64,000 nucleotides of DNA from Terriglobus tenax (GTDB taxonomy: Bacteria; Acidobacteriota; Terriglobia; Terriglobales; Acidobacteriaceae), in assembly GCF_025685395.1 (NCBI RefSeq), contig NZ_JAGSYA010000004.1:2418001-2482000 (forward strand), given 5' to 3'. A program made the position numbers and the translations under genes. Below, piece after piece: positions 1 to 64,000 of the stretch. Every line of letters begins with the position of its first letter. The first letter of the stretch is position 1. The notes under the pieces are model-generated. The model was given only the letters and a program-made list of their open reading frames with translations, was not told the origin of the DNA and searched no databases.

Positions 1-944
1 AAGTCGGCGCCGGCGCGGTGGATGGCCAGAAGGCTTTCGAGGATGGTGCGCTCGCGTTCGAGCCAGTCTTTTTCGAAGGCGGCACAAAGCATGGAGTACT
101 CGCCGGAGACCTGGTAGGCGCCGATGGGCACTTCGAAGCGCTGGCGGGCGGCGAGGATGATGTCCAGGTAGGGACCGGCGGGCTTCATCAGCAGCATGTC
201 CGCGCCTTCCATCAGGTCCAGTTCGATTTCGCGCATGGCTTCACGCGGGTTGGCGGCGTCCATCTGGTAGGTGCGGCGGTCGCCGAACTGCGGGGTGGAG
301 TCGGCGGCTTCGCGGAAGGGGCCGTAGAAGGCGGAGGCGAACTTGGCGGCGTAGCTCAGGATGGGCACTTCGGTGAATCCGGCCAGGTCCAGCTCCTCGC
401 GAATGGCTTCGACGCGGCCGTCCATCATGTCCGACGGTGCGACGATGTCTGCTCCGGCGCGTGCGTGCGATGCGGCGGTTTTGGCCAGCAGCTCGATGGT
501 GGCATCGTTGTCGATGCTGTAGTGGTCGCCTTCGCGGGCCACGATGCCGCAGTGGCCGTGCGAGGTGTACTCGCACAGGCAGACGTCGGAGATGATGAGC
601 AGGCTGTCGAGCGCGGGCTCGGCCTTGAGGGCGCGGATGGCTCGCTGGACGATGCCATCTTCCGCGTAGCCGCCGGTGCCGGTCTCGTCCTTGCTTTCGG
701 GCAGGCCGAAGAGCAGCAGGCCACCGATGCCGAGTTCGGCGCACTCGCGGGCTTCCTTCAGGGCTTCGTCAATGGAGAGGTTGTAGACGCCGGGCATGGA
801 CGAGATGGGCTTACGTACGCCCTCGCCGGGGCAGATGAACAACGGGTACAGCAGCATGCCGGGGCGAAGGTGGGTTTCGCGCACCAGTGAGCGCATGGCC
901 GGGGTGCGGCGCAGACGCCGCATGCGAGTGATCGGGAACTCCAT
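1..944 (-). CDS. hemB: Delta-aminolevulinic acid dehydratase (porphobilinogen synthase), 3' end cut by window
   Basis: HemB condenses two 5-aminolevulinate molecules into porphobilinogen in cytoplasmic haem synthesis. The visible 314 residues begin [18 protein letters not shown] from an ATG at 944 and run off the window start, so only the last few residues are missing (family length about 325-335). The zinc-site cysteines are present as C122, C124 and C132 in [13 protein letters not shown], so this is the metal-cysteine type. Both Schiff-base lysines can be placed: K201 in [13 protein letters not shown] and K254 in [11 protein letters not shown]. No partner gene is visible in the same operon; the zinc-ribbon gene upstream is separated by a repeat. 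The identity is very secure. Confidence 0.96.
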
Positions 945-978
945 GGGGTAATTCTACGGCTGGCGGATGGTGGAAGGT

Positions 979-1050
979 TGTCAGTGCTCTGTTCTCAGAG
1001 GGGTCTCGGCTTATTCCGAGTTCTTACTGACAACTGAGCACAGAGAACTA
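979..1050. repeat. Dispersed intergenic inverted repeat (family D)
   Basis: The left arm (tcagtgctctgttctcagag) is mirrored about 30 bases later by an arm containing actgagcacagagaac, giving a long imperfect hairpin between hemB and the zinc-ribbon gene. A related arm occurs at about 4093-4115 downstream of mutS2. The far arm reaches the stop codon of the zinc-ribbon gene at 1048. It may act as a terminator or be a small mobile palindromic element; function is inferred only. Confidence 0.55.
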
Positions 1051-1554
1051 GTCCTCGGCGATGGAGTCGTACTCCAGGCCGGAGGCCGCGGGGGCCAGCA
1101 CCCAGAGCGTGTAAACACCGAGGGCGGTGCCGAGCGGAAACTTGAGTAGTGCCAGCACGCCGAAGACGATGGCCAGCGTACGTGCCCAGCGCTTGCGCTG
1201 CATCAGTCCCCAGGCTACCAACGCGGCCGCGCCGGCCATGACAAGCGTGGTGGCGAAGATGAAGGGTATGAGGGCGTGCAGGAAGGGCAGCTCCGCGCCG
1301 GAACCGCTCCAGCGGAAAAAACGCCGGCCGAGTACGGCATTGGCAAAGGCCATACCGAGGAAGACGCTGACGACGCGATAGGCTGCGAAGATGGCCCACA
1401 GGATGCTGAGGGTCTGCAGATGCTTTTGTACGCGGGGCAGATAAGGCAGGCTGTACGCGGCGGAAATGCCGGAGGGCATGGGTTGCCGGGTGCCGCAGCG
1501 CGAGCAGAAGCCGCCATCGGCGGCGGTAGGAGAACCACAGGTAGCGCAGGTCAT
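1048..1554 (-). CDS. Zinc-ribbon membrane protein of unknown function
   Basis: A 168-residue protein. The N-terminus MTCATCGSPTAADGGFCSRCG is a zinc-ribbon knuckle pair (C3, C6, C17, C20). It is followed by a basic linker and about four hydrophobic segments, the first beginning LSILWAIFAAYRVVSVFLGM and the last near LGVYTLWVLAPAASG. The ATG at 1554 is chosen over longer in-frame options because an excellent ribosome binding site (AAAGGAGG, 9 bases upstream) precedes it and the zinc ribbon starts there. Small zinc-ribbon-plus-membrane proteins are common in acidobacteria and mostly uncharacterised. It is divergent from mutS2 across about 100 bases, so the two promoters share that gap. The function is unknown. 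Confidence 0.82.
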   Translation of the reverse strand: MTCATCGSPTAADGGFCSRCGTRQPMPSGISAAYSLPYLPRVQKHLQTLSILWAIFAAYRVVSVFLGMAFANAVLGRRFFRWSGSGAELPFLHALIPFIFATTLVMAGAAALVAWGLMQRKRWARTLAIVFGVLALLKFPLGTALGVYTLWVLAPAASGLEYDSIAED

Positions 1555-1658
1555 TGGAAGCGCCTCCTTTGTGAACCAGAGATATCTACGCAAAGGGCCC
1601 GTGACTGGTTCCGTCAGGCGGAATTTTACGCCCGCCCGTCCGGCTACGATAGAGAGAT

Positions 1659-4088
1659 ATGGCGGAGTTGGATCAATTGCGCGAGACCAGTGCGGTGTCA
1701 CTGGAGTGGCCGCGGCTGCGGGAGCAGATTGCGCGGCAGACGGGGTCGTCTGCAGGCCGTGACCATGTGCTGGCCCTGGAGCCACGTATGGACGCGGCGT
1801 GGATTGCGCGCCAGCACGACTCGGTTGCCGAGGTGCGTACGTACCTGGCGACGGGGGCGGTGTTCTATTTCAGCCAGGTCTTCGCGCCGGAGTCGATGCT
1901 GGAAAAGGCACGTATCCCCGGCGCTTCGCTGGAGCCGGAAGAACTGCTGCGGCTGCTGGCGCTGACGGAGACCATGGAAGAGTGGCGGTCGGTGGCGCAG
2001 ATGGAGGGGCAATGGGATGCCGTGGCGGCTTTGTCGCTGCCGGTGACCGAGGCGTACCTGGCTCCGCTGTTGCATGCGCTGCGGGGAAAGATTCTGCCGG
2101 ACGGGACGCTGAGCGACGATGCATCGCCGGAGCTGGCGCGGCTGCGCCATGCCATCGGCCGCCAGCATCGTGCGATTGAGGAGAGCCTGCGGCGCAGCCT
2201 GCGCGCGGTGAGTGAGAGCGGAGCGGCGCAGGAAGAGTTGATCACAGTGCGCGGCGACCGGTTTGTGATCCCGGTCAAGACCGAGCAGCGGCGCAAGGTG
2301 CCGGGCGTGATTCACGGCTCCAGTTCCAGCGGGCAGACGGTCTTCGTGGAGCCGATGGAGACGGTCGAAAGCAACAATGAGTTGCTGCGTCTGCTGGATG
2401 AGGAGCAGGCCGAGGTGCACCGCATCCTGGTGGCGATGACGCGCGCCGTGGGTGAGAACGCCGGCGTGCTGCAGGCGGGCGCGGAGGTACTGATCGCGCT
2501 GGATGTGCTGTTTGCCTGTGCGCGCTTTGCGCAGATGCTGGACTGCGTGCGTCCGGAGTTTACGGCGGGAGAGATTGCCGTGAAGAACGCTCGGCATCCT
2601 CTGCTGGACCTGAGGATGAAGGTCGAAGGCGCAAGCGTTGTGCCGCTGACCATGGCGATTGAGAACGGTGCGCGGCAGCTGATCATCAGCGGACCGAACA
2701 CGGGCGGCAAGACCGTCAGCCTGAAGACGGTTGGGCTGCTGGCGCTGATGGCGCAGGCGGGTCTTCCGGTGCCTGCGGAGGAAGCGAAGCTTCCGCTGTT
2801 TGACGCCGTGTATGCGGACATTGGCGATGCACAGTCGATTGAGCGGAACCTCTCCACCTTCTCCGCGCACATGACCAACCTGGACCGCATTACGCGCGAG
2901 GCGGATGCGCAGTCGCTGGTGTTGCTAGATGAGTTGGGCTCGGCGACCGATCCAGAAGAAGGCGCTGCGCTGGCGGTGGCCATCAGTGGACACTTTCTGA
3001 GGATGCGGGCATGGAGTCTGATCACCACGCACCTGAACTCGATGAAGATCTATGCCGCGACCAACGAAGGTGTGGTGAACGCTGCTGTGGGCTTCGATGA
3101 GGAGACGCTGGCTCCGACGTATACGCTGCGGATGGGCGTTCCGGGTGCGTCGGCGGGCATCAACATTGCGCAGCGCATTGGTTTGCAGCCGGAGATTATC
3201 GCGGCGGCGCGCGGGCAGCTTGACCATCAGACGGCGGACATCGGGCGGTTCATTGATCAGCTACATGCGCAGCTTGCGGCGGCGAATGAAGAGCGCGAGG
3301 CGCTGCGGAAACGCGAGGTCGCCCTGGAGCGCGAGAAGCAGCGGCTTGAGGCGGAAGGAAGACAGGAGCAGCGGCAGAAGGCCCGCGAGCTGGAGCAGAA
3401 GCTGGGCAGCCTGATGAAGGAGTTCGAGCACCAGATGCGCGAGGCCGCCAGTGCAATTGCCGACAAGGCCGCGAGCAAGAAGCTGGCGGCGGAGACCGAG
3501 CGCAGGCTGGCCCGGCTGAAGCGCGAGTTCAGTGAGCAGTTCAACGCCACGGTGGTGGCGCACATTACCGGCGCGGACAAGAAGGACCCCAACGCGCAGC
3601 CGCACGTGGTGAAGGCCATCAACGTGGGCGACACGGTGAAGCTGCGCACGCTGGGCCGCGAGGTGCGGGTCGATCGCGAGGTCTCAAGCAATGTCTTCGA
3701 GGTGAGCATGGGCCCGATGAAGATGCGTGTGCAGCGCGACGACATTGCCGAGGTGGTGCGCAAGGCTCCGGTGGAGACGCCGCTGCAGGCGGCGCGCAAG
3801 AAGGGCGGCGTGAATATCGCCATGCAGAGCGACCCGGACCTGATGCCGCGCGAGATCAACGTGATTGGACGCACGGCCGACGAGGCGCAGGACGAAGTAG
3901 AACGCTTCCTGGACCAGGCGTTTCTTGCCGGCATGCCGAACATCCGCATCGTGCATGGAACGGGCATGGGCATTCTGCGGCGCACGCTGCGGGAGTATCT
4001 GCGGCGGCATCCGCATGTGGCAAACGTGAGTGAGCCTCCGTATAACGAAGGCGGGCAGGGCGCGACGATTGTGGATTTGAAACTGTAG
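1659..4088 (+). CDS. mutS2: Endonuclease MutS2
   Basis: An 809-residue MutS2, the MutS paralogue that lacks the N-terminal mismatch-recognition domain and carries a C-terminal Smr nuclease domain. The clamp/core region fills residues 1-320. The ATPase has Walker A GPNTGGKT at about 345 and Walker B LVLLDELGSATDP at about 420. A long charged coiled coil (about 510-640) follows. The Smr domain starts near 732 (INVIGRTADEA) and contains HGTGMGILR. Length matches the family (about 780-810). Known roles include restraint of recombination between divergent sequences and rescue of collided ribosomes; which one applies here cannot be read from sequence. It stands alone, divergent from the zinc-ribbon gene. 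The start at 1659 has no strong ribosome binding site. Confidence 0.96.
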   Translation: MAELDQLRETSAVSLEWPRLREQIARQTGSSAGRDHVLALEPRMDAAWIARQHDSVAEVRTYLATGAVFYFSQVFAPESMLEKARIPGASLEPEELLRLLALTETMEEWRSVAQMEGQWDAVAALSLPVTEAYLAPLLHALRGKILPDGTLSDDASPELARLRHAIGRQHRAIEESLRRSLRAVSESGAAQEELITVRGDRFVIPVKTEQRRKVPGVIHGSSSSGQTVFVEPMETVESNNELLRLLDEEQAEVHRILVAMTRAVGENAGVLQAGAEVLIALDVLFACARFAQMLDCVRPEFTAGEIAVKNARHPLLDLRMKVEGASVVPLTMAIENGARQLIISGPNTGGKTVSLKTVGLLALMAQAGLPVPAEEAKLPLFDAVYADIGDAQSIERNLSTFSAHMTNLDRITREADAQSLVLLDELGSATDPEEGAALAVAISGHFLRMRAWSLITTHLNSMKIYAATNEGVVNAAVGFDEETLAPTYTLRMGVPGASAGINIAQRIGLQPEIIAAARGQLDHQTADIGRFIDQLHAQLAAANEEREALRKREVALEREKQRLEAEGRQEQRQKARELEQKLGSLMKEFEHQMREAASAIADKAASKKLAAETERRLARLKREFSEQFNATVVAHITGADKKDPNAQPHVVKAINVGDTVKLRTLGREVRVDREVSSNVFEVSMGPMKMRVQRDDIAEVVRKAPVETPLQAARKKGGVNIAMQSDPDLMPREINVIGRTADEAQDEVERFLDQAFLAGMPNIRIVHGTGMGILRRTLREYLRRHPHVANVSEPPYNEGGQGATIVDLKL

Positions 4089-4257
4089 AGAGTGCTCAGT
4101 GCTCTGTTCTTAGAGGTCTCGCTTTGCTTGTTCTTATGGGGCTTTTGCGGCACGGCTGAAGCCGTGCCCTGACGGATTCTTATCCCACGTCCCAACAGCG
4201 GGACGTGGGGCACCCCGGTTCTTACTCACAACTCCCAACTCTTAACTCACCACTGCT
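4089..4257. repeat. Composite block of dispersed palindromic repeats
   Basis: This intergenic stretch after mutS2 stacks three elements. A family D arm lies at about 4093-4115. A perfect family A palindrome lies at 4149-4168 (ggcacggctgaagccgtgcc). A family C hairpin lies at about 4184-4216 (arms cccacgtccc and gggacgtgggg). Copies of each occur elsewhere in the window. No coding potential is seen. Because mutS2 and the VWFA gene converge here, the hairpins could serve as terminators. Confidence 0.65.
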
Positions 4258-5199
4258 TCACCGCGGTGTATACCCTTCCCTTGCCCTGACCGTTGTGCCT
4301 TCTCCGGCGGTGATGGTGATCTTGCGGAAGCGTTTGTCGCGGGTGGAGTTGTTGGAGTAGTAGCCGATCTCGTAAAGCGATTTCAGGTCGTCGGCAATGG
4401 AGCGGAAGGCGTCCTTCGGTTTGATGACGCGGATGTCAAAGCTCTGACCGCCGGTGGCCTGGGTCAGGTGATCGAGCGCCCGCATGCCGTAGCGGTCGCG
4501 CGGGGTCATTTTGCTCTCTTTGTTCTCAGTGGTGCGCAAGGCGTAGACCAGCGTGTCGGCGCCCTGCGCGGCGGTGATGGCGTCGATCAGGTCATGCTCG
4601 CTGGAGTTCTCTTCGCCGTCGGAAAAGACGATGAGTACGCGGCGGTGCTCGCGTTCGGTCTCCATCTTTTCGGTGACGGAGAAGTAGACAGCGTCGTAGA
4701 GCGCGGTGCCAAGCTCGCGCTGCTCCTGCGGGCCTAGCTCGGATCCGCTGTGGTCGCCCTTGTTGAAGAGGTGGACGCTTTCGGTGACCTGTTTGGGGTC
4801 GTTGGTCCAGTCGGTGACCAGGCGCAGGTGGTTACCAAAACAGACGGCGAAGGCGCGGTCGCGCGGCTCCATGACGGTCTTCAGGAAGGCTTCAATCTCG
4901 TGTTCGTGCTCTTTCACGAATTTGTCCTGGCTTCCGCTGGCGTCCACGATGAGGGCGATCGAGAGGGGCAGCTCGCGCTGGCTGGCGTAGTAGCGCACGC
5001 TCTGGTCGCGGCCGTCTTCCTGGATGTGGAAGGCCTCCTGCGGCAGGTTGGTGACCAGCTGGCCTTTGGCGTCGCGGACGGTGAGGGTGGTGCTGATCAG
5101 CCGGCTGTTGACCTGCATGCGGAAGCTGGGCTGGTCCTGCTGGGCAAACCCAGCAGAGGTAAGCGCTGCGAGGGCCAGCGAAGGCAAGAGGATCTTCAT
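4258..5199 (-). CDS. Secreted von Willebrand factor A-domain protein
   Basis: A 313-residue exported protein. The signal peptide is MKILLPSLALAALTSAGFAQ. An N-terminal beta-rich section (TLTVRDAKGQLVTNLPQEAF) is typical of the VWFA proteins expanded in acidobacteria. The VWA domain then carries the metal-ion site DASGS at the end of its first strand and a later SDGEEN. The C-terminal part (DLKSLYEIGYYSNN) also matches that family. The ATG at 5199 is chosen because it gives the signal peptide; the frame stays open further upstream through a repeat-bearing region. The function is unknown, probably adhesion or protein interaction outside the cytoplasm. It converges with mutS2. Confidence 0.85.
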   Translation of the reverse strand: MKILLPSLALAALTSAGFAQQDQPSFRMQVNSRLISTTLTVRDAKGQLVTNLPQEAFHIQEDGRDQSVRYYASQRELPLSIALIVDASGSQDKFVKEHEHEIEAFLKTVMEPRDRAFAVCFGNHLRLVTDWTNDPKQVTESVHLFNKGDHSGSELGPQEQRELGTALYDAVYFSVTEKMETEREHRRVLIVFSDGEENSSEHDLIDAITAAQGADTLVYALRTTENKESKMTPRDRYGMRALDHLTQATGGQSFDIRVIKPKDAFRSIADDLKSLYEIGYYSNNSTRDKRFRKITITAGEGTTVRAREGYTPR

Positions 5200-5248
5200 G
5201 GAACTAAGGTACGACGCGGGCGACTGGATGGTTCTTGATTTTCGCCAG

Positions 5249-5268
5249 GGCACGGCTGAAGCCGTACC
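5249..5268. repeat. Family A palindromic repeat
   Basis: One mismatch from the perfect palindrome seen at 4149-4168 and 7756-7775 (ggcacggctgaagccgtacc). It lies between the VWFA gene and the divergent cytidylate-kinase-like gene. Confidence 0.6.
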
Positions 5269-5427
5269 AGTCGGGTGGAGGCCCGGAGAAGATGGGTTCG
5301 AGCTCTGCTTGAATCTCCCACCCATCCGCTGCTCGTAGAGAGAGGGCACCCGGTTTGTACTGGCATCCGGCTTTTTAACTTTTAACCTTCAACGTTTCAC
5401 TCGCTCGAATGCTATTCTTCGCTCGTT

Positions 5428-6036
5428 ATGGTGCGATTTATTACGGTGGAACGGGAATACGGCAGCGAGGGGGCGGAGTTTGCCGCGGCCCTGGCTGAGA
5501 AGCTGGGATGGAAGCTGTACGACAAGGCTCTGGTCGATGCCGTGGCCGAGGAGGCCGGGGTGGATCCGGAGCAGGTGGCGGCAAGCGACGAGAAGCCGGA
5601 CCCGTGGTACTCGCGCCTGGGCAAAGGGTTCCTGGCTGGAGGCGCGGAGCTTGGTTTTCCGCCGTCTGGAATTGATACCGAGCAGATGCTGGGCTACCTG
5701 CAACGCGCCATGAAGCGCGTTGCCCATGAAGGCCACTGCGTGATTGTGGGCCGCGGCGGCGCCAGCTACCTGTGTGGCGAGCCGGGGGCGTTCCACGTGT
5801 TCACCTACGCCTCTATGCCGCACAAAAAGCGGTGGTTTGAGCAGAAGTATCCGGAGCGCGCCAGCCATGCCGAGCAGGAGATCCACGCGGCGGATGCAGC
5901 GCGGGCGACCTACATCCGCCGCCACTACGACCGCGACTGGGCCGACCGCCACCTGTATCACCTGCTGCTGAACAGCTGCATGGGGATCGATGCGATGGTG
6001 AAGGCGACGATTGATGCGGCGGGAACGATCGGGTAG
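5428..6036 (+). CDS. Cytidylate kinase-like family protein
   Basis: A 202-residue protein of the cytidylate-kinase-like family (the Cytidylate_kin2 type). The N-terminus MVRFITVEREYGSEGAEFA replaces a classical P-loop with the Re-(F/Y)-GS-x-G pattern of this family, followed by LAEKLGWKLYDKALVDAVAEEAGV. A mid-region CVIVGRGGASYL matches the usual GRGg motif. The C-terminal half has arginine-rich helices (ATYIRRHYDRDW) consistent with a lid, then LLLNSCMGIDAMV. True substrate and activity are untested for most members. The gene is preceded by a repeat-bearing gap and followed by about 190 bases without a gene. The start is the only ATG near the conserved N-terminus. Confidence 0.85.
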   Translation: MVRFITVEREYGSEGAEFAAALAEKLGWKLYDKALVDAVAEEAGVDPEQVAASDEKPDPWYSRLGKGFLAGGAELGFPPSGIDTEQMLGYLQRAMKRVAHEGHCVIVGRGGASYLCGEPGAFHVFTYASMPHKKRWFEQKYPERASHAEQEIHAADAARATYIRRHYDRDWADRHLYHLLLNSCMGIDAMVKATIDAAGTIG

Positions 6037-6228
6037 TTGAGAGGCGGGAGTTGTGTGTTCTGAGTTTTCCAGGGACACGACTCGAATTCCGGACCCTTAC
6101 CTCGCACTTCACAACTTACCGTTTGAATCCGAACATCGCCCTGGCGCATCGATAATCGGTAGGTCTGGTGACTCGGCGTAAAATGGTCACGTTTGTGTCA
6201 TTCCATGTCCTGAAGGACGGAGATTCCC

Positions 6229-7644
6229 TTGGCAGATACCATTTTCGACATAGCGGTAATTGGCGGCGGACCGGCGGGCTACACCTGCGCGATCCGCGCG
6301 GCGCAGTATGGACTGAAGGTTGCCCTGATTGAGGCGACCGACAAGATTGGCGGCACCTGCCTGCATGTCGGCTGCATCCCGACGAAGGCCATCCTGTTCT
6401 CGGCCGAGGTGTATGAGCACTTCAAGCACTCCAAGGAGTTCGGCCTGGAGACGACCGGCGACATCAAGGTGAACTGGCCTGCCGTGGTCGGCCGCAAGGC
6501 CGACATCGTGACCAAGCACACCAAGGGTCTCGACTTCCTGATGAAGAAGAACAAGATCACCGTGGTACGTGGTTACGGCAAGCTGACCGGCGCGGCCAAG
6601 GGCGGCGTCCACACGGTTGCGATCGAGGGCGGCAAGGAGAGCCAGGTACAGGCCAAGAACGTGGTCATCGCCACCGGTTCTGACGCCCGCATGCTGCCGG
6701 GCTACACGGCCGACGAGAAGATCATGACCAACATCGAGATCCTGTCGATGGATGCGGTGCCGAAGTCGCTGGTGGTCATCGGTTCGGGCGCCGTAGGTGT
6801 GGAGTTTGCGTCGATCTTCAAGAGCTTTGGCGCCGAGGTGACGATCATCGAGGCTCTGCCGCGCATTGTTCCGGCAGAGGACGAAGACATCAGCAAGGAG
6901 CTGCTGCGCCTGTACAAGAAGCGCGGCATCGAGGTGCACGTCTCCGCCAAGGTGGACAAGATTGAGAAGACCAAGACTGGCGTGAAGGTGGACTTTACCA
7001 CCAGCGACGGAAAGCCTGCGAGCAAGGAAGCCGAGAAGGTGCTGGTGGCCGTAGGCCGCGCTCCGCGTACCGGCAACGTCGGTATCGACAAGACCAAGGT
7101 GCAGGTGGACCGCGGCTTTGTGCTGGTGAACGAGTACATGGAGACGGCTGAGCCGGGCGTGTACGCCATTGGCGACATCGTCGCGGGTTTCCCGCAGCTG
7201 GCGCACTCGGGTTCGAGCGCCGGCATGGTGGTGGCGGCCAAGATCGCCGGCAAGTACGCCAAGCCGCTGAAGCGCAACCTGATTCCGGGTGCCACCTACT
7301 GCGAACCGCAGATCGGCAGCGTGGGTCTGACCGAAGCCAAGGCCAAGGAAGCCGGCTACGACGTGAAGGTCGGCAAGTTCCCGTTCGTCGGCAATTCGAA
7401 GGCGACGATCCTGGGCTCGCACGATGGTTTCATCAAGGTGGTTTCGGACAAGAAGTACGGTGAGATTCTGGGCGTTCACATCATTGGCCCGCTGGCGACC
7501 GATATCATTGCCGAAGCAGTCACGGCGATGGAGCTGGAAGCTACCGTGGAGAGCATGATGTGGACCGTGCATGCTCACCCGACCGTTGCCGAGGCCCTGC
7601 TGGATGGTTTCAGCTCGGTTGAGGGCATGGCGATCAACGTGTAG
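6229..7644 (+). CDS. lpdA: Dihydrolipoyl dehydrogenase (E3)
   Basis: A 471-residue flavoprotein that reoxidises dihydrolipoyl groups of 2-oxoacid dehydrogenase complexes with NAD+. The FAD-binding GGGPAGYTCA is at the N-terminus. The redox-active disulfide is C44/C49 in GGTCLHVGCIPTK. The NAD-binding IGSGAVGVEFASIF lies mid-protein, the second FAD motif is VYAIGDIV, and the C-terminal HAHPT catalytic histidine is present. The start is TTG at 6229, preceded by AAGGACGGAG at good spacing; no ATG fits the conserved N-terminus. It heads a lpdA-lipB-E2 block on one strand, which suggests it serves that E2. Confidence 0.96.
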   Translation: MADTIFDIAVIGGGPAGYTCAIRAAQYGLKVALIEATDKIGGTCLHVGCIPTKAILFSAEVYEHFKHSKEFGLETTGDIKVNWPAVVGRKADIVTKHTKGLDFLMKKNKITVVRGYGKLTGAAKGGVHTVAIEGGKESQVQAKNVVIATGSDARMLPGYTADEKIMTNIEILSMDAVPKSLVVIGSGAVGVEFASIFKSFGAEVTIIEALPRIVPAEDEDISKELLRLYKKRGIEVHVSAKVDKIEKTKTGVKVDFTTSDGKPASKEAEKVLVAVGRAPRTGNVGIDKTKVQVDRGFVLVNEYMETAEPGVYAIGDIVAGFPQLAHSGSSAGMVVAAKIAGKYAKPLKRNLIPGATYCEPQIGSVGLTEAKAKEAGYDVKVGKFPFVGNSKATILGSHDGFIKVVSDKKYGEILGVHIIGPLATDIIAEAVTAMELEATVESMMWTVHAHPTVAEALLDGFSSVEGMAINV

Positions 7645-7675
7645 GTAGTCAGGGCTTTAGACCTGACATTAAGCG

Positions 7676-7785
7676 AGTTGAAGGAATACGGCTTTAGCCG
7701 CTGAGGGAAGACAGACCTCAGGGGCCAAAGCCCCTTCCTTTCTCAGGACAATTGCGGCACGGCTGAAGCCGTGCCCTGACGGATG
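7676..7785. repeat. Intergenic palindromes between lpdA and lipB
   Basis: The 190-base gap contains two palindromic units: cggctttagccg near 7690 with a partner caggggccaaagcccct near 7720-7736, and a perfect family A element at 7756-7775 (ggcacggctgaagccgtgcc). No ORF or clear promoter is seen. The hairpins may attenuate readthrough from lpdA to lipB. Confidence 0.55.
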
Positions 7786-7834
7786 ACAGAACTCTGGATA
7801 CACCAACCATCCATCCAGCACATCAGCCAACCAG

Positions 7835-8575
7835 ATGCAGCACATTCACCTCCTCCAACTCGGACGCACCTCCTATGCCGACGGCTTGGAAATCCAGCGC
7901 AAGGTTACTGAGGCACGCAAGGCCAACCGCATTGGCGACACGCTCATTCTGCTGGAGCATCCGCCGGTGCTGACGCTGGGGCGCAACTCACACCGCGAGA
8001 ATGTGCTGGCCAGCGACGAAGTGCTTGCGGCCAAAGGCGTTACGCTGCACGAGATCAACCGTGGCGGCGATGTGACCTATCACGGGCCAGGCCAGCTGGT
8101 GGGCTACCCCATCTTCGATCTGCGCGGCGACTGGCCGGGCAAGCGCGGGCCGCACCTGGGGCCGGTGGACTACATGCGCATGCTGGAAGAGGTCATCATC
8201 CGCGTGTGCAAGGACTTTGGCGTGATGACGCAGCGGGTGAAGGGGCGGACCGGCGTGTGGACGCTGCCGGGTGTCAGCTTTGCCGAGAAGAAGATCTGCG
8301 CCTTTGGCGTGCATGTGTCCATGGGCGTGACCTCGCACGGGTTTGCTCTGAATGTGACGACCGATCTGCGGGATTTTGACCTGATTGTGCCCTGCGGCAT
8401 CAGCGACCGGACGGTAACCAGCCTGGAGCTGGAGGCAGCGGAGGGCCGCGAGCCTGCTCCAACCCTGGAGAACACGGCCAATGCCGCAGCGCGGCAGTTC
8501 GGGCACGTCTTCGAGCGGCAGATTCTGGCCACGGATACGGTGGAAGAATTGTTGAAGAATCAGGAACCCGGTTAA
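7835..8575 (+). CDS. lipB: Octanoyl-[acyl carrier protein]:protein N-octanoyltransferase
   Basis: LipB moves octanoyl groups from acyl carrier protein to lipoyl domains, the first step of endogenous lipoate synthesis. The 246-residue protein has the family motif RGGDVTYHGPGQLVGYPI and the catalytic lysine region EKKICAFGVHVS. The catalytic cysteine is C187 in VPCGISDRTVTSLE. The location directly upstream of an E2 with two lipoyl domains matches the substrate relationship. LipA, which inserts sulfur, is not in this window. Confidence 0.96.
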   Translation: MQHIHLLQLGRTSYADGLEIQRKVTEARKANRIGDTLILLEHPPVLTLGRNSHRENVLASDEVLAAKGVTLHEINRGGDVTYHGPGQLVGYPIFDLRGDWPGKRGPHLGPVDYMRMLEEVIIRVCKDFGVMTQRVKGRTGVWTLPGVSFAEKKICAFGVHVSMGVTSHGFALNVTTDLRDFDLIVPCGISDRTVTSLELEAAEGREPAPTLENTANAAARQFGHVFERQILATDTVEELLKNQEPG

Positions 8576-8617
8576 GCTGAATATCGCCTAAATGTTCGTT
8601 TATCGCTCAAGGCGGTT

Positions 8618-8645
8618 TTCGACGGTATTTTCAGAGGTATAGAAT
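8618..8645 (+). promoter_or_regulatory. Putative sigma-70-type promoter of the E2 gene
   Basis: TTCGAC at 8618-8623 and TAGAAT at 8640-8645 are separated by 16 bases, about 60 bases before the E2 start at 8707. The gap between lipB and the E2 gene is 131 bases, long enough for an independent promoter. This is a consensus match only. Confidence 0.35.
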
Positions 8646-8706
8646 CGGGAGTTGCGGAAGCGACTTTAGCAGCATTGCAGCACGATTTCATTTCTCAAGG
8701 ATCATC

Positions 8707-10341
8707 ATGCCGACTGACGTAGTCATGCCCCAGATGGGCGAATCCATCACCGAAGGCACCCTGACCAAGTGGCTGAAGAAGCCCGGCGACAAGGTAGAGC
8801 GCGACGAGCCGCTTTTTGAGATTTCGACCGACAAGGTAGACGCGGAGATTCCGTCGCCTGCGGCCGGTATTCTGACCGAGATCAAAGTGCAGGAAGGCAC
8901 CACGGTTGGTGTGAACAGCGTTGTGGCCGTGATTGCGGAAGAAGGCTCTGCCGTTGCCTCTGCTCCAGCCGTCGCTGCCGCACCGGCTGCCGCAGACGAT
9001 AAGGCTGCCGCCAGCGAAGCCAAGCAGGAGCCCTCAGAGAATGTGGCTGCTCCGGCTGCGCCTGCTGCCGGCCCTGGTACCGACGTGGTGATGCCGCAGA
9101 TGGGCGAGTCCATCACCGAAGGCACCATCACCAAGTGGCTGAAGAAGGTGGGCGACTCCGTCCAGCGCGACGAGCCGCTTTTTGAGATTTCGACCGACAA
9201 GGTGGACGCGGAGATTCCGTCGCCTGCTGCCGGTACGCTGACCGCCATCAAGGCTGAGGCGGGAACGACTGTCGCCATCAACACCGTGGTTGCCGTCATC
9301 GGTGGTGGAGCGGGTGCTTCTGCCCCGGCTCCGGTCGCTGCTGCTCCCGCACCTGCCGCTCCCGCACCAGCCGCTGCAGCGCCTGCCCCGGCTGCCGCCG
9401 CTCCGGACGCGGAAGCTGGCTTCCGCAGCTCGCCCCTGGTCCGCAAGATGGCCAAGGAGAACAACATTGACTTGTCGACGGTATCCGGTACCGGCGCCAG
9501 CGGTCGCATCACCAAGGAAGATATCAGCGGCGTGATCTCCGGCGGCGCAAAGCCTGCCGCTCCGGTGCCTGTTGCTGCTGCACCTGTGGCTGCTGCTCCG
9601 GCACCGAAGGCTGCCCCGGCTGCTCCCGCTCCCACGCCTGGAACGCTGGAGCCGCTGTCGAAGATGCGCGCCATCATCGCCAAGCGCATGGTGGAGTCGA
9701 AGGCGACCTCTCCGCACGTCCACACCGTCTTCAAGGTGGACATGACCCGCATCGTGAAGATGCGCGAGAAAGAGAAGAACAAGTACGAGCAGCGTAACGG
9801 CGTCAAGCTGACCTACATGCCGTACATCACACGCGCCGCCGTGCATGCGTTGTCGAAGCACCCGATCGTGAACGCGCGCATGGAAGGCGACGCCATCCGC
9901 TACGCCTCCAACATCAACGTCGGCATCGCCGTCGCCCTGGACTGGGGTCTGATCGTCCCGGTCATCAAGCAGTGCGAGGAGAAGAACTTCCTCGGCATCG
10001 CACGCGGAATCGTGGACATCGCAGCCCGCGCCCGCGGCAAGAAGTTGGGCGCTGATGAGATCTCCGGCGGAACCTTCACCATCACCAACCCGGGTATGTT
10101 CGGTGAGCAGTTCGGCACCCCGATCATCAACCAGCCGCAGAGCGCCATCCTGGGCTGTGGCGGCATGTTCAAGGAGCCCCTGGTCCTGACCGATGCGGAA
10201 GGCAACGACACCATCGCCATCCGCACCGTGCAGCGCTTCACCCTCGGCTTCGACCACCGCATCGTCGACGGAGCCGATGCCGGCAAGTTCATGAGCGATT
10301 TCAAGAACTACCTGGAGAACTGGTCCGAAGACATCGGCTAG
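8707..10341 (+). CDS. Dihydrolipoamide acyltransferase E2 with two lipoyl domains
   Basis: A 544-residue E2 core of a 2-oxoacid dehydrogenase complex. Two lipoyl domains (about 1-78 and 123-200) carry the lipoylated lysines K43 and K165 in EISTDKVDAE. Ala/Pro-rich swinging linkers separate them. The E1/E3-binding domain is about 237-275 (SSPLVRKMAKENNIDLS). The catalytic domain spans about 308-544 and ends with the active-site HRIVDGADAG (H517, D521). Domain order resembles both PDH E2 and the branched-chain/SucB types, so the acyl group is not assigned. No E1 genes are in the window. The two lipoyl domains are nearly identical at DNA level (see findings). The ATG is preceded by a weak AAGGA. 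Confidence 0.93.
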   Translation: MPTDVVMPQMGESITEGTLTKWLKKPGDKVERDEPLFEISTDKVDAEIPSPAAGILTEIKVQEGTTVGVNSVVAVIAEEGSAVASAPAVAAAPAAADDKAAASEAKQEPSENVAAPAAPAAGPGTDVVMPQMGESITEGTITKWLKKVGDSVQRDEPLFEISTDKVDAEIPSPAAGTLTAIKAEAGTTVAINTVVAVIGGGAGASAPAPVAAAPAPAAPAPAAAAPAPAAAAPDAEAGFRSSPLVRKMAKENNIDLSTVSGTGASGRITKEDISGVISGGAKPAAPVPVAAAPVAAAPAPKAAPAAPAPTPGTLEPLSKMRAIIAKRMVESKATSPHVHTVFKVDMTRIVKMREKEKNKYEQRNGVKLTYMPYITRAAVHALSKHPIVNARMEGDAIRYASNINVGIAVALDWGLIVPVIKQCEEKNFLGIARGIVDIAARARGKKLGADEISGGTFTITNPGMFGEQFGTPIINQPQSAILGCGGMFKEPLVLTDAEGNDTIAIRTVQRFTLGFDHRIVDGADAGKFMSDFKNYLENWSEDIG

Positions 10342-10381
10342 AGCTGCGCGCTCGGCGGGTCGCGCTTCGCGCCTTAAATAC

Positions 10382-10415
10382 AAAACCGGGGATGCCAGAT
10401 GGCATCCCCGGTTTT
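10382..10415. terminator. Bidirectional intrinsic terminator
   Basis: A perfect 15-bp stem (10382-10396 paired with 10401-10415) with a 4-base loop and A/T-rich flanks in both directions. It lies 40 bases after the E2 stop and separates it from the convergent small-gene cassette. Confidence 0.85.
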
Positions 10416-10508
10416 AGTATTTAATTGCGAAATATATGCGTTCGTAAGAGCGCGTTGCTCAGCGTGATCACGAATGTCATTCCAAGACGATATAGAGGTC
10501 ACGAGCGG

Positions 10509-10868
10509 TTAAAGATGTTTCAGAATTTCGGTCTTGATCTTTACAAGATATTTTTCCGCTTCTGCTACATCATCTACGGTAAATACATCCATTTCATAGC
10601 GTGAATTGTAACCGTAGTACTTTAGGTGGCCATATTCCGTACGCACTTTTCTCAAGTTTGCTTCTCTGCTCAGATATCCGTCTCGGGTGGTATGGCTTTT
10701 GACGTGTTGATTAAGTGTCTTCGCAAGGTATGCTTCAACAAAATGAACGGCAGCGTAGAATATAGCTACTAATTTCCACCCGATACGCACGGGGCTATCA
10801 GTCGCAAGCGCCGCAGCGAAGGTTTCATTGCCTTGAGCCTTCTGCACGTGTTCATCTTTTGTTGGCAA
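10509..10868 (-). CDS. HEPN-like small protein
   Basis: A 119-residue, helix-rich protein. The hydrophobic helix GWKLVAIFYAAVHFVEAYLA followed by a conserved SHTTRDGYLSRE and then LKYYGYNSRYEM resembles small HEPN-type proteins of the FYAA-H form. An R-x4-H motif (R76-TEYG-H81) fits the HEPN nuclease signature, but whether these residues face each other in a dimer is not known. The start is a TTG at 10868, with AAGGA about 11 bases upstream inside the end of the preceding gene. It is the last gene of a three-gene cassette, 5 bases after its neighbour. Base composition is visibly AT-richer than the surroundings, which suggests transfer. The function is unproven. Confidence 0.6.
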   Translation of the reverse strand: MPTKDEHVQKAQGNETFAAALATDSPVRIGWKLVAIFYAAVHFVEAYLAKTLNQHVKSHTTRDGYLSREANLRKVRTEYGHLKYYGYNSRYEMDVFTVDDVAEAEKYLVKIKTEILKHL

Positions 10869-10873
10869 TGGCG

Positions 10874-11296
10874 TTAGCTGTCCTTACGGGAGTAAACGAC
10901 CTTGGCATTAGTAGCGATTTCCGAGGCATTTCTCCCTTTGGCCCCGAGTAAATTGAAATCAAAAGAGTACTCTGGAAAGGCGTCAATGATGCCAAACTGT
11001 TTCTGAAACACTTGCTCACGAATCTCGCGGGTCGGGTTGTCTACAGCAATCCAGATAAGCATATTGCCTTCCGCCATCTCCATCAGAACGTGTCGAACAT
11101 CCTTCAGCGAAGCAAAATCGTGGGCAATCGAAAACTCTAGACTGCGATTGTTTTCTACAATTCCATGCTCGCGTGTCTTAACGGTAATTCGAGATTGCAG
11201 GGCAGAGGCATTCTCAAGCAACACAATGTGTTCGCCCTCCTCGCAGTTGCGGTTCGGATACGAAACAATACACATCAATGCGATTTCTACTAGCAT
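10874..11296 (-). CDS. Hypothetical protein of the HEPN-like cassette
   Basis: A 140-residue protein I do not recognise. It starts MLVEIALMCIVSYPNRNCEE and is otherwise a mixed alpha/beta soluble protein with no signal peptide or membrane span. A hydrophobic strand NMLIWIAVDNPTREI lies mid-protein and could be a core beta strand. It begins 2 bases after the stop of the upstream 82-residue gene and ends 5 bases before the HEPN-like gene, so the three are almost certainly co-transcribed. Codon use is AT-richer than in flanking housekeeping genes. Confidence 0.6.
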   Translation of the reverse strand: MLVEIALMCIVSYPNRNCEEGEHIVLLENASALQSRITVKTREHGIVENNRSLEFSIAHDFASLKDVRHVLMEMAEGNMLIWIAVDNPTREIREQVFQKQFGIIDAFPEYSFDFNLLGAKGRNASEIATNAKVVYSRKDS

Positions 11297-11298
11297 GA

Positions 11299-11547
11299 CT
11301 ACTGCGTCTTTCTTTTCAATGAATCGGGTGCTACCACCGTGATGATCTGTTGGAATTGAAACTGATAAATTGGATCGCCAGTATCTGTGTATTCATTGTC
11401 GATTCGCACAACATCCATCATTACGGCCTTGGTTTTGACCACGGTGCCGTCCGCGAGCGTATATGTTTGCCATGGCTCCGACGATTCATCGATGCCTACT
11501 TCGGAGGCTGGTGCCATCTTTCCGTTGTAGTTCACCATCTTGCCCAT
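11299..11547 (-). CDS. Small hypothetical protein, first gene of the HEPN-like cassette
   Basis: An 82-residue protein, beta-rich, with WQTYTLADGTVVKTKAV and later DPIYQFQFQQIITVVAP. The pattern W-x-x-Y-x-L-x-DG-T resembles small single-domain proteins of unknown role seen in several phyla. The ATG at 11547 follows GGAG at about 10 bases. As first gene of the three-gene unit it may be the dose-setting or immunity partner, but nothing in the sequence proves this. Confidence 0.55.
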   Translation of the reverse strand: MGKMVNYNGKMAPASEVGIDESSEPWQTYTLADGTVVKTKAVMMDVVRIDNEYTDTGDPIYQFQFQQIITVVAPDSLKRKTQ

Positions 11548-11741
11548 GATTTCGTTTCTCCGATTCGGTGGAAGATTAGCATAATTTTAAAAAGCGCTCC
11601 TCCACAATCCAATATATCGGGTTGTATCAGAGGGTTCGTTAATTGTTCATGGGTGCGAACAAAGCTGGATCTGGATCCACGCACTGATGCGACGATCTGC
11701 GTTCCCTGCAGTAGGTTGATTCGCAGTTTCGCCAACAGGGT

Positions 11742-11939
11742 TTAGGTCGCCTTGCGCTGGAAGGCCGTCTTCTTCGCCACAGTCCCCTTGGCCTTGAATC
11801 CACCAGTCGAAGAGCCGCCAAACTCGCCGCCCTTCGCATCCTTGCCCTTCATCTTCTCCAGCATCGCCTGTAGCTTCTGCTGCTTGGGGCTCAGACCTGT
11901 TTTCCGTACTGCCGGCTTCGGTGTTGTTGATTCACTCAT
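11742..11939 (-). CDS. Small basic Lys/Gly-rich protein
   Basis: A 65-residue, strongly basic, low-complexity protein: MSESTTPKPAVRKTGLSPKQ, then a helix QAMLEKMKGKDAKGG and a Gly/Ser/Lys tail ending FQRKAT. The start at 11939 is preferred over the longer in-frame start because the extra residues would be translated from a hairpin repeat. The family is unknown to me; nucleic-acid binding is a guess from charge. It lies between the AT-rich cassette and purK on the same strand. Confidence 0.55.
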   Translation of the reverse strand: MSESTTPKPAVRKTGLSPKQQKLQAMLEKMKGKDAKGGEFGGSSTGGFKAKGTVAKKTAFQRKAT

Positions 11940-11960
11940 AGCGGAAATATTACAACCTCG

Positions 11961-11996
11961 CGGGTGTCCCATGTCCCTCTTGTGGAACATGGGTTC
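11961..11996. repeat. Family C hairpin repeat
   Basis: GGGTGTCCCATGTcc, a loop, then a matching ...ACATGGG arm, immediately after the purK stop codon. It shares the GGGTG-CCCAT start with copies near 19361, 34486, 38041 and 59161 but uses a different stem sequence. Confidence 0.6.
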
Positions 11997-11999
11997 CAT

Positions 12000-13154
12000 C
12001 TACAACTTTGCCTTTGCTTCTCTTACGCGGGCAATCGCCTCTTCCCCCGTAGCTCCCACGGCGGACAGATGTCCCATCTTTCGTCCCCTGCGTGGTTTCA
12101 GCTTCTCGTACAGGTGCAGCCGTACGCCGGGGACCGCCAGTGCTGCGTCAAACTGTGGCTCGCGCTCGTTACCGGCCTCATCCAGCCAAACCTCGCCCAG
12201 CAGGTTGGCAATCGCTGCGGGCTGCACCAGCGAAACATCACCCAGCGGCAGATCGCACACCGCGCGAATCGCCTGCTCGAACTGGCCGGTCACGCAGGCG
12301 CGTTCGCTCTGGTGGTAGCTGTTATGCGGCCGCGGAGCCAGCTCGTTGATCAGCAGCTTGCCATCCTTCGTGACGAACATCTCTACGGCCATCACGCCTT
12401 CCAGCTGGAAAGTATCGGCCAGCGCCTCGCCAATCTCGCGCGCCTGTTTGTCCAGTTCATGCGGTACCGGGGCGGGAATCACGCTCCACACCAGGATCTG
12501 GTTCTCATGCACGTTGCCGGCTGCGGGGAAGACCTTCACCTCGCCACTGGGCGAGCGCGCTACCATCACGCTGATCTCCTGCTCCAGGTCGACAGCCTTC
12601 TCCACGACGCAGTCGGTCTCGCCTACGGCCAGCCACGCATCGCGAATCGTGCCGTCGGTCACTTCCTCCGGATACATGCGAGCCTGCCCGCGGCCGTCAT
12701 AGCCGCCGCGGGCGCTCTTGATAAAGCAGTTGCCGCCAAGCTCCATCACCGCGCTGGTCAACTGCTCCAGCGAGTGCACGCCGCGGAACGCACCTACCGG
12801 GAAACCCATCTTCTGCAGCCAGTTCTTTTGCTCGACCTTGTCCTGGATAATGGCCAGCATCTGCCCACCCGGGCGTACCGGGGCAAACCGCGTGGCCATG
12901 GCCATGCTCTCAGGAGAAATCTGCTCAATCTCCAGCGTGACCACGTCGCATCCGCGTGCCAGGTTGCCGGCCTCCCAGTCATCGCGCCAGCTGGCCTCAA
13001 TCACCTTGTCGACAACGTACGCGGCCGGACAGTTCGGGTCCGGGTCCAGCACATGAATCTTGTAGCCAAACGAGCGCGCGGCCATTGCCATCATGCGCCC
13101 AAGCTGCCCACCGCCAAAAATGCCGACGGTTTTACCAGGAAGAATCGCACTCAC
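12000..13154 (-). CDS. purK: N5-carboxyaminoimidazole ribonucleotide synthase
   Basis: PurK uses ATP and bicarbonate to make N5-CAIR in de novo purine synthesis. The 384-residue ATP-grasp protein begins [22 protein letters not shown]. It has the ATP-grasp segments [15 protein letters not shown] and [22 protein letters not shown], the latter with the metal-binding residues. The start is GTG at 13154, overlapping the purE stop as GTGA, which indicates translational coupling. Length is normal for the family. Confidence 0.96.
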
Positions 13155-13648
13155 AACTCACCATCCAGACTCTCGGTCAGCACGGCTGCGGTACGCGCGG
13201 CGCGCCATGCCTTCAACTTCTCGCGCAGAGGCTCGTCGGTCGTCGCCAGTATAGCCACGGCCAGCAGCCCGGCGTTCATCGCACCCGGCTCGCCAATCGC
13301 CAGGGTGCCCACGGGAATGCCCTTCGGCATCTGCACAATCGACAGCAGAGAGTCCTGCCCCTGCAGGCAGGTTGCGGGCACGGGAACGCCCAGCACCGGC
13401 ACCACGGTCTTCGCCGCCAGCATACCCGGCAGGTGCGCCGCGCCGCCGGCGCCCGCAATAATCACGTGCAGCCCGCGCTGTTCGGCGGTGGCCGCATATT
13501 CCATCAGCAGATCCGGGGTACGGTGGGCTGACACAACGCGTGCCTCGTAGGGCACGCCAAACTCCTGCAACACAGTAACGGCAGCCTTCATGACCTTAAA
13601 GTCACTCCGGCTGCCCATCACCACTCCAACCAGCGGCAAGGCGCTCAT
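13151..13648 (-). CDS. purE: N5-carboxyaminoimidazole ribonucleotide mutase
   Basis: PurE (165 residues) rearranges N5-CAIR to CAIR, the step after PurK. The class I motifs are present: [13 protein letters not shown] near the N-terminus with the substrate-binding [17 protein letters not shown], and [15 protein letters not shown]. The ATG at 13648 gives the conserved N-terminus; the longer in-frame extension would have no homology. It precedes and overlaps purK by 4 bases. Confidence 0.96.
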
Positions 13649-13694
13649 GGGCCTGATGATACCAGCGCAGAGGCCTCTTTCCGCTCTTCCACAG

Positions 13695-13955
13695 CTACTT
13701 CGCCGATGCCCAGATCGACGCATTCAGACATGCAACGACACCGTCCACCACCTGCGCCAGCCCCGCCGTGAATGCATTGGCATCCACAATCTGCTTCTGC
13801 GAGAGGGCATCCGTCATGTTCAGCGCACTCTTCACAATCGCCAGCGCCGCATCCTTTTTCTGCGACCCGGTCTTCGAGCCAAACAGACCTTCCACCGCTT
13901 GAATCACTCCCGGCAGCAACGCAATCCCGCGCAAAAACAGCTTCAGAAAATTCAT
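13695..13955 (-). CDS. Small phage-type protein
   Basis: An 86-residue protein starting [20 protein letters not shown], with a hydrophobic N-terminal helix, a lysine-containing turn ([16 protein letters not shown]) and the ending [18 protein letters not shown]. This pattern resembles small proteins encoded near the lysis end of tailed phages; the role is unknown. The ATG at 13955 follows GGAAGGGGAGAAGG, an excellent ribosome binding site, so a longer start is rejected. It is the last gene of the prophage remnant and lies 46 bases from the purE start. Confidence 0.6.
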
Positions 13956-14066
13956 CCTTCTCCCCTTCCTCAAATTTGTCATCCCGAGCGAGTGCATCGG
14001 GGTCCCCCGGCCAGCTTGGTGGCTGGGGTGAAAGCGTAGTCGGGGACCTGCGTTGTTTCGCAGGCC

Positions 14067-14321
14067 TCACTTCCCCCGAAATACATCCAGCCCTACGTGC
14101 ACCGTCGTCAACAACACACTCAGCAATCCGCCAATCCCCTTCATCCGCTGCACCGTCTGCTCATGCCGCTCCACGCGCTCTTCCAACTGGCTGATCCGCC
14201 CCGGCTGCCCAATTCCGATCAGGCTCTCCACCTGGCTCTTCAACACGCGAAGATCGGCCAACACCTGTCCTTCAAACTCCGTCATAACCACCCCACACCC
14301 ACCACTGCTCTTGCTTGCCAT
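14067..14321 (-). CDS. XhlA-like coiled-coil membrane protein (holin-associated type)
   Basis: An 84-residue protein with a coiled coil (LEERVERHEQTVQRM) followed by one C-terminal membrane segment (IGGLLSVLLTTVHVGLDV). This layout is that of phage XhlA-type proteins, which associate with holins, and of small membrane anchors. A second possible start is the ATG at 14285 (MTEFEGQVLADLRVL), and neither has a decisive ribosome binding site. It sits downstream of the tail genes, the usual place of lysis genes. Confidence 0.6.
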   Translation of the reverse strand: MASKSSGGCGVVMTEFEGQVLADLRVLKSQVESLIGIGQPGRISQLEERVERHEQTVQRMKGIGGLLSVLLTTVHVGLDVFRGK

Positions 14322-14353
14322 TTCCTAGTACAGCGGAGGATCTGCTTTTCCGC

Positions 14354-16660
14354 CTACCCTACCGGCACATGCGTAAATACCGCCGCCGAGAACCTCGAAT
14401 ACACCGGCGGAGAGCTTCCGTCATACATGCGGATGAAGTACCGCTCATCCTTCGCCGCCCGTGGTATCTCAAAGCTCCGTACCGGACTCCGCAGCACCAG
14501 GTCGCCATCCGCTCCAGCTCCAAACGACCAGTCCCGTCGCCGCACCTCAAACCCTCCGCCACTCGGGGCGCTTACCCCCGCATCCATCTGCAGCATCGTC
14601 TCCGTAACGCCCACCACGGTCACCTGCTGCAGATTCGCCAACGCTGTTGCAGGAGTAGTTGCGGCCACCTTCGGCAGAACCGCATCCGTCGCCACGCTCT
14701 CGTTTAGCGTCATCGAGAGGCTCTCCGCCCAGTCATTCGCAAACTGGATCGTGTATCGCACCATCTCCGGAACGCAGTGCTGGTCTTCCATCACAACCTG
14801 GCGAACAATCACGTTCATTGCATCTGTGCTGCTGGCCAGTGTCAGCATGTCCCCCGGCCACACATCCTCCGGCGGATTCACTGCGACATAACTTCCGTTT
14901 TGCGCCGCCGCACGGCTTACCGCAAAGCTCAGCACCGCCTGCGCTGCCGCCTCGCAGTCTTCCGTACTCCGCGCCTTCGGCTGCCTTACCTTACCCACCC
15001 AGCGAGCCAGCCCCGGCAGTCCCAGCGCCGCTTCCTCCGCCACGCTCGCCGCATCCGCCATGCGAGCCACGGCTCTCCTGCCCATCCGGTAGAACACCGT
15101 CACCCGCTCCCCGGCAACTGGCACACGCCCGCTGTAGAAGCTCACCTTGCCACTGGAATCAATGGAGCAATCCACTCCCTCGCCTGTCGCGCCCTGCAGT
15201 CGCGTCTGCTTCGTTCCGTCGGGAAGCGTGCTCACGACCCAAGCGGATCCACTCCGCACCAGCCGGAAGCCGCCAACCGAGCCAAACATCTGTACCGAGT
15301 TCACGGCCACCAGCACCGCACTTGACGGCGAACTTGTGGCCAATCCGTCATACAGCACCGTGACCGGCGTTGCTGACGACAACCCCAGGTCCTGCACCTC
15401 GAAAGTCACAGCCATCGGAGCTTCCACCAGGCCGCCGCCAAACTGCTGCACTCCGCCATCGACCATCGCGTAGTACGTCTGCTTCACCCGCTGCATCTCC
15501 ACGCAGTACGCCCGCAGTCGCAGCGTGTACACATGCCCGCTAACTACGGCGAATGGCGATCCCACCTCGCTTCCATTCACCACCGGCTGCAGCACCGTCG
15601 CTCCACTCACCTGTTTCACGCGGAAGCCCGCAAACAGGTTCGCCAGGCTCACCACTCCCTGGTATAAACCGCACAACACTCCATCGCTGCCTGTTGCCAG
15701 CACCACGTGCGATGCCTCCACCAGCAAGGCTCCGCCCATCTCCACACGATTCAAACTCTGGACGGTCGTCTGCCCGTCCAGGCCATTGCCACCATTCAGC
15801 GTCAGGCCGGCGCCGGTCAGTGAAACGTATGTCCCAGGGTCATTCACCGCCCACACCGTGTCATCGATCGCCGCAGCATCGAACGCATCCCGGATCAGCG
15901 TCGCCGGAGAGCTTCGCAACGGCGCATCGTTCAGATAGAACGAGTCCGTCGTTCCATCCCCGGTAAAGATCTCCTGCACCAGCGCCGCCGGCTCGCGCTC
16001 TCCACTCAACGTCACATCGTTGGCTAACTCGCGCAGCTTGCCTGCGGTCAGCGCATTCGCATCCAGCGTGCCGTCACCCTCGTAGAACGTATGCGTTACA
16101 GTGGCAACGCTCTGCAGCATCAGTTGCCCGCCTACCGCGCGATACGCCGCATAGCTGTTCCCGGCCGCCTCCCCGGCAGACGCCGACCACGCCTCGCCTT
16201 GGCCCGGCAGATACACGCCAAGCGGCAGCCCCGCGCCTATACCGCTGGTCGCCAGCGTCGCCGTGCCGGTACGTGTGCTCAGCATCGTCAGCACATCACC
16301 GGCATTCTGCCCTAACCCGCTTACGCCATTGGACCCACCCAGCTGATTCAGCAGCCACTCATCACTCGCTGCGGAGATCACCCAGTGATACACCGGTCCC
16401 TTCACACTCACGCCCGCATACCTGGCCACAGGTTCTGTTGTCAGATATCCCGTGAACAGCGTCGTGCCCGCATCATTTGCCACAATCACACGAGCTTTAC
16501 GAATCGGCTTTGCCAGGCCAACGCTGTCCACATCCAGCAGCGCTGCGCAGGTCGATATCGCATTCAGCTTCCGCTCCACGCGCAGCGGCTGTTGCTTGCT
16601 CAGTGCGGGTGTATAGTCCATCGCGCCCGCGCCATCCATGTTGTCAATCCACAGCTTCAC
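14354..16660 (-). CDS. Phage tail hub/fibre-type protein
   Basis: A 768-residue protein, the longest of the remnant. The N-terminal 120 residues (MKLWIDNMDGAGAMDYT... then TTLFTGYLTTEP) look like the first domain of tail-hub/baseplate proteins, where an F-x-GY strand recurs. A central region (about 260-440) has a Gly/Ser-rich beta-sandwich character, as in carbohydrate-binding modules. The stretch near 610-640 (AVNPPEDVWPGDMLTL) again looks like a hub domain. I infer receptor binding and tail-tip function. It starts 12 bases after the tail-tube candidate. No tape-measure gene precedes it, which is unusual. Confidence 0.58.
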   Translation of the reverse strand: MKLWIDNMDGAGAMDYTPALSKQQPLRVERKLNAISTCAALLDVDSVGLAKPIRKARVIVANDAGTTLFTGYLTTEPVARYAGVSVKGPVYHWVISAASDEWLLNQLGGSNGVSGLGQNAGDVLTMLSTRTGTATLATSGIGAGLPLGVYLPGQGEAWSASAGEAAGNSYAAYRAVGGQLMLQSVATVTHTFYEGDGTLDANALTAGKLRELANDVTLSGEREPAALVQEIFTGDGTTDSFYLNDAPLRSSPATLIRDAFDAAAIDDTVWAVNDPGTYVSLTGAGLTLNGGNGLDGQTTVQSLNRVEMGGALLVEASHVVLATGSDGVLCGLYQGVVSLANLFAGFRVKQVSGATVLQPVVNGSEVGSPFAVVSGHVYTLRLRAYCVEMQRVKQTYYAMVDGGVQQFGGGLVEAPMAVTFEVQDLGLSSATPVTVLYDGLATSSPSSAVLVAVNSVQMFGSVGGFRLVRSGSAWVVSTLPDGTKQTRLQGATGEGVDCSIDSSGKVSFYSGRVPVAGERVTVFYRMGRRAVARMADAASVAEEAALGLPGLARWVGKVRQPKARSTEDCEAAAQAVLSFAVSRAAAQNGSYVAVNPPEDVWPGDMLTLASSTDAMNVIVRQVVMEDQHCVPEMVRYTIQFANDWAESLSMTLNESVATDAVLPKVAATTPATALANLQQVTVVGVTETMLQMDAGVSAPSGGGFEVRRRDWSFGAGADGDLVLRSPVRSFEIPRAAKDERYFIRMYDGSSPPVYSRFSAAVFTHVPVG

Positions 16661-16672
16661 CGAGCCTCCTCG

Positions 16673-17644
16673 CTATACCGCACGCATTTGCGCCGGCAGA
16701 TATGTCCGGAAGCACACCACGCGCTCTCCATCATTCGGATCGGTCACGGGCAACGCACGAAACGCCGCCTTCAATCCCCATTGCTCCCAGCTTCCCGCCA
16801 GCTCCTGCGGAGCTTCTTCCACTGTCTTCATGGGCTGCAGTCGCGGGTAGTGAAACAACACCCGGTCCCCCTGCGCTCCATCCGCCACAAACAGAGCCGA
16901 CCACTCCGGAAAGAAGCTTCCTCCCTCACGATCTGCAAACCCCAGCACTTTCGACACCTTCATCGATGTATCCGGCGTTCCCGCCAGCAAGGGAGACGCC
17001 AGCGTCAACGCTCCGCCGGTAACTGCCACGATGCGACCGACGTTCCACGACACGCGCCGTACATAGTTCGCATCTCCGGCTACGGCATCCGCGCTGCGCA
17101 CATACGCTCCACTCATGCCGCTGCCTACAAAGCCCACCTGGCTTCCATAGTCCACATCCACGGCAACCACATCTCCCACAGCAAAGCCCGCAGCAACGCT
17201 GCTGCCCACCTGCAACACCGTTGCTGTTGATCCGCTCAACACCGGCACCGCATTTGCTCCCGTTCCGCCTGAGCCCGAATGCACCACAAACTCCGCCGGA
17301 GCCAGGACATTCATCGCCTGGCTTTCACCTGCCAGCGCCATCTGCAGCTTGCCCCATGCCTGAAAGCTCAGCTCAACACTCGCGCCCGTCTCTTGGCGCG
17401 CCTGTGCGGTTGCGATTGCAGGTGCTCCGTTCTCCAGCGCCACGACCTTGCTCCCGGAGCTTCGCTTGAACCCGCTCACCCAGCCCAGGTCAACCCATGC
17501 CTCCGGCGGAGACCCCGCGGCAAACCGTCCATCCGTCGCCGGATCAAATACCGTCGCATTCCCGCTCTCACGGTCCACTGGGGCAAAGTAGGCGCGTACA
17601 CGCTCTACCGCTGGACCCGCCGCCTCCCTCACCGTTACGCTCAT
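16673..17644 (-). CDS. Putative phage tail tube protein
   Basis: A 323-residue, beta-rich, Gly/Val/Ala-rich protein without signal peptide. It begins MSVTVREAAGPAVERVRAYF and contains VDLGWVSGFKRSSGSKVV and SVELSFQAWGKLQMAL, which fit major tail proteins that describe a sample offset and a fold pattern. The middle (DVVAVDVDYGSQVGFVG) could be an inserted Ig-like or decoration domain, since the protein is longer than a minimal tube protein. It starts directly after the upstream stop (TAGATG), so the two are coupled. The role is inferred from position and composition. Confidence 0.5.
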   Translation of the reverse strand: MSVTVREAAGPAVERVRAYFAPVDRESGNATVFDPATDGRFAAGSPPEAWVDLGWVSGFKRSSGSKVVALENGAPAIATAQARQETGASVELSFQAWGKLQMALAGESQAMNVLAPAEFVVHSGSGGTGANAVPVLSGSTATVLQVGSSVAAGFAVGDVVAVDVDYGSQVGFVGSGMSGAYVRSADAVAGDANYVRRVSWNVGRIVAVTGGALTLASPLLAGTPDTSMKVSKVLGFADREGGSFFPEWSALFVADGAQGDRVLFHYPRLQPMKTVEEAPQELAGSWEQWGLKAAFRALPVTDPNDGERVVCFRTYLPAQMRAV

Positions 17645-18127
17645 CTACTCCTCCACGGCCGCGCTGCTGCTCATCACGCTCACCTTCACCACGCGCTCCA
17701 GCCTGTCCGCATCCGTCGCGGAGTCTTCAAACGCCGGTTCGCTCCAGAACACATTCGCGCCCGTCACCTCGGGCGGCGAAATCGCAAAGTTCTTCTCTGC
17801 CGTCACGCGAGGCTCCAGTACCTGCGTCAGTTCTGCATCCAGCTCACTCAACCTGCGGCCGCGATCCACGCCGGCCAGCTCCTGGCTGCCCTCTGTCGCA
17901 TAACGAATCTCACACGTCAGCATCTCCACGTCCGAGCTTCCCTCCACGCTGCGTCCCGTCCATCGCAGCACAAAGGTCTCCAGCGGAGAGTCCCCCGTCA
18001 CCAGTTCGTTCTCCTCCACCATCACCGCCGGTCGAACCAGCCCGCGAATTGCCGCCGTCCGCCCAGGGAACTGCGCCGCCATGCGATCACGCAGCGCCGC
18101 ATAAAACGTATCCTTAGCCGTCTGCAT
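17645..18127 (-). CDS. Putative phage tail-completion protein
   Basis: A 160-residue protein starting MQTAKDTFYAALRDRMAAQ, with a basic helical start and a beta-rich body (FVLRWTGRSVEGSSDVEM). Size and position before the tail tube suit a tail terminator or completion protein. The ATG at 18127 has GGAAGGG at 6-base spacing; an ATG at 18133 is too close to that site. It ends immediately before the next gene's ATG. The identity is inferred from synteny. Confidence 0.48.
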   Translation of the reverse strand: MQTAKDTFYAALRDRMAAQFPGRTAAIRGLVRPAVMVEENELVTGDSPLETFVLRWTGRSVEGSSDVEMLTCEIRYATEGSQELAGVDRGRRLSELDAELTQVLEPRVTAEKNFAISPPEVTGANVFWSEPAFEDSATDADRLERVVKVSVMSSSAAVEE

Positions 18128-18159
18128 CTTCATCCCTTCCAGATTCTCTTTGCCTTCGT

Positions 18160-18197
18160 TTGTCATTCCGCAGTGGGAGCGGAGAAATCTGCTTGTC
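18160..18197. repeat. Family B dispersed repeat inside the prophage remnant
   Basis: tgtcattccgcag...gcggagaaatctgcttgt matches the dispersed GTCATTCC...GGAATCTGCTT element found between host genes. It lies between two phage genes, so the element inserted into or spread within the prophage after its arrival, or came with it. Confidence 0.6.
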
Positions 18198-18285
18198 TTT
18201 TGCGGAACGCCTATCCAACCTAGGTACGCTACCCGCGCAATACCAGTGTGGGCAGTGAGCCCCATTGCTCGTTCTCAAGCCCGCT

Positions 18286-18690
18286 CTAACCCTTCGCAAC
18301 CGTCAGTCGATACACATACGGCTCGCCAAACATCTCGCTCTGCCCCGCATCCACAATGCGCATCAGCACACCATCCAGCACCACGCCACACGCCTGTGCA
18401 AACAGCCCGGTCGCCGCTGCAAACTCCAGCGTTCCCACCGCGGCTCTCACTGCCGTCGCACTGATCTGCAAGGTCATCTCATCCTTGGCCCGCTGCGCAT
18501 CCGTCTGCTTCACCAGCGCAGGAGACAATGCAATCTCCTGGAACCCCGGCGCCGCCAGCCCCATCTGCTCCGCATCCACATTTGCTGCCGGGACAGCCAG
18601 GCGCAGCAGTACAGTGCGCGCGCCAAGCTGTTTCATCAGTGCATCCGCAGCCCTCTGGCAACCATCCGCGTATCCCTCACCTTGTCCCAT
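18286..18690 (-). CDS. Phage-cluster protein of unknown function
   Basis: A 134-residue protein starting MGQGEGYADGCQRAADALMK, with a helical N-terminus and a beta-rich C-terminus (FGEPYVYRLTVAKG). I do not recognise the family. Position between the connector and the tail-completion candidate suggests a head-tail joining protein. The ATG at 18690 lies one base past the stop of the connector gene (TGAGATG), so expression is coupled. Confidence 0.5.
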   Translation of the reverse strand: MGQGEGYADGCQRAADALMKQLGARTVLLRLAVPAANVDAEQMGLAAPGFQEIALSPALVKQTDAQRAKDEMTLQISATAVRAAVGTLEFAAATGLFAQACGVVLDGVLMRIVDAGQSEMFGEPYVYRLTVAKG

Positions 18691-18691
18691 C

Positions 18692-19285
18692 TCAGCCCAG
18701 CCTCTCCGCCACATAGGGCCGCAGTAAGGACTTCGTCATCTCATCCAGCAGGGACGCACTGAAGTACTCCACCTGCATCGCGTCCAGCTTCTGGCTCTTC
18801 ACCTGCAGTGCGGGCATCGCCTCGGCATTGCGCACAATCTGCGCCACCGCCGTCTTGATCGCGGAAGGAATCTCCGGATAGCCCGAGGTATAAATCACCT
18901 CCACCTCACCAAAAACCTGCCCCAGCACGCTCTGTGGCAAACGCAGTTCCCCGGTCTCGGGTCGAATCTCCACCGTCGTCACATCCACCTCCGTCCACTG
19001 TCCGCTCAGGCCAAATACGCGCGTCACTTCATCGCCCCACGCATATCCTCCGCACGCCCGTGCAAACCGTGCGCGAACCTCCGTCAGCTCCAGCACCGGC
19101 AGATAACTCAACCACACCACCTGCTTCTCAGGGTGCATCCGCATGCGTTCCGTATAGGTCTGCACATCCAATGTCTTCCTGCGGCAATAGGCATCCACCA
19201 TGGCGCTGGCTGCCTCCGCCCACGCATCCGCGGTCTCCGCGCTCAGGCCATAGGCCTCATACTCCGTTGGCAACAGGTACGCCAT
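18692..19285 (-). CDS. Putative phage head-tail connector protein
   Basis: A 197-residue protein with MAYLLPTEYEAYGLSAETAD and a helical first half with ASAMVDAYCRRKTL, as in gp6-like head-tail connectors and related adaptor proteins. Its second half contains VEVIYTSGYPEIPSAIKTAV, a stretch frequently seen in these proteins. The ATG at 19285 follows GGAGGAGCG, a strong ribosome binding site. The upstream open frame to 20110 is discarded because it is antisense to the XRE remnant. Confidence 0.58.
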   Translation of the reverse strand: MAYLLPTEYEAYGLSAETADAWAEAASAMVDAYCRRKTLDVQTYTERMRMHPEKQVVWLSYLPVLELTEVRARFARACGGYAWGDEVTRVFGLSGQWTEVDVTTVEIRPETGELRLPQSVLGQVFGEVEVIYTSGYPEIPSAIKTAVAQIVRNAEAMPALQVKSQKLDAMQVEYFSASLLDEMTKSLLRPYVAERLG

Positions 19286-19360
19286 CGCTCCTCCATTTCC
19301 ATCGCAAAAAACAAAGGGAGCAGGCCAGGTTCGACCCACTCCCTTCCGGTGCCATCCTCT

Positions 19361-19393
19361 GGGTACCCCATTCATCGCAAAGCGATGAGTGGG
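19361..19393. repeat. Family C hairpin repeat
   Basis: gggtaccccattcatcgcaa followed by agcgatgagtggg forms a hairpin between the connector gene and the truncated capsid gene. Compare 34486-34518, which has the same core with small paired differences. Confidence 0.6.
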
Positions 19394-19410
19394 AAGATGC
19401 TCCCCATCAA

Positions 19411-19563
19411 CTACCGGTTCACCAGCACCTGGTAGTGCGCATAGCTCGCGCCCTTCACCACCAGCCCGCCAAACTTCACCGCAACATATTGCGAAGCCAG
19501 CGATCCCGGACGTCCCAGCTGGAAAACACGAGGATTCGGATCCGTCAGCCAGGCCCATATTTC
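19411..19563 (-). pseudogene. Truncated phage structural gene, probably the major capsid C-terminus
   Basis: About 50 residues survive: AWLTDPNPRVFQLGRPGSL, then ASQYVAVKFGGLVVKGASYA and HYQVLVNR before the TAG at 19411. The composition and position upstream of the connector suit the end of a capsid protein; another structural protein is possible. The sequence upstream of about 19563 switches to antisense of the XRE regulator, so the rest was deleted. It has no start codon of its own that makes biological sense. Confidence 0.5.
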
Positions 19564-20149
19564 TAATTTCCTCGCCGGCCGCCGTGCTCTCTCCCTTGAA
19601 GGTCTCGATCGTGTCCTCGCCGCCCAGGGACTCACCATTGAGCAACTTCTCCCTCTGGAGATCGCCGGCTCCGCCGCTTCGCCCACACCGGAACTCGAAG
19701 AAGTCCCGGTCGTCGCCGCTGACACGGCCGCTTCCAGTGCGCAGATCGCCTCCTCGGCCATCCTGGAAACCATCCATGTCCCCGCAGCCAGCCTGCAGGG
19801 CTACCGTTCCCGCCCTATCCCTTCCCGCACAGCCTGGGCGCGCTTCGTCGCCATGCGGCTCGATGCCCAGCAGGCCGCTCCCCTCAGACCCCTCTTTAAC
19901 GAGGGCTCCGTCCTCGTGCTCGACCGCCATTTCACCCTCAGCACCGCTTACCGGACTCACCAGAACAACCTCTTCGCCGTCCGCACCCAGCACACCCTGC
20001 TGCTCGGTTACGTTGAGCTCCGCCCCGGATATCTGGTCCTCCGCCCCCACGCCCGTGACTATCCCGTCGAGGTTCTCCGCCTCTCCTCGCACGAGAACCT
20101 CGCCGACCATATCGTCGGTCGGGTTTGCATTTCCTTTTCGGAGTTCTAA
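19545..20149 (+). pseudogene. XRE-family regulator, 5' end deleted
   Basis: The frame reads VSQAHISNFLAGRRALSLEG, the recognition helix and following part of a Cro/C1-type HTH, then a linker and a C-terminal domain ending ADHIVGRVCISFSEF, of the kind seen in S24-like sensor domains. The first HTH helices are missing. The frame is open back to a TAG at 19442 but has no ATG, GTG or TTG until 19853, beyond the HTH. The upstream bases encode the capsid remnant on the other strand, so this is a deletion junction rather than an alternative start. It lies just before the small gene and the Gfo/Idh gene on the same strand. Confidence 0.68.
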
Positions 20150-20160
20150 ACTTGTCTTCT

Positions 20161-20361
20161 ATGGATCAGAGCCTCGGAGCCCGCCGTAACGAAGACATCG
20201 CATTGGACCTCATGAAGTTCATCGCGTCCACCGTGCACATTGCTAAGCCCGCCGCCGGCTCCACCGGCTTCGGTGCCTCCGCTGCACCGCAAAAAACAGA
20301 CGATCAGGTCAACCAGATCCTCGAGCTCTACGCCCGCTGCAAAAAGGCCGTGGAAGGCTAA
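20161..20361 (+). CDS. Small conserved-looking protein of unknown function
   Basis: A 66-residue protein starting MDQSLGARRNEDIALDLMKF. A helical N-terminus and a helical C-terminus (DQVNQILELYARCKKAVEG) flank a Pro/Ala/Gly-rich middle. It lies 11 bases after the XRE remnant and 6 bases before the Gfo/Idh gene. The short, charged and amphipathic character suggests a small partner or regulator, but no family is recognised. The ATG at 20161 is preferred over one further upstream because that one overlaps the XRE frame. Confidence 0.6.
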   Translation: MDQSLGARRNEDIALDLMKFIASTVHIAKPAAGSTGFGASAAPQKTDDQVNQILELYARCKKAVEG

Positions 20362-20367
20362 CCCGCA

Positions 20368-21339
20368 GTGCTCCAGGTAGCTGTCATCGGTGCCGGTGTC
20401 TTCGGCAGAAACCACATCCGCCTCTATCGCGAACTGCCCGGAGTCCATCTCGCGGCCATCGTCGACCCCGCGGTCCACTTCGAAGACACCCCAACCTTCT
20501 CCACCGTCGAGGCCCTGCTCGCCAGCGGCCTGCACATCGACTGTGCTTCGGTTTGTGTGCCTACCTCGGCACACGCGCAGGTCGCCTCGCAGCTCCTCCA
20601 GGCTGGTATCGACTGCCTTATTGAGAAGCCCTTTGCCGCCTCTCTTGCTGAGGCCGAACAGGTTCTCAACCTGGCCGAACAGCACGGTCGCATTGTCCAG
20701 ATCGGGCATCTTGAACGCTTCAACCCCGCCGTCACAGCAACGCTGCCCATCCTCACGCGGCCCATGTTCTTTGAGTCGCACCGGCTCAGCATCTTCACTC
20801 CGCGCTCGCTGGATGTTGATGTCGTCCTCGACCTCATGATCCACGACCTCGATGTTGTTCTTACCATGGTCAACTCTCCGGTCACAGAGGTTCGCGCCGT
20901 CGGCCTGCCCGTGCTCTCACCCAAGGTCGACATCGCCAACGTCCGGCTTGAGTTCGCCACCGGTTGCGTCGCCAATTTCACCGCCAGCCGCGTCTCCACG
21001 GAGCGTGTCCGCAAGCTGCGTTTCTTCCAGCCACACCAATACGTCTCGCTTGATTTTGCTCGGCAGGATCTTCTGGTCATTGACGTGGCAGACGCCGCGG
21101 CTGCCGCAGCAGCCATGGCCTCCAGCCCGCTCCAGCACCCCTCTACGGGGCTTGCACTGCGCAAGCTGCCGGTCGAAAACGGCGAACCCCTCAAGCTCGA
21201 AATTGAATCGTTCCTCGCCTCAGTTCAGACGCGCCAGCAACCCCGCGTCACCGGTCAGCAGGGCAAAGCGGCCTTAGAGCTCGCGCTCCAGATCAACCAG
21301 ATGATCGCCCAGCACGCCTCCCGCGCCGGCCTCAAATAA
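20368..21339 (+). CDS. Gfo/Idh/MocA family oxidoreductase
   Basis: A 323-residue NAD(P)-dependent sugar-type oxidoreductase. The Rossmann motif is VAVIGAGVFGRNH at the N-terminus, with CVPTSAH and EKPFAASLAEAEQVL (EKP carries the conserved catalytic-area lysine). The C-terminal domain contains DLMIHDLDVVLTMV. The start is GTG at 20368. In related bacteria such genes occur beside lipid A/LPS biosynthesis genes and act on nucleotide sugars; here no such neighbour is present, so the substrate is unknown. Confidence 0.88.
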   Translation: MLQVAVIGAGVFGRNHIRLYRELPGVHLAAIVDPAVHFEDTPTFSTVEALLASGLHIDCASVCVPTSAHAQVASQLLQAGIDCLIEKPFAASLAEAEQVLNLAEQHGRIVQIGHLERFNPAVTATLPILTRPMFFESHRLSIFTPRSLDVDVVLDLMIHDLDVVLTMVNSPVTEVRAVGLPVLSPKVDIANVRLEFATGCVANFTASRVSTERVRKLRFFQPHQYVSLDFARQDLLVIDVADAAAAAAAMASSPLQHPSTGLALRKLPVENGEPLKLEIESFLASVQTRQQPRVTGQQGKAALELALQINQMIAQHASRAGLK

Positions 21340-21350
21340 CCAATCAAAAC

Positions 21351-21400
21351 GGGTGCCCCACGCCCCGATTCGGGGACGTGGGTATCGCGCAAAGCGCGAC
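21351..21400. repeat. Family C hairpin repeat (composite)
   Basis: GGGTGCCCCACGCCCC pairs with GGGGACGTGGG, followed by a second short palindrome gcgcaaagcgc. It lies between two convergent genes and could terminate both. Confidence 0.6.
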
Positions 21401-21416
21401 TGCCTCTGCTTTTCCC

Positions 21417-22304
21417 TTACGGAAGCTTCTGTACCTGAGCATTGGCTGGAATCGTCAGTTCAAACTGATCGTTTTCCATCTCCTGGTTAGGAGCCACCTT
21501 GGTCAGTGTCATCTCAATCTTCAGCTCATCCAGGGGGCGGTCAATGGTGACCTTTGTCGGGAAATCAATATCCCCAAACTTCTGGTAGTTCTCGTAGGTG
21601 GCACGTGTCACCACGCGACCTTCGTTGTCGTAGATGTCCTGGGCATACGGCAGCATGGTGCTTCTGCCAATATGGATCACGCGACGGGTTTCCAGCTCTG
21701 CGCCGCCATTCTTCTGCGTATACAGGCTCACATCGTAATCCGGCTCGGAAACGATGTCCTTTTTCTTCGGATCCGGCTGATAGACACGCTCATCCGACGT
21801 CAGGGCCACCAGTTCCTTCGGCTGTACACCCTTGATCATCAGCGAGTCATAGAACACCGCGGGCCGCAGGTTCTCCAGCGGATTCTTCGACGGGGTCGCC
21901 AGTTCATTACTGCCCGTAATCGCCCGGTTCTTCGGCGGAATCAGCATCTTGAAGGTCGTGCCATCGGTCACCATGTCGATGGCGCGTGTATGCACCACCG
22001 GCAGCAGTAGCAGCACTCGCAGGTCTTCCGGTTTGCGCAGAAGGATATATCCGCTGAAAGCGGTATAAACCGTAACTTTGCCCTGTTTTGCGCCGCCCGT
22101 ACTGGCCACAATCTCTACGGACGCGTTCATCGTCTTGACCGAGTCAAAACGTCCCTGGATCTGCCCGACGAGTTCGTCCAGCGTGGCAGTCTTCACGTTT
22201 GCCACCGGCGCGGCCTTCTGGACGCGATACGTATGCCGGAAGCATCCGCTGGTCAGCAACACCGCTCCCAGCAAAAATCCAGCTCGCAACCGCTCTCTCG
22301 TCAT
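21417..22304 (-). CDS. Outer-membrane lipoprotein of LolA/LolB-like fold
   Basis: A 295-residue lipoprotein. The signal peptide ends in the lipobox LLTSGC, with the lipidated cysteine near residue 21. The mature region starts with a helix (DELVGQIQGRFDSVKTMNAS) then a beta-rich body (GYILLRKPEDLRVLLLLP), as in the LolA/LolB-like and DUF4292 lipoproteins. I infer outer-membrane lipoprotein or lipid handling. The ATG at 22304 is taken; a TTG three codons upstream is the alternative. It is co-directional with mltG upstream. Confidence 0.78.
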   Translation of the reverse strand: MTRERLRAGFLLGAVLLTSGCFRHTYRVQKAAPVANVKTATLDELVGQIQGRFDSVKTMNASVEIVASTGGAKQGKVTVYTAFSGYILLRKPEDLRVLLLLPVVHTRAIDMVTDGTTFKMLIPPKNRAITGSNELATPSKNPLENLRPAVFYDSLMIKGVQPKELVALTSDERVYQPDPKKKDIVSEPDYDVSLYTQKNGGAELETRRVIHIGRSTMLPYAQDIYDNEGRVVTRATYENYQKFGDIDFPTKVTIDRPLDELKIEMTLTKVAPNQEMENDQFELTIPANAQVQKLP

Positions 22305-22422
22305 CCTGCCCAACCTGCAAAGTTATATCGGGTCGCTTGATCCGCGCCCGGGTGCATCCTCTTGAATCTACGTAGTCTTTTCTTGGATGTTCCATCCATC
22401 CTCAAGGGTTCGTAGATTCGCC

Positions 22423-23472
22423 CTATTTATGTCGTTTCCGACCGTGCGTCGCTGGCTTAGGAGTGGCTCCTTTTCCCTTGGACGGAGCAGGCGGCTCTGA
22501 AGATGCACCCATCGCCCGCCGGTACTCCTGCACATGCGTGTCATGCTCCTTCAGATCGGCCGAAAACACGCTGTGACCCGCCGCATCTGCAACAAAATAA
22601 AGATAATTTGTCTCCGCAGGATGCAGCGTAGCCTTAAGTGCCGCGACACCCGGACTGCAGATCGGCCCCGGGGGCAGCCCCGCATGTTTGTAGGTGTTGT
22701 AGGGCGAATCCGACTGAAGGTCAGACTTGTAGATCGTCCCCCGCCACCGTCCCTCCAGCAGCGCCGCATAAATCACCGTCGGATCGGTAGCCAGCGGCAT
22801 CCCCTTTGCCAGTCGGTTTTCGAAGACACCGGCCACCAGTGGCCGCTCCCCGGCCACACGGACCTCTTTTTCTACCAGAGAAGCCATCGTGACCGTCCTG
22901 GCAACATCGCTCGTCACGCCCAGGGAGGTCGCCTCTTTGCGGAAGCGTTTCACCATCGCCGCCAGCATCTGCTCCGGCGTCGCATGGCGGGAAAATTTGT
23001 ACGTATCCGGAAACAGGTACCCCTCCAGGGACGCCGCTCCCGGCGAAAGATCACTGATCAGGCTGGTATCGGTTCTTGCCGCCGCCAGAAACGAATCGCC
23101 GCTCGCCAGCCCCGCATGCTGCACCGTCGCGGCAATATCAAACAGGTTGTACCCTTCGGGAATCGTCACGGAGACCGTGTACACATCCCCGCGCACCATG
23201 CGGTCGTACACCTCTTCCACCTTCCCGGGGTGGTCAAAGCGGTATTCGCCTGCCTTCAGCGTGGAGTGGCGAAAGCTGTGCCAGGCCTCAAACACATACC
23301 GGTTGCGCACGACGCCAGCGCGTTCCAGTGCTGTCGCAATCCCGCGGACACCCGTACCTGCCGGTACGTCCACAAACGTCTCCGCCGACGGCCCATACGG
23401 CGTCAGCAACACATACGCGCCCGCGCCCACAATCAGCAACAGCACCAGAAAAAGAACGCCCAGTACCTTCAC
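22423..23472 (-). CDS. mltG: Endolytic transglycosylase MltG
   Basis: MltG cleaves nascent glycan strands at the inner membrane and sets their length. The 349-residue protein has an N-terminal membrane anchor (VLGVLFLVLLLIVGAGAYVL), a LysM-like domain near 100, and the YceG core with ASLVEKEVRVAGERPLVAGV, where the second glutamate of EKE is catalytic, followed by FENRLAKGMPLATDPTVIYA. A basic tail (KGKGATPKPATHGRKRHK) is unusual and probably disordered. The start is GTG at 23472. Confidence 0.95.
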   Translation of the reverse strand: MKVLGVLFLVLLLIVGAGAYVLLTPYGPSAETFVDVPAGTGVRGIATALERAGVVRNRYVFEAWHSFRHSTLKAGEYRFDHPGKVEEVYDRMVRGDVYTVSVTIPEGYNLFDIAATVQHAGLASGDSFLAAARTDTSLISDLSPGAASLEGYLFPDTYKFSRHATPEQMLAAMVKRFRKEATSLGVTSDVARTVTMASLVEKEVRVAGERPLVAGVFENRLAKGMPLATDPTVIYAALLEGRWRGTIYKSDLQSDSPYNTYKHAGLPPGPICSPGVAALKATLHPAETNYLYFVADAAGHSVFSADLKEHDTHVQEYRRAMGASSEPPAPSKGKGATPKPATHGRKRHK

Positions 23473-23524
23473 GCCACCTCGCTTACTCTTGCCTTTGATT
23501 CTAGGTGGCTCTCACGCGCTGTAC

Positions 23525-24913
23525 CTATGGCTCAATCAAAAACTGCTCCAGCTTGCCGTCCTTCGTCGTGAAGGTCGTCAGCGTCACCTCTTTGCCATTA
23601 GCAAAGGTCACGGTAAACGCCCGGAAGGTCATGCCGCCGCGCAGACTCTCGCTGCTCTTTACCACCGTCTTGATCTCCCCCAGCGGGCTCAGGCTCGTCT
23701 GAAAGTCGTCCATTGCGTCCTTGTCGAAGTAGAAGTTGGCATTGTCCGTAAACAGCGTGCGATCGATCTTGCCCTGTTGTAACCCGCCTAACACGGTCTT
23801 CGCCTGCGCCTCAGGACCGACGGTCGCTGTCTTCGCAAGCCCCGGAATCATCGCCGTCGCAATCGCACGCTGAATCGAACTTGCGGCCGAACTTGCCTCC
23901 TGGTTCGTCAGCACGGCAATCGCAATCTTGTCTTCGGGAAACACCGCATTCGCCGCCACAAATCCACCTACCTCACCCGTATGCGACACCACGCGATGCC
24001 CGCTGCGAACACTTACGCCAATTCCCAGTCCATAGTTCGCCTCCGAGCCATCCTTCAGCTTGAAATTCGTCTCCAGCTCGCGATAGCTCTCCGGCTTTAG
24101 CAATGTCTGGTTCATTACACTCATATCCCACGTCAGCAGGTCTTCCACCGGCATCGCCAGATCGCCATCGGCAAAGTACCAGCCCGGAGCCTCCAGCGTT
24201 GCCTTGCGCAGCGGAGCCAGCGCATTGCGAAAGTATCCTCCCACCTTCATCTGCGCCGCATCGGTGTTCAGATCCAGCACATGCGTCATCTTCAGCGGCA
24301 CCAGAATGCGTGTCCGCCGGAACTCCGCGAACTTCATGCCGCTGGCCTTCTCCACAATCAACCCCGCCAGCACAAAGTTCGTGTTGGAGTACTGCCACTT
24401 CGTTCCCGGCTCAAAATCCAGCGGCTTGCCGGCCCATGTTCGCACCAGCTTCAACGGATCGCCCGGCTTGGTCCACTCCGGAATCGTGTAGTCCTGCGGG
24501 GCATAGTCGGAGTAGCCCGAGGTATGAGTCAGCAGGTTGCGCAGCGTAATGTCCTTGGCTCGCGTCAGTTCCGGAAACCACTTCGCCACCGGATCATCCA
24601 GCTTCAGCTTGCCGTCCTCCTGCAGCAGCAGAATGCAGGCCGCCGTGAACTGCTTGCTGATCGACCCGATCGCATACGGCATCTCCGGCATTGCATCCGC
24701 GTTGATGTCCAGCCGCGACTTGCCAAAGGCGGTCGTGTACACCACCACGCCATCCTTCACAATGCCAATCGAAGCGGAGGGAACGCCGGTCTCCCGCAGA
24801 ACCCTCTGTGCCGCCTCATCCACGGTCTGCTTCAGTTCCGGTGAGATCTCCTGCGCATACAGCGCTCCGCTCAACATCCATGCACTGACAATCGCAATAG
24901 CACTCCGCTTCAT
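23525..24913 (-). CDS. Exported serine hydrolase of the beta-lactamase/DD-peptidase superfamily
   Basis: A 462-residue protein with signal peptide (SAIAIVSAWMLSGALYAQ). The class C-type active-site motifs are all present: SISKQ (S-x-x-K) in GSISKQFTAACILLLQ, the YSN tyrosine in WQYSNTNFVL, and HTG in VSHTGEVGGF. A C-terminal domain of about 110 residues after the hydrolase may bind substrate. The natural substrate could be peptidoglycan peptides, an ester or a peptide; resistance to beta-lactams should not be assumed. The ATG at 24913 is taken, although a GTG sits one codon upstream. Confidence 0.9.
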   Translation of the reverse strand: MKRSAIAIVSAWMLSGALYAQEISPELKQTVDEAAQRVLRETGVPSASIGIVKDGVVVYTTAFGKSRLDINADAMPEMPYAIGSISKQFTAACILLLQEDGKLKLDDPVAKWFPELTRAKDITLRNLLTHTSGYSDYAPQDYTIPEWTKPGDPLKLVRTWAGKPLDFEPGTKWQYSNTNFVLAGLIVEKASGMKFAEFRRTRILVPLKMTHVLDLNTDAAQMKVGGYFRNALAPLRKATLEAPGWYFADGDLAMPVEDLLTWDMSVMNQTLLKPESYRELETNFKLKDGSEANYGLGIGVSVRSGHRVVSHTGEVGGFVAANAVFPEDKIAIAVLTNQEASSAASSIQRAIATAMIPGLAKTATVGPEAQAKTVLGGLQQGKIDRTLFTDNANFYFDKDAMDDFQTSLSPLGEIKTVVKSSESLRGGMTFRAFTVTFANGKEVTLTTFTTKDGKLEQFLIEP

Positions 24914-24929
24914 CACGCTGCTTCACCTC

Positions 24930-26189
24930 TTATGCTTTTGACGTTGCCACGCCCTTGTTCCCGAACCGCAGCATGGACGCCACCTTGCTCATCACCCACT
25001 TGGGCACCGCAGACGCCGCCATGTAGTTCCGCAGCTCCTCATACCGCACCGCACCCATACTGTAGCCAATCAGCAGCTTCAGCAAACCCTCATCGCGCGA
25101 AGCTGCCCGCACAATCTGGTCAATTCGTCCGGAGTCATTGAACAGCCTCCGCTGGATATCCACCGAGTGCTCCAGGTCGCCGCCAATCTCTGCTCTCCAC
25201 GTCCGCTCATAGCCCTTCAACTGCGCTTCGGAGTAGTCGTTGGCCTTCACTGCGGCGATCGCTGCTTCAGCCGCCAGCGCGCCCGAGGTCATCGCATAAA
25301 AAATTCCCTCTGCCGTAAACGCATTCACAAATCCACCCGCGTCTCCCGCCAGCAAAACACGGTCCGTATAGGTCTTCGCCAGCGGCCCGCTGATCGGAAT
25401 CGGAAACGCCTTGTAGCCGTCCCTCTGCGTCTCTCCGGTCACAAAGCCTTTCTGTTTCATCTCTTCCACCCAGCCGGCATGGTGCTCTTTGCCTTTGCCC
25501 CGCAGCTCTTCCAGGTAGTAATCCAGCTTGCACCCAAAGCCCAGGTTGCAGTGTTCTGTTTTGGGAAAGATATACCCATACCCAAAGGTCTTCGTCAGCG
25601 TCAGAAACAGACTCACCGTATCGGGTCGCGCCGCCTGCATCTTGGCCGCAGGCGTCTCTTCCATCATGTCCACGGCATACTCGCTGCGTATGTCGCCAAC
25701 CCGCAGCCCGCTGTGCCGTGCAATCACGGAATTCGCCGAGTCGCAGCCGATCACCATCTTCGCCCGGAAGACGCGTCCATCGGTTGCCTCCAACTCCACA
25801 CCCTCCGGCAGTACCCGCAGCGCACGGATCGTCACACCCATCTCCACCGGAGCCACAGCCTGTGCCCGGCGAAACAACGCCGCGTCATACTCCCATCGCC
25901 GCACCAGGTACATAATGGGCTCGGCCTGCTCGTGCACCACGCCGGTTCCGTCCGGCGACTCCAGGTATACCCGTCGAATGGGATTGGTTCCCACCTCGGC
26001 CAGCACTTCCTTCACATACGGAAACCGCTCCAGCATGCGCGCCGACAACCCGCCGCCGCATGGCTTCTCGCGCGGAAAAGCCTCCGCTTTTTCCAACACC
26101 AGCACACGAACGCCAGCTTCTCCAAGACACTTGGCCGCGGTAGCACCTGAAGGCCCCGCACCCACCACAATCACATCAAATTCGTTCAT
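24930..26189 (-). CDS. FAD-dependent oxidoreductase of the geranylgeranyl reductase family
   Basis: A 419-residue flavoprotein. The N-terminal FAD motif is VIVVGAGPSGATAAKCL, followed by FPREKPCGGGLS, where the CGGG segment is characteristic of geranylgeranyl-reductase-type enzymes. The second FAD motif is VLLAGDAGGFVNAFTAEGI. The family reduces double bonds of isoprenoid chains or oxidises related lipids; the substrate here is not known. It is followed by the serine hydrolase gene at 16 bases on the same strand and is divergent from the GGDEF gene. Confidence 0.88.
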   Translation of the reverse strand: MNEFDVIVVGAGPSGATAAKCLGEAGVRVLVLEKAEAFPREKPCGGGLSARMLERFPYVKEVLAEVGTNPIRRVYLESPDGTGVVHEQAEPIMYLVRRWEYDAALFRRAQAVAPVEMGVTIRALRVLPEGVELEATDGRVFRAKMVIGCDSANSVIARHSGLRVGDIRSEYAVDMMEETPAAKMQAARPDTVSLFLTLTKTFGYGYIFPKTEHCNLGFGCKLDYYLEELRGKGKEHHAGWVEEMKQKGFVTGETQRDGYKAFPIPISGPLAKTYTDRVLLAGDAGGFVNAFTAEGIFYAMTSGALAAEAAIAAVKANDYSEAQLKGYERTWRAEIGGDLEHSVDIQRRLFNDSGRIDQIVRAASRDEGLLKLLIGYSMGAVRYEELRNYMAASAVPKWVMSKVASMLRFGNKGVATSKA

Positions 26190-26362
26190 AATTTTGCTCC
26201 CAGCTTACTAGAGCTTCCGGAGCGCCTGCGTCCCGAAGAAACAAAGTCACATCCCACCGGTGATCCAATACACGCAACTTTTGTGGGGGTGACTCGTTTA
26301 GTGCTTTTCGTTACCGTCTGTCTAACAGGTATGTCTACACTAACTGCCTGAGAATATTGCCG

Positions 26363-27652
26363 ATGCTGAACGCCGAACTTATTCCCGATCTCGCAGCCCT
26401 GGCAGCCCTCATGGTCATGCTTGAGGTCTTTCGGCGGCGTAACCCGCAGCCACGCGTCCGCCAATGGCTCTTCGGTATGCTCTGGATCTTCATCGAATGC
26501 GTCTCGCGGATGTTCTACGTCCGCAATGGCCCATTTCATGTTCTTACCCATGTCATGGCGCTGGATGCCTATGTCATTGCAGGAGTGATCTTCATCTATA
26601 GCGCCCGCCGAACGGCGCTCCCCTGGCAACAGATTGCGCTGTTCTATGGCATGAACATTCTGCCGCTGCTTGTTCTGGAAACCATGTATGGTGCCGACTA
26701 CCGCGACAACCTTGTGCCATACTTCGCCTGCGGCGCCTTCGCGCTGTTGATGAGCGTGGTCATGGCCACCCTCTTCCGCTACTACATCGTCACCAGCCCC
26801 CTGGCCTATCTTGCGGTCCGCTTCCTCAATTGGCTGCCGGCCATTGTCCTCCTCTACTTTCACCAGGTTCGCGCAGCTGTGTACTGGCTGCTGGCCTCCC
26901 TCTTCTTTGCCGCGGGCATGGGCATGCGCCGCACCCTGGAACGCCGCAGCCCCGGCAGGCTCGCCATCGTTGCCGGCTTCACCCTTTGGGCCTTCTGCTT
27001 TGTCATTCATCCGGTCGTCGATCACAACTCTTACTGGGCGCCCATCGCCAGCCGCTTCTGGGACCTGCAGAAGTTCATCATCATGGTGGGCATGCTGATG
27101 GTGCTGCTCGATGAGCAGATCCTGAAGAACCGCAACCTCGCCCTGCACGACGAACTCACCGGCCTGCCCAACCGCCGCCTCCTCGAAGACCGCCTCGCGC
27201 AGGCGACCGCCCGCTCTGAACGGAACGGCACCAGCACAGCCGTCCTCCTGCTCGACCTCAACGGCTTCAAAACCGTCAATGACACACTCGGGCACGCCGC
27301 AGGCGACCGCGTTCTCAAACAGTTCGCCGACAGTTTAAGTCAGTCCGTCCGCGCTGCCGACACCTTCGCCCGCTTTGGCGGCGATGAGTTTGTCATCGTT
27401 GTCAGTGACCTTGTTCGAGGAGAACCCATCGAAAAGCTGCTCGCCGCCATGCGCCGCGCCAGCATCGGTGATTACGAGGTGCAAGGCAGACACTTCCATA
27501 TCGAGGCAGCTGTTGGAGGCGCTCTCTATCCTGACGACGGAGCTACCCCGGACCAGCTTCTCCGCATCGCCGACAGCCACATGTACCAGGACAAGCCAGG
27601 CAGGCCTACAGGCACTAGCCCAAAGCAGTTCGCTGCACCACTCGCCGGCTGA
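26363..27652 (+). CDS. Membrane-bound diguanylate cyclase (GGDEF)
   Basis: A 429-residue protein with an N-terminal membrane region of about six to seven helices (residues 5-225) and a C-terminal GGDEF domain that makes cyclic di-GMP from two GTP. The domain has DLNGFKTVNDTLGHAAGD and the active-site GGDEF at 339-343. The inhibitory I-site R330-AA-D333 lies exactly five residues before GGDEF, so product feedback is expected. No EAL domain is present. The ATG at 26363 is chosen; a TTG lies two codons upstream. It is convergent with plsX. Confidence 0.92.
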   Translation: MLNAELIPDLAALAALMVMLEVFRRRNPQPRVRQWLFGMLWIFIECVSRMFYVRNGPFHVLTHVMALDAYVIAGVIFIYSARRTALPWQQIALFYGMNILPLLVLETMYGADYRDNLVPYFACGAFALLMSVVMATLFRYYIVTSPLAYLAVRFLNWLPAIVLLYFHQVRAAVYWLLASLFFAAGMGMRRTLERRSPGRLAIVAGFTLWAFCFVIHPVVDHNSYWAPIASRFWDLQKFIIMVGMLMVLLDEQILKNRNLALHDELTGLPNRRLLEDRLAQATARSERNGTSTAVLLLDLNGFKTVNDTLGHAAGDRVLKQFADSLSQSVRAADTFARFGGDEFVIVVSDLVRGEPIEKLLAAMRRASIGDYEVQGRHFHIEAAVGGALYPDDGATPDQLLRIADSHMYQDKPGRPTGTSPKQFAAPLAG

Positions 27653-27767
27653 AAGCACAGCCGCCCCATTCTTCGGCAAAGCCGAGGGGGTTTCGTTCTG
27701 CGAGGTCTGTTTACTTGGGCAGGGAAGATCCCGCTTTTAGGCAGCAGATTTCTAAGCAGGCAAGACG

Positions 27768-28784
27768 CTACAGCGTCATATCGCCAACCGGCCGCAGCGC
27801 CACTTCAATCTGTGCATTCACATCCGCCTGGGCAAACTCGGCCGTCACGCGGATGCCGTTCATAATGGCCCGTTCGTTCGAACTGCCATGGCCAATCGCA
27901 CAAACCCCGCGCACACCCAGTAGCGGAGCGCCGCCATATTCGGAGTAATCCAGCTTCCGCCGGAAGGAATGGAATGCCTTGCGCGAAAGCAGCGCCCCTA
28001 CCTTGGCGGTAACGGTGGACTTCAGGGAAGTCTTCAGCGAGCTTGAAACCAGCTTCGCCAGTCCCTCACTCGTCTTCAGAGCCACGTTGCCCACAAAGCC
28101 GTCGCACACCACGACATCGGCGCGTCCGTTGTACAGGTCGCGGCCTTCCACATTGCCGATGAAGTTCAATCCAAGCTCGCGCAGCAGCGGCAGGGTCTCG
28201 CGCGTCAGCGCGTTACCCTTGGAGTCCTCTTCGCCGATCGACAGCAGGCCAACCTCAGGGTTCTTCGTCTTCAGTACCTGCTCGCTGTACACCTTGCCCA
28301 TTACGGCAAAATCCAACAGGTTCCTCGGCGTCGAATCCACATTGGCGCCCACATCCAGCAGCAGGCACGGCAACCCGGTCTGTGTCGGCAGAATGGTCGC
28401 CAGCGCCGGACGGTCGACACCCTCCAGGCTTCCCAGTACCATCTTGGCCGTGGCCATGGCTGCGCCGGTGTTCCCGGCGGTAAAGAACCCCGCCGCGCGA
28501 CCCTCCCGCACCATCTTCAGGCCAACACGCATTGAGGAGTCACGCTTGGAGCGGACAGCTTGCGCCGCCTTATCCTCCATGCTGATCCACTCGCTGGCAT
28601 GAACAATTTCAATGGGAAGCCGTTCCCCGCGCAGGTGCTGCTTCAGCGCAGGGCGCAGAACATCCTCGGGCCCAACTAAATGGACCCTGACCGGCAAATG
28701 ACGGCAGGCAAGAATGGCCCCTCGAATCTCGGGCTCGGGGGCCTTATCGGAGCCCATCGCGTCCAGAACGATATCAATCAGCAT
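27768..28784 (-). CDS. plsX: Phosphate acyltransferase PlsX
   Basis: PlsX converts acyl-ACP to acyl-phosphate for phospholipid synthesis at the membrane surface. The 338-residue protein begins [20 protein letters not shown], with [13 protein letters not shown] and [14 protein letters not shown], all family motifs. It is the last gene of a yceD-rpmF-plsX operon, a widely conserved order that links ribosome protein and lipid synthesis. fabH, which often follows, is not in the same place here. Length is normal. Confidence 0.95.
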
Positions 28785-28817
28785 TCAGCGCCAGGGGTCT
28801 CGGTCAGATGTCTAAAC

Positions 28818-29003
28818 TTAAGCTTCGCTCTTGACCGCGATCACTTCGCGGCCCTTGTAGGTGCCGCACTTCGGGCACGCACGGTGGGGCAGCTTGCGCT
28901 CGTGGCAGTTCGGGCACTCAGAAACGCCCGTGGGTACGAGGAAGTCGTGGCTGCGGCGCTTCGCGGTGCGCTGCTTGGAATGGCGCCGTTTCGGATTCGG
29001 CAT
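28818..29003 (-). CDS. rpmF: 50S ribosomal protein L32
   Basis: A 61-residue L32. The N-terminus MPNPKRRHSKQRTAKRRSHD is typical and the zinc-ribbon CPNCHERKLPHRACPKCG carries all four cysteines, so it is the C+ form. It lies between yceD and plsX, 33 bases before plsX. A start beyond 29003 is not supported. Confidence 0.98.
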   Translation of the reverse strand: MPNPKRRHSKQRTAKRRSHDFLVPTGVSECPNCHERKLPHRACPKCGTYKGREVIAVKSEA

Positions 29004-29080
29004 GGTAGGTTCCTTTCACATCACCGCAGATGGCGCTCGGTAAACCTACGCGCTCTTCTACGGCACAATCCTTTGAGATC

Positions 29081-29626
29081 TTAAGATTTCATCCGGCTGG
29101 CCAGATCTGCGAGAGCGTTCCACCGCGGGTCGACCGTTCGGTCTGCGCAGTCACAGCTTCCCTGGTTCAGATTCTGTCCGCAACTCGGGCAAAGTCCTTT
29201 GCAGTCCTCACTGCAGAGCGTTCGTCCGGGCAGGGAAAGCAACACCTGCTCACGCACGACGTCCTCCAGCACAAGGCCGCTCTGTTCATAATACCCGATT
29301 TCCGTCTCAGCTTCCGAAATTGCGTGTTCCCCCGCAACCCCATCCACACCTCCCGGACGGAACAGAAGGTCAAATTCACCCTCAAGATGCTGTGGAACCG
29401 GGTCCAAGCACCGCGCACACAGCACCTCGAAGTCGCCGGAATACTTCGCCCGCAGGCGGATATCCTGCACAATCTCCTTCGGCCCGCGATGCTCTTCCAG
29501 CAGCTCAGCCAGTCCGGTCACGGTCAGCGGCTTCACCTGGCGCACATCCGGAGCATAGTCCAGCTCCGGCAGCTTCTCGTCCAGTTCCAGCGGCTCTTTT
29601 TCCAGTTGCAGCGGTGTAATCAGCAC
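29081..29626 (-). CDS. yceD: YceD/DUF177 family protein
   Basis: A 181-residue protein with two CxxC pairs: VLCARCLDP in the middle and SEDCKGLCPSCGQNL near the C-terminus, typical of YceD, which is linked to 23S rRNA accumulation in bacteria and plants. A GTG at 29626 is preferred over the longer ATG because AGGAGG lies 8 bases upstream and the extra residues are low complexity. It heads the rpmF-plsX operon. Confidence 0.88.
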   Translation of the reverse strand: MLITPLQLEKEPLELDEKLPELDYAPDVRQVKPLTVTGLAELLEEHRGPKEIVQDIRLRAKYSGDFEVLCARCLDPVPQHLEGEFDLLFRPGGVDGVAGEHAISEAETEIGYYEQSGLVLEDVVREQVLLSLPGRTLCSEDCKGLCPSCGQNLNQGSCDCADRTVDPRWNALADLASRMKS

Positions 29627-29749
29627 GGCGGAACCTCCTCTCCCATTATCGCGCATCTATCCCCAGGCGGGTGCCGGGTGCCCCCTTCATGCCCGAAGCG
29701 GATGAGTGGGCCTCGCGCAAAGTTCGACCGCTTCTGCTTTTCTTGTCTT

Positions 29750-29775
29750 TTGCCATTCTGGAAGGATCTGCTTCT
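29750..29775. repeat. Family B dispersed repeat
   Basis: tgccattctggaaggatctg then cttct, in the gap upstream of the M28 peptidase, near a family C-type tract at about 29668-29715. Confidence 0.5.
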
Positions 29776-29831
29776 ACTCCCCAGACCGTGGGGAGTGACA
29801 CGACCTGGCATCCGCTATCATTGCCGTCACA

Positions 29832-31517
29832 ATGTACAAAATCGTAGCAACCGCACTATGTCTCGCCCTTCCTGCTCTGGCCCTCGCGCAGAAGAAGGAC
29901 TCCCCCCTCCCCTCCCCGCCCGCCGCGGAAAAGCTCGACCTCGATACCATCGCTCGCATACGCGACGAAGGCATCAACCGCTCCCATGTCATGGAATACG
30001 GTGCGGCGCTCTTTGACGGCGTCGGCCCCCGTCTCACCTTCTCGCCCGACTACCAGAAGGCCGCTGACTGGTCCGTCGACCAGTTCAAGCGCATGGGTCT
30101 GGCGAACGCCCATACTGAAAGCTTCGGCGAAACCGGCATCGGCTGGCGTCAGATCGGCACCTCGGTCCTGATGACCGCACCTGCCACCGCCACCGTCATC
30201 GCGCAGGCCGGCCCCTGGTCGCCCGCCACCAATGGCGAAACCACCGCCGAAGTCATCGCCATTCCCACCCTCCATACCGAAAAAGACTTCGAAAAGTGGA
30301 AGGGCAAGCTCGCCGGTAAGGTCATCCTCTATGGCGACGCCCCAAAGACCTCGCCCAACCCGCCTACACCCATCCAGAGCTACGATGCCACCAGGCTCCA
30401 GCACCTCTTCGAGTACCCGCTCGACGGCGACCAGGGCGAGACCGACGTCCTGCCCACCGACCTCACTTACTGGAGCAAGGTTTTCACCCCCTTCAAAGAG
30501 AGCGTCGCAAAGTTCTTCGCGGACGAGCACGCCGTCGCCGCCCTCATTCCCGGCGGTAGCAACGGAGCCATGCACGACGACACCGGCACCGCGGCCTTCG
30601 GCTGGTTCGTCTTCAAGCCCGAACACAAGCAACTCATCCCCGGTGCAGTCGTCAACACAGAAAACTGGATGCGCATGTCGCGCCTGCTCAGTCACAAGGT
30701 CCCGGTCAGCGTCCGCATCAACATCCAGACCCAGTTCAGCGGCGATAAGGTCGACGGCCTGAACGTCATCGCCGATCTGCCCGGTACCGATCCCGTCCTC
30801 AAGGATCAGGTCGTCATGGCTGGTGGCCATCTCGATAGCTGGATTGCCGGAACCGGAGCCACCGACGACGGCGCCGGCGTCATCGTCGCCATGGAAGCTC
30901 TCCGCATCCTCAAGGCGCTGGACCTCAAGCCTCGCCGCACCATCCGCGTTGCTCTCTGGGGTGGCGAGGAGCAGGGCATCTACGGCTCACGCGGCTATGT
31001 AGTCAGCCACCTGGCCAGCCTGAAGTACCCGCAGAACGAGGTCACTAAGAACCTGCCCGAGTTCGTCATGCTGCCCGAAAAGGTTACGCCAAAGGGCGAC
31101 TACAACACCTTCGACGCCTACTTCAATATGGATAACGGCACCGGCAAGTTCCTCGGCATCTACGCCGAGGGCAATACTCCCGCGGCCAGTATCTTCCGCC
31201 AGTGGATGGAGCCCATCCGTGACCTCGGCTTCACTACCGTCTCCGAGCGTGCCACCGGCTCCACCGACCACGTCAACTTCGACCAGGCTGGCTTGCCCGG
31301 GTTCCAGTTCATCCAGGACCCCCGTGATTACGAAACCCGCACCCACCACACGGCGCTGGACACCTACGAGCGTCTCTCTGAACCAGACCTGCGCCAGGCC
31401 GCAACCATCATGGCCATCTTCCTCTGGAACGCCAGCCAGCGCGACGCCATGATGCCCCGCAAACCCCTCAATCTCAACACGCCCAAACCCCTGGAAGGCC
31501 TCTACCCCACCAAATAA
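29832..31517 (+). CDS. Exported M28 family zinc peptidase
   Basis: A 561-residue protein with signal peptide (IVATALCLALPALALAQ). A PA-like domain sits near 100-250. The M28 catalytic core has VMAGGHLDSWIAGTGATDDG with zinc ligands H333 and D335 plus the later D of TDDG, then WGGEEQGIYGSRGYV with the catalytic and ligand glutamates, and STDHVNFDQAGLPGF. The family includes carboxypeptidase Q-like and aminopeptidase S enzymes. I infer a periplasmic or extracellular peptidase. It is followed by a bidirectional terminator. Confidence 0.92.
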   Translation: MYKIVATALCLALPALALAQKKDSPLPSPPAAEKLDLDTIARIRDEGINRSHVMEYGAALFDGVGPRLTFSPDYQKAADWSVDQFKRMGLANAHTESFGETGIGWRQIGTSVLMTAPATATVIAQAGPWSPATNGETTAEVIAIPTLHTEKDFEKWKGKLAGKVILYGDAPKTSPNPPTPIQSYDATRLQHLFEYPLDGDQGETDVLPTDLTYWSKVFTPFKESVAKFFADEHAVAALIPGGSNGAMHDDTGTAAFGWFVFKPEHKQLIPGAVVNTENWMRMSRLLSHKVPVSVRINIQTQFSGDKVDGLNVIADLPGTDPVLKDQVVMAGGHLDSWIAGTGATDDGAGVIVAMEALRILKALDLKPRRTIRVALWGGEEQGIYGSRGYVVSHLASLKYPQNEVTKNLPEFVMLPEKVTPKGDYNTFDAYFNMDNGTGKFLGIYAEGNTPAASIFRQWMEPIRDLGFTTVSERATGSTDHVNFDQAGLPGFQFIQDPRDYETRTHHTALDTYERLSEPDLRQAATIMAIFLWNASQRDAMMPRKPLNLNTPKPLEGLYPTK

Positions 31518-31539
31518 CCGGTGCAATCTGCCTCGTCAG

Positions 31540-31559
31540 GGCACGGCCGAAGCTGTGCC
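31540..31559. repeat. Family A palindromic repeat (degenerate)
   Basis: ggcacggccgaagctgtgcc differs from the perfect copies by a paired set of changes in the stem (c-g to t-a pairs), so it still folds. Confidence 0.6.
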
Positions 31560-31576
31560 GAAAATCTCCCACGAGC

Positions 31577-31613
31577 AAAAAGAACGCCGGCCTCGACGGC
31601 CGGCGTTCTTTTT
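31577..31613. terminator. Bidirectional intrinsic terminator
   Basis: A perfect 16-bp stem (31577-31592 with 31598-31613) with a 5-base loop, and A and T runs at either end. It separates the M28 gene from the convergent NTF2-like gene. Confidence 0.85.
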
Positions 31614-31627
31614 CCCCTCAATCAACC

Positions 31628-32071
31628 CTAAGTCGTGTGGTCCACCACAATCTTCCATCCGTTCTCGGTCTTCTCCATTACCAGCGAAAAGATCCCCTCG
31701 GCGCTCCCGCCATCCTTCTTTGACCGTTCCAGCTTGTACTTGCCCAGCAGAACGGCGAAGTTGTCATCCAGCCGCGTGACATCAAAGTCGCTGAAGCTCA
31801 GCGTACCCATCGCCGCTTTCGTCGGATAGCTTCTGCGGTAGTTGTCCGCCAGCCCTTCGAACCCCTTATGAATCTCGCGGCTCACGTAAATCGTCTCCGG
31901 AGAATTCTGGTACCCGGCCAGAAAGCCATCAATGTCCCCGGCGTTCCATGCCCGCTCCTGCGCCAGCAGCACCTTCACGCAATCCAGCGTCTGCTGGGGA
32001 ACCGTTCCCATCGTTTGAGCGGATGCAAGTGTGGCAGTGGCAAGAACAACAGCGAGCAAAAAACGGCGCAT
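31628..32071 (-). CDS. Exported NTF2-like/SnoaL-type protein
   Basis: A 147-residue protein with signal peptide (MRRFLLAVVLATATLASAQ) and an NTF2-like cone-shaped domain: a first helix LLAQERAWNAGDIDGFLAGY and a C-terminal beta sheet ending FSLVMEKTENGWKIVVDHTT. Proteins of this fold (DUF4440 and similar) are small ligand-binding or enzyme domains. The function is unknown. It lies divergent from the molybdopterin enzyme with only 28 bases between starts. Confidence 0.8.
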   Translation of the reverse strand: MRRFLLAVVLATATLASAQTMGTVPQQTLDCVKVLLAQERAWNAGDIDGFLAGYQNSPETIYVSREIHKGFEGLADNYRRSYPTKAAMGTLSFSDFDVTRLDDNFAVLLGKYKLERSKKDGGSAEGIFSLVMEKTENGWKIVVDHTT

Positions 32072-32099
32072 GAATTCTCCTGAGAACTAAAATGTACCT

Positions 32100-34229
32100 A
32101 TGGCTAACGCGCAGGCCAACACGAAAGTGGTGCATGCCGTCTGTTCGCATGACTGCCCTGATTCCTGCGGTGTCCTGGTCACCGTCGACACGCTGACCGA
32201 TCGCGCCATCAAGATCCAGGGCGACCCCGCGCACCCGGTTACCCGCGGTTTCCTCTGCGGCAAGGTCGCCAAGTACCTTGACCGCGTCTATTCGCCTGAC
32301 CGCATGCTCTATCCTATGCGCCGCCGCGCCGGTGTGCGCAAAGGCCCATTGCCGCAAGGCAAAGAGGTGGACGCCTTCGAGCGTATCTCCTGGGATGAAG
32401 CTCTCGACACCATCGCCCAGCGCCTGCAATCGATTGCAGACGCACACGGTCCCGAGTCCATCCTGCCCTACTCCTATGCCGGAACCATCGGTCAGCTCGG
32501 CTATGGCTCCATGGACCGCCGCTTCTTCCACCGCCTCGGTGCATCTCAGCTTGACCGCACCATCTGCGCCTCGGCCGGCGGAGCCGCGCTCACCAGCGTT
32601 TACGGAGTCAAGCTTGGCGTGGAGCCGCAGAGCTACGCCCACGCCCGCTACATCATCGCCTGGGGCGCGAACATCCACGGCAACAACATTCACCTGTGGC
32701 CTTTCATTGAGCAGGCCCGCCGCAATGGCGCAAAGCTCGTCGTTATCGATCCTTACAAGACCCGTACCGCGGCTCTCGCCGACTGGCACATCGCCATCCG
32801 TCCTGGGACCGATACTGCCCTCGCCCTTGGCATGATGCACGTCATCCTGCGTGACGGCCTCCAGAACGATGACTACATCGCCCGCTGCACCCACGGCTTT
32901 GACGACCTGAAGCAGCACGTCCTGCAAGCCGAATACGCGCCGGAAAACGTCTCGCAGATCACAGGCATTCCTGCCCAGGACATCGAACGCCTGGCCCGTG
33001 AGTACGCCCATGCCATCCCCTCGGCTATCCGCTTGAACTACGGTATCCAGCGCAGCGAAAACGGCGGTGCCGCCGCCCGCGCCGTCCTTATGCTGCCCCT
33101 GCTCACCGGAGCATGGATGCACCAGGGCGGCGGCGTCACGCTCTCTACTTCGGGCTCCTTCCCCTTCAACTCCGCAAAGCTGCAGATGCCGGAGCTGATG
33201 AAGTCCAGCCCGCTTGGCCGCGACGCCCGTATCGTCAACATGTCGCAACTGGGGCAGGCACTCACGGCACTAAACGACCCGCCGGTCAAGGCGCTCTTCG
33301 TCTACAACTCGAACCCCGCCGCAGTTGCCCCCAACCAGAACGCCGTTCTGGAAGGCATGGCCCGCGAAGACCTCTTCACCGTCGTCCACGAGCAGTTTTT
33401 TACTGACACCGCCGACTACGCCGATATCCTTCTCCCCGCCGGCACCTTCCTCGAAGTCAAGGACACGCAGGGAGCCTACGGCCACCTCTACGCCCAGCTC
33501 AACACCCCGGCCATTGCGCCGCTTGGTGAGGCAAAATCCAACGTCTGGCTCTTTGGCCAGCTCGCTCAACGCATGGGGTTCTCCGAAGACTGCTTCCACG
33601 ACACCGAAGACGACCTCATCGCCCAGGCCTACGATACGCGCCATCCCTTCTTCCAGGGCATCACTCCCGAGCGTCTCGCGCTGGAAGGCCACATCCGCCT
33701 CAACCTGCCAGAAGGTCTGCCCTTCTCCTCGCCGGACTGGTTCCGCACTCCCAGCGGGAAGGGTGAGTTCTCCTCCATCGCTCTTGAAGCGGAAGGCAGT
33801 GACGCCCTGCCCACCTTCCACCCGGCCCAGGAGTCGCGCCTTGGCCCCCAGGCCGCCGTCTATCCGCTGGAGTTTCTGCCTCGCAAGGCCGACAACTATA
33901 TGAACTCCACCTTCGCGAATCTTGCCGGCCATCAAAAGCTGGAATGCGGCCGCATCGGGATACTCGAACTCCACCGCACCGATGCAGATCTGCGCGGTAT
34001 CGCCAGTGGAGACGACGTAGAGATCTTCAATGACCGCGGCAGCATGACCCTCACCGCCCAGGTCGACGGCACCGTTCCGCAGGGCGTTGTCGCCGCCCGC
34101 CTCTCCTGGAACAAGACCCACAGTCGCGGCCAGGGCATCAATCTGCTCACCAGCGAGCGACTCACCGACATAGGCGGGGGGGCAACTTTCTATTCCACCC
34201 TGGTAGAAGTCCGTAAATCCTGCGTCTAG
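32100..34229 (+). CDS. Molybdopterin-dependent oxidoreductase
   Basis: A 709-residue protein of the DMSO reductase superfamily. The N-terminal 4Fe-4S ligands are C15, C19, C23 and C53, in CSHDCPDSC and FLCG. The molybdopterin region contains SYAGTIGQLGYGSMDRRFF, YIIAWGANIHGNNIHLWP and the C-terminal dinucleotide-binding domain with NDRGSMTLTAQV. No signal peptide or Tat motif is seen, so it is cytoplasmic. Iron-sulfur and membrane subunit genes are absent nearby, so it may work alone with a soluble donor. The substrate cannot be read. A PGPGW-type membrane protein follows. Confidence 0.88.
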   Translation: MANAQANTKVVHAVCSHDCPDSCGVLVTVDTLTDRAIKIQGDPAHPVTRGFLCGKVAKYLDRVYSPDRMLYPMRRRAGVRKGPLPQGKEVDAFERISWDEALDTIAQRLQSIADAHGPESILPYSYAGTIGQLGYGSMDRRFFHRLGASQLDRTICASAGGAALTSVYGVKLGVEPQSYAHARYIIAWGANIHGNNIHLWPFIEQARRNGAKLVVIDPYKTRTAALADWHIAIRPGTDTALALGMMHVILRDGLQNDDYIARCTHGFDDLKQHVLQAEYAPENVSQITGIPAQDIERLAREYAHAIPSAIRLNYGIQRSENGGAAARAVLMLPLLTGAWMHQGGGVTLSTSGSFPFNSAKLQMPELMKSSPLGRDARIVNMSQLGQALTALNDPPVKALFVYNSNPAAVAPNQNAVLEGMAREDLFTVVHEQFFTDTADYADILLPAGTFLEVKDTQGAYGHLYAQLNTPAIAPLGEAKSNVWLFGQLAQRMGFSEDCFHDTEDDLIAQAYDTRHPFFQGITPERLALEGHIRLNLPEGLPFSSPDWFRTPSGKGEFSSIALEAEGSDALPTFHPAQESRLGPQAAVYPLEFLPRKADNYMNSTFANLAGHQKLECGRIGILELHRTDADLRGIASGDDVEIFNDRGSMTLTAQVDGTVPQGVVAARLSWNKTHSRGQGINLLTSERLTDIGGGATFYSTLVEVRKSCV

Positions 34230-34249
34230 CCCCTTGCGTCTAAGTCCAG

Positions 34250-34459
34250 GTGAAGCGAATTCTTCGTGAAACCGGCGCCTGGCTCCTCATCCTTGCAGGC
34301 CTCGCGGGCTGTATTCTGCCCGTCATCCCCGGCATCCCCCTGCTTATCGGCGGCCTTGCCATCCTCGCCGTCGACCGCCCCTGGGCCGCCCGCCTGCTCC
34401 ACCACGTCAAGCTGAAGTGGGATCAGGCCAAAGCCAAGGTCAAATCCTCTGCACAATAA
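34250..34459 (+). CDS. PGPGW-type small membrane protein
   Basis: A 69-residue protein with a hydrophobic hairpin (GAWLLILAGLAGCILPVIPG followed by IPLLIGGLAILA) and a basic tail (HHVKLKWDQAKAKVK). The V-I-P-G-I-P turn between two segments fits the PGPGW/DUF454 group. The start is GTG at 34250. It is 20 bases after the molybdopterin enzyme gene and may share its transcript. The function is unknown. Confidence 0.72.
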   Translation: MKRILRETGAWLLILAGLAGCILPVIPGIPLLIGGLAILAVDRPWAARLLHHVKLKWDQAKAKVKSSAQ

Positions 34460-34485
34460 CGCGGTTTTCACCCCGCCACAACTCT

Positions 34486-34628
34486 GGGTGCCCCATCCAT
34501 CGCAAAGCGATGGGTGGGTTGACACCACATAAATCAAACGTGTCATCCTGAGCGTAGCGAAGGACCTGCTTTTCTTGCTTTGTCATTCCGTAGCGCAGCG
34601 AAGGAATCTGCTTCTGCCGTAGCCTTTG
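34486..34628. repeat. Cluster of family C and family B repeats
   Basis: A family C hairpin at 34486-34518 is followed by family B copies at 34541-34570 and 34581-34614, and by a third starting at about 34626 that runs into the 3' end of miaA. No gene lies here. Four elements in 165 bases make this the densest repeat cluster in the window. Confidence 0.7.
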
Positions 34629-35579
34629 TCATCCTGGAAAGATCTGCTTCTCCACCAACCCCAGCACCGTCTCCATCACCTCAGGCGAATCCCCAAATCC
34701 CGCCATCCAGTGAACATCCTCATCCCGCCGGAACCAGGTCAACTGCCGCTTGGCATAGTTCCTGTGCCCCTGCTGTGCCGCCTGAATGGCTTCCTCATGC
34801 GACATTTCTCCCCGCAGCAACGCCAGCACCTGCACATACCCCAGCGAGGTGAGCGGCCTCGCCTCCACGCCAAATTTCTCCACCAGCGCCGCAGTCTCTT
34901 CAACCAGCCCGCGCTCAAACATCGCCGCCGCCCGCCGGTTGATCCGTTCATACAGAAGGGGGCGTTCCGGATTCAGCCCAATCCGCAGAATCCTGTATCC
35001 CCTCAGCGGGTCGCGCCCCTGCTCGGCCCACGCTTCGGTCATCGGCTGTTTTGCTGCCAGGCACACCTCAATCGCCCGAATCAGCTTGGGCGTATCGTTC
35101 GCGTGGATTCCTTCGGAAGCTTTCACGTCCAGCCGCGCCAGAATCCTGTGCAGCCATGCACTTCCATGCTTTGCGGCCGTTGTCCGCAGTCGTTCGCGAA
35201 GTTCTTCATCCCGCTGCGGCCCATCGAACAGCCCCTCGGTCAGCGCCCGCAGGTACAGCCCGGTCCCGCCGCTTACAATCGGCAACTTTCCACGCGCAAC
35301 AATCCCCGCAATCGCCTCCCGTGCCAGGCGGCTGTAATCGCCGGCCGTGCAGGCTTCATCAGGATCAAAGACATCGATCAGGTGATGTGGAGCCGCAGCC
35401 TGCTCTTCCAGCGACGGCTTGGCCGAGCCAACATCCATGCCCCGGTACACCGAGACCGAGTCGCAGCTTACAATTTCGCCGCCAAACTGCTCCGCCAGCC
35501 GCAGGCTCAAAGCTGTCTTGCCACTGGCCGTTGGCCCCACCAGAACTACCAGTAGCGGATCTACCATGGCTTCCACCAT
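34629..35579 (-). CDS. miaA: tRNA dimethylallyltransferase MiaA
   Basis: MiaA adds dimethylallyl to A37 of tRNAs that read UNN codons. The protein is 316 residues from ATG 35579 (GGAGCGGG just upstream) or 312 from ATG 35567, which overlaps the stop of the upstream microprotein. It has the P-loop VGPTASGKTALS, DSVSVYRGMDVGSAKPS, GGTGLYLRALTEGLFDGP and the basic ANDTPKLIRAIEV. The last seven codons and the stop are formed by a family B repeat, so the C-terminus has been capped by repeat sequence. It is the final gene of the tonB-microprotein-miaA chain. Confidence 0.95.
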   Translation of the reverse strand: MVEAMVDPLLVVLVGPTASGKTALSLRLAEQFGGEIVSCDSVSVYRGMDVGSAKPSLEEQAAAPHHLIDVFDPDEACTAGDYSRLAREAIAGIVARGKLPIVSGGTGLYLRALTEGLFDGPQRDEELRERLRTTAAKHGSAWLHRILARLDVKASEGIHANDTPKLIRAIEVCLAAKQPMTEAWAEQGRDPLRGYRILRIGLNPERPLLYERINRRAAAMFERGLVEETAALVEKFGVEARPLTSLGYVQVLALLRGEMSHEEAIQAAQQGHRNYAKRQLTWFRRDEDVHWMAGFGDSPEVMETVLGLVEKQIFPG

Positions 35580-35689
35580 CCCGCTCCCAGCGTGTGGTGC
35601 GTGGCGGCGCGCCACAATGCAAACACCACCACAACCAGCGCCAGCCACAGCAGGCCGCGCGCTAGGGAACTTTGCTCTTCGGTCTTCAT
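35561..35689 (-). CDS. 42-residue single-span membrane microprotein between tonB and miaA
   Basis: The frame reads MKTEEQSSLARGLLWLALVV, then VVFALWRAATHHTLGAGWWKPW and a stop. It has a charged N-terminus, one hydrophobic helix and a Trp-rich short tail. Its ATG overlaps the TGA of the TonB-like gene as ATGA (35689-35686), and its TAG overlaps the second miaA ATG. Both neighbours are thus coupled to it, and this chain is strong evidence that the tiny ORF is translated. The family is unknown. A role in tuning the TonB complex or simply as a translation relay are the two alternatives. Confidence 0.65.
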   Translation of the reverse strand: MKTEEQSSLARGLLWLALVVVVFALWRAATHHTLGAGWWKPW

Positions 35690-36762
35690 TGCACCGGCAT
35701 GTTGTAGAAAAATCCGCAGCGCAGTTCAAGGTACGGCCCCTTGAACTCCTTGGGCAGCGGAGGGAACTGGCCCTCACTTATGATTGCGCTCCAGGCCGCC
35801 TTATCCAAAGCCACGTCGCCCGATTTCGTTTCCAGCATGATGTTGCCAATCCGGCCATCCGGCAGAATCACAAACCGGATACCGGTCACGCCCTGTTTCA
35901 TGATCGGCGGACGAACGGACTCCGGGATCAGTGGGTCCCAGTTGCGCTGAATATCGGCATGCAGCCGCTTCATATACGAGCTGAAGTCCACGCCCATCGT
36001 GTCCGAAAGAATTTCGGCGCCCGCCTGCAGGCCCGGGTGCTGCGGCGTCGCGTTGGAACCATAGTTGCCGCCGCCACCGCCGCTGCGTGCGTCACGCGCG
36101 GCCTGTTGCACCAGATTGCCGAAGCCCGTCGTCGCTCCGCGGCTTGTATTGAAGCTTGGCTTCGGGGCATCCACAGTAGCCTGCTGCGTCGGATGCTGCG
36201 GCAGCGGCGTGGAAGGCAGCGGTTGCTGCTGCACCTGCTGCTGAGGAGCCTGCTGTTGCGGCTGCGGAGCCGGTGCGGGCCCTGCCTGTTGCGGTGCCGG
36301 GGTCGGAGCGGGAGGAGCCTGCGTCGGCGCGGGCGGAGCGCTGCGCTGCATCGCCTGCAACTGCTGCAGGGTCTTCTTGTCCACCGATGGGGTCTTCGTC
36401 TGCGCGACGCGATCCTTGTCGCTGATGATGTCGGTCTTATGCTGTTGCAGCTTCTTGCTGACGTCCGGCGGCAGGTCCAGGTAGCGCAACTCCTGGTCAC
36501 GCTGCTTCAGAGCGTCCACTACGGTAATCATCTTGCCTTGGTGGAACAGGACCTTCGGCCCGTACAGCAGGAACCAGCCCAGAATCAGCCATACGATGAC
36601 CGAGATGTAGATCGATTCACGGAACCGCGCACGAGCTCGCTCGTCGTCGACCTCGTCCATCAAATGGAGCAGTTCATGGTGCTCCATCTCGTCATAGCGG
36701 CGCGTTTTCCGTCCGCTTAGCTCCGGCTGAGGAGCATTGGGTGGCGTTTCCACTGGCGTCAT
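35686..36762 (-). CDS. TonB-family energy transducer
   Basis: A 358-residue TonB-like protein. It has a charged N-terminal cytoplasmic part, one membrane helix (ESIYISVIVWLILGWFLLYG), a long Pro/Gln-rich periplasmic spacer (about 150-220), and a TonB C-terminal domain ending in TGIRFVILPDGRIGNIML, WSAIISEGQFPPLPKEFKGP and a short tail. It couples inner-membrane proton-motive force to outer-membrane receptors. ExbB and ExbD are not adjacent. The ATG at 36762 is chosen over a GTG eight codons upstream. It overlaps the microprotein start by 4 bases. Confidence 0.85.
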   Translation of the reverse strand: MTPVETPPNAPQPELSGRKTRRYDEMEHHELLHLMDEVDDERARARFRESIYISVIVWLILGWFLLYGPKVLFHQGKMITVVDALKQRDQELRYLDLPPDVSKKLQQHKTDIISDKDRVAQTKTPSVDKKTLQQLQAMQRSAPPAPTQAPPAPTPAPQQAGPAPAPQPQQQAPQQQVQQQPLPSTPLPQHPTQQATVDAPKPSFNTSRGATTGFGNLVQQAARDARSGGGGGNYGSNATPQHPGLQAGAEILSDTMGVDFSSYMKRLHADIQRNWDPLIPESVRPPIMKQGVTGIRFVILPDGRIGNIMLETKSGDVALDKAAWSAIISEGQFPPLPKEFKGPYLELRCGFFYNMPVQ

Positions 36763-36869
36763 CGTGTCATCAAGTAAGACTTCCACCGCGACCCGGAAGT
36801 CTCGCCGGCAGTCGGCCTTCTCCTTATTTTCTCACTATTTCCCGGTACCCGGCCCCGTACAATGACCGG

Positions 36870-37358
36870 GTGCGTGCCACCGTTATTACCGTTTCTGACA
36901 GCAGCTTTGCCGGTACCCGGCAGGACCTTTCCGGCCCGCGTGTCCGCCAGGTGCTGGAGCAGGCAGGGTTTAGCGTCACAACCAACCTCGTTCCCGATGA
37001 GTTAGACGCCATTTCCTCCGCCCTGCGTCATGCCGCCGAAAACTCCCCCCTGGTGGTCACCACCGGTGGCACAGGACTGGCAGAACGCGACATCACCCCG
37101 GAGGCCACGCTCGCCGTCTGCACCCGCCTGGTTCCCGGACTGGCGGAGCACATGCGCGCCGAAGGCCTGAAAAAGACCCCACTCGCCATCCTCAGCCGCG
37201 GCGTCTGCGGAATCCTCGACCATTCCCTCGTCATCAACCTCCCGGGAAGCCCCAGGGGAGCACAGGAATCAATCGAATCCGTGCTTCCGCTGCTTTCCCA
37301 CGCCCTCGACCTGCTCGCGGGCCACACTGAACACGCCCAACCCGGCACGATAAAATAG
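36870..37358 (+). CDS. MogA/MoaB family molybdenum cofactor protein
   Basis: A 162-residue protein with ATVITVSDSSFAGTRQDLSG and the adenylate-site TTGGTGLAERDITPEAT, then SRGVCGILDHSLVINLPGSP. These motifs are those of MogA/MoaB, which adenylate molybdopterin before molybdate insertion. The start is GTG at 36870, which gives the family N-terminus. The neighbouring molybdopterin enzyme is 3 kb away. It is 7 bases upstream of the DedA-type gene and probably co-transcribed. Confidence 0.9.
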   Translation: MRATVITVSDSSFAGTRQDLSGPRVRQVLEQAGFSVTTNLVPDELDAISSALRHAAENSPLVVTTGGTGLAERDITPEATLAVCTRLVPGLAEHMRAEGLKKTPLAILSRGVCGILDHSLVINLPGSPRGAQESIESVLPLLSHALDLLAGHTEHAQPGTIK

Positions 37359-37365
37359 AACTTCC

Positions 37366-38025
37366 GTGAAATCCTCACCTTCAGTCCTCATCAAGAAGTT
37401 CAGCGCCTGGCTGCTCAAACTGCTCCTCCCGCTTGGCTTCTGGGGCATCGGCGCGCTTGCTCTTATCGACTCGGCCACTATCCCGGTGCCCATTGACGCT
37501 CTGCTGATTGCCTACGTCGTCAACGACCACCGCAAGGCGTTCCTGTACGTTCTGCTGGCCGCGGCGGGTTCCGCGGTTGGCAGCCTTGTGCCGTTCTACG
37601 TGGGCCGCGCCGGTGGAGAGCTCTTCCTGCTCAAGCGCATCAATCGCAAACGGTACGAGCAACTTCGCGACCGTTTTGAGCGCCAGGAGTTCTTCGCCAT
37701 CATGATCCCCGCCATGATGCCGCCTCCCACTCCCATCAAGCTCTTCGAGTTCGCCGCAGGCGTCTTTGAGATGCACACGGCCACCTTCTTCCTGGCCATC
37801 TTCCTGGGCAAGTTCCTCCGCTTCGGTGTGGAGGCAGCCATCACCGTCTACTACGGTCCGCAGATCATCGATGTCGCCAGCGTTATGATCCACCAGCACC
37901 TCGGCTACGTCTGGAGCATCGTGGGCATCCTCCTGCTGGTCATCGGCCTCTGGATCATGCGCAAGCTCTTCAACCGCCGCAAAGGCGAAACCTTCCCCGC
38001 CGAAGACACCTCTCCGGAAAACTAA
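37366..38025 (+). CDS. DedA/VTT-domain inner-membrane protein
   Basis: A 219-residue polytopic protein. The family signatures are LAAAGSAVGSLVPFYVGRAG with the G-x-x-x-G entrance, then FFAIMIPAMMPPPTPIKLFE. There are about four to five helices, including WSIVGILLLVIGLWIMRKLF. DedA proteins help move lipid carriers such as undecaprenyl phosphate. The start is GTG at 37366. The C-terminus has a charged tail. It follows mogA/moaB by 7 bases. Confidence 0.85.
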   Translation: MKSSPSVLIKKFSAWLLKLLLPLGFWGIGALALIDSATIPVPIDALLIAYVVNDHRKAFLYVLLAAAGSAVGSLVPFYVGRAGGELFLLKRINRKRYEQLRDRFERQEFFAIMIPAMMPPPTPIKLFEFAAGVFEMHTATFFLAIFLGKFLRFGVEAAITVYYGPQIIDVASVMIHQHLGYVWSIVGILLLVIGLWIMRKLFNRRKGETFPAEDTSPEN

Positions 38026-38040
38026 CCAAGCCGCCACTCT

Positions 38041-38129
38041 GGGTGCCCCATCCATGCGAAGCATGGGTGGGACATCAGCAGCTTCCTCATCCGGATCGGT
38101 TGCCCCACCCTCGCACCGCTAGGGTGGGT
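38041..38129. repeat. Two family C hairpins
   Basis: gggtgccccatccatgcgaa with gcatgggtggg at 38041-38071, and tgccccaccctcgcac with tagggtgggtt at 38101-38129. Both lie between the DedA and C26 hydrolase genes. Confidence 0.65.
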
Positions 38130-38172
38130 TCGTGAGCCACAAATCCCTACACGCATACAATTAACTCTTCGT

Positions 38173-38943
38173 ATGGACACGCCCCGCATCGCCATCCCTA
38201 TCCCCTGGTCCGCTGACGCCGCATACTCTGAACGTGCCTGGCCGCAATACGCCGAAGCCGTCCGCCGCTGCGGTGCCGAGCCCGTCCCCGTCCCGCTCGA
38301 CAGCACCAATGACCAGATCGCAAGAATCGCGAACTCCTGCCAGGCCTTCCTCCTCCCCGGCAGCGGCGCTGACGTCAATCCGCAGAAATATGGCGAGGTA
38401 CGCGATCCCATGTCGGCGGATGCAGACCCACTCCGCGAAAACGTCGACGAGCTACTTTTGCAGGATGCGCACAACATGCACAAGCCGCTGCTCGGCATCT
38501 GCTTCGGCACGCAGATACTCAACGTCTGGCGCACCGGCTCGCTCATCCAGCACGTCGAAGGCACTGGAGTAAACCACAAAGCCGGTCGCGAGATTATGGA
38601 CGCGCACCAGGCCGAGATCGTAGCTGATTCCATGCTGGGTGGCCTCGTCGCCGCAACCGGCGTCCCTGAGCACGATCACAAGCTCTCACTGCCCATCAAC
38701 AGCAGCCACCACCAGGCTCTCAAAGACCCCGGTGACGGCCTCCGCGTTGTCGCCCGCAGCCCCGAAGATGGCATCATCGAAGCCGTCGAAGGCGGCCAGC
38801 ACCCCGGCCACTTCGTCCTCGGCGTGCAGTGGCATCCGGAACGCACCTTCGACCACTCGCCCGCCTCGCGCGCTATCTTCGAGCGCTTCGTCAACGAGGC
38901 CCGCAACTGGAAGCCCCGCGAGATCAAGGACTCCGTCGCATGA
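38173..38943 (+). CDS. C26 glutamine amidotransferase-type hydrolase (gamma-glutamyl-type)
   Basis: A 256-residue class I glutamine amidotransferase-fold protein of the gamma-glutamyl-GABA hydrolase kind. It has the nucleophile elbow LLGICFGTQILNVW (C in GICFG), plus SSHHQALKDPG and VQWHPERTFDH with the catalytic His and Glu. The family cleaves gamma-glutamyl amides in polyamine catabolism or folylpolyglutamate-like compounds. Its last bases overlap the ATG of the M20 peptidase (ATGA), so the two act in one unit. Confidence 0.88.
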   Translation: MDTPRIAIPIPWSADAAYSERAWPQYAEAVRRCGAEPVPVPLDSTNDQIARIANSCQAFLLPGSGADVNPQKYGEVRDPMSADADPLRENVDELLLQDAHNMHKPLLGICFGTQILNVWRTGSLIQHVEGTGVNHKAGREIMDAHQAEIVADSMLGGLVAATGVPEHDHKLSLPINSSHHQALKDPGDGLRVVARSPEDGIIEAVEGGQHPGHFVLGVQWHPERTFDHSPASRAIFERFVNEARNWKPREIKDSVA

Positions 38944-40037
38944 GCCTCGACCTCGCCCGCATCCTCACCCAGACGCAGGCCCTCGTCAGCATTGAGTCGC
39001 CCTCGGACGACAAGGCCGCCGTCGATCGCTGCGCCGATGTGCTTCTGGAGCTGGCCTCCGATCTTGCACCGCGCATCAAGCGCCACAAGCAGAAGCAGTA
39101 CGGCGACATCCTCGAACTTCGCTTCGGTCCCAGGCGCCGCAGCCAGAAGCCCATCGTCCTGCTCGGTCATCTCGACACCGTCTGGCCTGTCGGCACGCTT
39201 GAAACCATGCCCTGGCGGCAGACAGCCACGCACCTCTACGGCCCCGGCGTTCTGGATATGAAGCTCGGTGTCGTCATGGCGCTGGAAGCCCTGCGCTCCG
39301 CTCCTCTCACACGTGAGGTCATCCTTCTGCTCGTCTCGGAAGAGGAGATCGGCAGCCCGGTCTCGCGCCCCATTACAGAAAAAACCGCACAGGCCGCTGA
39401 AGCCGTCTTCGTTCTGGAACCAGCGCAGGCCCCCAACTGGGCCTACAAAACGCAGCGCAAGGGAATCGGCAACTACCGTCTCACTGTCACCGGCATCAGC
39501 GCGCACGCAGGTGTCGATCCCGAAAAAGGCCACTCGGCCACGCTTGAGCTCTCGCGCCAGTTGCTCCGGATCGCGGAACTCAACGATCTGCAGCGCGGCA
39601 TCACGCTCAACGCCGGCGTGATCGGCGGCGGCACCAAGTCCAACGTTATCGCCGCGCAGGCCTGGGCAGAGATTGACCTTCGCATCCCCACCGCTCGCGA
39701 CGGGGAACGTATCGACCGCAAGCTCCGTGCGCTGAAGCCCATCGATAAAGCCTGCACGCTCACCGTTACAGGCGGCATCAACCGCCCGCCCATGGAACGC
39801 TCCGCCGGCACAGTCCGCCTCTACAGGCAGGCAAAGAAGCTGGCTGCACAGCTTGGCTTCCAGCTCGACGAAGCCGCCACCGGCGGTGGCTCTGATGGCA
39901 ACTTCACAGCCCCTTTTGCACCCACGCTCGACGGTATGGGAGCCGTCGGCATCGGTGCCCACGCGGTGCATGAGCAGGTAGAGCTATCGCATATCCTGCC
40001 TCGCACCCAGCTCCTCGCCAACATGCTCCACGCTTAG
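38940..40037 (+). CDS. M20-family metallopeptidase (carboxypeptidase type)
   Basis: A 365-residue cytoplasmic peptidase. The zinc site starts with VLLGHLDTVWPVG (H-x-D), followed by GPGVLDMKLGVVMALEAL, the catalytic/metal LLLVSEEEIGSP, and the dimerisation domain with GISAHAGVDPEKGHSATLE. It resembles glutamate carboxypeptidase/CPG2. The start ATG at 38940 overlaps the upstream stop. Pairing with a gamma-glutamyl hydrolase suggests successive trimming of a glutamyl compound (inference). Confidence 0.88.
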   Translation: MSLDLARILTQTQALVSIESPSDDKAAVDRCADVLLELASDLAPRIKRHKQKQYGDILELRFGPRRRSQKPIVLLGHLDTVWPVGTLETMPWRQTATHLYGPGVLDMKLGVVMALEALRSAPLTREVILLLVSEEEIGSPVSRPITEKTAQAAEAVFVLEPAQAPNWAYKTQRKGIGNYRLTVTGISAHAGVDPEKGHSATLELSRQLLRIAELNDLQRGITLNAGVIGGGTKSNVIAAQAWAEIDLRIPTARDGERIDRKLRALKPIDKACTLTVTGGINRPPMERSAGTVRLYRQAKKLAAQLGFQLDEAATGGGSDGNFTAPFAPTLDGMGAVGIGAHAVHEQVELSHILPRTQLLANMLHA

Positions 40038-40043
40038 AAGCTC

Positions 40044-40080
40044 TGTCATCTCGACCAAGCGAAGCGAAGGAATCTGCTTT
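40044..40080. repeat. Family B dispersed repeat
   Basis: ctgtcatctcgaccaagcga then agcgaaggaatctgcttt, in the gap between the M20 peptidase and convergent maf genes. Confidence 0.65.
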
Positions 40081-40107
40081 ACCTGCGAGGGTGGGCGCCC
40101 AACACCC

Positions 40108-40674
40108 TCAAAAACCCTTCAACATCCCCGCCACAACCGCCACCGGCAACCCCACCACATTCGAGTAATCCCCTTCGATGCGCGGAATAAACCGGGCCGC
40201 CTGGCCCTGGATGCCATACGCCCCGGCCTTATCCATCGGCTCGCCCGTATCGACATACGCTGCAATTTCATCCTCATTTACCGCCTGGAAGAAGACCGCC
40301 GTCCGCTCCGCATGACTCACCGTCTTCTCCACCGAGAGCAGAGCGACGCCCGTCACCACCTCATGCGCCCGTCCGCTCAACATCCGCAACATGCGCGCGG
40401 CATCGTCGGCATCCTTTGGCTTGCCCAGCAACAGGCCATCTACAGTCACAATCGTGTCCGCGCCCAGTACCAGGACATCGTCTTCGCCCGCATGCTTCTC
40501 CAGCACCGCCAGCGCCTTCTCTCGTGCCAGCCGCGTGGTGTAGGTCACCGGGTCCTCACCTGGCAATTGAGACTCGTCAATATCCGCCGTCTCAACGGTA
40601 AAGGGAATACCGGCCTGCGTAAGCAATTCGCGGCGTCGTGGGGAGGCGGAGGCAAGAATCAGTCGCATCTCCAT
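40108..40674 (-). CDS. maf: Maf-type nucleoside triphosphate pyrophosphatase
   Basis: A 188-residue Maf protein. It hydrolyses non-canonical or pyrimidine NTPs and keeps them out of nucleic acids. The signature is [20 protein letters not shown], with later [20 protein letters not shown] and [20 protein letters not shown]. The ATG at 40674 is chosen from several (40668 is the other); it begins 5 bases after the rsmD stop. The substrate class (dTTP/UTP or m7GTP) is not assigned. Confidence 0.92.
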
Positions 40675-40679
40675 CAGTA

Positions 40680-41240
40680 TTACTCGCCGCTCCACATGTA
40701 GAAGCTCAGCGAAGCGTCACCCTGCTTCAGAACGCGCACCCGTTTCAGCCCCCCTACACGCTCCGGCAGGTCGGTCTTGCTACGATGCTCGGCCACGACG
40801 CGGCCTCCTTCGTTCAACAGATATTCCTGCGCGCCAAGGAACCCGAGCGTCTTCGCGTATTCCTGCTCCATATCCCAGGGAGGGTCCAGGAAGACGATAT
40901 CCAGCGCGGTTTTGTCCTTCGCCAGCCTGGTCAGCAGTACGGAGACGCCGCCACTCTCCACCACGCTGCCTTCCGCCCCCAGAGTCTTCAGGTTGCCGCG
41001 CAGCGCAGCCAGCGCGGGCGATGACTTCTCCGCGAACCATACTCGCCGCGCTCCACGGCTCAGGGCTTCCAGGCCCACAGCGCCCGATCCAGCGTACAAA
41101 TCCACCACGCGCAGGCCTGTGCAATCCTGCCCCAGCACGTTGAAAAGCGTCTCGCGCAGGCGGTCGCTCGTTGGTCGTGTTGCTTCACTTTTCGGAGCCG
41201 CAATCGGACGCGATCTCCACTTGCCGCCAATAATGCGCAT
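40680..41240 (-). CDS. rsmD: 16S rRNA (guanine966-N2)-methyltransferase
   Basis: A 186-residue SAM-dependent methyltransferase. The N-terminus [20 protein letters not shown] and [16 protein letters not shown] are typical, the SAM motif is [20 protein letters not shown], and the catalytic FLDPPW is present in place of DPPY/DPPF. It starts at 41240 after AAGGTGA; longer in-frame extensions do not match the family. It and maf are tightly spaced, and the pair is divergent from the M50-like gene. Confidence 0.94.
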
Positions 41241-41296
41241 CCTGTTCACCTTGCACCGTAAAGCCCGCACCTGGCAACTTCCGTACAATAAACCTG

Positions 41297-42418
41297 ATGC
41301 GCTCGTGGTCCATTCCGCTTGGCCGCTGGTTTGGTGTCGAGATTCGTATGCACACCTTCTTTGTGCTGCTGCTCGCACTCTCCCTCAGTTGGGCCTCCAT
41401 GTCCGGCCACAGCGGCCTTCGCGGCGCTGCACTCTGGTTCATTCTTTTCTTCGCCGTGGTGGTCCGCGAGATCGCGCGTTCGCTTGCCTGCGCCTGGTTC
41501 GGACTTGAGGTGCGGTCCATCCAGCTCCTGCCCACCGGCGGTGTCATCACCTTCGCCACGGCGGAGTCCATGGAGCGTGCCAACGAGGGCGCCATCCAGC
41601 GCAAGCTCGCCATCGTCGGCCCCATCACCAGCTTCCTGTTCGGCGCCATCATCGGCCTGCTCATCTTCGCCGCTACTCCTGGCGTCGATATGCTCAGCCG
41701 CCCATGGATCTCGCCCTTTCACCTCCTGCGCGCCGCCTTCTGGATCCAGCTTCTGCTCGGCGCCATCAACCTGCTGCCAGCCTGGCCGCTCGATGCAGGC
41801 CGGGTCCTGCGTGGCGAGTTCTCGCGTTCGCGTGGACTTGCGGGCGGAACCCGTGCCGCCGTCGGCTTCGGCCAGTTGATTGCGCTGGTCATGATCATCG
41901 CCGGCATCGTCACCTTCAACATGTGGCTGTTGCTCATCGGCGCGTTTGTCCTGATCGGCGCGCAGATGGAAGATCACGGCCTCATGCTGCAGAACTCGGT
42001 GGATACCGTGCTGATGCGTGACGTCATGCTCACCGAGTTCGCGACACTCTCCGCCTCAGATACCCTCGAAGACGCCCTCGAAAAGTCCATCCACACCATG
42101 CAGGATGTCTTCCCCGTCACCCGCGGCACCATCCTAGTCGGTGTTATCAGCCGCCAAAGCATTCTGGAGACGCTGCAGGCCGAGGGCAACGGATATGTGC
42201 AAGCCATCATGTCCCGCGGCTTCCACACCGCGCAGTCCAGTGACTCGCTGGTGCAGACCCTGCGCCGCATGATGGGACCCCGGGCCCAGGCGCAGCTGGT
42301 CCCCGTGCTCGACGGAGAACGCATCGTCGGCATCATTACGCCGCAGAATCTCAACCAGTCCATGAGCCTGCTCGCCCTGCGCCGCCGTATGCGCGGTGCC
42401 GAGGAGCAGCAGTCGTGA
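41297..42418 (+). CDS. M50 site-2-protease-like protein with CBS domains, protease motif lost
   Basis: A 373-residue membrane protein with the layout of M50-plus-CBS proteases: helices to about residue 225, then two CBS motifs (about 240-355). The position of the zinc motif HExxH holds REIAR (R57-E58-I59-A60-R61). The third-ligand motif survives partly as LLPAWPLDAGR (D166). Both His-to-Arg changes can each come from a single transition. Without both histidines zinc cleavage is not expected, so it is likely a pseudoprotease whose CBS domains bind a nucleotide, or a substrate-binding protein. The downstream rsmI overlaps it by 4 bases (GTGA). Confidence 0.82.
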   Translation: MRSWSIPLGRWFGVEIRMHTFFVLLLALSLSWASMSGHSGLRGAALWFILFFAVVVREIARSLACAWFGLEVRSIQLLPTGGVITFATAESMERANEGAIQRKLAIVGPITSFLFGAIIGLLIFAATPGVDMLSRPWISPFHLLRAAFWIQLLLGAINLLPAWPLDAGRVLRGEFSRSRGLAGGTRAAVGFGQLIALVMIIAGIVTFNMWLLLIGAFVLIGAQMEDHGLMLQNSVDTVLMRDVMLTEFATLSASDTLEDALEKSIHTMQDVFPVTRGTILVGVISRQSILETLQAEGNGYVQAIMSRGFHTAQSSDSLVQTLRRMMGPRAQAQLVPVLDGERIVGIITPQNLNQSMSLLALRRRMRGAEEQQS

Positions 42419-43281
42419 CGGAAGCCGCACCGCTCGCTCCCGGTCTCTATCTCGTCGCAACTCCCATCGGCAACCTGGAAGACATAACCCTCCGCGCCCT
42501 GCGCGTGCTGCAGTCGGTGGACCGCATTGCCTGCGAGGACACCCGCCAGACACAGAAGCTGCTGAACCACTTCCATATCCAGAAGCCGACCGTCAGCTAT
42601 CACCAGCACAACGAAGTCGTGCGCACGGTAGAGTTTCTGGACGATCTGCGCGCTGGAAAACGCATCGCCATCGTCTCGGACGCAGGTACCCCCGGCATTG
42701 CGGACCCAGGCTCCAAGGTCGTCGCCGCCGCCATCGAGGCAGGCATCGCCGTCTACCCGATCCCCGGTGCCAACGCGGCCATCTCCGCCCTCATTGCCAG
42801 TGGCCTGTCGACGGAGACCTTCACCTTCCACGGCTTTCTTCCCGCAAAAGCCGGTCAGCGCCAGTCGCAGATCGAATCCCTCGCCTTCAACGGCACAACG
42901 CATATCTTTTACGAGGCGCCGCACCGCATCCTTGAGACCCTGGCGGATGTCATCACGGTCCTCGGCCCACAGCACCCAATCGCCATCGCGCGGGAGGTCA
43001 CCAAGCTGCACGAGGAGCACCTGCGCGGCCCCGTCTCGGAAGTGCTTGCAACGCTCACAAGCCGCGACGCCATCAAGGGCGAGTTCGTCCTCCTGCTCAG
43101 CGGCAACCGCATCACCACGGAGCAGGCCAGCACACCCCAAACCTCCATTGCCACAGCAGTCGATGTCCTCATGAAACAGGGCATCAGCGAGAAAGATGCC
43201 CTCAAGCAGGTCGCCCGCGATCGCAACCTGGGTAAGAGCGAGATCTACCGCCAGTGGCAGCGCGAGAAGGCCCGACACTAA
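42415..43281 (+). CDS. rsmI: 16S rRNA (cytidine1402-2'-O)-methyltransferase
   Basis: A 288-residue SAM-dependent enzyme that methylates the ribose of C1402 in the decoding centre. The N-terminus has LYLVATPIGNLEDITLRALR, with VDRIACEDTRQTQKLL and the SAM region VSDAGTPGIADPGSKVV, all characteristic of the tetrapyrrole-methylase-like RsmI family. The C-terminal segment (ALKQVARDRNLGKSEIYRQW) is also typical. It starts with GTG overlapping the upstream stop. Confidence 0.95.
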   Translation: MTEAAPLAPGLYLVATPIGNLEDITLRALRVLQSVDRIACEDTRQTQKLLNHFHIQKPTVSYHQHNEVVRTVEFLDDLRAGKRIAIVSDAGTPGIADPGSKVVAAAIEAGIAVYPIPGANAAISALIASGLSTETFTFHGFLPAKAGQRQSQIESLAFNGTTHIFYEAPHRILETLADVITVLGPQHPIAIAREVTKLHEEHLRGPVSEVLATLTSRDAIKGEFVLLLSGNRITTEQASTPQTSIATAVDVLMKQGISEKDALKQVARDRNLGKSEIYRQWQREKARH

Positions 43282-43319
43282 GCACCCATCCCGGCAAATT
43301 TGCTAGGCTCAAACTATCT

Positions 43320-44600
43320 ATGAAGGTTCTGGTTATTGGTGGTGGTGGTCGCGAGCATGCCCTCGTATGGTCGTTGCAGCAGAGTTCCAAAGTCACGGAA
43401 GTGGTCTGCGCTCCCGGTAACGGCGGCATCGCCGCCATTGCGCGTTGCCTTCCCGTGGATGTAAAGGACGTCGACTCCATGCTCGCGGTCGTCGCGCAGG
43501 AGCAGCCCGCGCTTACCGTCGTTGGCCCCGAGATTCCCCTCGCCGCCGGTATCGTGGACGCCATGCAGGCCCGCGGCCTGCGCGTCTTCGGACCCACGCA
43601 GGCTGCCGCTCAGCTCGAAAGCAGCAAGTCTTTCGCCAAGGAGTTCATGCAGCGCCACCGCATCCCCACGGCGCACTACGCCGTCTGTACCTCGCTTGAA
43701 GAGGTACGCAAGTCGCTGCCCATCTTCCATACGCCGCTCGTTGTAAAGGCTGACGGTCTCGCCGCCGGCAAAGGCGTCATCATCTGCCAGACCAAGGCGG
43801 AAGCCGAGGAAGCCGCTGCCGGCATTTTCTCCGGCGCCCTGCTCGGTTCCAGCGAAACCCGTCTGGTGCTCGAAGAGTTCCTTGAAGGCGAAGAGGTCAG
43901 CTTCTTCGCTCTCTGCGACGGCAAGCACGCCATTCCCATTGCCGCCGCGCAGGACCACAAGCGCGTGGGCGAGGGCGACACCGGTCTGAACACCGGCGGC
44001 ATGGGTGCCTACTGCACCGATACGCTGCTTGAGCCCAGCATGGTCGAGTGGCTCACCACCCACGTCACGCAGAACGTCGTCGACGGCATGGCGCAGGAGG
44101 GCACCCCCTTCACCGGCATCCTCTTTACTGGTCTGATGATGACCGCGCGCGGTCCCATGGTGCTCGAGTTCAACACCCGCTGGGGCGATCCGGAAACGGA
44201 AGCGATCCTTCTGCGCCTTGAGTCCGATCTTTATGACCTGTTCGATGCCGCGGTTGATGGCCGCGCCGACAAGGTTGCCATCCGCCTCAAGCCCGGCGCC
44301 AGTGCCTGCGTCATCGCCGCCAGCGGAGGTTATCCCGGCAGCTACCGCTCCGGCCTCGGGATTGACGGTCTTACCTCCACCAGCGACGCTGGCGCCGTGC
44401 AGGTCTTCCACGCCGGCACCTCGCTCGTCGAGGGCGAGTTCCGCACCGCGGGCGGCCGTGTCCTGGCTGTCTCCGCCGCTGCAGATGACCTGAAGACCGC
44501 GCTCGCCATGATTTACGGATGCCTGGAGAGCATCCGTTTTGAAGGCATGTTCTACCGCCGCGACATTGGTTACCGCGCCCTTGCCGAAGAAGGCAAATAA
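43320..44600 (+). CDS. purD: Phosphoribosylamine-glycine ligase
   Basis: PurD joins glycine to phosphoribosylamine with ATP, the second step of purine synthesis. The 426-residue ATP-grasp protein begins MKVLVIGGGGREHALVWSLQ, with DGLAAGKGVIICQTKAEAEE, HKRVGEGDTGLNTGGMGAYC and FNTRWGDPETEAILLRLES. The ATG at 43320 fits the conserved N-terminus. It ends exactly where the DinB-fold gene starts (TAAATG), so the genes form an operon. Confidence 0.97.
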   Translation: MKVLVIGGGGREHALVWSLQQSSKVTEVVCAPGNGGIAAIARCLPVDVKDVDSMLAVVAQEQPALTVVGPEIPLAAGIVDAMQARGLRVFGPTQAAAQLESSKSFAKEFMQRHRIPTAHYAVCTSLEEVRKSLPIFHTPLVVKADGLAAGKGVIICQTKAEAEEAAAGIFSGALLGSSETRLVLEEFLEGEEVSFFALCDGKHAIPIAAAQDHKRVGEGDTGLNTGGMGAYCTDTLLEPSMVEWLTTHVTQNVVDGMAQEGTPFTGILFTGLMMTARGPMVLEFNTRWGDPETEAILLRLESDLYDLFDAAVDGRADKVAIRLKPGASACVIAASGGYPGSYRSGLGIDGLTSTSDAGAVQVFHAGTSLVEGEFRTAGGRVLAVSAAADDLKTALAMIYGCLESIRFEGMFYRRDIGYRALAEEGK

Positions 44601-45098
44601 ATGACTCAGCCTGCACTCACCGCCGACGAGATGCTGACCTGGAATGAGAAGACCTCCACGCGCTTTCGCGACCTGCTCGCAAAGCATCCTGAGGCGCTTC
44701 AGTTCTCCTGCGACATAGCAAAGGTCAGCACCCTCGGCGGTTTGATGCAGCACATCGTTGCTGTGGAGCTTCGCTACGCCGAGCGTCTTGCCGGACAGCC
44801 CGAGACTCAGTACGACCAGGTGCCTTTCGCCACGGTGGAGGAGATCTTCGAGACGCACGACCGCGCCATCGCACTCTTTCGTGAAGCCCTGGCAACGTCC
44901 GGTACCAACTGGGATGAAGAGCTTGAGTTCGTCACACGCTCGCTCGGCAAGATGATTGCCACGCGCAAGGCGGTCTTCTTCCATGCGCTCTCGCATTCCA
45001 TCCGCCACTACGCGCAACTCACCACGCTGCTGCGCCAGCACGGCATTACCATGCCGCTTCCGCAGGACTACCTCATGGTTGCCGCGAGGATCGCATGA
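44601..45098 (+). CDS. DinB-fold protein
   Basis: A 165-residue four-helix-bundle protein of the DinB/YfiT type. The metal-binding histidines can be placed in LMQHIVAVELRYAERLAG and, near the end, VFFHALSHSIRHYAQLTTLL. Proteins of this fold bind metals such as nickel or zinc; several act as thiol-dependent transferases or in bacillithiol-type chemistry. The function here is unknown. It follows purD with no gap and overlaps the RidA-like gene by 4 bases. Confidence 0.8.
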   Translation: MTQPALTADEMLTWNEKTSTRFRDLLAKHPEALQFSCDIAKVSTLGGLMQHIVAVELRYAERLAGQPETQYDQVPFATVEEIFETHDRAIALFREALATSGTNWDEELEFVTRSLGKMIATRKAVFFHALSHSIRHYAQLTTLLRQHGITMPLPQDYLMVAARIA

Positions 45099-45565
45099 AG
45101 CGCAAGCTGGCCACAATGCTGCTGCTCTCGACTGCCGCCTTCGCGCAGCAGGGAGTCGTGGTGAAACGCCTCGGAGCTCCGGACGTTCGTATCGAACCCG
45201 CCATCTGGGTCGGCGACATGCTCTACGTCTGCGGCGTCATGGGGACGCCGGAGAAGCCCGGCAATCCCCCTGTCTATACCTCTGATACCGAACAGCAGGC
45301 ACGCTCCGCCTTCGCCAATATCGAGAAGGTACTCAAGGAGCAAGGCCTCGGCCTCGGAGACATCGTGCAGATGCAGGTCTTCCTCAAGGCAGACCCCAGG
45401 ACCGGCGTCATGGACCGTCCCGGCATGGAACGCGCCTACTCCGCCAACTTCGGCTCCAAAGAGCAGCCCCGCAAGCCGGTCCGCGCCACGGTCGAGGTCA
45501 AAAACCTCGTCGTCCCCACCGGCCTGATTGAAGTCATGGTCGTCGCCGCCCGTCCCCGGCAATAA
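45095..45565 (+). CDS. Exported RidA-family (YjgF/UK114) protein
   Basis: A 156-residue protein. A signal peptide (MLLLSTAAFAQ) precedes a RidA fold with PAIWVGDMLYVCGVMGTPEK and VRATVEVKNLVVPTGLIEVM. The arginine in VRATVEV corresponds to the catalytic arginine of imine deaminases in this family. Exported RidA is unusual compared with the cytosolic form that deaminates reactive enamines. It overlaps the DinB gene by ATGA and is followed by a strong terminator. Confidence 0.82.
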   Translation: MKRKLATMLLLSTAAFAQQGVVVKRLGAPDVRIEPAIWVGDMLYVCGVMGTPEKPGNPPVYTSDTEQQARSAFANIEKVLKEQGLGLGDIVQMQVFLKADPRTGVMDRPGMERAYSANFGSKEQPRKPVRATVEVKNLVVPTGLIEVMVVAARPRQ

Positions 45566-45577
45566 AGCCTGCTTTGT

Positions 45578-45616
45578 TACCCCATTCTTTCGCATCGCGA
45601 AAGGGTGGGGTGTCGA
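45578..45616. repeat. Family C hairpin repeat
   Basis: taccccattctttcgc with gcgaaagggtggggt, just after the RidA-like gene and before the terminator. Confidence 0.6.
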
Positions 45617-45631
45617 GCGAAGCGAGATTAA

Positions 45632-45671
45632 AACAAGAAGGCTCCTGCTTCGGCAGGAGCCTTCTTGTTTA
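45632..45671. terminator. Bidirectional intrinsic terminator
   Basis: A perfect 18-bp stem (45632-45649 paired with 45654-45671) with a TTCG loop. AAAC and GTTT at either end give polarity in both directions. It separates the converging purD-operon and purL-purF operon. Confidence 0.9.
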
Positions 45672-45685
45672 TCCCTCAACTGCTG

Positions 45686-47170
45686 CTATGCCTTCACCGG
45701 CTCCACTGTAATCGCGGGCAGAATCTCGTCCACATCCACCCACTGCGTCGGGTAGTTGCCCGTGTAGCATGCCGTGCAATAGCCGTTGCCGCCCTCGTCA
45801 AACGATCCGCAGGCCTTCAGCACACCATCCAGCGACAGGTACGCGAGCGAATCCGCCTCAATGAACTGGCGAATCTCCTCGATCGTGTTGTTGGCTGCAA
45901 TCAGGTCCTTGGCGCTCGGCGTATCCACACCGTAGAAACACGGGGAGATCGTCGGCGGGCAGGAGATGCGCATATGCACCTCCGCCGCTCCGGCGGCTCT
46001 GCACATACGAACAATTTTTCTGCTGGTTGTCCCGCGAATGATCGAGTCGTCGATCAGGATCACGCGCTTGCCTTCCAGCAACGCACGCGACGGGTTCAGC
46101 TTCATGCGCACGCCAAAGTCGCGCACCCGCTGTGTCGGTTCAATAAACGTGCGGCCCACATAGTGGTTGCGAATCAGACCGAAGTTGAACGGAATGCCCG
46201 ACTCGGCCGAGTAGCCCAGTGCCGCCGTTACGCCGCTATCCGGTACCGGAACGACGAGGTCGGCATCCACGCCCGACTCGCGCGCCAGCTGGCGGCCCAT
46301 CTCTTCACGGCTGTTCTGCACCCAGCGGCCAAACACCTTCGAGTCCGGACGAGCGAAGTACACATGCTCAAAGATGCAGCTTGCCTGCTTGGTCTTCTTC
46401 GTATCGAAGAAGCGCGAGGTCACACCGTCCTCGCTCACCATCACCAGCTCGCCCGGCTGAACATCGCGCTCATACTTGGCGTGCAGCAGGTCCAGAGCGC
46501 AGGTCTCGGAGGCAAAAACAAAGGTGTCCGGCTTGCCATCGGTGCCGGTAATGCGGCCCATGCACAGCGGGCGGAAGCCATGCGGATCGCGCGCCGCAAA
46601 GATGCGGTTGCGCGTCATCATCACAATCGAGAACGCACCATCCACCTGCGACAGGGAATCGGCGATACAGTCCACCAGCGTTGTCTCCGCCGAGTGGGCA
46701 ATCAACTGCACAATAATCTCGGTATCGCTGGTCGTCTGGAAGACCGCGCCATCGCGCTCCAGGCGCTCTTTCGCAGTTCCCAGGTTCACCAGGTTGCCGT
46801 TGTGCGCAATTGCAATCAGGCCCTTCACGGAGTCCACGCGGATCGGCTGTGCATTCAGCAGTGCCGAGTCGCCCGTCGTGGAGTAGCGCGTGTGGCCAAT
46901 CGCCATCTCGCCGGGCAGCTTCTGCAGCACGTCGTCGGTAAAGATCTCCGACACCAGGCCCATGCCCTTTACATCGATGATGTCCTCACCATTCGAGGTC
47001 GCAATGCCGCCGGACTCCTGCCCGCGATGCTGCAGCGAGTACAGGCCCCAGTACGTCATGCGTGCAGCCTCAGGATGGCCATACACCGCCATCACGCCGC
47101 ACTCTTCCTTCAGTTTGTCGAACGGGGTCTCGTCGAGTTCCAGGTCGTCCTGCTGCACTACGGTGGTCAT
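45686..47170 (-). CDS. purF: Amidophosphoribosyltransferase
   Basis: PurF makes phosphoribosylamine from PRPP and glutamine, the first purine step. The 494-residue protein has a propeptide; cleavage before C24 in KEECGVMAVYGHPEA gives the N-terminal glutamine-hydrolysing cysteine. The PRPP site is VILIDDSIIRGTTS. CxxxC-type cysteines near the C-terminus (GNGYCTACYTGNYPTQW) suggest the Fe-S cluster type. It follows purL with a one-base overlap (TAATG). Confidence 0.96.
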   Translation of the reverse strand: MTTVVQQDDLELDETPFDKLKEECGVMAVYGHPEAARMTYWGLYSLQHRGQESGGIATSNGEDIIDVKGMGLVSEIFTDDVLQKLPGEMAIGHTRYSTTGDSALLNAQPIRVDSVKGLIAIAHNGNLVNLGTAKERLERDGAVFQTTSDTEIIVQLIAHSAETTLVDCIADSLSQVDGAFSIVMMTRNRIFAARDPHGFRPLCMGRITGTDGKPDTFVFASETCALDLLHAKYERDVQPGELVMVSEDGVTSRFFDTKKTKQASCIFEHVYFARPDSKVFGRWVQNSREEMGRQLARESGVDADLVVPVPDSGVTAALGYSAESGIPFNFGLIRNHYVGRTFIEPTQRVRDFGVRMKLNPSRALLEGKRVILIDDSIIRGTTSRKIVRMCRAAGAAEVHMRISCPPTISPCFYGVDTPSAKDLIAANNTIEEIRQFIEADSLAYLSLDGVLKACGSFDEGGNGYCTACYTGNYPTQWVDVDEILPAITVEPVKA

Positions 47171-49485
47171 TACGCCAGCACCTCCGTCGCCAGGCGCGAC
47201 TCCAGCGCCGTAGCCCAGGTCTGCTTCAGGTCGCTTACAGCCGCGCGAATCACGTTCTCGCCGCCCAGCGTGATGGACAGCGTACCGTCCGCCGTCACCT
47301 TACCGATCGGCTGCGCCATCAGCGTACCATCCTTCTCAATCGTGCCCACCAGGGCTTCTACAGATTTGTGCGAACAGGTCACCAGCACCGTGCTGGCCGG
47401 CTCACTGAACAGTGTCTCCAGCGCGCCCTTCTCGGTGTCGATCTTCACTTCAGCGCCTACGCCCTTGCGGAAGCAGGCCTTTGCCAGGGCCACGGCCAGG
47501 CCGCCGTCGGAGATATCCGAGGCCGAGCTGACGAAGCTCCGCTTCGCCAGCTGCTGCAGCATCGCGTGCAGCGCGGCTTCCTTCTCCAGGTCAATCGCCG
47601 GAGGTGCACCCCACAGCTTGCCCAGCACCGTCTTTGCAAACTCGCTGGATCCGAACTCCGTCTGCCAGTCGGTTGCCTTCGCCGTATTCGGCGAAATCAG
47701 CACAATCACCTCATCCGGCTGGCTGAAGTGTCCCGGCATCGCCTTGGTCACGTCATCCAGAATGCCCACAATGCCCAGGACCGGGGTTGGATAGATGCCT
47801 ACGCCGCGGGTCTCGTTATAGAGAGAGACATTGCCGCCGGTAATCGGGGCTCCAAGCGCGATGCTGGCTGCGGAAATACCGTCAATGGCATTGGAAAGCT
47901 GCGCCATGATCTCCGGCTTTTCGGGGTTGCCAAAGTTCAGGCAGTTGGTGGCGGCAACGGGCTTGGCACCGGTACAGGCCACCTTGCGTGCTGCCTCGGC
48001 AAAAGCGTGCTTGGCCCCGGTCAGCGGATCCAGGTAACACCACCGTCCGTTGCCTGCCAACGCCATACTCAGCGCTCGCTGCGTACCCTTGATGCGCATC
48101 ACGCCGGCTTCATTGCCCGGACCCTGCACCGTGTTGGTCTGCACCATCGAGTCGTACTGCTCAAACACCCAGCGCTTGTCGCAGATGTTGGCCGCATCCA
48201 GCAGTTTTTTCAGCGCGGCGGGGTAATCCACCGGCTGCTCCAGCACTCCCGCCGGAGCCGTCTTCTCCACCGGAGCCACCCAAGTGCCTACCGGGCGGTG
48301 GTACAGCGGAGCGTCATCGGTCAGCGACTCATTCGACAGGTCAGCCACCAGCTCGCCGTGGTGACGAATCCTCATGCGGTTCTCCGCGATCACCGTGCCG
48401 ACAATATTCGCATCCAGGCCCCACTTCGCGAAGACGTCCAGAACCTCCTGCTCGCGGCCCTTGTTGGCCACCAACAGCATGCGCTCCTGCGACTCGCTCA
48501 GCATGATCTCGTAGCTGTTCATGCCCGTCTCGCGCTGAGGAACATTGTCCAGCTCGACATCCAGGCCAACGCCGCCGCGGGCGCCCATCTCGCAGGTGGA
48601 GCAGGTCAGGCCCGCCGCGCCCATATCCTGAATGCCGGCAACCGCTCCCGGAATCTGCATGACTTCCAGGCAGGCCTCCAGCAGCAGCTTCTCCAGGAAC
48701 GGATCGCCCATTTGTACATTCGGGCGCTTCTGCTCGGAACCTTCCTTGAACTCTTCTGAAGCCATGGTGGCACCATGGATGCCGTCGCGGCCCGTCTTCG
48801 CGCCGACGTAGATCACCGGGTTACCCACACCGGTCGCCTTGGCATAGAAAATCTCGTCACGCTTCACCATGCCCAGGGCAAAGGCGTTCAGCAGAGGATT
48901 GCCGCTGTAACAGGGCTCAAAACGCGTTTCGCCACCCAGGTTCGGCACGCCAAAGCAGTTGCCGTAACCCGCCACGCCATGCACCACACCTTCAACGACG
49001 GCGTGGTTCTTGTGCGTAATCTCTTCCGGCAGGGAAGCATCGTCCAGCGGACCAAACCGCAGCGAGTCCATCACCGCCAGCGGACGTGCACCCATGGTGA
49101 AGATGTCGCGCAGAATGCCGCCGACACCGGTCGCCGCGCCCTGGTAGGGCTCAATGTAGCTGGGGTGGTTATGGCTCTCAATCTTGAAGGCGCATGCCCA
49201 TCCGTCGCCCACGTCAATAATGCCCGCGTTCTCTCCGGGACCCTGAACCACGAGTTCGCTCTTGGTCGGTAGGCGCTTCAGGTGGACGCGCGATGACTTG
49301 TACGAGCAGTGCTCGCTCCACATCACCGAATAGATGCCCAGCTCCGTCAGCGACGGAACACGGCCCAGCGTTTGCTCAATGCGAGCATATTCCTCGGCGG
49401 TGATGCTGTGCAGTTTAAGCAGCTCGGGCGTGATGCGAGCCGGTGTGGGGACGTGGGTGGCCTGTGCTTGCAGTTCGTTAGGCAT
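47170..49485 (-). CDS. purL: Phosphoribosylformylglycinamidine synthase, PurL subunit
   Basis: A 771-residue PurL of the small type that works with separate PurQ (glutaminase) and PurS subunits; neither is in the window. It has [17 protein letters not shown] near the N-terminus, [39 protein letters not shown] and, near 540-560, [17 protein letters not shown]. It converts FGAR, ATP and ammonia to FGAM. The start is ATG 49485. It precedes purF with overlap. Confidence 0.96.
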
Positions 49486-49715
49486 AGCTGGCTACCTTGA
49501 TTCTCTCACGTTGCTGCCGGGTTACACTGCAACGCGACTGCACCGGTTCTGGTGCAACCAGGCCTTTTCGTCCACAGGGCCGAACCCGCCCTAGGTCTGC
49601 CGCCCTAGCTTCATGCATCCAGACGATGTCATCCCGGCCGCGAGGCAAGGCGCCGCAGTAGGGGGCCTTGCGTGTGCCTTCGGCCTGCCCCCTGTCCTTA
49701 ACCCTTTGTCCTTAC

Positions 49716-50156
49716 TTACTTCCCGGTCGACCCAAACCCGCCTGTACCCCGCGGAGCCTCGGTAATCTCCTCTGCTTCCTCAAACGAGGCCACAATCCGC
49801 TGCACAATCCGCAACTGGGCCACGCGGTCGCCAACTGCCAGCGTTACCGTGTTCTCGGACAGGTTCGTCACCACAATCTTCAGTTCGCCCCGATAGCCCG
49901 GATCAATCACCCCGGCCAGCGTCGTTACACCCTTCACCGCCAGGCCTGAACGGTCTTCGACCAGCGCGCCATACTCAGCCGGAAACTCCATCGCCAGCCC
50001 GGTAGGTACCAGCGCGGTCTGCCCGGGCGCAATCTCCGCAGGCTCAGCAGCGTATAGATCGGCCGCGAGATCGCCCCACGGCCCGTCATGGGCATACTTC
50101 GGCAGCCTGGCGTTGGGGTGGAGTCGTTTTGTCTTGATCTTCACTTCGTGTGACAT
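49716..50156 (-). CDS. dut: dUTP diphosphatase
   Basis: A 146-residue dUTPase trimer subunit, which removes dUTP and makes dUMP. The five-motif pattern is recognisable: DLAADLYAAE, EDRSGLAVKGVTTLAGVIDP, GYRGELKIVVTNL, VAQLRIVQR and the C-terminal RGTGGFGSTGK that closes the active site. The ATG at 50156 is chosen, giving MSHEVKIKTKRLH. It lies 37 bases after the aldo/keto reductase gene. Confidence 0.93.
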   Translation of the reverse strand: MSHEVKIKTKRLHPNARLPKYAHDGPWGDLAADLYAAEPAEIAPGQTALVPTGLAMEFPAEYGALVEDRSGLAVKGVTTLAGVIDPGYRGELKIVVTNLSENTVTLAVGDRVAQLRIVQRIVASFEEAEEITEAPRGTGGFGSTGK

Positions 50157-50193
50157 ACGAACTTGATTGTTGCACGCAAGGCCATGGCCGGCA

Positions 50194-51261
50194 CTACACC
50201 GGCCGCCACTTGCGCACGTTCGTTCCGGCATTGATCCGCCGCAATAACTCGCCCCCAAAAAACATGTAGGGGTGAATATTTTCAAGCGCACTCACCTCAT
50301 CCAGCTTCTTCAGAATTTCCTGCGGCAATGTGAACTCCAGCGCCGCCAGGTTATCGTCAAGCTGCGCCACCGTTCGCGCCCCCAGAATGGTGGAGGTAAT
50401 CCCCGGTTGTGCCATCGCCCACGCCAGCGAGACCTGGGCCGCGTTCACACCCAGTTCCTTCGCTGCAGTCTGCACAACCTCCAGCGTCGCCCAGTTCTTT
50501 TCCGTGAACTTCTGGAAGACCGGATTACTTGTCCCTGCGAGCGTATTCAAACGGTTGTTCCCGTCATTCTTCCCTGTCGCCTCGCGCGTGTACTTGCCGG
50601 CCAGGAAGCCGCTTGCCAGCGGACTCCACGGACAGATGCCGACACCCATCTCCAGCGCTGCCGGTACATGCTCGCGCTCGATGGACCGCACCACCAGCGA
50701 GTACTCCAGTTGCAACGCAACCGGCCGCGCCATGCCGCGGCACTCCGCCAGAGTGACCGCACGCGCCAGGTACCAGGCCGGCACATCGCTGAAGCCGTAG
50801 TAGCGGATCTTGCCTGCACGCACCAGGTCGGTCAGTGACTCCACCACCTCTTCCACCGGCGTCACACCATCCCACGCATGCATCCAGTACAGGTCAATGT
50901 AGTCCGTCTGCAGCCGCTTCAGCGATGCTTCCAGCGCGCGATGCATGCTTTTGCGGCCATTGCCGCCGGAGTTTGGATTGCCTTCCTCCACACCGAAGGT
51001 GAACTTGGTGGCCAGCACCACGCGGTCGCGCAGCTTCTGCTCACGGAGCATCCCGCCGATTAGCAACTCGCTCTTACCTGCGCCATAGCCGTCAGCGGTA
51101 TCCAGGAAGTTACCTCCCTGCTCCACGTAGCGCGTGAAGACATTGCGGGCAACCTCGTCGCTTGATCCCCAATTGTCGTTGCCAAACGTCATGGTGCCCA
51201 GACTGCAAGGACTTACGCGCAATCCAGAACGTCCAAGCGTGATGTATTCCGTCAGCTTCAT
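50194..51261 (-). CDS. Aldo/keto reductase
   Basis: A 355-residue NADP(H)-dependent oxidoreductase. Family features are LRVSPCSLGTMTFGN, FLDTADGYGAGKSELLIGGM (catalytic Asp and Tyr), VVLATKFTFG (Lys) and DYIDLYWMHAWD (His). The C-terminal NADP-binding part is ITSTILGARTVAQLDDNLAA. It probably reduces carbonyl compounds; the substrate is unknown. The start is ATG 51261. Confidence 0.92.
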   Translation of the reverse strand: MKLTEYITLGRSGLRVSPCSLGTMTFGNDNWGSSDEVARNVFTRYVEQGGNFLDTADGYGAGKSELLIGGMLREQKLRDRVVLATKFTFGVEEGNPNSGGNGRKSMHRALEASLKRLQTDYIDLYWMHAWDGVTPVEEVVESLTDLVRAGKIRYYGFSDVPAWYLARAVTLAECRGMARPVALQLEYSLVVRSIEREHVPAALEMGVGICPWSPLASGFLAGKYTREATGKNDGNNRLNTLAGTSNPVFQKFTEKNWATLEVVQTAAKELGVNAAQVSLAWAMAQPGITSTILGARTVAQLDDNLAALEFTLPQEILKKLDEVSALENIHPYMFFGGELLRRINAGTNVRKWRPV

Positions 51262-51666
51262 CGTTGCCTCCCAGCAGAACGGTATCGCATGCAAAGGCCA
51301 CACAGCCACCCAGGAAGGGACATATGTTACGCACAAGCCGCCGCAATTTTTTTGAAGAGATACAACCGCAGAAGAAAACTATGCAACTTATTTCACTGTC
51401 GGTGGTTAGTAGTAAGTGCCGGCACGAGTTTTTTGGTTTCCCCATTTTGCTTTTGCATTTCGTAAGACCTCACTCCCCATGTGGTCTGCGCGCGTCTTGG
51501 TTCCTGCTCCGTTCGTTGCGAGCGATATAACCCGGCTTTTTCTCAGTGCGTACACACATAGGTGGTGTGGGTCCTGGTGCAGTCTGTAGTAAGACGCCTG
51601 CACTGGCATTCCCCCATTCGGCCCGCGTCTGGCCGCTAGATGCCTTGGTCTGGCAGGAGTCGCACG
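51262..51666. other. Intergenic region without a gene
   Basis: About 400 bases upstream of the large secreted protein. It is less GC-rich than its surroundings, with an A/T tract near 51347-51356 (caatttttttgaag) and no open frame of credible coding character. It probably holds the divergent promoters of the aldo/keto reductase and of the giant protein gene. I see no riboswitch-like structure or repeat copy. Confidence 0.5.
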
Positions 51667-54600
51667 ATGAAGAGTCTTCACCGTCTGGTGCTAACCATCA
51701 CACACCTGGTTGCTATCGCAGCCTTAGCACTTGTCCCCGTTTTTGCAACAGTACATGTGCAGGCGCAAGCCGTATCCCTCACCCTGAGCGCAGCCAAATC
51801 CGCCGGTACTGACAGTTCGGGGTCTCAGCTCTTCAACCAGGACTTTGGCCCGGCCACCACCGTCGCATTGAACACGCCGAATTACGTCGCTTTCGATAAA
51901 GCCGGCGTCATGTTCTTCTCAGACACGGCCAGCAACTGCGTCCGTAAGATTGACAGCGCGGGCAATGTCTCCACGGTCGTCGGTCTTACTGTCACCGGTC
52001 AGGGCGATACCTGCAATACCGCCAGTAATGCGACGCCCGATCCAACGCAGGGTCTGCTCAGTCCTACCGGTATCGCGCTCGCTCCGAACGGCGACCTCTA
52101 CATTGCGGACAGTGGTCACAACTGCGTCCGCCTCCTGCCCGATACGCAGCTTGGCACCGCAAACCTCGTCACCGTTGCCGGTGTCTGCACCAGCACGCCC
52201 GCTCTTTCACAGACGCCTTCTCCCTCCGGTCTTGCGCTGGATGCAGCCAGCAATCTCTACATCTCCGTCTCCAATACCGTGCTGCCAGCGCAGCAGGTGC
52301 TGCGCCATGCCGCAGGTGATCCGGCCATCAATCTCTGCATCATGGCGGGCGCTCCTTCTGTCCTCGTTCCGCTTACCTGCACGGGCGTCACCAATGGAAT
52401 CACGCTCAATACTCCCAACGGCCTTGTCATCAACGCGGCCAACGATCTCTACATTGCAGACACGGGCAACCAGTGCGTCCGTAAGATCGCCGGCATGACG
52501 ACGCAGCAGACGGTGGTTGGACAGTGCACCAATGACAGCACCGGCTCTGCCACTACCGCGCTCATCGCGCCCTACGGCATTGCCCTTTCGCAAACTCAGG
52601 TCCTGATCATCACCGACAGCAACCGGCTCAGGAGCTTCTCCCCGTTGACAGGTGCACTGACCGAGGCGGGCGGTCTGCCCAGCAATGCCTCGGGCGGGTA
52701 TGACACGACGCAGGACGGCGCCGGCGCGCAGACCATTCCCTTCAACGCCCCGCTTGGTATCTCTGTCGATGCATCCAACAACTTCATCCTGGCAGACAGC
52801 GCCAACCACATTCTGCGGAAGCTCTCGCCCAACAACGTATTCTCCAGCACACCCGTTTCGGCGACCTCTTCGGCGCAGGGTGTGACCTTCAATGTCAATC
52901 AGAACTCCAACCTCTCCGTCGCAGCCGGCACGGACTACAGCATCGTTTCCAACACCTGCACCGGCCCGCTTTCCGCTGCCACGGCGGGTAATCCTCCTAC
53001 GACTTGCCAGGTCTTTGTTTCCTTCAATCCCACACGTCCCGGCGCCCGCTACGCGCCGCTCACGGTTCTAGACTCTGTCTCCGGAACCCGCGTCACGGTC
53101 GGCCTGCAGGGCACGGCAACCGGCGCAGGCCTGCAGTTCTTCCCCGGTGTCGTCAACACGGTAGCCAGCAGCCTCGCCAATCCGGTCTCTATCGCCACGG
53201 ACATTGACGGCAACGCCTACTTCGTCGAGCAGGGAACGGGTGCAGCTACCGCAGATGTCCGCGAGATCGTCGCCAGCAGCAACACCCTGCAGACCATCGT
53301 CGCCGCAGGCACGGGGCTCGACACTCCCAGCGGCGTTATCCGGGATGCCGCCGGCAATTTCTACGTCACCGATCAGGTCGCTGGCCGCGTCAGCCGCTTC
53401 GGTGCCGATGGCTCCACTAATCTTAACTACCTCACCGGCCTGGCTACACCGGTTGCCATCGCTGTGGACGGCTTCGGCAATCTGTACGTCTCGCAGGGCG
53501 GCGCGGTGCATAACCTCATCAAGATCTATGCCTCCGGTACGCAGCTCGTCATCGCTGGCAGCGGCTCTGATCCCGCGGCAAACGGAGTTCCCGCAGCCAA
53601 CGCGCTCTTCGTCAATCCGACAGATGTTCACGTCGACCGCAACGGTGTTGTCTACGTTGCCGATGGCGGTGGACATCGTGTCTATGCCATCGATCGCTCC
53701 GGTGTTATCTACGCAATTGCAGGCAACGGAACCACCACAACAACCACGGCAGGCAGCGCTCTCGGCACCGGCCTGGTGAACCCATCCTCCATCGCGATCG
53801 ATGCGGCGGGTGATGTTTACATCGCTGACCGGGATGCGAACCGTGTGTATGTCGTCTTCGCCGCCTCCAGCGCCACGACCACGCTGGCCACGCTGATTGG
53901 CGATGGCAATGCTACCTCCACAGGCGACGGCGGCCCCGCCAATACGGCCACCATCAACAGCCCGCGCAGTGTTGCTGTCGATGGTTCCGGGAATGTCTTC
54001 ATCGTGGAAGGCGGCAACAATGCCATCCGCAAGATCACCTATCCCGCGCCAACCATCAACTTCGGAACCGTGCTGCTCAACCAGACCTCGCCCGCAAAGT
54101 CCGCAACCTTCTGGAACACGGGTACGGATGCTCTCAGTCAGACGGGCGCTGGATCCTTCACAGGGGACACGGCAGAGTTTGATGTGCTTTCTTCTTCCAG
54201 CACCTGCGGAGCTTCCATCACCTCAGGCGGAACCTGCGATCTCGGATTCATCTTCGAGCCCACAACCGCCGGAGCGAAGACCGCGACGCTCACCGCTCCC
54301 AGCAATGCCTACAATACGCCGGGAATTATCACGCTGACCGGTAATGCCGCCAGCGGTCTTCCCCTTGTCATCGCCGCAGGCGGTGCTCCAGCGGAGACCG
54401 AGGTCTACCGCCAGCCTTTCCTGCAGATCGTTACGGCGACCTTCTCCGGAACTGCGCCAACCGGCACCGTCACCTTCAGCGTCAACGGTGTTACTACCTG
54501 CACGCTGAACGGAACGCTTGGCGCCACCAACACCTGCAACGCCCCTGCCACCACGCTGCCTGTCGGTACCTACACGGTGCTTATCAGCTACTCGGGTGAC

Positions 54601-55725
54601 GCGAACTACTCGCCCGCCACGGGAACGGTGCCGCTTACCGTCACACCGGCACCGATCACGGTGGTGGTCGACAGCAAGACCCGCACCTACGGCACGCCGA
54701 ATCCGGCGCTGACCGGCACCATCACTGGTGTTGTCCCAGGTGAGACCGTCAATGTCGCCTACGCCACCACGGCCACGATCACCAGCCCGGTCGGTAGCTA
54801 CCCCATCACGGCTACGCTGACAGCGGGTGCGGGCACCAGCCTCAGCAACTATGCTGTGACCAATACGCCGGGAACGCTGACGGTCACCGCTGTACCCACG
54901 GTGACTACCATCGCCACTTCCGGTACGCCGGTTCCGGTTACGACCTCGGTTACCTTCACGGCTACCGTCTCCTCCACCCTGGGAGCGGTCACCATCGGCA
55001 ATGTCACCTTCCGTGACGGCTCCACGGTGCTTGGCACCAGTGCGGTGAACGCTTCAGGCCAGGCCACCTACACCACCACGTCGCTCACCGCAGGTAGCCA
55101 CGCTATCTCGGCAACCTACGGAGCCAGCGCCGGCTTCACTGGAAGCACGGCTTCGCTCACTCAGGTGATGACCGTTTCACCCGGCAGCTTCACTATCACG
55201 GCCTCGCCTTCCACGCAGATTATCCGCGGGGCAGGCTCCACCACCTGGCAGGTCACCGTCACCTCGACGGGCGGCTTCTTCGGTCCGGTGGCGCTCAGCT
55301 GCGCTGGACTTCCGGCTGATGCCGGTTGCACCTTCGCGCAGGGCACCGTGAACCTGACCGCCGGCAGCACGGCCACCACCACCATGACGACGACCACCAC
55401 GCTGAACGATGCGCTGGCAAAAGTCGAAGCGCCATCCACCGGCAGCTACCTCGCACGAGGTATTACAGCCGCCTCCGTGCTGCCGTTTGAACTCAGCGGT
55501 ATCGGTGTCCTGCTCGGTGGCTTCCGCCGTCGTAAGCCGCTCACCAACCGCCAACTCAAGCTCACCCTGCTCGTGGCCTGCAGCTTTATCATCCTCGGCC
55601 TTGCCGGTTGCGGATGCCCGCCGACCGCCAACCGCACCTACACCATCACGGTTACCGGAACCAGCACGCTCGGTGGCCCATCGCCGCAGTCTACCCAGGT
55701 CTTCCTGACCGTCGGCGCGCCGTAA
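51667..55725 (+). CDS. Giant exported NHL/Ig-like/MBG-domain protein
   Basis: A 1352-residue exported protein. A signal peptide (LVAIAALALVPVFATVHVQA) precedes NHL-type beta-propeller repeats up to about 760 (NLYISVSNTVLP, GDVYIADRDANRVYV). An ASPM/SPD-2/Hydin-type Ig domain (GGTCDLGFIFEPTTAGAKT) follows near 850. A further Ig-like domain, an MBG-type domain (KTRTYGTPNPALTGTITG) and an Ig repeat come next. The C-terminus has a hydrophobic stretch with LLGGFRRRKP, then a second hydrophobic run with an internal LGLAGCGC and a short beta tail, an anchor combination recurrent in acidobacteria. I infer a surface or secreted adhesin/lectin-like protein. The ATG at 51667 gives the signal peptide. 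Confidence 0.85.
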   Translation: MKSLHRLVLTITHLVAIAALALVPVFATVHVQAQAVSLTLSAAKSAGTDSSGSQLFNQDFGPATTVALNTPNYVAFDKAGVMFFSDTASNCVRKIDSAGNVSTVVGLTVTGQGDTCNTASNATPDPTQGLLSPTGIALAPNGDLYIADSGHNCVRLLPDTQLGTANLVTVAGVCTSTPALSQTPSPSGLALDAASNLYISVSNTVLPAQQVLRHAAGDPAINLCIMAGAPSVLVPLTCTGVTNGITLNTPNGLVINAANDLYIADTGNQCVRKIAGMTTQQTVVGQCTNDSTGSATTALIAPYGIALSQTQVLIITDSNRLRSFSPLTGALTEAGGLPSNASGGYDTTQDGAGAQTIPFNAPLGISVDASNNFILADSANHILRKLSPNNVFSSTPVSATSSAQGVTFNVNQNSNLSVAAGTDYSIVSNTCTGPLSAATAGNPPTTCQVFVSFNPTRPGARYAPLTVLDSVSGTRVTVGLQGTATGAGLQFFPGVVNTVASSLANPVSIATDIDGNAYFVEQGTGAATADVREIVASSNTLQTIVAAGTGLDTPSGVIRDAAGNFYVTDQVAGRVSRFGADGSTNLNYLTGLATPVAIAVDGFGNLYVSQGGAVHNLIKIYASGTQLVIAGSGSDPAANGVPAANALFVNPTDVHVDRNGVVYVADGGGHRVYAIDRSGVIYAIAGNGTTTTTTAGSALGTGLVNPSSIAIDAAGDVYIADRDANRVYVVFAASSATTTLATLIGDGNATSTGDGGPANTATINSPRSVAVDGSGNVFIVEGGNNAIRKITYPAPTINFGTVLLNQTSPAKSATFWNTGTDALSQTGAGSFTGDTAEFDVLSSSSTCGASITSGGTCDLGFIFEPTTAGAKTATLTAPSNAYNTPGIITLTGNAASGLPLVIAAGGAPAETEVYRQPFLQIVTATFSGTAPTGTVTFSVNGVTTCTLNGTLGATNTCNAPATTLPVGTYTVLISYSGDANYSPATGTVPLTVTPAPITVVVDSKTRTYGTPNPALTGTITGVVPGETVNVAYATTATITSPVGSYPITATLTAGAGTSLSNYAVTNTPGTLTVTAVPTVTTIATSGTPVPVTTSVTFTATVSSTLGAVTIGNVTFRDGSTVLGTSAVNASGQATYTTTSLTAGSHAISATYGASAGFTGSTASLTQVMTVSPGSFTITASPSTQIIRGAGSTTWQVTVTSTGGFFGPVALSCAGLPADAGCTFAQGTVNLTAGSTATTTMTTTTTLNDALAKVEAPSTGSYLARGITAASVLPFELSGIGVLLGGFRRRKPLTNRQLKLTLLVACSFIILGLAGCGCPPTANRTYTITVTGTSTLGGPSPQSTQVFLTVGAP

Positions 55726-55817
55726 CTTCCACTGGCGCCGGGGCTGCACTGCCTGCCCCGGCGCCAGCCAGGACAAAAAAGATCGATTGCACTACACCGT
55801 AGTGGAGGAATGAACGT

Positions 55818-57401
55818 ATGCAAGTCCGACTCAGGTTCGTCACCCAAATCATGCTTCTGCTTCTCTGCCTCGCAGGTCTGCAAACCAGTCTCGGCGCGCA
55901 GGCGAAGCCCACGGGGTCTGCGGACTATCCTGCCTCCCGCGTCGATATCTTTGGTGGCTATTCCTACTTCCATCCGTACAACACCAGCATCGGCGGCTTT
56001 GAATACCAGCCAATCAAGAAAGGCGCCGTGGTCAGCGTCGCCGGTTACTTCAATCGCGTGCTTGGCGTGCAGGTAGAAGGTGGCCTTCATCCTGACGGCC
56101 CGAACGACTGCGTCTATACCGCGCAGGCCGGCCCCATCGCCCGCTTCCAGCACGGACGCTTCATTCCCTTCGTCCACGCACTCGGCGGCGGCGCCAAGAT
56201 CGGTGGGCCCATGTTCCAGGCCTGCACCTGGGGTTGGGGAGTCACCGGCGGTGGCGGCTTTGACTACCTTCTGCCTGGCTTCGGCGATCACCTCGCTATC
56301 CGTCCCATCCAGGCAGACTACGAGCACGCACACGTCGACTTCGGCCCGCAGAACATCACCGGCTCCTCCGGCGGTGTTGCCGATATGAATGCCTTCCGCC
56401 TTTCCTCCGGCCTCGTTCTGCGCTTCGGCGCGGTTGAGCCGCCGCTGGCCGCGGCCCTCTCCTGCGCCGTGCAGCCCCGCAGCGGCTACTCCGGCGATCC
56501 AATCACCATCAGCAGCCAGAACCTTGGTCTGAACCCCAAGAAGAAGACCCTCTATACTTGGACCTCCACCGGCGGCACCGTCACCGGCTCCGGCGAAACC
56601 GCCACCATCGACACCAAGGGCCTCGCCCCCGGCGACTATACCGTCACCGGCAAGGTTTTGCAGGGCAGCAAGACCTGGCAGAACGCCACCTGCGAAACGC
56701 CTTTCACCATCAAGCCCTTTGATCCTCCAACCATCTCCTGCTCGGCCAGCCCCAGCACGGTTCGCCCGGGTGAAAGCTCCACCATCACGTCCAGCGCCGT
56801 CAGCCCGCAAAACCGTCCGCTGACCTACTCCTATTCCTCCACCGCCGGACAGGTGACCGGCAATACCTCCACGGCAACACTCTCCAGCGCCGGTGCATCC
56901 GCAGGCACCATCACTGTTACCTGCAACGCGGTGGACGATCTCGGCAAGTCTGCCAGCGCTACTACGACGGTCAGCGTTCTGGCTCCGCCTCCTCCGCCGG
57001 CACCGTCGACCCGCAACCTCTGCACCATGTCCTTCGACCGCGACAAGAAGCGTCCCACGCGTGTCGACAACGAAGCCAAGGGCTGCCTGGATGACGTCGC
57101 TCTTACCCTGAACCGCGAGTCCGATGCGAAGCTCGAAATCGTCGCTCACGGAGACAGCAAGGAGAAGCCCGCCGCCGCCGAACAGCGTGCCGCCAACGTC
57201 AAGGAATACCTGACGAAGGAGAAGGGTATCGATGCCACCCGCATCGAGATCCGCACCGGCAACGCCTCCGGTCGCAGCGTTGAAACCACGCTGGTCCCGG
57301 CTGGCGCTACCTTCACCACCGACGGCACCACCGTCGTCAACGAGAGCAACCTCAAGCGCGCCGGACAGCCCTACGGCCGTCCCCGCAATCCCCGCAAATA
57401 G
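55818..57401 (+). CDS. Outer-membrane beta-barrel protein with Ig-like and OmpA-type domain
   Basis: A 527-residue protein. A signal peptide (LLLLCLAGLQTSLGAQA) is followed by an OmpA-type barrel (VDIFGGYSYFHPYN; about 30-215), two Ig-like repeats (about 240-400) and a C-terminal OmpA-like domain. That domain has KLEIVAHGDSKEKP then AEQRAANVKEYLTKEKGI, which retains the Asp and Arg that bind peptidoglycan in OmpA. The Ig insertion between barrel and anchor is unusual. It begins 92 bases after the giant protein gene and may be co-transcribed. It ends before a strong terminator. Confidence 0.85.
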   Translation: MQVRLRFVTQIMLLLLCLAGLQTSLGAQAKPTGSADYPASRVDIFGGYSYFHPYNTSIGGFEYQPIKKGAVVSVAGYFNRVLGVQVEGGLHPDGPNDCVYTAQAGPIARFQHGRFIPFVHALGGGAKIGGPMFQACTWGWGVTGGGGFDYLLPGFGDHLAIRPIQADYEHAHVDFGPQNITGSSGGVADMNAFRLSSGLVLRFGAVEPPLAAALSCAVQPRSGYSGDPITISSQNLGLNPKKKTLYTWTSTGGTVTGSGETATIDTKGLAPGDYTVTGKVLQGSKTWQNATCETPFTIKPFDPPTISCSASPSTVRPGESSTITSSAVSPQNRPLTYSYSSTAGQVTGNTSTATLSSAGASAGTITVTCNAVDDLGKSASATTTVSVLAPPPPPAPSTRNLCTMSFDRDKKRPTRVDNEAKGCLDDVALTLNRESDAKLEIVAHGDSKEKPAAAEQRAANVKEYLTKEKGIDATRIEIRTGNASGRSVETTLVPAGATFTTDGTTVVNESNLKRAGQPYGRPRNPRK

Positions 57402-57426
57402 ATCAACCGGCAGCAAGCCCTCCTAT

Positions 57427-57456
57427 AGCCCTGCGGTTCGCCGCAGGGCTTTTTGT
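57427..57456 (+). terminator. Intrinsic terminator
   Basis: A 10-bp perfect GC-rich stem (agccctgcgg paired with ccgcagggct) with a TTCG loop, then a T-rich tract. It follows the OmpA-type gene by 25 bases. Confidence 0.85.
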
Positions 57457-57536
57457 TGTTGCTGCTGCTTGTTATTCCAACCAAAGCGTAGTGGAGGGAC
57501 TGCCTTGTAGCCGTTGCCTTTGCCTTTCTTATTCCT

Positions 57537-57561
57537 TGTCATCCAGAAGGGATCTGCTTCT
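57537..57561. repeat. Family B dispersed repeat
   Basis: ttgtcatccagaagggatct then gcttc, between the terminator and the aminotransferase gene. Confidence 0.55.
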
Positions 57562-57687
57562 CACATACCTCGTCAGGGCACGTGTCTTCCCCGCGCAGGA
57601 ACCAACGCCGGCGTCCCAAAACCCACAAAGGTACTTCCCCCTTCGCTCGTGATCATGGAAGATAGGTTCTTCCGAGGGCACAGGCAC

Positions 57688-59031
57688 ATGGCGGACACAC
57701 TTACATCGCAGCAAGTTGTTGACATCACCAAGCAGCACAACTTCGGCACATGGCGTCGCGGCAAGCAGTGGAACCCCCTGCACGTCGTCAGCGGCGACGG
57801 CTGCTGGTTCACGGACGCCAGTGGCAAACGCTATCTCGACTTCTCCGCACAACTGATGTGCGTCAACCTTGGCTATAACAACCAGGCCGTCATCAAGTCC
57901 ATTCAGGACCAGGCCGCCGAGCTTGCGTACATCCAGCCCTCTTACACCACCAACGCGCGCGCCGAACTCAGCCAGCTTCTGCTGGAGGTGCTGCCCGCAG
58001 GTCTCACCAAGTTTTTCTTCTGCACCTCTGGAACGGAGGCGGTAGAGGCCGCGCTCAAGATCGCCCGCCTCTATACCGGCAAGACCAAGGTCATCGGCCG
58101 CTACCGTTCGTATCACGGCTCCACCGCCACCTCCATGGGCGCCACCGGCGACGCCCGCCGCTGGCCGTCAGAGCCGCGCAGCAAGCTTCCCGGCGTCGTC
58201 TTCGGGCCAGAGGTCAACTGCTACAAGTGCCCGCTCAAACACTCCTACCCTGAGTGCGGCATCGCCTGTGCTGACTACCTGGAATACATGATCAGGAACG
58301 AGGGCGATGTCGCCGCCGTCCTCTGCGAATCCGTCGTTGGCACTAACGGCGTCCTTATCCCGCCGCCCGGCTATTACCAGAAGCTCCGCCGCATCTGCGA
58401 CGAGAACAACATCCTTCTCATCGCCGACGAGGTCATGGCCGGCTGGGGACGCACCGGCAAATGGTTCGCCATCAACCACTGGGACGTGCAGCCCGATATC
58501 CTCACCACTGCCAAGGGCATCACCTCGGCCTACGTGCCGCTCGGCCTCACCGCTGTCTCGCAAAAGATCTCCGACTTCTTTGAGGAGAACCTCTTCGCCC
58601 ACGGCCATACATATGAGGCCCACCCGCTCACCCTGGGCCCCGCCGTCGCCACCATCCGCGAGATGCAGCGCCTCAACCTCGTCGACCGCGCCGCGGAGAT
58701 GGGCAGCTACATGGGCGAAAAGCTCAACGCCCTCAAAGCCAAACATCCCTCCATCGGAGAGGTTCGCGGCCTCGGCCTCTTCTGGGCCGTCGAGCTGGTA
58801 AAAGACCAGAAGCTCAAAACACCCTTCAATACCTGGCAGGAGAAGCTCGACGGCAAGCCCCTTGTCGTCGACCAGATCGCCGCCAGGATGATGGCCTCCG
58901 GCATCTTCCTCCAGGCCTGGATGAGCCACTTCGTCATCGCGCCACCGCTCATCATCACGAAGGAAGAAATCGACTTTGCCCTGGCAGCCTTCGACGAGCA
59001 CCTCTCCATCGCCGACGCTCTGATTGGCTGA
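57688..59031 (+). CDS. Class III pyridoxal-phosphate aminotransferase
   Basis: A 447-residue fold type I enzyme. The PLP lysine is K in LTTAKGITSAYVPLGLT. Upstream are CTSGTEAVEAALKIARLYTG and SYHGSTATSMGATGD. It has NCYKCPLKHSYPECGIACAD, a Cys-rich segment seen in some taurine- or beta-alanine-type transaminases. The amino donor and acceptor cannot be stated. The ATG at 57688 gives MADTLTSQQVVDITKQHNFG; an ATG 11 codons upstream is possible. Confidence 0.88.
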   Translation: MADTLTSQQVVDITKQHNFGTWRRGKQWNPLHVVSGDGCWFTDASGKRYLDFSAQLMCVNLGYNNQAVIKSIQDQAAELAYIQPSYTTNARAELSQLLLEVLPAGLTKFFFCTSGTEAVEAALKIARLYTGKTKVIGRYRSYHGSTATSMGATGDARRWPSEPRSKLPGVVFGPEVNCYKCPLKHSYPECGIACADYLEYMIRNEGDVAAVLCESVVGTNGVLIPPPGYYQKLRRICDENNILLIADEVMAGWGRTGKWFAINHWDVQPDILTTAKGITSAYVPLGLTAVSQKISDFFEENLFAHGHTYEAHPLTLGPAVATIREMQRLNLVDRAAEMGSYMGEKLNALKAKHPSIGEVRGLGLFWAVELVKDQKLKTPFNTWQEKLDGKPLVVDQIAARMMASGIFLQAWMSHFVIAPPLIITKEEIDFALAAFDEHLSIADALIG

Positions 59032-59054
59032 CAGTTGGCTGTTCTTCCTCTTGT

Positions 59055-59200
59055 TTGTCATCCCGACCGAATCGTAGCGAAGTGGAGGGACCTGCATTGT
59101 TTCTTGTTTGTCATTCCGCAGCGACAGCGGAGGAATCTGTTTCTACTCAGCCACCAAACCGGGTGCACCCATGTCCGGATGTCTCGGACATGGGCCTCGA
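59055..59200. repeat. Cluster of family B and family C repeats
   Basis: Family B copies at 59055-59096 and 59109-59140 are followed by a family C hairpin at 59161-59200. The elements fill most of the gap between the aminotransferase and cupin genes. Confidence 0.7.
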
Positions 59201-59252
59201 TAGTCACCATCCCCACCTGTTACCCTGATCCTCGAAAAGAGGCTTTGTTCCA

Positions 59253-59771
59253 ATGACGAAACGTACTTCGCGCCGCTCGTTCCTCGGCTCCGCTTCCGCC
59301 GCCGCCCTCGGCCTTACTGCCGCTCCGCTGCTGACAAAGAAAGCCGCCGCGCAGTCGGCTCCTGCCGCGCCTCCCGTTCCGGTCCAGACCATCCCCGCGG
59401 AAAAACTAGCCGCTCTGGTGGAAGCCGCGCACAAGAAGCCCGGCAACACAGACCTGGCCGACGGCAAGGGAACGCCCATCACCATGGTGCTCACCAACGA
59501 AGTCTCAAAAGCTGCGGCAGAGTTTGAATACCACCAGCACCGCGACCACATCTTCCAGATCCTCGACGGCGAAACCACCTACTACCTCGGCGGAACCCCC
59601 AAGACCCCGCGGGAAACCAAGCCCGGCGAATTCCTCGCGCCCGACTCCGAAGGCGCCAAGGCCCACGAACTCAAAAAGGGCGACTACATCTTCATCCCCC
59701 GCATGACCCCGCACAAGCGCGTCACCAAGGCCAGCGTCACCTTCATTCTCACCAGCGCCACATCCAACTAG
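59253..59771 (+). CDS. Tat-exported cupin protein
   Basis: A 172-residue protein with the twin-arginine signal SRRSFLGSASAAALGLTAAP and an Ala-rich cleavage region, then a small cupin barrel. Metal ligands are likely in YHQHRDHIFQILDGE and PRMTPHKRV. Tat export suggests a cofactor or metal inserted in the cytoplasm. The substrate is unknown. It is preceded by repeats and followed by a family C hairpin. Confidence 0.85.
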   Translation: MTKRTSRRSFLGSASAAALGLTAAPLLTKKAAAQSAPAAPPVPVQTIPAEKLAALVEAAHKKPGNTDLADGKGTPITMVLTNEVSKAAAEFEYHQHRDHIFQILDGETTYYLGGTPKTPRETKPGEFLAPDSEGAKAHELKKGDYIFIPRMTPHKRVTKASVTFILTSATSN

Positions 59772-59781
59772 TCAGAACGAA

Positions 59782-59840
59782 CGGGTGCCCATATCTGGCA
59801 GCTTCATCGCCAGATGTGGGCTATCGCGCGTAGGCGCGAT
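59782..59840. repeat. Family C hairpin repeat (composite)
   Basis: gggtgcccatatctggc and gccagatgtggg pair, and a second palindrome (atcgcgcgtaggcgcgat) follows. It sits between the cupin gene and tRNA-Pro. Confidence 0.6.
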
Positions 59841-59873
59841 CCATATTCAAGTTGTAAGGGGAAATAAGAGAAA

Positions 59874-59950
59874 TGGTCGGGACGACTAGATTCGAACTAG
59901 CGACCTCACCCACCCCAAGGGTGCGCTCTACCAGGCTGAGCCACGTCCCG
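59874..59950 (-). tRNA. tRNA-Pro(GGG)
   Basis: A 77-base cloverleaf on the minus strand. The acceptor stem is CGGGACG/CGTCCCG with 3' ACCA encoded. The D arm is GGCTCAGCCTGG. The anticodon stem is CACCC/GGGTG with loop TTGGGGT, so the anticodon is GGG at 59914-59916. The T arm is CTAGTTCGAATCTAG. No mobile element abuts it. Confidence 0.97.
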
Positions 59951-60045
59951 ACTTCTCATTGCAACCGCGGGTAGCGCCGGGCGGCGCTGGGGTTATCCCC
60001 GCTGTCGCTTAAGTTTACACCAGCCAAAGGGGCTGGCGCGCCGCT

Positions 60046-60318
60046 CTAGTGCTGCGGCGCTACGTATTCCTTCGGAAGCTCGCCACCGGAGCCGTAGAAG
60101 AAGTCATTCATCTGCTCCACCAGGAACTCCTGTGCCTGGGGCGTCCACGGCTGCAGACGGTACTCGTTCAGCAGCATCTTCTGGCGCTCCAGCCACTCGT
60201 TCCAGGCCTTGTTGGAGACAGTCTTGTAGATCTTCTGTCCCAGTTCGGAATCGAACGGAGGTTCAGACAGCCCCTCCATCTCCTGCTTGTACTTCGCGCA
60301 AAAAACTATGTGTGCCAT
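60046..60318 (-). CDS. yggX: YggX-type Fe-S cluster protection protein
   Basis: A 90-residue protein, normal length, with MAHIVFCAKYKQEMEGLSEP (Cys7 conserved), YKTVSNKAWNEWLERQKMLL and the C-terminal LVEQMNDFFYG. YggX protects Fe-S clusters and lowers the effect of oxidants. It is divergent from the DUF3565 gene with 45 bases between their starts, so both promoters overlap there. Confidence 0.95.
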   Translation of the reverse strand: MAHIVFCAKYKQEMEGLSEPPFDSELGQKIYKTVSNKAWNEWLERQKMLLNEYRLQPWTPQAQEFLVEQMNDFFYGSGGELPKEYVAPQH

Positions 60319-60363
60319 CGCTTTCTATCTTACTTCGAACCGCGCGGTACGCTGGAAGACAAG

Positions 60364-60570
60364 ATGCTTCGCCCTATCACCGGTTTCCACCAGGACGAGG
60401 AAAATCACTGGGTCGCCGACCTCGCCTGTGGCCATACCCGCCACGTCCGCCACGACCCACCTTGGCAGCTCCGCCCCTGGGTGCTCACCCAGGAAGGCCA
60501 TGCCGGGTGGATCGGCAAAGAGTTCGATTGCACCAAATGCGATGCAATTGAAGAAGGCGCGGAGTTTTAG
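60364..60570 (+). CDS. DUF3565-type small metal-binding protein
   Basis: A 68-residue protein beginning MLRPITGFHQDEENHWVADL, then ACGHTRHVRHDPPWQLRPWV and EFDCTKCDAIEEG. Cys and His spacing suggests a zinc site. It matches the DUF3565 group described in some bacteria as pressure- or stress-associated; the function is unknown. The ATG at 60364 is chosen, since upstream in-frame codons run through the yggX promoter. It ends in a terminator stem. Confidence 0.85.
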   Translation: MLRPITGFHQDEENHWVADLACGHTRHVRHDPPWQLRPWVLTQEGHAGWIGKEFDCTKCDAIEEGAEF

Positions 60571-60590
60571 CTCCACGCCTTCCTTGTTTT
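60553..60590 (+). terminator. Intrinsic terminator
   Basis: gaaggcgcggag pairs with ctccacgccttc (one mismatch) across a six-base loop, followed by CTTGTTTTTG. It overlaps the last codons of the DUF3565 gene and its stop. Confidence 0.75.
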
Positions 60591-60620
60591 TGTCATTCTG
60601 AGCGAAGGGATCTGTTTTTA
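60591..60620. repeat. Family B dispersed repeat
   Basis: tgtcattctgagcgaaggga then tctgttttta, in the short gap between the DUF3565 and M61 genes. Confidence 0.55.
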
Positions 60621-60624
60621 GGCT

Positions 60625-62529
60625 TTATTTCGTCTCTTCCGTCATCGGCTTGATGATCTCGTCCAGATACGCCGGAGCTCCCTCCATGCGCTCCAGCCGC
60701 GGATACTTTTCGCCGTCGTGGTAGTCAAACGACACCGTCTTCAGCTCGGTGCCAATAGCCACCAGCAGGTCAATCTTCTTGTCCGTGCCCTTGGCCGCTT
60801 TCAGTGCGCCGTACAGCGCATCTGCTGAGAAGACCGTGCTGTTGACCGCGACAATCTTCTCGCCCGGTCCAAGCCCGGCCTTGTACGCCAGCGAATCGAT
60901 ATAGACGTCGCTGATGACGCCTTCGCGGTTCGCGCTGAAGCCCAGCGAGTACATCGCGGTCGCCGTTCCGCGACGACCGTACAGGCTCTTCAGGTACGGG
61001 GTCATGGTGTCGGTGTAGACCAGCTTGTAGCCGCTCTGCGCAATCGCTTCAATCGACGGATCACCCGGTCCATGTGACAGGATGCGGTCCTTAAGGAACT
61101 TCGCCCAGTTATAGGCCACCACCTGGTTCAGGGCCTTCACCACATCGTTGAACTCATAGGGCAGTACCTTCGCCGGCGTATCGCCACCAGCGCCTAGGAA
61201 GATCGCTACAAAGTCATTCAGCGACTTCTGGTCGTTGGTCAGCTTGCGGATCGTCGTATCCGCATCCAGCCAGATCAACTCGCCCTCCTGGTAGTAATCC
61301 TGCGACCGCCGCCAGCTCACCCACGCGGCTGACCCGCCACGAATCGACTGCGCCGCTATCGCCGTGTCCTCGGTATTGCGCCACAGGCGGCCGGGTTTGG
61401 TGTCCAGGGACGCGGCTGAGGACGCCAGAGCATCCCGATAGCTCTCCGGCGTCCAGAAGCCGGCACGCGCCGCCAGCAGGTTGCCCCAGTACTGTGTCAT
61501 GCCTTCGTAGACCCACAGCAGGTCGCCCTGCTGCGGCGTGGCATAGTCCGGTTGATACAGCCGCGCCGGGCGGCGGTATTTGCCGTTCCAGGAGTGGGTA
61601 AACTCGTGCGGCAGCAGTTCCGCATTGCTTACGGCCAAACCGGCGTTGGTGTAGCCATCCAGCTCCACCCCGTTGTCTGAGGATTGGTGATGCTCCAGCC
61701 CCTCGCCGCGAATCTTGTCCGACAGCGACAGCACAAAGTGGTAGTCGCGATAATGGGAGCTCTTGTACAGCGGCCTTGTCTCGCGCACCAGCTTGTTCAG
61801 TGCCTCCAGTGTCGCCTTCGGCAGATTGCTGGCCTCTTCCGTGTCGGCGGCAACATCCAGAAAGTGCTTCGGTGTAATCTCTGGCGCCAGTGGAATCTCG
61901 TGGAAATACTTGCCCGCAATGTAAGGCGAATCCACCAGCGTTTCCACGTCGGTGGTCTCAAAGTTCGTCGTGTTGCCGCTGGTGCCTGCCGGAACCAGCG
62001 CCCCGCCGCCATGCCAGCCCTCGGGCAGCGTGACCGACGGAGTCACCTTGATCTTCGCCACCGGAATCTTAGCCGGGTACAGTACGGCGTTGTTCCACTC
62101 CAGCACCGTAAGGTTATTGCTGGTAAACGCACTCGTGGTGGTCGTGTCCAGGTAGTCGAACTTCGCCTCAATCTCCGTTACGCCTGCAGGAACTTCCAGG
62201 TGGAAGGCGTACATATCCACGTCATCGCGGCGCCAGCCCAGCGGCTGGCCATTGGCGGTGAAGAAGATGCCCGCAAACTGAGCGATAGGGCCAGATGGCA
62301 TATGAGTGCCCGGAATCCACTCCGGATATTCAAGCGTCAGTGCCCCGGCGGTCACCGGAATCGTCTCCCTGCCATGCACAATGTGCCGGTAGGAATCGGT
62401 CAGGTCGATGGAGAGCCTGATCGGTGTCGATGGGCTTTCCAGGGCTTTCGGAGCTGACTTTTTGTCAGCGGCAAAGGTGGACAAAGGGAGTGCGAACAGC
62501 ACCGTGGCTGCGGTAAAACGTAACTTCAT
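60625..62529 (-). CDS. Exported M61-family metallopeptidase (glycyl aminopeptidase type)
   Basis: A 634-residue protein with signal peptide (TAATVLFALPLSTFAADK). The N-terminal beta domain is followed by the catalytic domain with HEFTHSWNGK (H308, E309, H312) and the third ligand in YEGMTQYW. A PDZ-like C-terminal domain contains YIDSLAYKAGLGPGEKIVAV. M61 peptidases release N-terminal residues, often glycine. I infer periplasmic localisation. Confidence 0.93.
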   Translation of the reverse strand: MKLRFTAATVLFALPLSTFAADKKSAPKALESPSTPIRLSIDLTDSYRHIVHGRETIPVTAGALTLEYPEWIPGTHMPSGPIAQFAGIFFTANGQPLGWRRDDVDMYAFHLEVPAGVTEIEAKFDYLDTTTTSAFTSNNLTVLEWNNAVLYPAKIPVAKIKVTPSVTLPEGWHGGGALVPAGTSGNTTNFETTDVETLVDSPYIAGKYFHEIPLAPEITPKHFLDVAADTEEASNLPKATLEALNKLVRETRPLYKSSHYRDYHFVLSLSDKIRGEGLEHHQSSDNGVELDGYTNAGLAVSNAELLPHEFTHSWNGKYRRPARLYQPDYATPQQGDLLWVYEGMTQYWGNLLAARAGFWTPESYRDALASSAASLDTKPGRLWRNTEDTAIAAQSIRGGSAAWVSWRRSQDYYQEGELIWLDADTTIRKLTNDQKSLNDFVAIFLGAGGDTPAKVLPYEFNDVVKALNQVVAYNWAKFLKDRILSHGPGDPSIEAIAQSGYKLVYTDTMTPYLKSLYGRRGTATAMYSLGFSANREGVISDVYIDSLAYKAGLGPGEKIVAVNSTVFSADALYGALKAAKGTDKKIDLLVAIGTELKTVSFDYHDGEKYPRLERMEGAPAYLDEIIKPMTEETK

Positions 62530-62538
62530 AGCTGAATT

Positions 62539-64000
62539 CTAGTGCTCCTGTTTCTTCTGAGTAGAACGCTTGCGAAAGACGGTTTTGATGTGGCTGCGCC
62601 AATGTTCATCCAGCGCTACCAGTTGCCACTCCACCTCCGGCTTCAGGTGGCGCAGAACCACTTCGGTCGCCGGATGGATACGCAGTGCTGGAGCAACGAG
62701 ATACAGCAGTGGATCCAGTCGCGACAGCACCATGCCCGTGAAATACCCATGCCGCTGCAGGGGATTCACGGTCTCGTGCACCTGTGGCGTCGCATGCCAG
62801 CGCACGCGGATCCAGTAGTCCAGCGCCTGCAGTGCCAGATGCAGGTCCTCATCGGCTTTAAGCTCCAGCACCGCAAGCCTGCCATCTTTGGTCACACCTA
62901 ATAGATCCAGCATGCCGCGATCGGTCGCGGCAAACGCAGGAACCTGCGCATAAACAGGAGCCGGCAGCAGAGCCTCATCCACCAGCGGCAACTGCGTCCG
63001 CAAGCGAGACTCCATCCATCGCTCCGGTTGCATGCGATACACCGGATCATTGCTGTCACCCACAGGTTTGCGCCGGGCAAACAATCCGGCAGTCATGGTG
63101 CGCAGCGTCTCCCGGTTGGTGGTGTCGAGGCGTGTTTCATTTACGCCCGCTCCAAAGCTGATCTGCACATCATGCGCGAATGAATTCGCGGAGACGTTCA
63201 TCTCCGCTCGTGCAAACTCCAGCCCATGCAGCAAAAACGCCATCTCTGTGGTCGATCGCAGGCGCTGTTCCACCAGCGGGTGACCCTCCTCCGGTACAAG
63301 TTCCATCACCTGTGCGATGGCCGTGGCGAAGCGTTCCCGCGCGGCTTCTTCATTCGCGGCATGCAGAAGCCGCGTTTTCAGGTTGCCGTGGTCAGCTGGT
63401 TCGCGCTGCTCCAGATCCTCGCTGCGAGGGTCCAGTTCATACAGCTCCCACTGCGCAATACGCGGGTTCAGCCACGCCATGCGTGCCAGGGTCAGCACGG
63501 CCATGCCGCGTGGCACCACGATCCGCAGACCTGCGAAGAGATGTTTGCCCGCGGCATGCTCCCGGCAGTGCTGCAGCCAGAGAATGCCAAGCGTCAGAAT
63601 GCCATCGATCGTTGCAGAGGATTCCTCCGGACCCACGCCGATCACGGCCAACGCCTGCTGGCCGTGTGTCAGGACTCCGCGGGCATACGCCGGACCAAAG
63701 CTCTTCTCCAGGTCCATGGCTGTACGAAAGCCCACCGGCTTCCAGTCGGGAAATTCGCGCTGCAGTACTCGTTCCAGTGTGCGTAAATACTGCGTTCGTC
63801 CGGCATCGCGCGTCGTTGGGACGCGGCGATCCTGCTTCCCCATCAGGTCCAGCGTCTGCGGCTTCGTCTGCCCAAATCGCTGCACGCTCAGCCGCAATCC
63901 GCTTGCGCGTTCTTCCATCGCAAGCACGCGTCGCGTCAGGTTCCGCTCATCGTTCCACAGGTGCAGCGTACAGCGGCCATGTTCCGCGCGTACGTTCCAT
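62539..64000 (-). CDS. PD-(D/E)XK nuclease-like protein, 5' end cut by window
   Basis: At least 486 residues, with the frame still open at the window edge (VRAEHGRCTLHLWNDERNLT upstream of an internal Met). The C-terminal part has MLDLLGVTKDGRLAVLELKA and ALQALDYWIRVRWHA, the D...ExK-type core plus Q helix of DUF91/NucS-like PD-(D/E)XK nucleases. The larger N-terminal part (GILTLGILWLQHCREHAAGK; GLRIVVPRGMAVLTL) is unfamiliar. It has no signal peptide in the part seen. It could be a DNA-repair or defence nuclease, or a non-nuclease carrying the fold. Confidence 0.72.
   Translation of the reverse strand, partial: WNVRAEHGRCTLHLWNDERNLTRRVLAMEERASGLRLSVQRFGQTKPQTLDLMGKQDRRVPTTRDAGRTQYLRTLERVLQREFPDWKPVGFRTAMDLEKSFGPAYARGVLTHGQQALAVIGVGPEESSATIDGILTLGILWLQHCREHAAGKHLFAGLRIVVPRGMAVLTLARMAWLNPRIAQWELYELDPRSEDLEQREPADHGNLKTRLLHAANEEAARERFATAIAQVMELVPEEGHPLVEQRLRSTTEMAFLLHGLEFARAEMNVSANSFAHDVQISFGAGVNETRLDTTNRETLRTMTAGLFARRKPVGDSNDPVYRMQPERWMESRLRTQLPLVDEALLPAPVYAQVPAFAATDRGMLDLLGVTKDGRLAVLELKADEDLHLALQALDYWIRVRWHATPQVHETVNPLQRHGYFTGMVLSRLDPLLYLVAPALRIHPATEVVLRHLKPEVEWQLVALDEHWRSHIKTVFRKRSTQKKQEH

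Follow-up and report, generated by a model that had tools for sequence, protein, structure and literature searches.

A probable bacterial site-2 pseudoprotease with arginines fixed in place of both zinc histidines in a clade of the Acidobacteriaceae

What becomes of a site-2 protease (S2P) when both of its zinc-binding histidines are replaced by arginine? The question is raised by a gene within a 64,000-nucleotide stretch of the Terriglobus tenax genome (hereafter the window), which encodes a membrane protein of the M50 type followed by a pair of CBS domains (Table 1). An earlier note, made from the letters of the DNA alone, had reported R57-E58-I59-A60-R61 in place of HExxH, an intact frame, the retained stretch LLPAWPLDAGR and two CBS motifs, and had suggested a pseudoprotease that may regulate substrate access or read nucleotides through its CBS domains. 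The residues and coordinates that it gave are correct, and the comparison of orthologues described here points to a protein that is probably old, working and non-cutting rather than a mistake.

Table 1. Features of the S2P-like gene and its surroundings (positions in the window)
Feature	Position	Strand	Basis
S2P-like (M50) membrane pseudoprotease (probable) with C-terminal CBS pair, 373 aa	41297..42418	+	ORF, Pfam, phmmer
R57-E58-I59-A60-R61, HExxH position	41465..41479	+	translation, phmmer alignment, orthologue rows
LLPAWPLDAGR (residues 159-169), NxxPxxPxDGG counterpart	41771..41803	+	D166 kept, 41792-41794
CBS pair, about residues 236-356	42002..42364	+	Pfam, alignments
rsmI	42415..43281	+	TIGR00096, 281 bits
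rsmD, divergent neighbour	40680..41240	-	profile match and locus comparison
Gap between the starts of divergent rsmD and the S2P gene, 56 bases	41241..41296		

The frame of the gene is uninterrupted, and its product falls within the M50/site-2 protease fold according to Pfam (Peptidase_M50, 45.7 bits against a cut-off of 27.2), which also detects CBS domains over two stretches (52 bits). Within the latter, GIITPQN (residues 345-351) resembles GhxTxxN, which we take to be a ligand motif of CBS domains. Residues 3-231 are matched by phmmer to the S2P MJ0392 (PDB 3b4r; E 3.9e-28) and, counted along this alignment, R57, E58, R61 and D166 lie opposite residues 54, 55, 58 and 148 of the MJ0392 chain, that is, the two arginines face its two zinc histidines and D166 its ligand aspartate. 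The HExxH of an active M50 metallopeptidase is absent (REIAR), and the aspartate that serves as third ligand (LDG/PxxPxDGG) is present as D166. The codons are CGC for R57 (41465-41467), GAG for E58 (41468-41470) and CGT for R61 (41477-41479), and comparison with CAC/CAT in the histidine-bearing orthologues fits the single transition per change that the earlier note had proposed. An AlphaFold2 model built from a four-sequence input (P0001, which is the window protein, and L026-L028) reached a mean pLDDT of 38.6 and a pTM of 0.23, values too low for any structural reading.

The motif was read in 137 loci (L001, L008-L143), comprising the genus, the best family matches and approximately one region per genus. 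Once seven short rows (L025, L076, L114, L138, L139, L141, L142) and four identical copies (L026, L027, L028, L032) had been set aside, 126 distinct full-length rows remained, with R57 in 84 (RE rows), H57 in 41 (HE rows, the histidine form of the same orthologue family) and Q57 in one (L118). E58 is found in all 84 RE rows and R61 in 80; H (three rows) or K (one) stands at position 61 in the remaining rows, each of which belongs to the window's genus, and D166 is retained in 74. Synonymous variation is evident in the R57 codons of these rows (CGC 51, CGT 17, CGG 9, AGG 5, CGA 2), and the constancy of R57 and E58 in spite of it goes beyond chance. Likewise, H61 accompanies H57 in 39 of 41 rows, with L100 (HEAAR) and L125 (HELVQ) as exceptions. 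The RE form is spread over 22 genera, or 24 when two known from short rows only (g52, g79) are included, and the histidine side over 34; none of these 58 genera, out of 79 sampled, was seen to contain both forms, and g77 is represented only by a fragment from which the motif is absent. Every one of the 19 genomes sampled from the genus has an orthologue with R57, and even the truncated locus L025 reads RELGR; the orthologue of Terriglobus albidus DSM 26559 (L028, the same protein as L008) is 92% identical. A wider search with P0001 gave a match at E <=0.001, paralogues included, in 240 of 250 sampled family genomes and 77 of 79 genera, and the ten genomes without any match include several incomplete ones. 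Extra membrane-domain residues relative to the window protein (g34) occur after about residue 90 in L124 and after about residue 177 in L143.

The direction of the change follows from the phylogeny, for which the motif columns and residues 160-169 were deleted (an initial tree of 102 rows had retained the motif columns) and 14 rows of other families served as outgroup. RE rows form one clade nested inside the HE rows (SH-aLRT 100, 81 rows) on a long stem of 0.71 changes per column. When six long or unstable rows (L169, L172, L012, L136, L123, L133) were omitted, the resulting 72-row tree recovered the clade with 100/100 bootstrap/SH-aLRT support and in 200/200 bootstrap trees. HExxH together with DGG was present in 17 of 17 outgroup rows fetched; HExxH is therefore ancestral, and no row with one histidine changed fell on the RE stem in the trees. 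The switch to RE thus had a single origin and was fixed in the ancestor of a clade of the family, as the earlier note had thought worth checking: R57 and E58 are invariant and R61 nearly so.

Is the altered membrane domain nevertheless under selection? Against L009, a 91% identical orthologue, dN/dS is 0.053/0.828 (NG86, one pair). With one row per genus, the mean entropy of the membrane half is 1.38 in RE (22 genera) and 1.45 in HE (32 genera), and that of the CBS half 0.85 and 0.73, respectively, the CBS half being the more conserved in both forms. Release of the membrane domain from constraint should raise the ratio of tree lengths between the membrane (TM) and CBS halves; however, this ratio is lower in RE (9.76 and 5.21, ratio 1.87, 22 genera) than in HE (15.74 and 5.56, ratio 2.83, 32 genera), in part because the CBS half of RE evolves somewhat faster. 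Leaving out g64, the genus of divergent RE rows described below, gives 8.56 and 4.32 (ratio 1.98). Hence, the gene is under purifying selection, judging from the one pair compared, and the RE membrane domain shows no sign of relaxed constraint; site, locus and fold are maintained by selection although the zinc ligands are lost. P161, W149 and G81 occur in every RE row, and the cleft-side motifs LLPxG, GP and PxxPLDxG are conserved in the RE rows outside g64, 27 of 74 of which have H instead of N158. A sequencing error, a recent mutation or a decaying gene, suggested by the missing motif itself and by nothing further that was found, is ruled out by the occurrence of R57 and E58 throughout 84 distinct rows from 22 genera, by dN/dS in the one pair compared and by the single old clade, and its probability is next to nil. 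The earlier note had named HExxH in other strains as the mark of a recent mutation; all 19 genomes of the genus carry R57.

The gene neighbourhood agrees with orthology between the two forms. Divergent rsmD lies upstream in 83 of 84 RE rows, in 39 of 41 HE rows and in L118, the exceptions being L067, L103 and L133; since rsmD is common to both forms, the RE gene is the orthologue and not a side copy. On the other side, the S2P gene overlaps rsmI, as the earlier note had observed; the overlap measures four bases and lies between the TGA stop of the former (42416-42418) and the GTG start of the latter (42415). Same-strand rsmI directly follows in 79 of 84 RE rows (not in L055, L061, L064, L068 and L113), but neither L118 nor any of the 41 HE rows has it there, the downstream sequence covered being roughly 1.4 to 2 kb. 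On the HE side, the convergent downstream gene of L125 is a phosphoglycerate dehydrogenase (TIGR01327), and L088, L091, L101 and L119 have downstream frames that look similar by eye. The link to rsmI may be a mere rearrangement in the same ancestor, and the "ribosome-maturation context" of the earlier note reduces to adjacency with rsmD and rsmI, given that the HExxH orthologues adjoin the former and not the latter. A scan of 41100-43400 for promoters and terminators found none, nor any σ70-like match.

A divergent paralogue kept beside an intact copy, the latter being what the earlier note had proposed to look for, can be rejected for this genome: P0001 matches a single place, the search brought up no CBS-bearing protein with HExxH, and the remaining M50 proteins differ (RseP-like HELGH in L002, VHEMGH in L004 and HDATEA in L003). 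The last of these, to the right of the window (C4:2486823-2487398; L003:1465-2163, + strand), is itself unusual in having HDATEA for HExxHA with FDGGR intact (Pfam 50.1 bits), and this pattern was not found in the same region of seven loci of the genus (L196-L202). Other RE genomes may have such a paralogue, since several contain at least two P0001 matches; the one locus read among them, L205 (genome G215), is HELAH.

Several exceptions bear on how the motif is interpreted. In the ten g64 rows (L104, L105, L126-L130, L132, L137, L140), R57, E58 and R61 are retained while D166 has become proline throughout; G168 and the acidic pair 225-226 are gone as well, so that the LDxG motif is wholly lost, no buried acid replacing D166 was found, and L126, the one row scanned, scores 23.3 bits, under the Pfam M50 cut-off. 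RExxR is therefore independent of D166. On the HE side, the zinc site was lost separately in g54 (L100 HEAAR and L118 QETAR, both D166A) and in g5 (L125 HELVQ, D166 retained); the three rows require two changes on the 72-row tree, and each has the CBS half. Finally, no RE orthologue was found in G215, a 98%-complete genome of the RE genus g9, its L205 being a relative with HELAH and DGGR that matches the family profile, and the gene has thus been dispensable at least once.

Which function, then, would be left to such a protein? With the zinc ligands gone, cutting of the S2P type is not expected, and the product is probably a fixed bacterial S2P pseudoprotease that acts by binding a partner under CBS control. 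The proposal of the earlier note stands with regard to the lost zinc site, the intact frame, fixation in a clade and the conservation of orthologues without the catalytic residues; the loss of activity is what these would imply. In the reading that we favour, with a probability of about one half, the protein would bind a client without cutting it and be tuned by its CBS pair: the ancestor of the clade would have lost zinc and proteolysis once and retained the fold for another role, the old substrate cleft would hold a membrane protein uncleaved, and the cytoplasmic CBS pair would set this binding in response to a nucleotide or another small ligand. R57 and R61 would probably pair with E58 and D166, two guanidinium charges standing in for Zn2+ and leaving the buried site neutral. 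Charge arithmetic on the motif gives zero for two Arg plus E58 plus D166, as for Zn2+ plus Glu plus Asp, and fails in g64, where D166P in 10 of 10 rows with RExxR kept argues against a simple Arg-Asp substitute for zinc and weakens such a replacement as the whole story. Client binding without cutting is favoured by the cleft motifs kept outside g64, together with the retention of substrate by a mutant of SpoIVFB described below; the convergent ExxR of g54 (HEAAR, QETAR) also counts for it, and N158H in 27 of 74 rows and the missing orthologue of G215 count against it. More tentatively, the zinc site may have been converted in one evolutionary step to a zinc-free Arg-Glu-x-x-Arg with a function of its own, either a charge-balanced stand-in that holds clients or a glutamate-based catalyst, an idea that we regard as rather doubtful.

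The greater conservation of the CBS half in both forms would also suit a protein whose protease domain is a mere anchor or dimerisation platform and in which all function resides in the CBS pair. This is the main rival, possible though not the likely outcome, and the lower CBS than membrane entropy (0.85 vs 1.38 in RE, 0.73 vs 1.45 in HE), at least two further inactivations on the HE side with CBS kept and the loss of LDxG in g64 speak for it; yet an anchor would not explain why R57 and E58 stay invariant and R61 nearly so within the membrane domain, even in g64, or why the TM/CBS ratio is not raised. The same arginines, two conserved and presumably buried basic residues that g64 keeps without D166, could instead bind an anionic lipid or a different ligand in a carrier or lipid-handling protein, which is unlikely, as no sequence feature points to transport. 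Less likely still is a zinc-free active site in which E58 and the arginines perform new chemistry such as glutamate-based intramembrane hydrolysis: the catalytic glutamate is invariant in 84 of 84 rows despite the lost ligands, as are P161, W149 and G81, but E58 may be kept solely to neutralise R57 and R61, D166 is lost in g64, and we know of no precedent for zinc-free glutamate-based chemistry in M50.

Client binding without cutting can be compared with several known systems. MJ0392 (MjS2P) and the CBS-bearing M50 S2Ps resemble the window protein in sequence at the level of the fold and in the PxxPxDxG motif, and the CBS pair behind the membrane domain is common to the window protein and its HExxH orthologues; in contrast to MjS2P, both zinc histidines are arginines here and zinc-dependent catalysis is not expected. 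SpoIVFB (PDB 8vjl, 8vjm), matched weakly over residues 10-184 (E 0.039), is likewise an S2P with cytoplasmic CBS; its zinc-site mutant E44Q is reported to co-purify with substrate, and the wild-type map to have substrate bound with zinc density absent (PMC11486902), so that the S2P fold can evidently retain substrate with no zinc visible. However, SpoIVFB is an active protease (H43, H47, D137), and the paper speaks of a single CBS domain per chain. EGY3, a plant chloroplast pseudo-S2P, is reported to lack HExxH and to be conserved in its lineage (PMC10978774, PMC9355673); the likeness is by description and not by sequence, and EGY3 is a thylakoid protein, unlike the bacterial clade with its fixed RExxR. 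The rhomboid pseudoproteases (iRhoms, Derlins) offer an analogy in mode of working, as they are described as catalytically inactive members of an intramembrane protease family with membrane proteins as clients, although fold and catalytic type are unrelated.

In the open-licence literature, a search for pseudo-S2Ps in bacteria or Acidobacteria found nothing on bacteria and only papers on plants, and a report elsewhere is possible. The kind of pseudoprotease is thus already known, and a bacterial clade with fixed RExxR would, judging from its sequences, be a new variant of it. It offers a genetically accessible bacterial clade of probable S2P pseudoproteases whose HExxH orthologues in sister genera occupy an equivalent place on the chromosome, so that zinc-site swaps are possible in one background and may reveal the role of the S2P fold and the CBS pair without cutting.
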